From: an uncultured Shinella sp.
GTDB taxonomy: Bacteria > Pseudomonadota > Alphaproteobacteria > Rhizobiales > Rhizobiaceae
Length of the DNA: 5,349 bases
Direction of reading: 5' to 3'
Assembly (NCBI GenBank): GCA_946886325.1
Contig: CAMPIK010000216.1
Location: 1-5,349 of the forward strand
Each line of letters begins with the position of its first letter. The stretch's first letter is position 1. The notes beneath the pieces were generated by a model. It ran no database searches. It was not told the DNA's origin and saw nothing but the letters and a program-made list of their open reading frames with translations. The translations under genes and the position numbers were made by a program. This document shows, piece after piece, positions 1-5,349 of this stretch.

Positions 1-87
1 GCATCGTCGCAGTCGAATAGTTACTGAATGATCGTAAGCCAGAAGAGCAATGACCAGCGGCGACCGCCAGGATAGCTCCCGCACCTT
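1..87. other. Short non-coding flank, no gene seen
   Basis: This stretch lies downstream of the glf stop codon. I see no convincing coding region. The only small open frame (ATG at 50, plus strand, 17 codons) runs into the glf end and has no family resemblance. A short dyad, GGCG-AC-CGCC at 59-68, could form a small hairpin after glf, but no T-run follows it on the minus strand, so I do not call it a terminator. Confidence 0.5.
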
Positions 88-1364
<1,277 letters not shown>

Positions 1365-1369
1365 GAGAC

Positions 1370-3415
1370 TCAGACGGCCTCTGCGGTCCAGAGCCGGCGA
1401 TCGCGTTCGATCGGGGAGAAGTCGTCCCTCTGCGCAAGCTTTGCGATATAGCGGGCGCGGTAGGCCTCTTCGTCCTCGAACTCGATATTCTCCAGCACGA
1501 TCTCCGCGCCGATCTCGTAATAGACATCGAGATTGCGCAGATCGGGGACCGGGACTTCGCCGTTTTCGCCGTCCACCTGCATCTGCCAGTAGAGTTCCTC
1601 GAGACGCCGGGCGAGGGCCGGAATGTCGCGCAGCACGCTCGTTTCGCGCTGCTGCTGCAGGGACTTGCGGATGGCCGTGAGGCTGTCGCGGTCCTTTTCG
1701 AAGGCGATGGCGCGGGCGACATAGTCGTCGAGGCTGGCGCAATCGAGTTCCGGCACGCCGGCTGCCGCAATGATGCTGCCGCAGAAGCGCGAGGCGAAAC
1801 TCTTGCCCGACATCGTCAGGATCGGCAGGCCCATGGTGATCGCATCGGCCGCCGTCGAATGGGCGCCATAGGGGAATGTGTCGAGGAAGAGATCGGCAAG
1901 GCCGATCCGGGCGAGATGCGCCGGATTGGGCGCCTTGCCGGCAAAGATCAGCCGCTCGGGCGCCACGCCGCGCTTGGCGGCCAGGTCCCGCAGGCGCTGG
2001 TTGACATCGGCATCGCCGGCGAGCAACCAGAGCACGCTGCCGGGCGTCGCCGTCAGGATCTCCATCCAGCGGTCGAAGCATTTCGCGGTGATCTTCTGCA
2101 TGCCGTTGAAGCAGGCGAAGACGAAGGCGTCCTCCGGCAGGCCGGCTTCCGCGCGGGTCGGGCGCTCGGCGATCGGCCGCTTGCGGTCGAGCGGCTGGTT
2201 GCAGGCGATGCGCAGAACCTTTTCGGTGAAATAGATCTCGCTTTCCGGCGGCACGATATGGCCGTCGGCGATCATGTAGGGGTGGAAGGGGCTGCCCATC
2301 GATCCCGGATAGCCGCAGAAATTGACGGCGATCGGCGCCGGGCGATAGGCGAAAATCTTCGTGCGCGCGTGTTTGGTGTAGCCGTTGACGTCGATGAGGA
2401 CATCGATCCCGTCGGCCGAAATCTGCTTGGCGGCGTCGATGTCGCTGAGCGCGGTGATGTCGCGCCAAGAATCGACCGCGGCCCGTATCCGGTTCTGCGT
2501 CGTATCGAGCGGCCGCGTTTCGCCGGAATAGTAGGCGAAGACCTCGACGCTTGCCTTGTCGTGCAGTTCGAGAACCTCGCAGAGCGCAAAGCCGACGGCA
2601 TGTTCGCGAAGATCCGAGGAGACATAGCCGATGCGCAGGCGCTCGCCGGTGCCGGAAAGCTTGCGCGACGTCTTGCGCGGGAAATCCGAGAGATCGGGAC
2701 GGCCGACGAGCGTCTTGCAGTAGCGGTGGGCCTTGGCGAGCTGGAACATCGGGTCATCGGTGTAGCAGCCGAGCGTCAGCGGCGACATGGCGTCGAGAAG
2801 CTGGCGTGCGGACACATGTTCCGATGGCGTCAAGGTCGGCCATTTGCACTGGCGCTGGCGAAGCGCCGTCCAGTGCTGGCCCGCCTCGGTCTTGTCCGGC
2901 TGCAGTTCGATCGCCTGCCAGAGCGCAGCCTCCGCTTCGCCCATGCGGCCGGCGCCTTCGAGAACGCGGCCGATATGCTGCAGCGACATCAGCCGATGGC
3001 CGATCTTCTCCGGCGTGATATCGGACGTCGTCGCGACGAAATCGCGCCATTGCTGCACGGCCTGATCGATGAGGCCACAATCTTCGAGTGCACGGCCGAG
3101 GTTGATATAGGCAGGGCCGAAGCTGCCGTTGAGCTTCACGGCAGCGCGCAGCGCCTGGATGGCGCCCGGCCGGTCGCCGAGTTGCGTCAGCGTCACCGCA
3201 TAGTTGAAACTGGCGATGTGGAGCAGCGGATTGCCGTCGTTGAAGGCGATCCAGGTCTTGAAGAACTCCGCCGCCTGCGCCGTCTGCCCGGATTTGTTGA
3301 AGCTTTCCGTGATCTGGAAGAGTTCCACCAGCGACAGTTGTCCGGTCCGTATCCGCTCGAGCACGGCTGCAAGGGGCGAGGCGGGGGCGGAGGCATGAGC
3401 AACTTTGGCGAGCAT
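1370..3415 (-). CDS. TPR-containing GT41 glycosyltransferase (O-GlcNAc transferase/SPINDLY-like)
   Basis: This is a predicted cytoplasmic protein glycosyltransferase that would move a sugar from a UDP-sugar (in eukaryotic relatives GlcNAc, or fucose from GDP-fucose for SPY) to protein Ser/Thr. From the ATG at 3415 it has 681 residues. Residues about 35-180 contain roughly four TPR-like helix pairs (for example NYAVTLTQLGDRPGAIQALR and AYINLGRALEDCGLIDQAV), a typical acceptor-binding scaffold. The catalytic GT41 part starts near 259 with LRIGYVSSDLREHAVGF; His272 aligns with the OGT active-site histidine. It continues with DVLIDVNGYTKHAR (338-351), RPAPIAVNFCGYPGSMG (358-374), FNGMQKITAK (Lys441, the OGT nucleotide-binding lysine) and PYGAHSTAADAITMGLP (His519 and Asp524 match the OGT GHTT...D block). 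An acidic tail, about 617-681, follows the domain. Reading stays open upstream to a GTG at 3724, but that AT-rich stretch reads as non-coding and the ribosome site before ATG 3415 (GTGGGA) is only fair. The donor sugar and target are unknown; an Asn-specific HMW1C-like activity cannot be excluded but fits the motifs less well. Confidence 0.92.
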   Translation of the reverse strand: MLAKVAHASAPASPLAAVLERIRTGQLSLVELFQITESFNKSGQTAQAAEFFKTWIAFNDGNPLLHIASFNYAVTLTQLGDRPGAIQALRAAVKLNGSFGPAYINLGRALEDCGLIDQAVQQWRDFVATTSDITPEKIGHRLMSLQHIGRVLEGAGRMGEAEAALWQAIELQPDKTEAGQHWTALRQRQCKWPTLTPSEHVSARQLLDAMSPLTLGCYTDDPMFQLAKAHRYCKTLVGRPDLSDFPRKTSRKLSGTGERLRIGYVSSDLREHAVGFALCEVLELHDKASVEVFAYYSGETRPLDTTQNRIRAAVDSWRDITALSDIDAAKQISADGIDVLIDVNGYTKHARTKIFAYRPAPIAVNFCGYPGSMGSPFHPYMIADGHIVPPESEIYFTEKVLRIACNQPLDRKRPIAERPTRAEAGLPEDAFVFACFNGMQKITAKCFDRWMEILTATPGSVLWLLAGDADVNQRLRDLAAKRGVAPERLIFAGKAPNPAHLARIGLADLFLDTFPYGAHSTAADAITMGLPILTMSGKSFASRFCGSIIAAAGVPELDCASLDDYVARAIAFEKDRDSLTAIRKSLQQQRETSVLRDIPALARRLEELYWQMQVDGENGEVPVPDLRNLDVYYEIGAEIVLENIEFEDEEAYRARYIAKLAQRDDFSPIERDRRLWTAEAV

Positions 3416-3804
3416 GAGAATCCCACAGGCAGGCGGCCGCTGGCCGCAGTTGAAACCGGACGCAGTCGCGCCGCTTCCATGCTCTATCAGCCCTAGCTTG
3501 CCCTGGACTTGTCGTCCTTGGAGGGGTGCCGATTCTTTCTTGCAGGCGACGCGGGTGAATTTGGAAATTTCGGGTGGTTTCTGGGCGTTAACAAAAATCT
3601 TCTCTCGCCGGTGAGTCCTGTTCCGGAAAATACGGATGTGATTCGAGTCGAAAATAACTATTCTACAAGCATAAATCATATGTTGTTCGGGATAATCAAC
3701 CGGTAAAGTCGAATATCTAGCCACCGCCTATAGGTTATATCTTCATCGCAGTGATGCTTGTGGTGATGTTTGATCATCGGGAAGATAAAAAGAACAGTTT
3801 TGCA

Positions 3805-3816
3805 AACGTTAACGTT
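3805..3816. promoter_or_regulatory. 12-bp palindrome, candidate operator
   Basis: AACGTTAACGTT is a perfect palindrome, with near-symmetry extending outward (GCAA on the left, TGC on the right). It lies about 390 bp from the transferase start and 500 bp from the repeat-gene start. Its GTTAAC core recurs twice more in the same intergenic region. A dimeric regulator site is plausible; no regulator can be named. Confidence 0.35.
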
Positions 3817-3924
3817 GCGATTCCGCTGAGTCCGGTTGTTATGAATATACACCGGATATGAATTTGACGAATGTGAATTTTGACTTTTCGTGGGACAATA
3901 GAAAATCAAATGCGGTGTGTTACG

Positions 3925-3940
3925 TTAACCTAAAATTAGG
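3925..3940 (+). promoter_or_regulatory. CtrA-like half-site pair overlapping a small dyad
   Basis: TTAA (3925-3928), seven bases, then TTAG (3936-3939) matches the alphaproteobacterial CtrA pattern TTAA-N7-TTAA at 7 of 8 positions. The same bases contain an inverted repeat, CCTAA-AA-TTAGG (3929-3940). It sits close to the AT-rich/GC-rich boundary, about 375 bp upstream of the repeat gene. In an AT-rich stretch such a match can arise by chance, so this is only a candidate. Confidence 0.3.
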
Positions 3941-4001
3941 GACTGCGGCATAATTCTCTCGTCGGGGTCCAGCAGGCAAACGCATTGCAAATCAGCTCGA
4001 A

Positions 4002-4275
4002 AGCCGGCTCCCCGCAACCGTCCTGCCGTGGCAGGAGGGTGACACCGATTGGCGTAGGAATCAGGGCATCGCACGCCCTGGATGCATGATGCCTTCCAAC
4101 GCGCCGGCTTTTCGCAAGCCATGTTCCCAATCAAATCGTCGTCGTCCGTAAGGACTCCCAATGGCCGATGCCGCATGCGGCGTCCAACGGAGGGAAACGC
4201 CGCCACCAGGGGCAGGATGCACCAGGGGGCCAAGGCAGGGAGACCGGGGGTCTCTTTGCGGACCGGTGGCTGGCG
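4002..4275 (+). ncRNA. Candidate structured 5' leader of the repeat gene
   Basis: No protein is credible on either strand here. Read on the plus strand, many complementary segments occur: TCCTGCC/GGCAGGA (4021-4027 with 4030-4036), CAGGGC/GCCCTG (about 4062-4080), GGCTT/AAGCC (4106-4110 with 4116-4120), GTCC-GTAA-GGAC (4144-4155, a GNRA-type loop), GATGCCG/CGGCGTC (4167-4173 with 4178-4184, one G-U pair), GAGACC/GGTCTC (4240-4245 with 4249-4254), and a 10-bp helix CGCCGCCACC/GGTGGC-T-GGCG (4198-4207 with 4265-4275, one bulged base) that closes 40 bases before the ATG. The block CCCCGCAACCGT at 4010-4021 recalls the core of cobalamin riboswitches, but the other conserved parts are absent or poor, so I do not assign that class. 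A structured untranslated leader is the best reading; the RNA class is unknown. Confidence 0.4.
4237..4257 (+). other. Stable hairpin followed by a short T-run
   Basis: GAGACC (4240-4245), loop GGG, GGTCTC (4249-4254) makes a perfect 6-bp stem, extendable to 9 pairs in RNA by two G-U pairs and one A-U pair (4237-4239 with 4255-4257). Only three T residues follow the core stem. It could act as an attenuator or simply be one arm of the larger leader fold that encloses it. A strong intrinsic terminator is unlikely. Confidence 0.35.
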
Positions 4276-4304
4276 AGATGAAATTTGCAACGGCTAACTC
4301 CAAT

Positions 4305-4308
4305 AGGG
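4305..4308 (+). promoter_or_regulatory. Modest ribosome binding site of the repeat gene
   Basis: AGGG lies seven bases before the ATG at 4316. An in-frame TAG at 4304-4306 overlaps it, so no upstream in-frame start is possible. The site is weak, which leaves room for control by the folded leader upstream. Confidence 0.5.
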
Positions 4309-4315
4309 CGCGACC

Positions 4316-5349
4316 ATGACATCGATCATTTCTTCCCTGACCGTCACCCAAGTCCGGTCTCTTTCCACCACAGTCATCGCTTCTCTGACCACGGACGACG
4401 TGGCAGCCCTCAGCACCGCACAGGTCAAGGCGCTGTCGTCCTCGCAGATCGCGGCTCTCGAGACCGACGATATCGCGATCCTCACCACCGAGCAGCTCGG
4501 CGCGGTCACGACCGCCGGCATGAAGGGCCTGACGGTCGATCAGCTCGCGGTTCTGGAATCGGCACAGATCGCCAGCCTCGCCACCGGCCAGGTCGCGGCA
4601 CTCTCCTCCACCCAGATCGGCGCGCTGACCTCGGACCAGATCGACGTCCTGACGACCGCCCAGATCGGCGCCCTCAGCTCGGCCGCCCTCTCGGCGCTCA
4701 GCACCGATGAAATCGCCACCTTCTCCACCGCCGAAATCGCCGCCATCAGCACCAAGGCGCTGATGGGCCTTTCGACGGATAATGTCGCGGTCCTGTCGAC
4801 CGACCAGTTCGCAGCGCTCTCCACCGGCCAGATCGCGGCCATGAAGACGAACCAGATCGCCGTTCTGACGACCGATCAGGTTTCCGTCCTGACATCCGCC
4901 CAGGCAGGCGCGCTGACGGCCACGCAGATCGCGTCCCTCAGCACAGACAATGTCGCGGTTCTCACGACCGACCTGATTGCCGGGCTCAGCACCAAGGCGG
5001 TTGCCGCACTCACCACGGACCAGCTCAATGCCTTGACCTCCGACCAGGTCGAAGCACTGACCGCCGTCCAGATCGGCGCGATGACCTCCGCCGATCTCGC
5101 CGTCCTCTCCTCGGACGACATCGCCCTCTTCTCGACGGCTGAAGTCGCCGCCATCAGCGCCCGCGCCATCTCCGGCATTTCGACCGATGCTATGGCCGGC
5201 CTGACGACCGACCAGGTTGCCGTCCTCACGACCGCCCAGGTCACGGCGATGTCCACCGACCAGATCGCCGGCCTCTCGACTGATCAGATCGCCGTCATGA
5301 CCACCGGGCAGATCGGCGCCCTGACGTCCCAGCAGCTGGGCGCCATCGA
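4316..5349 (+). CDS. Octapeptide-repeat protein, Ser/Thr-rich, 3' end beyond the window
   Basis: I do not recognise a named family. The frame is open from the ATG to the window edge (344 codons plus two bases). After seven residues that already fit the register (MTSIISS), it consists of 42 octads without one insertion or deletion, consensus L-[ST]-T-D-Q-I-A-A. Position 1 is hydrophobic in all 42 (Leu in 32), position 2 is Ser/Thr in 38, position 3 is Ser/Thr in 37, position 5 is Gln in 25, and position 6 is a hydrophobic residue or Ala throughout. There is no Pro, Cys, His, Trp or Tyr; Phe occurs three times (136, 165, 272). Acidic residues outnumber basic ones. No signal peptide or membrane segment is visible, so export, if any, would need a C-terminal signal outside the window. 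The S/T-x-x-[QED] spacing resembles a helix capping box, so a stack of short helices is possible; a beta-solenoid is the alternative. The gene diverges from the GT41 transferase, which suggests it as a glycosylation target. It may be a surface adhesin or filament, but that is inference. Confidence 0.85.
   Translation, partial: MTSIISSLTVTQVRSLSTTVIASLTTDDVAALSTAQVKALSSSQIAALETDDIAILTTEQLGAVTTAGMKGLTVDQLAVLESAQIASLATGQVAALSSTQIGALTSDQIDVLTTAQIGALSSAALSALSTDEIATFSTAEIAAISTKALMGLSTDNVAVLSTDQFAALSTGQIAAMKTNQIAVLTTDQVSVLTSAQAGALTATQIASLSTDNVAVLTTDLIAGLSTKAVAALTTDQLNALTSDQVEALTAVQIGAMTSADLAVLSSDDIALFSTAEVAAISARAISGISTDAMAGLTTDQVAVLTTAQVTAMSTDQIAGLSTDQIAVMTTGQIGALTSQQLGAI
4337..5344 (+). repeat. Tandem 24-bp coding repeat, 42 copies
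   Basis: Each unit encodes one octapeptide, starting with the codon of residue 8. Copies differ a good deal in codon use (Leu as CTG, CTC or TTG; Thr as ACC, ACG or ACA), so the array is old and held by selection on protein sequence rather than recently expanded. Units 13-25 (4625-4936) and 30-42 (5033-5344) align at an offset of 17 units, 408 bp, sharing 60 of 104 residues and rare markers such as the FSTAE[IV]AA unit, the following Ile/basic unit and a Met-led unit. This points to an earlier block duplication. Confidence 0.9.

What the first reader, a model, noticed from the sequence alone, without database searches (positions are those of the whole stretch)
1370..5349. Possible dedicated pair: GT41 protein glycosyltransferase and Ser/Thr-repeat acceptor
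A TPR-GT41 enzyme with its key His, Lys and Asp positions intact is divergent from a protein with about two hydroxyl residues per octad in a regular array. TPR scaffolds in OGT bind extended or repetitive acceptors, and bacterial glycosyltransferases often sit beside the adhesin or flagellin they modify. The repeats could be glycosylated at positions 2 and 3, making a densely decorated filament or surface layer. The link rests on adjacency and composition only.
Basis: inference. Interest (0 to 1): 0.8.

Follow-up and report, generated by a model that had tools for sequence, protein, structure and literature searches.

The report
Glycosyltransferase paired with octapeptide-repeat protein
A soil bacterium carries an enzyme that probably puts sugars on one giant repetitive protein: across related bacteria the two genes stay together, often with enzymes that make the sugar, which suggests a dedicated and so far undescribed protein-decorating system.

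Summary
The window (Rhizobiaceae-like) carries glf (UDP-galactopyranose mutase), a TPR-GT41 enzyme (681 aa, start at 3415) and, divergent, the start of a PF20080 "ALTTAQ" octad-repeat protein cut by the window end. In 48 of 49 fetched loci with orthologues of this GT41 an ALTTAQ gene lies within 6 kb; the exception is a contig ending 177 bases before GT41. None of 44 other alphaproteobacterial GT41 loci has one. The partnered enzymes are one side of one tree branch (support 100). Of 297 order genomes, 13 of 13 with the orthologue have ALTTAQ, against 8 of 284 others. Nucleotide-sugar enzymes (Glf, GalE, UDP-glucose dehydrogenase, epimerases) lie near 38 of 49 partnered GT41s and 0 of 44 controls. 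AlphaFold2 (pLDDT 96) gives one short helix per octad: position 2 is the N-cap, position 3 starts the helix. Ser/Thr at position 2 is constant; at position 3 it is highest beside GT41, though not exclusive to such arrays. Best reading: a dedicated cytoplasmic O-glycosylation pair, acceptor most likely position 3 (position 4 also in some lineages), donor perhaps galactofuranose in Rhizobiaceae. Transfer, site, sugar and export are inferred. ALTTAQ itself is a known Pfam repeat.

The parts
88..1305 (-). glf, UDP-galactopyranose mutase, 405 aa (putative UDP-galactofuranose supply), next after GT41 on the same strand
   Evidence: PF03275 6.2e-78; TIGR00031 296 bits, just under its cut-off 303.75; Glf found in 31 of 34 Rhizobiaceae orthologue loci and 0 of 44 control GT41 loci
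1370..3415 (-). TPR-GT41 protein glycosyltransferase, 681 aa
   Evidence: PF13844 2.6e-70 and TPR models; XcOGT 2jlb 1.5e-75; start from relatives' lengths; in the ALTTAQ-linked group of the tree
3416..4315 (.). divergent intergenic region, AT-richer (GC 0.44 at 3501-4000)
   Evidence: composition; no Rfam family; regulatory elements not tested
4316..5349 (+). ALTTAQ octad-repeat protein, first 344 aa, cut by the window end; proposed acceptor
   Evidence: PF20080 1.5e-80; MTSI N-terminus shared with relatives; AlphaFold2 pLDDT 96.1

Best explanation
A dedicated protein O-glycosylation module. The TPR-GT41 enzyme acts in the cytoplasm on the neighbouring ALTTAQ protein, an array of about 100 to 440 octads (791 to about 3,500 aa in relatives) that folds as a continuous solenoid of one short helix per octad. 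The Ser/Thr at octad position 2 caps each helix; the hydroxyl at position 3 (helix N1), and position 4 (N2) in non-Rhizobiaceae lineages, is the main sugar acceptor, so sugars would repeat with the 8-residue period along the rod. The nucleotide sugar is supplied by genes nearby: Glf, with GalE in a third of the Rhizobiaceae loci (UDP-galactofuranose or UDP-galactose), and UDP-glucose dehydrogenase and/or an epimerase in 7 of 15 distant loci (perhaps a UDP-hexuronic acid). The glycosylated rod is then exported, possibly by type I secretion, and coats the cell or its surroundings. Shown here: the genes, their subfamily-specific linkage, the sugar-enzyme neighbours, the predicted fold and the position bias. 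Inferred: transfer, site, sugar, export and role.
For: (1) ALTTAQ within 6 kb of GT41 in 33 of 34 Rhizobiaceae loci, 12 of 12 order-level orthologues at 44-51% identity and 3 of 3 class-level ones at 42-49%, against 0 of 28 and 0 of 16 non-orthologous GT41 loci (distances; Fisher p=6e-26). (2) The partnered GT41s are one side of one branch, support 100. (3) Genome co-occurrence 13 of 13 versus 8 of 284 (order) and 4 of 4 versus 2 of 333 (class); the sampling centre G001 counts once in each. (4) Nucleotide-sugar enzymes near 38 of 49 partnered GT41s, 0 of 44 control GT41 loci, 0 of 14 unlinked ALTTAQ loci; GalE of L014 above its cut-off. (5) In G005 a second GT41 sits beside flagellins on another contig while the clade member sits with ALTTAQ. 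(6) Ser/Thr at position 3: median 0.85 next to GT41, 0.58 in unlinked paralogues, 0.05 in genomes without an orthologue; position 2 is 0.75, 0.76, 0.80; within-genome pairs n=10, Wilcoxon p=0.004 for position 3, 0.75 for position 2. (7) Model pLDDT 96.1; helices start at position 3.
Against: No biochemical data. High position-3 Ser/Thr is not exclusive: 96 database ALTTAQ proteins of unknown GT41 linkage have median 0.57, range 0.02-1.0, a quarter at or above 0.86. Linked arrays are related to each other, so those tests are not independent; G478 shows no position-3 difference and G011 little. G235 has a Ser/Thr-rich array (0.97/0.96) but no orthologue in its assembly; its array ends at a contig edge. 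Second GT41 genes outside the clade also lie near ALTTAQ: L002, L090 and L091 and G008, about 4 kb away, so the clade member may not be the only enzyme. 8 of the 15 distant loci and 3 of 34 Rhizobiaceae loci show no sugar enzyme by these queries, and the queries came from linked loci, which favours them. Seven linked loci lie among flagellar or chemotaxis genes, so flagellin could be a further substrate.
Confidence: 0.7

Rival explanations
1. The GT41 is a flagellin glycosyltransferase like FlmG; ALTTAQ is only a co-located, perhaps co-regulated, motility or surface protein.
For: Within the fetched flanks the module lies between flagellin genes in L005, L026, L031, L034 and between the chemotaxis operon and fliF in L013, L021, L033 (7 of 49). 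Outside the flanks, flagellins lie about 12 kb from the GT41 in G002 and G268. FlmG has a TPR domain and a GT-B domain and modifies flagellins (PMC7591256, start of abstract and two passages seen).
Against: ALTTAQ adjacency is 48 of 49. Flagellin itself is near 4 of 49 linked and 4 of 44 control GT41s (L071, L074, L105, L108), plus two controls with other genes of flagellar-cluster type (L085, L087, inferred from homology). In G005, G008 and G002 a second GT41 is the one beside flagellins; in G012 the second GT41's context was not seen. G076 has the module but no detected flagellin, 1 of 28 genomes.
Confidence: 0.13
2. The genes belong to a surface-polysaccharide locus: GT41 and Glf act in glycan assembly and ALTTAQ is the matrix protein that binds the glycan non-covalently.
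For: Glf and GalE are common in polysaccharide clusters (established knowledge); cluster c3 may be a glycosyltransferase with a galectin/CBM66-like insert; an MFS transporter (c18) recurs in 5 related loci.
Against: Among the 40 neighbours that I annotated no polysaccharide polymerase or flippase was seen, though many neighbours were not annotated; GT41 enzymes with tested function act on proteins (established knowledge: OGT, SPINDLY, NGT).
Confidence: 0.1
3. The TPR-GT41 protein is mainly a chaperone or secretion escort for the very long repeat protein, with glycosylation secondary or lost.
For: TPR domains bind proteins (established knowledge); the partner is huge; catalytic retention alone does not prove the role.
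Against: Catalytic positions conserved in the window's enzyme; sugar-donor genes nearby.
Confidence: 0.05

Closest known systems
FlmG of Caulobacter crescentus with its flagellins (PMC7591256: start of abstract and two passages seen)
   Same: Two-part enzyme, TPR domain plus GT-B glycosyltransferase domain, in an alphaproteobacterium; cytoplasmic O-glycosylation of a set of related proteins.
   Different: Proposed acceptor here is an ALTTAQ solenoid array, not flagellin; UDP-sugar enzymes lie nearby; the four flagellin-neighbouring control GT41s sampled here fall outside this clade.
HMW1C with the HMW1 adhesin of Haemophilus (PMC3012730: search listing and start of abstract seen)
   Same: GT41-type enzyme serving one large adhesin with many sites.
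   Different: HMW1 is modified at Asn in sequons; the window's enzyme is only distantly related to NGT (NF049992 23 bits against a cut-off of 1000); the array has 4 Asn in 344 residues.
Serine-rich-repeat adhesins with their own GtfA/B transferases (recalled, no call)
   Same: Ser/Thr-rich repeat protein glycosylated by enzymes encoded beside it.
   Different: Gram-positive, disordered repeats, different transferase families, accessory Sec export (all recalled).
PF20080 ALTTAQ-repeat proteins and the PDB entry 9zem HeliScrew4
   Same: Same octad repeat; 9zem matches at 1.6e-17, so the repeat type has one sequence relative of solved structure.
   Different: Many of the top 120 database ALTTAQ proteins carry calpain, RTX, matrixin or other domains; the eight GT41-linked ORFs whose two ends I read are repeat at both ends.

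Membership tests
Glycosyltransferase family 41 (OGT type) | PF13844 catalytic region with N-terminal TPRs | tested here: met
   PF13844 2.6e-70, TPR_14 1.1e-7, TPR_8 2e-7
Glycosyltransferase family 41 (OGT type) | Catalytic/UDP-binding His, Lys, Asp positions of OGT | tested here: met
   identical in alignments to XcOGT and human OGT: H375, K544, H622, D627 in the 784-aa numbering; roles of these residues recalled
Glycosyltransferase family 41 (OGT type) | Transfer of a sugar to protein Ser/Thr | not testable with these tools
   needs enzymology or mass spectrometry
HMW1C / N-glycosyltransferase (NGT) | NCBIfam equivalog NF049992 above cut-off | tested here: not met
   23.4 bits, cut-off 1000
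ALTTAQ repeat protein (PF20080) | Match over the curated cut-off, repeated | tested here: met
   265 bits, 13 stretches, cut-off 26.4
Dedicated glycosyltransferase-acceptor pair (FlmG-like, HMW1C-like) | Conserved subfamily-specific gene neighbourhood | tested here: met
   48 of 49 against 0 of 44; second GT41s outside the clade also lie near ALTTAQ in four genomes
Dedicated glycosyltransferase-acceptor pair (FlmG-like, HMW1C-like) | Modification of the partner, lost without the enzyme | not testable with these tools
   experiment needed
Flagellin glycosyltransferase (FlmG function) | Flagellin genes as the constant neighbour | tested here: not met
   flagellin in the fetched flank of 4 of 49 loci, che/fliF in 3 more; module present without detected flagellin in G076
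Type I secretion substrate | HlyB/HlyD genes beside the repeat protein | tested here: inconclusive
   present in 2 of 49 linked loci, L090 and L091; TIGR01843 above and TIGR01846 below cut-off
Known solenoid folds (armadillo-like) | Clear structural match in the PDB | tested here: inconclusive

The most novel reading that the evidence does not exclude
A protein O-galactofuranosylation (or galactosylation) system: a GT41 enzyme fed by its own GalE-Glf pathway decorates a helical-screw protein at a fixed position of every octad, giving a rigid rod with a sugar every 8 residues. In other lineages the same pair was re-tuned to hexuronic acid and to positions 3 and 4.
Probability: 0.3. Interest if true: 0.88.

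Novelty: new variant of a known kind. Interest (0 to 1): 0.72.

Why it matters
PF20080 proteins are widespread (548 database proteins at E<=0.001 among the 7,995 candidates scored) and no paper in the searched library holds the name ALTTAQ. Bacterial GT41 relatives are numerous (158 of 337 class genomes have a match to this protein, TPR-only matches included) and few have known substrates (recalled). A pairing of one GT41 clade with one repeat protein gives a testable substrate, a candidate site and a candidate sugar, and could show how a TPR transferase reads a periodic folded acceptor. Galactofuranose transfer by a GT41 enzyme, if found, would be a new donor for the family as far as I know (recalled).

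Tried and rejected
Chance neighbours: rejected by the control loci. RNA element in the window: no Rfam match at gathering cut-offs. An NGT-type enzyme: rejected. 'ALTTAQ proteins are a flagellar-cluster family': the 11 unlinked paralogue loci L118-L128 show no flagellar neighbours in a tblastn with genes of the 34 loci. 'High position-3 Ser/Thr occurs only with GT41': rejected as an exclusive rule. Search for the missing GT41 in G235 with a query from a distant orthologue found only a non-orthologue, 41% over residues 197-609. Literature: ALTTAQ 0 papers, HeliScrew 0; searches on GT41/flagellin, octapeptide solenoid, GT41 acceptor, galactofuranose and SPINDLY/Rhizobium listed nothing on this pair by title and start of abstract; their lists were capped at 10 or 20. 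Structure searches for a close fold of the repeat led nowhere. The c3 model is weak (pLDDT 65.6) and the matches listed are to its inserted beta-sandwich type. Not done: a Rhizobiaceae-wide genome co-occurrence sample; the Caulobacter vibrioides control genome rings for both families but I had no handle to read its loci.

Rows dropped and limits: of 120 database ALTTAQ proteins, 24 with fewer than 10 octads were left out. One double GT41 row of 1374 aa, L077, was left out of the tree, which held at most two GT41 rows per locus. In one search arrays with fewer than 15 octads were left out of the linked and unlinked groups and fewer than 6 of the no-orthologue group, so L110 (G246) gave no row. 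Of the GT41 matches, I fetched 40 and 19 loci (12 and 3 orthologues, 28 and 16 controls), taken down the ranking but not all; weaker matches were not fetched. Several control and linked stretches are cut by contig ends. The 0 of 44 does not count the second GT41 genes inside ALTTAQ loci (L002, L090, L091, G008), which are named under evidence against. Gene calls in the loci are my own ORF choices, not annotations.
Full report
What is there. The window holds three genes. glf (88-1305, minus) is a UDP-galactopyranose mutase (PF03275 6.2e-78; TIGR00031 296 bits, a little under its cut-off). The GT41 gene (1370-3415, minus, 681 aa) is a TPR plus Glyco_transf_41 protein whose catalytic positions match XcOGT and human OGT. 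The ORF listed from 3724 is about 100 codons too long, judged by relatives of mostly 678-685 aa. From 4316 on the plus strand runs an array of octads L-[ST]-[ST]-x-Q-[IV]-A-[AV], cut by the window end; 42 octads have Ser/Thr at position 2 in 38 and at position 3 in 37. It is Pfam PF20080, ALTTAQ repeat, 1.5e-80. In relatives the protein is 791 to about 3,500 aa and begins MTSI in most Rhizobiaceae. In eight ORFs whose first 200 and last 420 residues I read, both ends are repeat, with no other domain visible there and a short similar C-terminus. The window's GT41 is nearest to Sinorhizobium saheli, 78% identical.

Does the pair persist? A scan of GTDB contigs with the GT41 gave 34 loci. In 33 an ALTTAQ ORF lies within the fetched flank; the exception, L003, is a 5,655-base contig with GT41 starting at base 178, and its genome has strong ALTTAQ matches on other contigs. 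In 297 genomes of the order, 12 further near-full-length relatives at 44-51% identity were found; 12 of 12 have ALTTAQ directly upstream on the same strand. In 337 class genomes 3 more (42-49%) were found; 3 of 3 have it, one on both sides. As controls I fetched 28 order-level and 16 class-level GT41 loci outside this group: 0 of 44 have ALTTAQ. A tree of 99 GT41 sequences puts the 50 rows of the linked group, window and L003 included, on one side of one branch with support 100 (quick method, SH-aLRT, unrooted). Not counted in either group are second GT41 genes that fall outside the clade yet lie near ALTTAQ: in L002, L090 and L091 and in G008 (the G008 one was not in the tree). They may be helpers or serve other proteins.

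By genome, ALTTAQ occurs in 21 of 297 order genomes: 13 of 13 with the orthologue (the sampling centre G001 among them) and 8 of the other 284. Of those 8, seven have 1-5 matches each and one, G235, is strong. In the class sample it occurs in 6 of 337: 4 of 4 orthologue genomes (G001 again among them) and 2 of 333 others. Fisher p values are 1.2e-17, 2.8e-8 and, for adjacency, 6e-26; the loci are related, so these overstate independence, but the group spans different gene contexts.

What else travels with it. Sugar-nucleotide enzymes: Glf by tblastn in 31 of 34 Rhizobiaceae loci (30 by gene clustering), GalE in 11, and in the 15 distant loci an epimerase in 7 and UDP-glucose dehydrogenase in 3; together 38 of 49, against 0 of 44 control GT41 loci and 0 of 14 ALTTAQ loci away from GT41. 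The queries were taken from linked loci, which favours them. GalE in L014 passes the TIGR01179 cut-off; in L050 a nucleotide-sugar dehydrogenase (TIGR03026) follows GT41 within a few bases. A cluster seen in 17-18 of 34 loci (c3, about 420 aa) has Rossmann-like halves, a CDDD motif invariant in 14 sequences and an inserted sandwich resembling galectins and CBM66; a second glycosyltransferase is my guess at low confidence. A HlyB/HlyD pair lies between GT41 and ALTTAQ in L090 and L091 only, the sole hint on export.

Which residue. AlphaFold2 with 19 sequences gives pLDDT 96.1 and one short helix per octad; helix 26-30 covers positions 3-7. So position 2 is the N-cap, position 3 N1, position 4 N2. 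The solved protein 9zem, called HeliScrew4 and apparently designed, matches at 1.6e-17 with LTPEQ octads, often a proline at position 3. I counted Ser/Thr by position in octads found without using positions 2, 3, 4 or 8. Position 2 is alike in all groups (medians 0.75, 0.76, 0.80). Position 3 is 0.85 in 49 arrays nearest to GT41 (window plus 48 loci), 0.58 in 12 unlinked ORFs of 10 genomes that have the enzyme, and 0.05 in 9 arrays of genomes without an orthologue. Distant lineages use position 4 as well (mean 0.71 order, 0.82 class). Within 10 genomes the linked array is richer at position 3 in 9 (p=0.004) and not at position 2 (p=0.75). Against this: 96 database ALTTAQ proteins of unknown context have median 0.57 with a full spread, so position 3 hydroxyls are common anyway; six of the nine no-orthologue comparators are short stretches (6-20 octads) inside proteins of 2,500-3,900 aa (L109, L111-L115); and linked arrays share ancestry. 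L031, where GT41 and ALTTAQ are both in pieces, has the lowest Rhizobiaceae value (0.48), as decay would give.

Flagellin as rival. Within the fetched flanks the module is among flagellin genes in four Rhizobiaceae loci and between the chemotaxis operon and fliF in three, that is 7 of 49; flagellins also lie about 12 kb from the GT41 in G002 and G268. Among the 44 controls four have flagellin nearby and two more have genes of flagellar-cluster type, so this neighbourhood does not set the linked clade apart. Of the 13 genomes, four (G002, G005, G008, G012) have a second GT41 and G010 has many; in G002, G005 and G008 the second one is beside flagellins, in G012 its context was not seen. G076 has the module with no flagellin match (1 of 28). 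Caulobacter FlmG shows that a TPR glycosyltransferase can be dedicated to one protein family (PMC7591256, start of abstract and two passages).

Verdict. Functional pairing is close to certain (about 0.9), glycosylation of the repeats likely (0.7), position 3 as main site plausible (0.5), galactofuranose in Rhizobiaceae a bold but testable reading (0.3). The kind of system is known; this enzyme clade with this acceptor and this donor supply was not found described in the searches listed.

Noticed in passing
L014:13051-14304 and 16 other Rhizobiaceae loci (cluster c3): About 420-aa protein, often between GT41 and glf: Rossmann-like halves with an invariant CDDD motif and an inserted beta-sandwich like galectin/CBM66; for L034's copy Pfam calls only PF12248. 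Possibly a second glycosyltransferase of the module.
   Followed up: partly
L108 (G548), also L071, L074, L105: GT41 genes outside the ALTTAQ clade near flagellin genes; L108 has three GT41 matches followed by five flagellin matches.
   Followed up: no
L031 (Aliirhizobium terrae): GT41 split over two frames and ALTTAQ split into several ORFs: both partners of the pair appear to be decaying together, or the assembly is faulty here.
   Followed up: no
L109, L111, L112 (G237, G292, G253): Proteins of about 3,500-4,200 aa with a block of about 25 LTPEQ-type octads, mostly proline instead of Ser/Thr at position 3, in genomes where no match to a GT41 query was found; function unknown.
   Followed up: no
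PDB entry 9zem (HeliScrew4): A solved 120-aa protein made of the same octads; no paper in the searched library names it.
   Followed up: partly
L026: A MAG titled Rhodobacteraceae groups with Shinella in the GT41 tree and shares its flagellin-cluster context; its name is probably wrong.
   Followed up: no
L049:3927-8606: Large protein next to the module with formyltransferase, AMP-binding, luciferase-like monooxygenase and carrier domains, an unusual NRPS-like arrangement.
   Followed up: no
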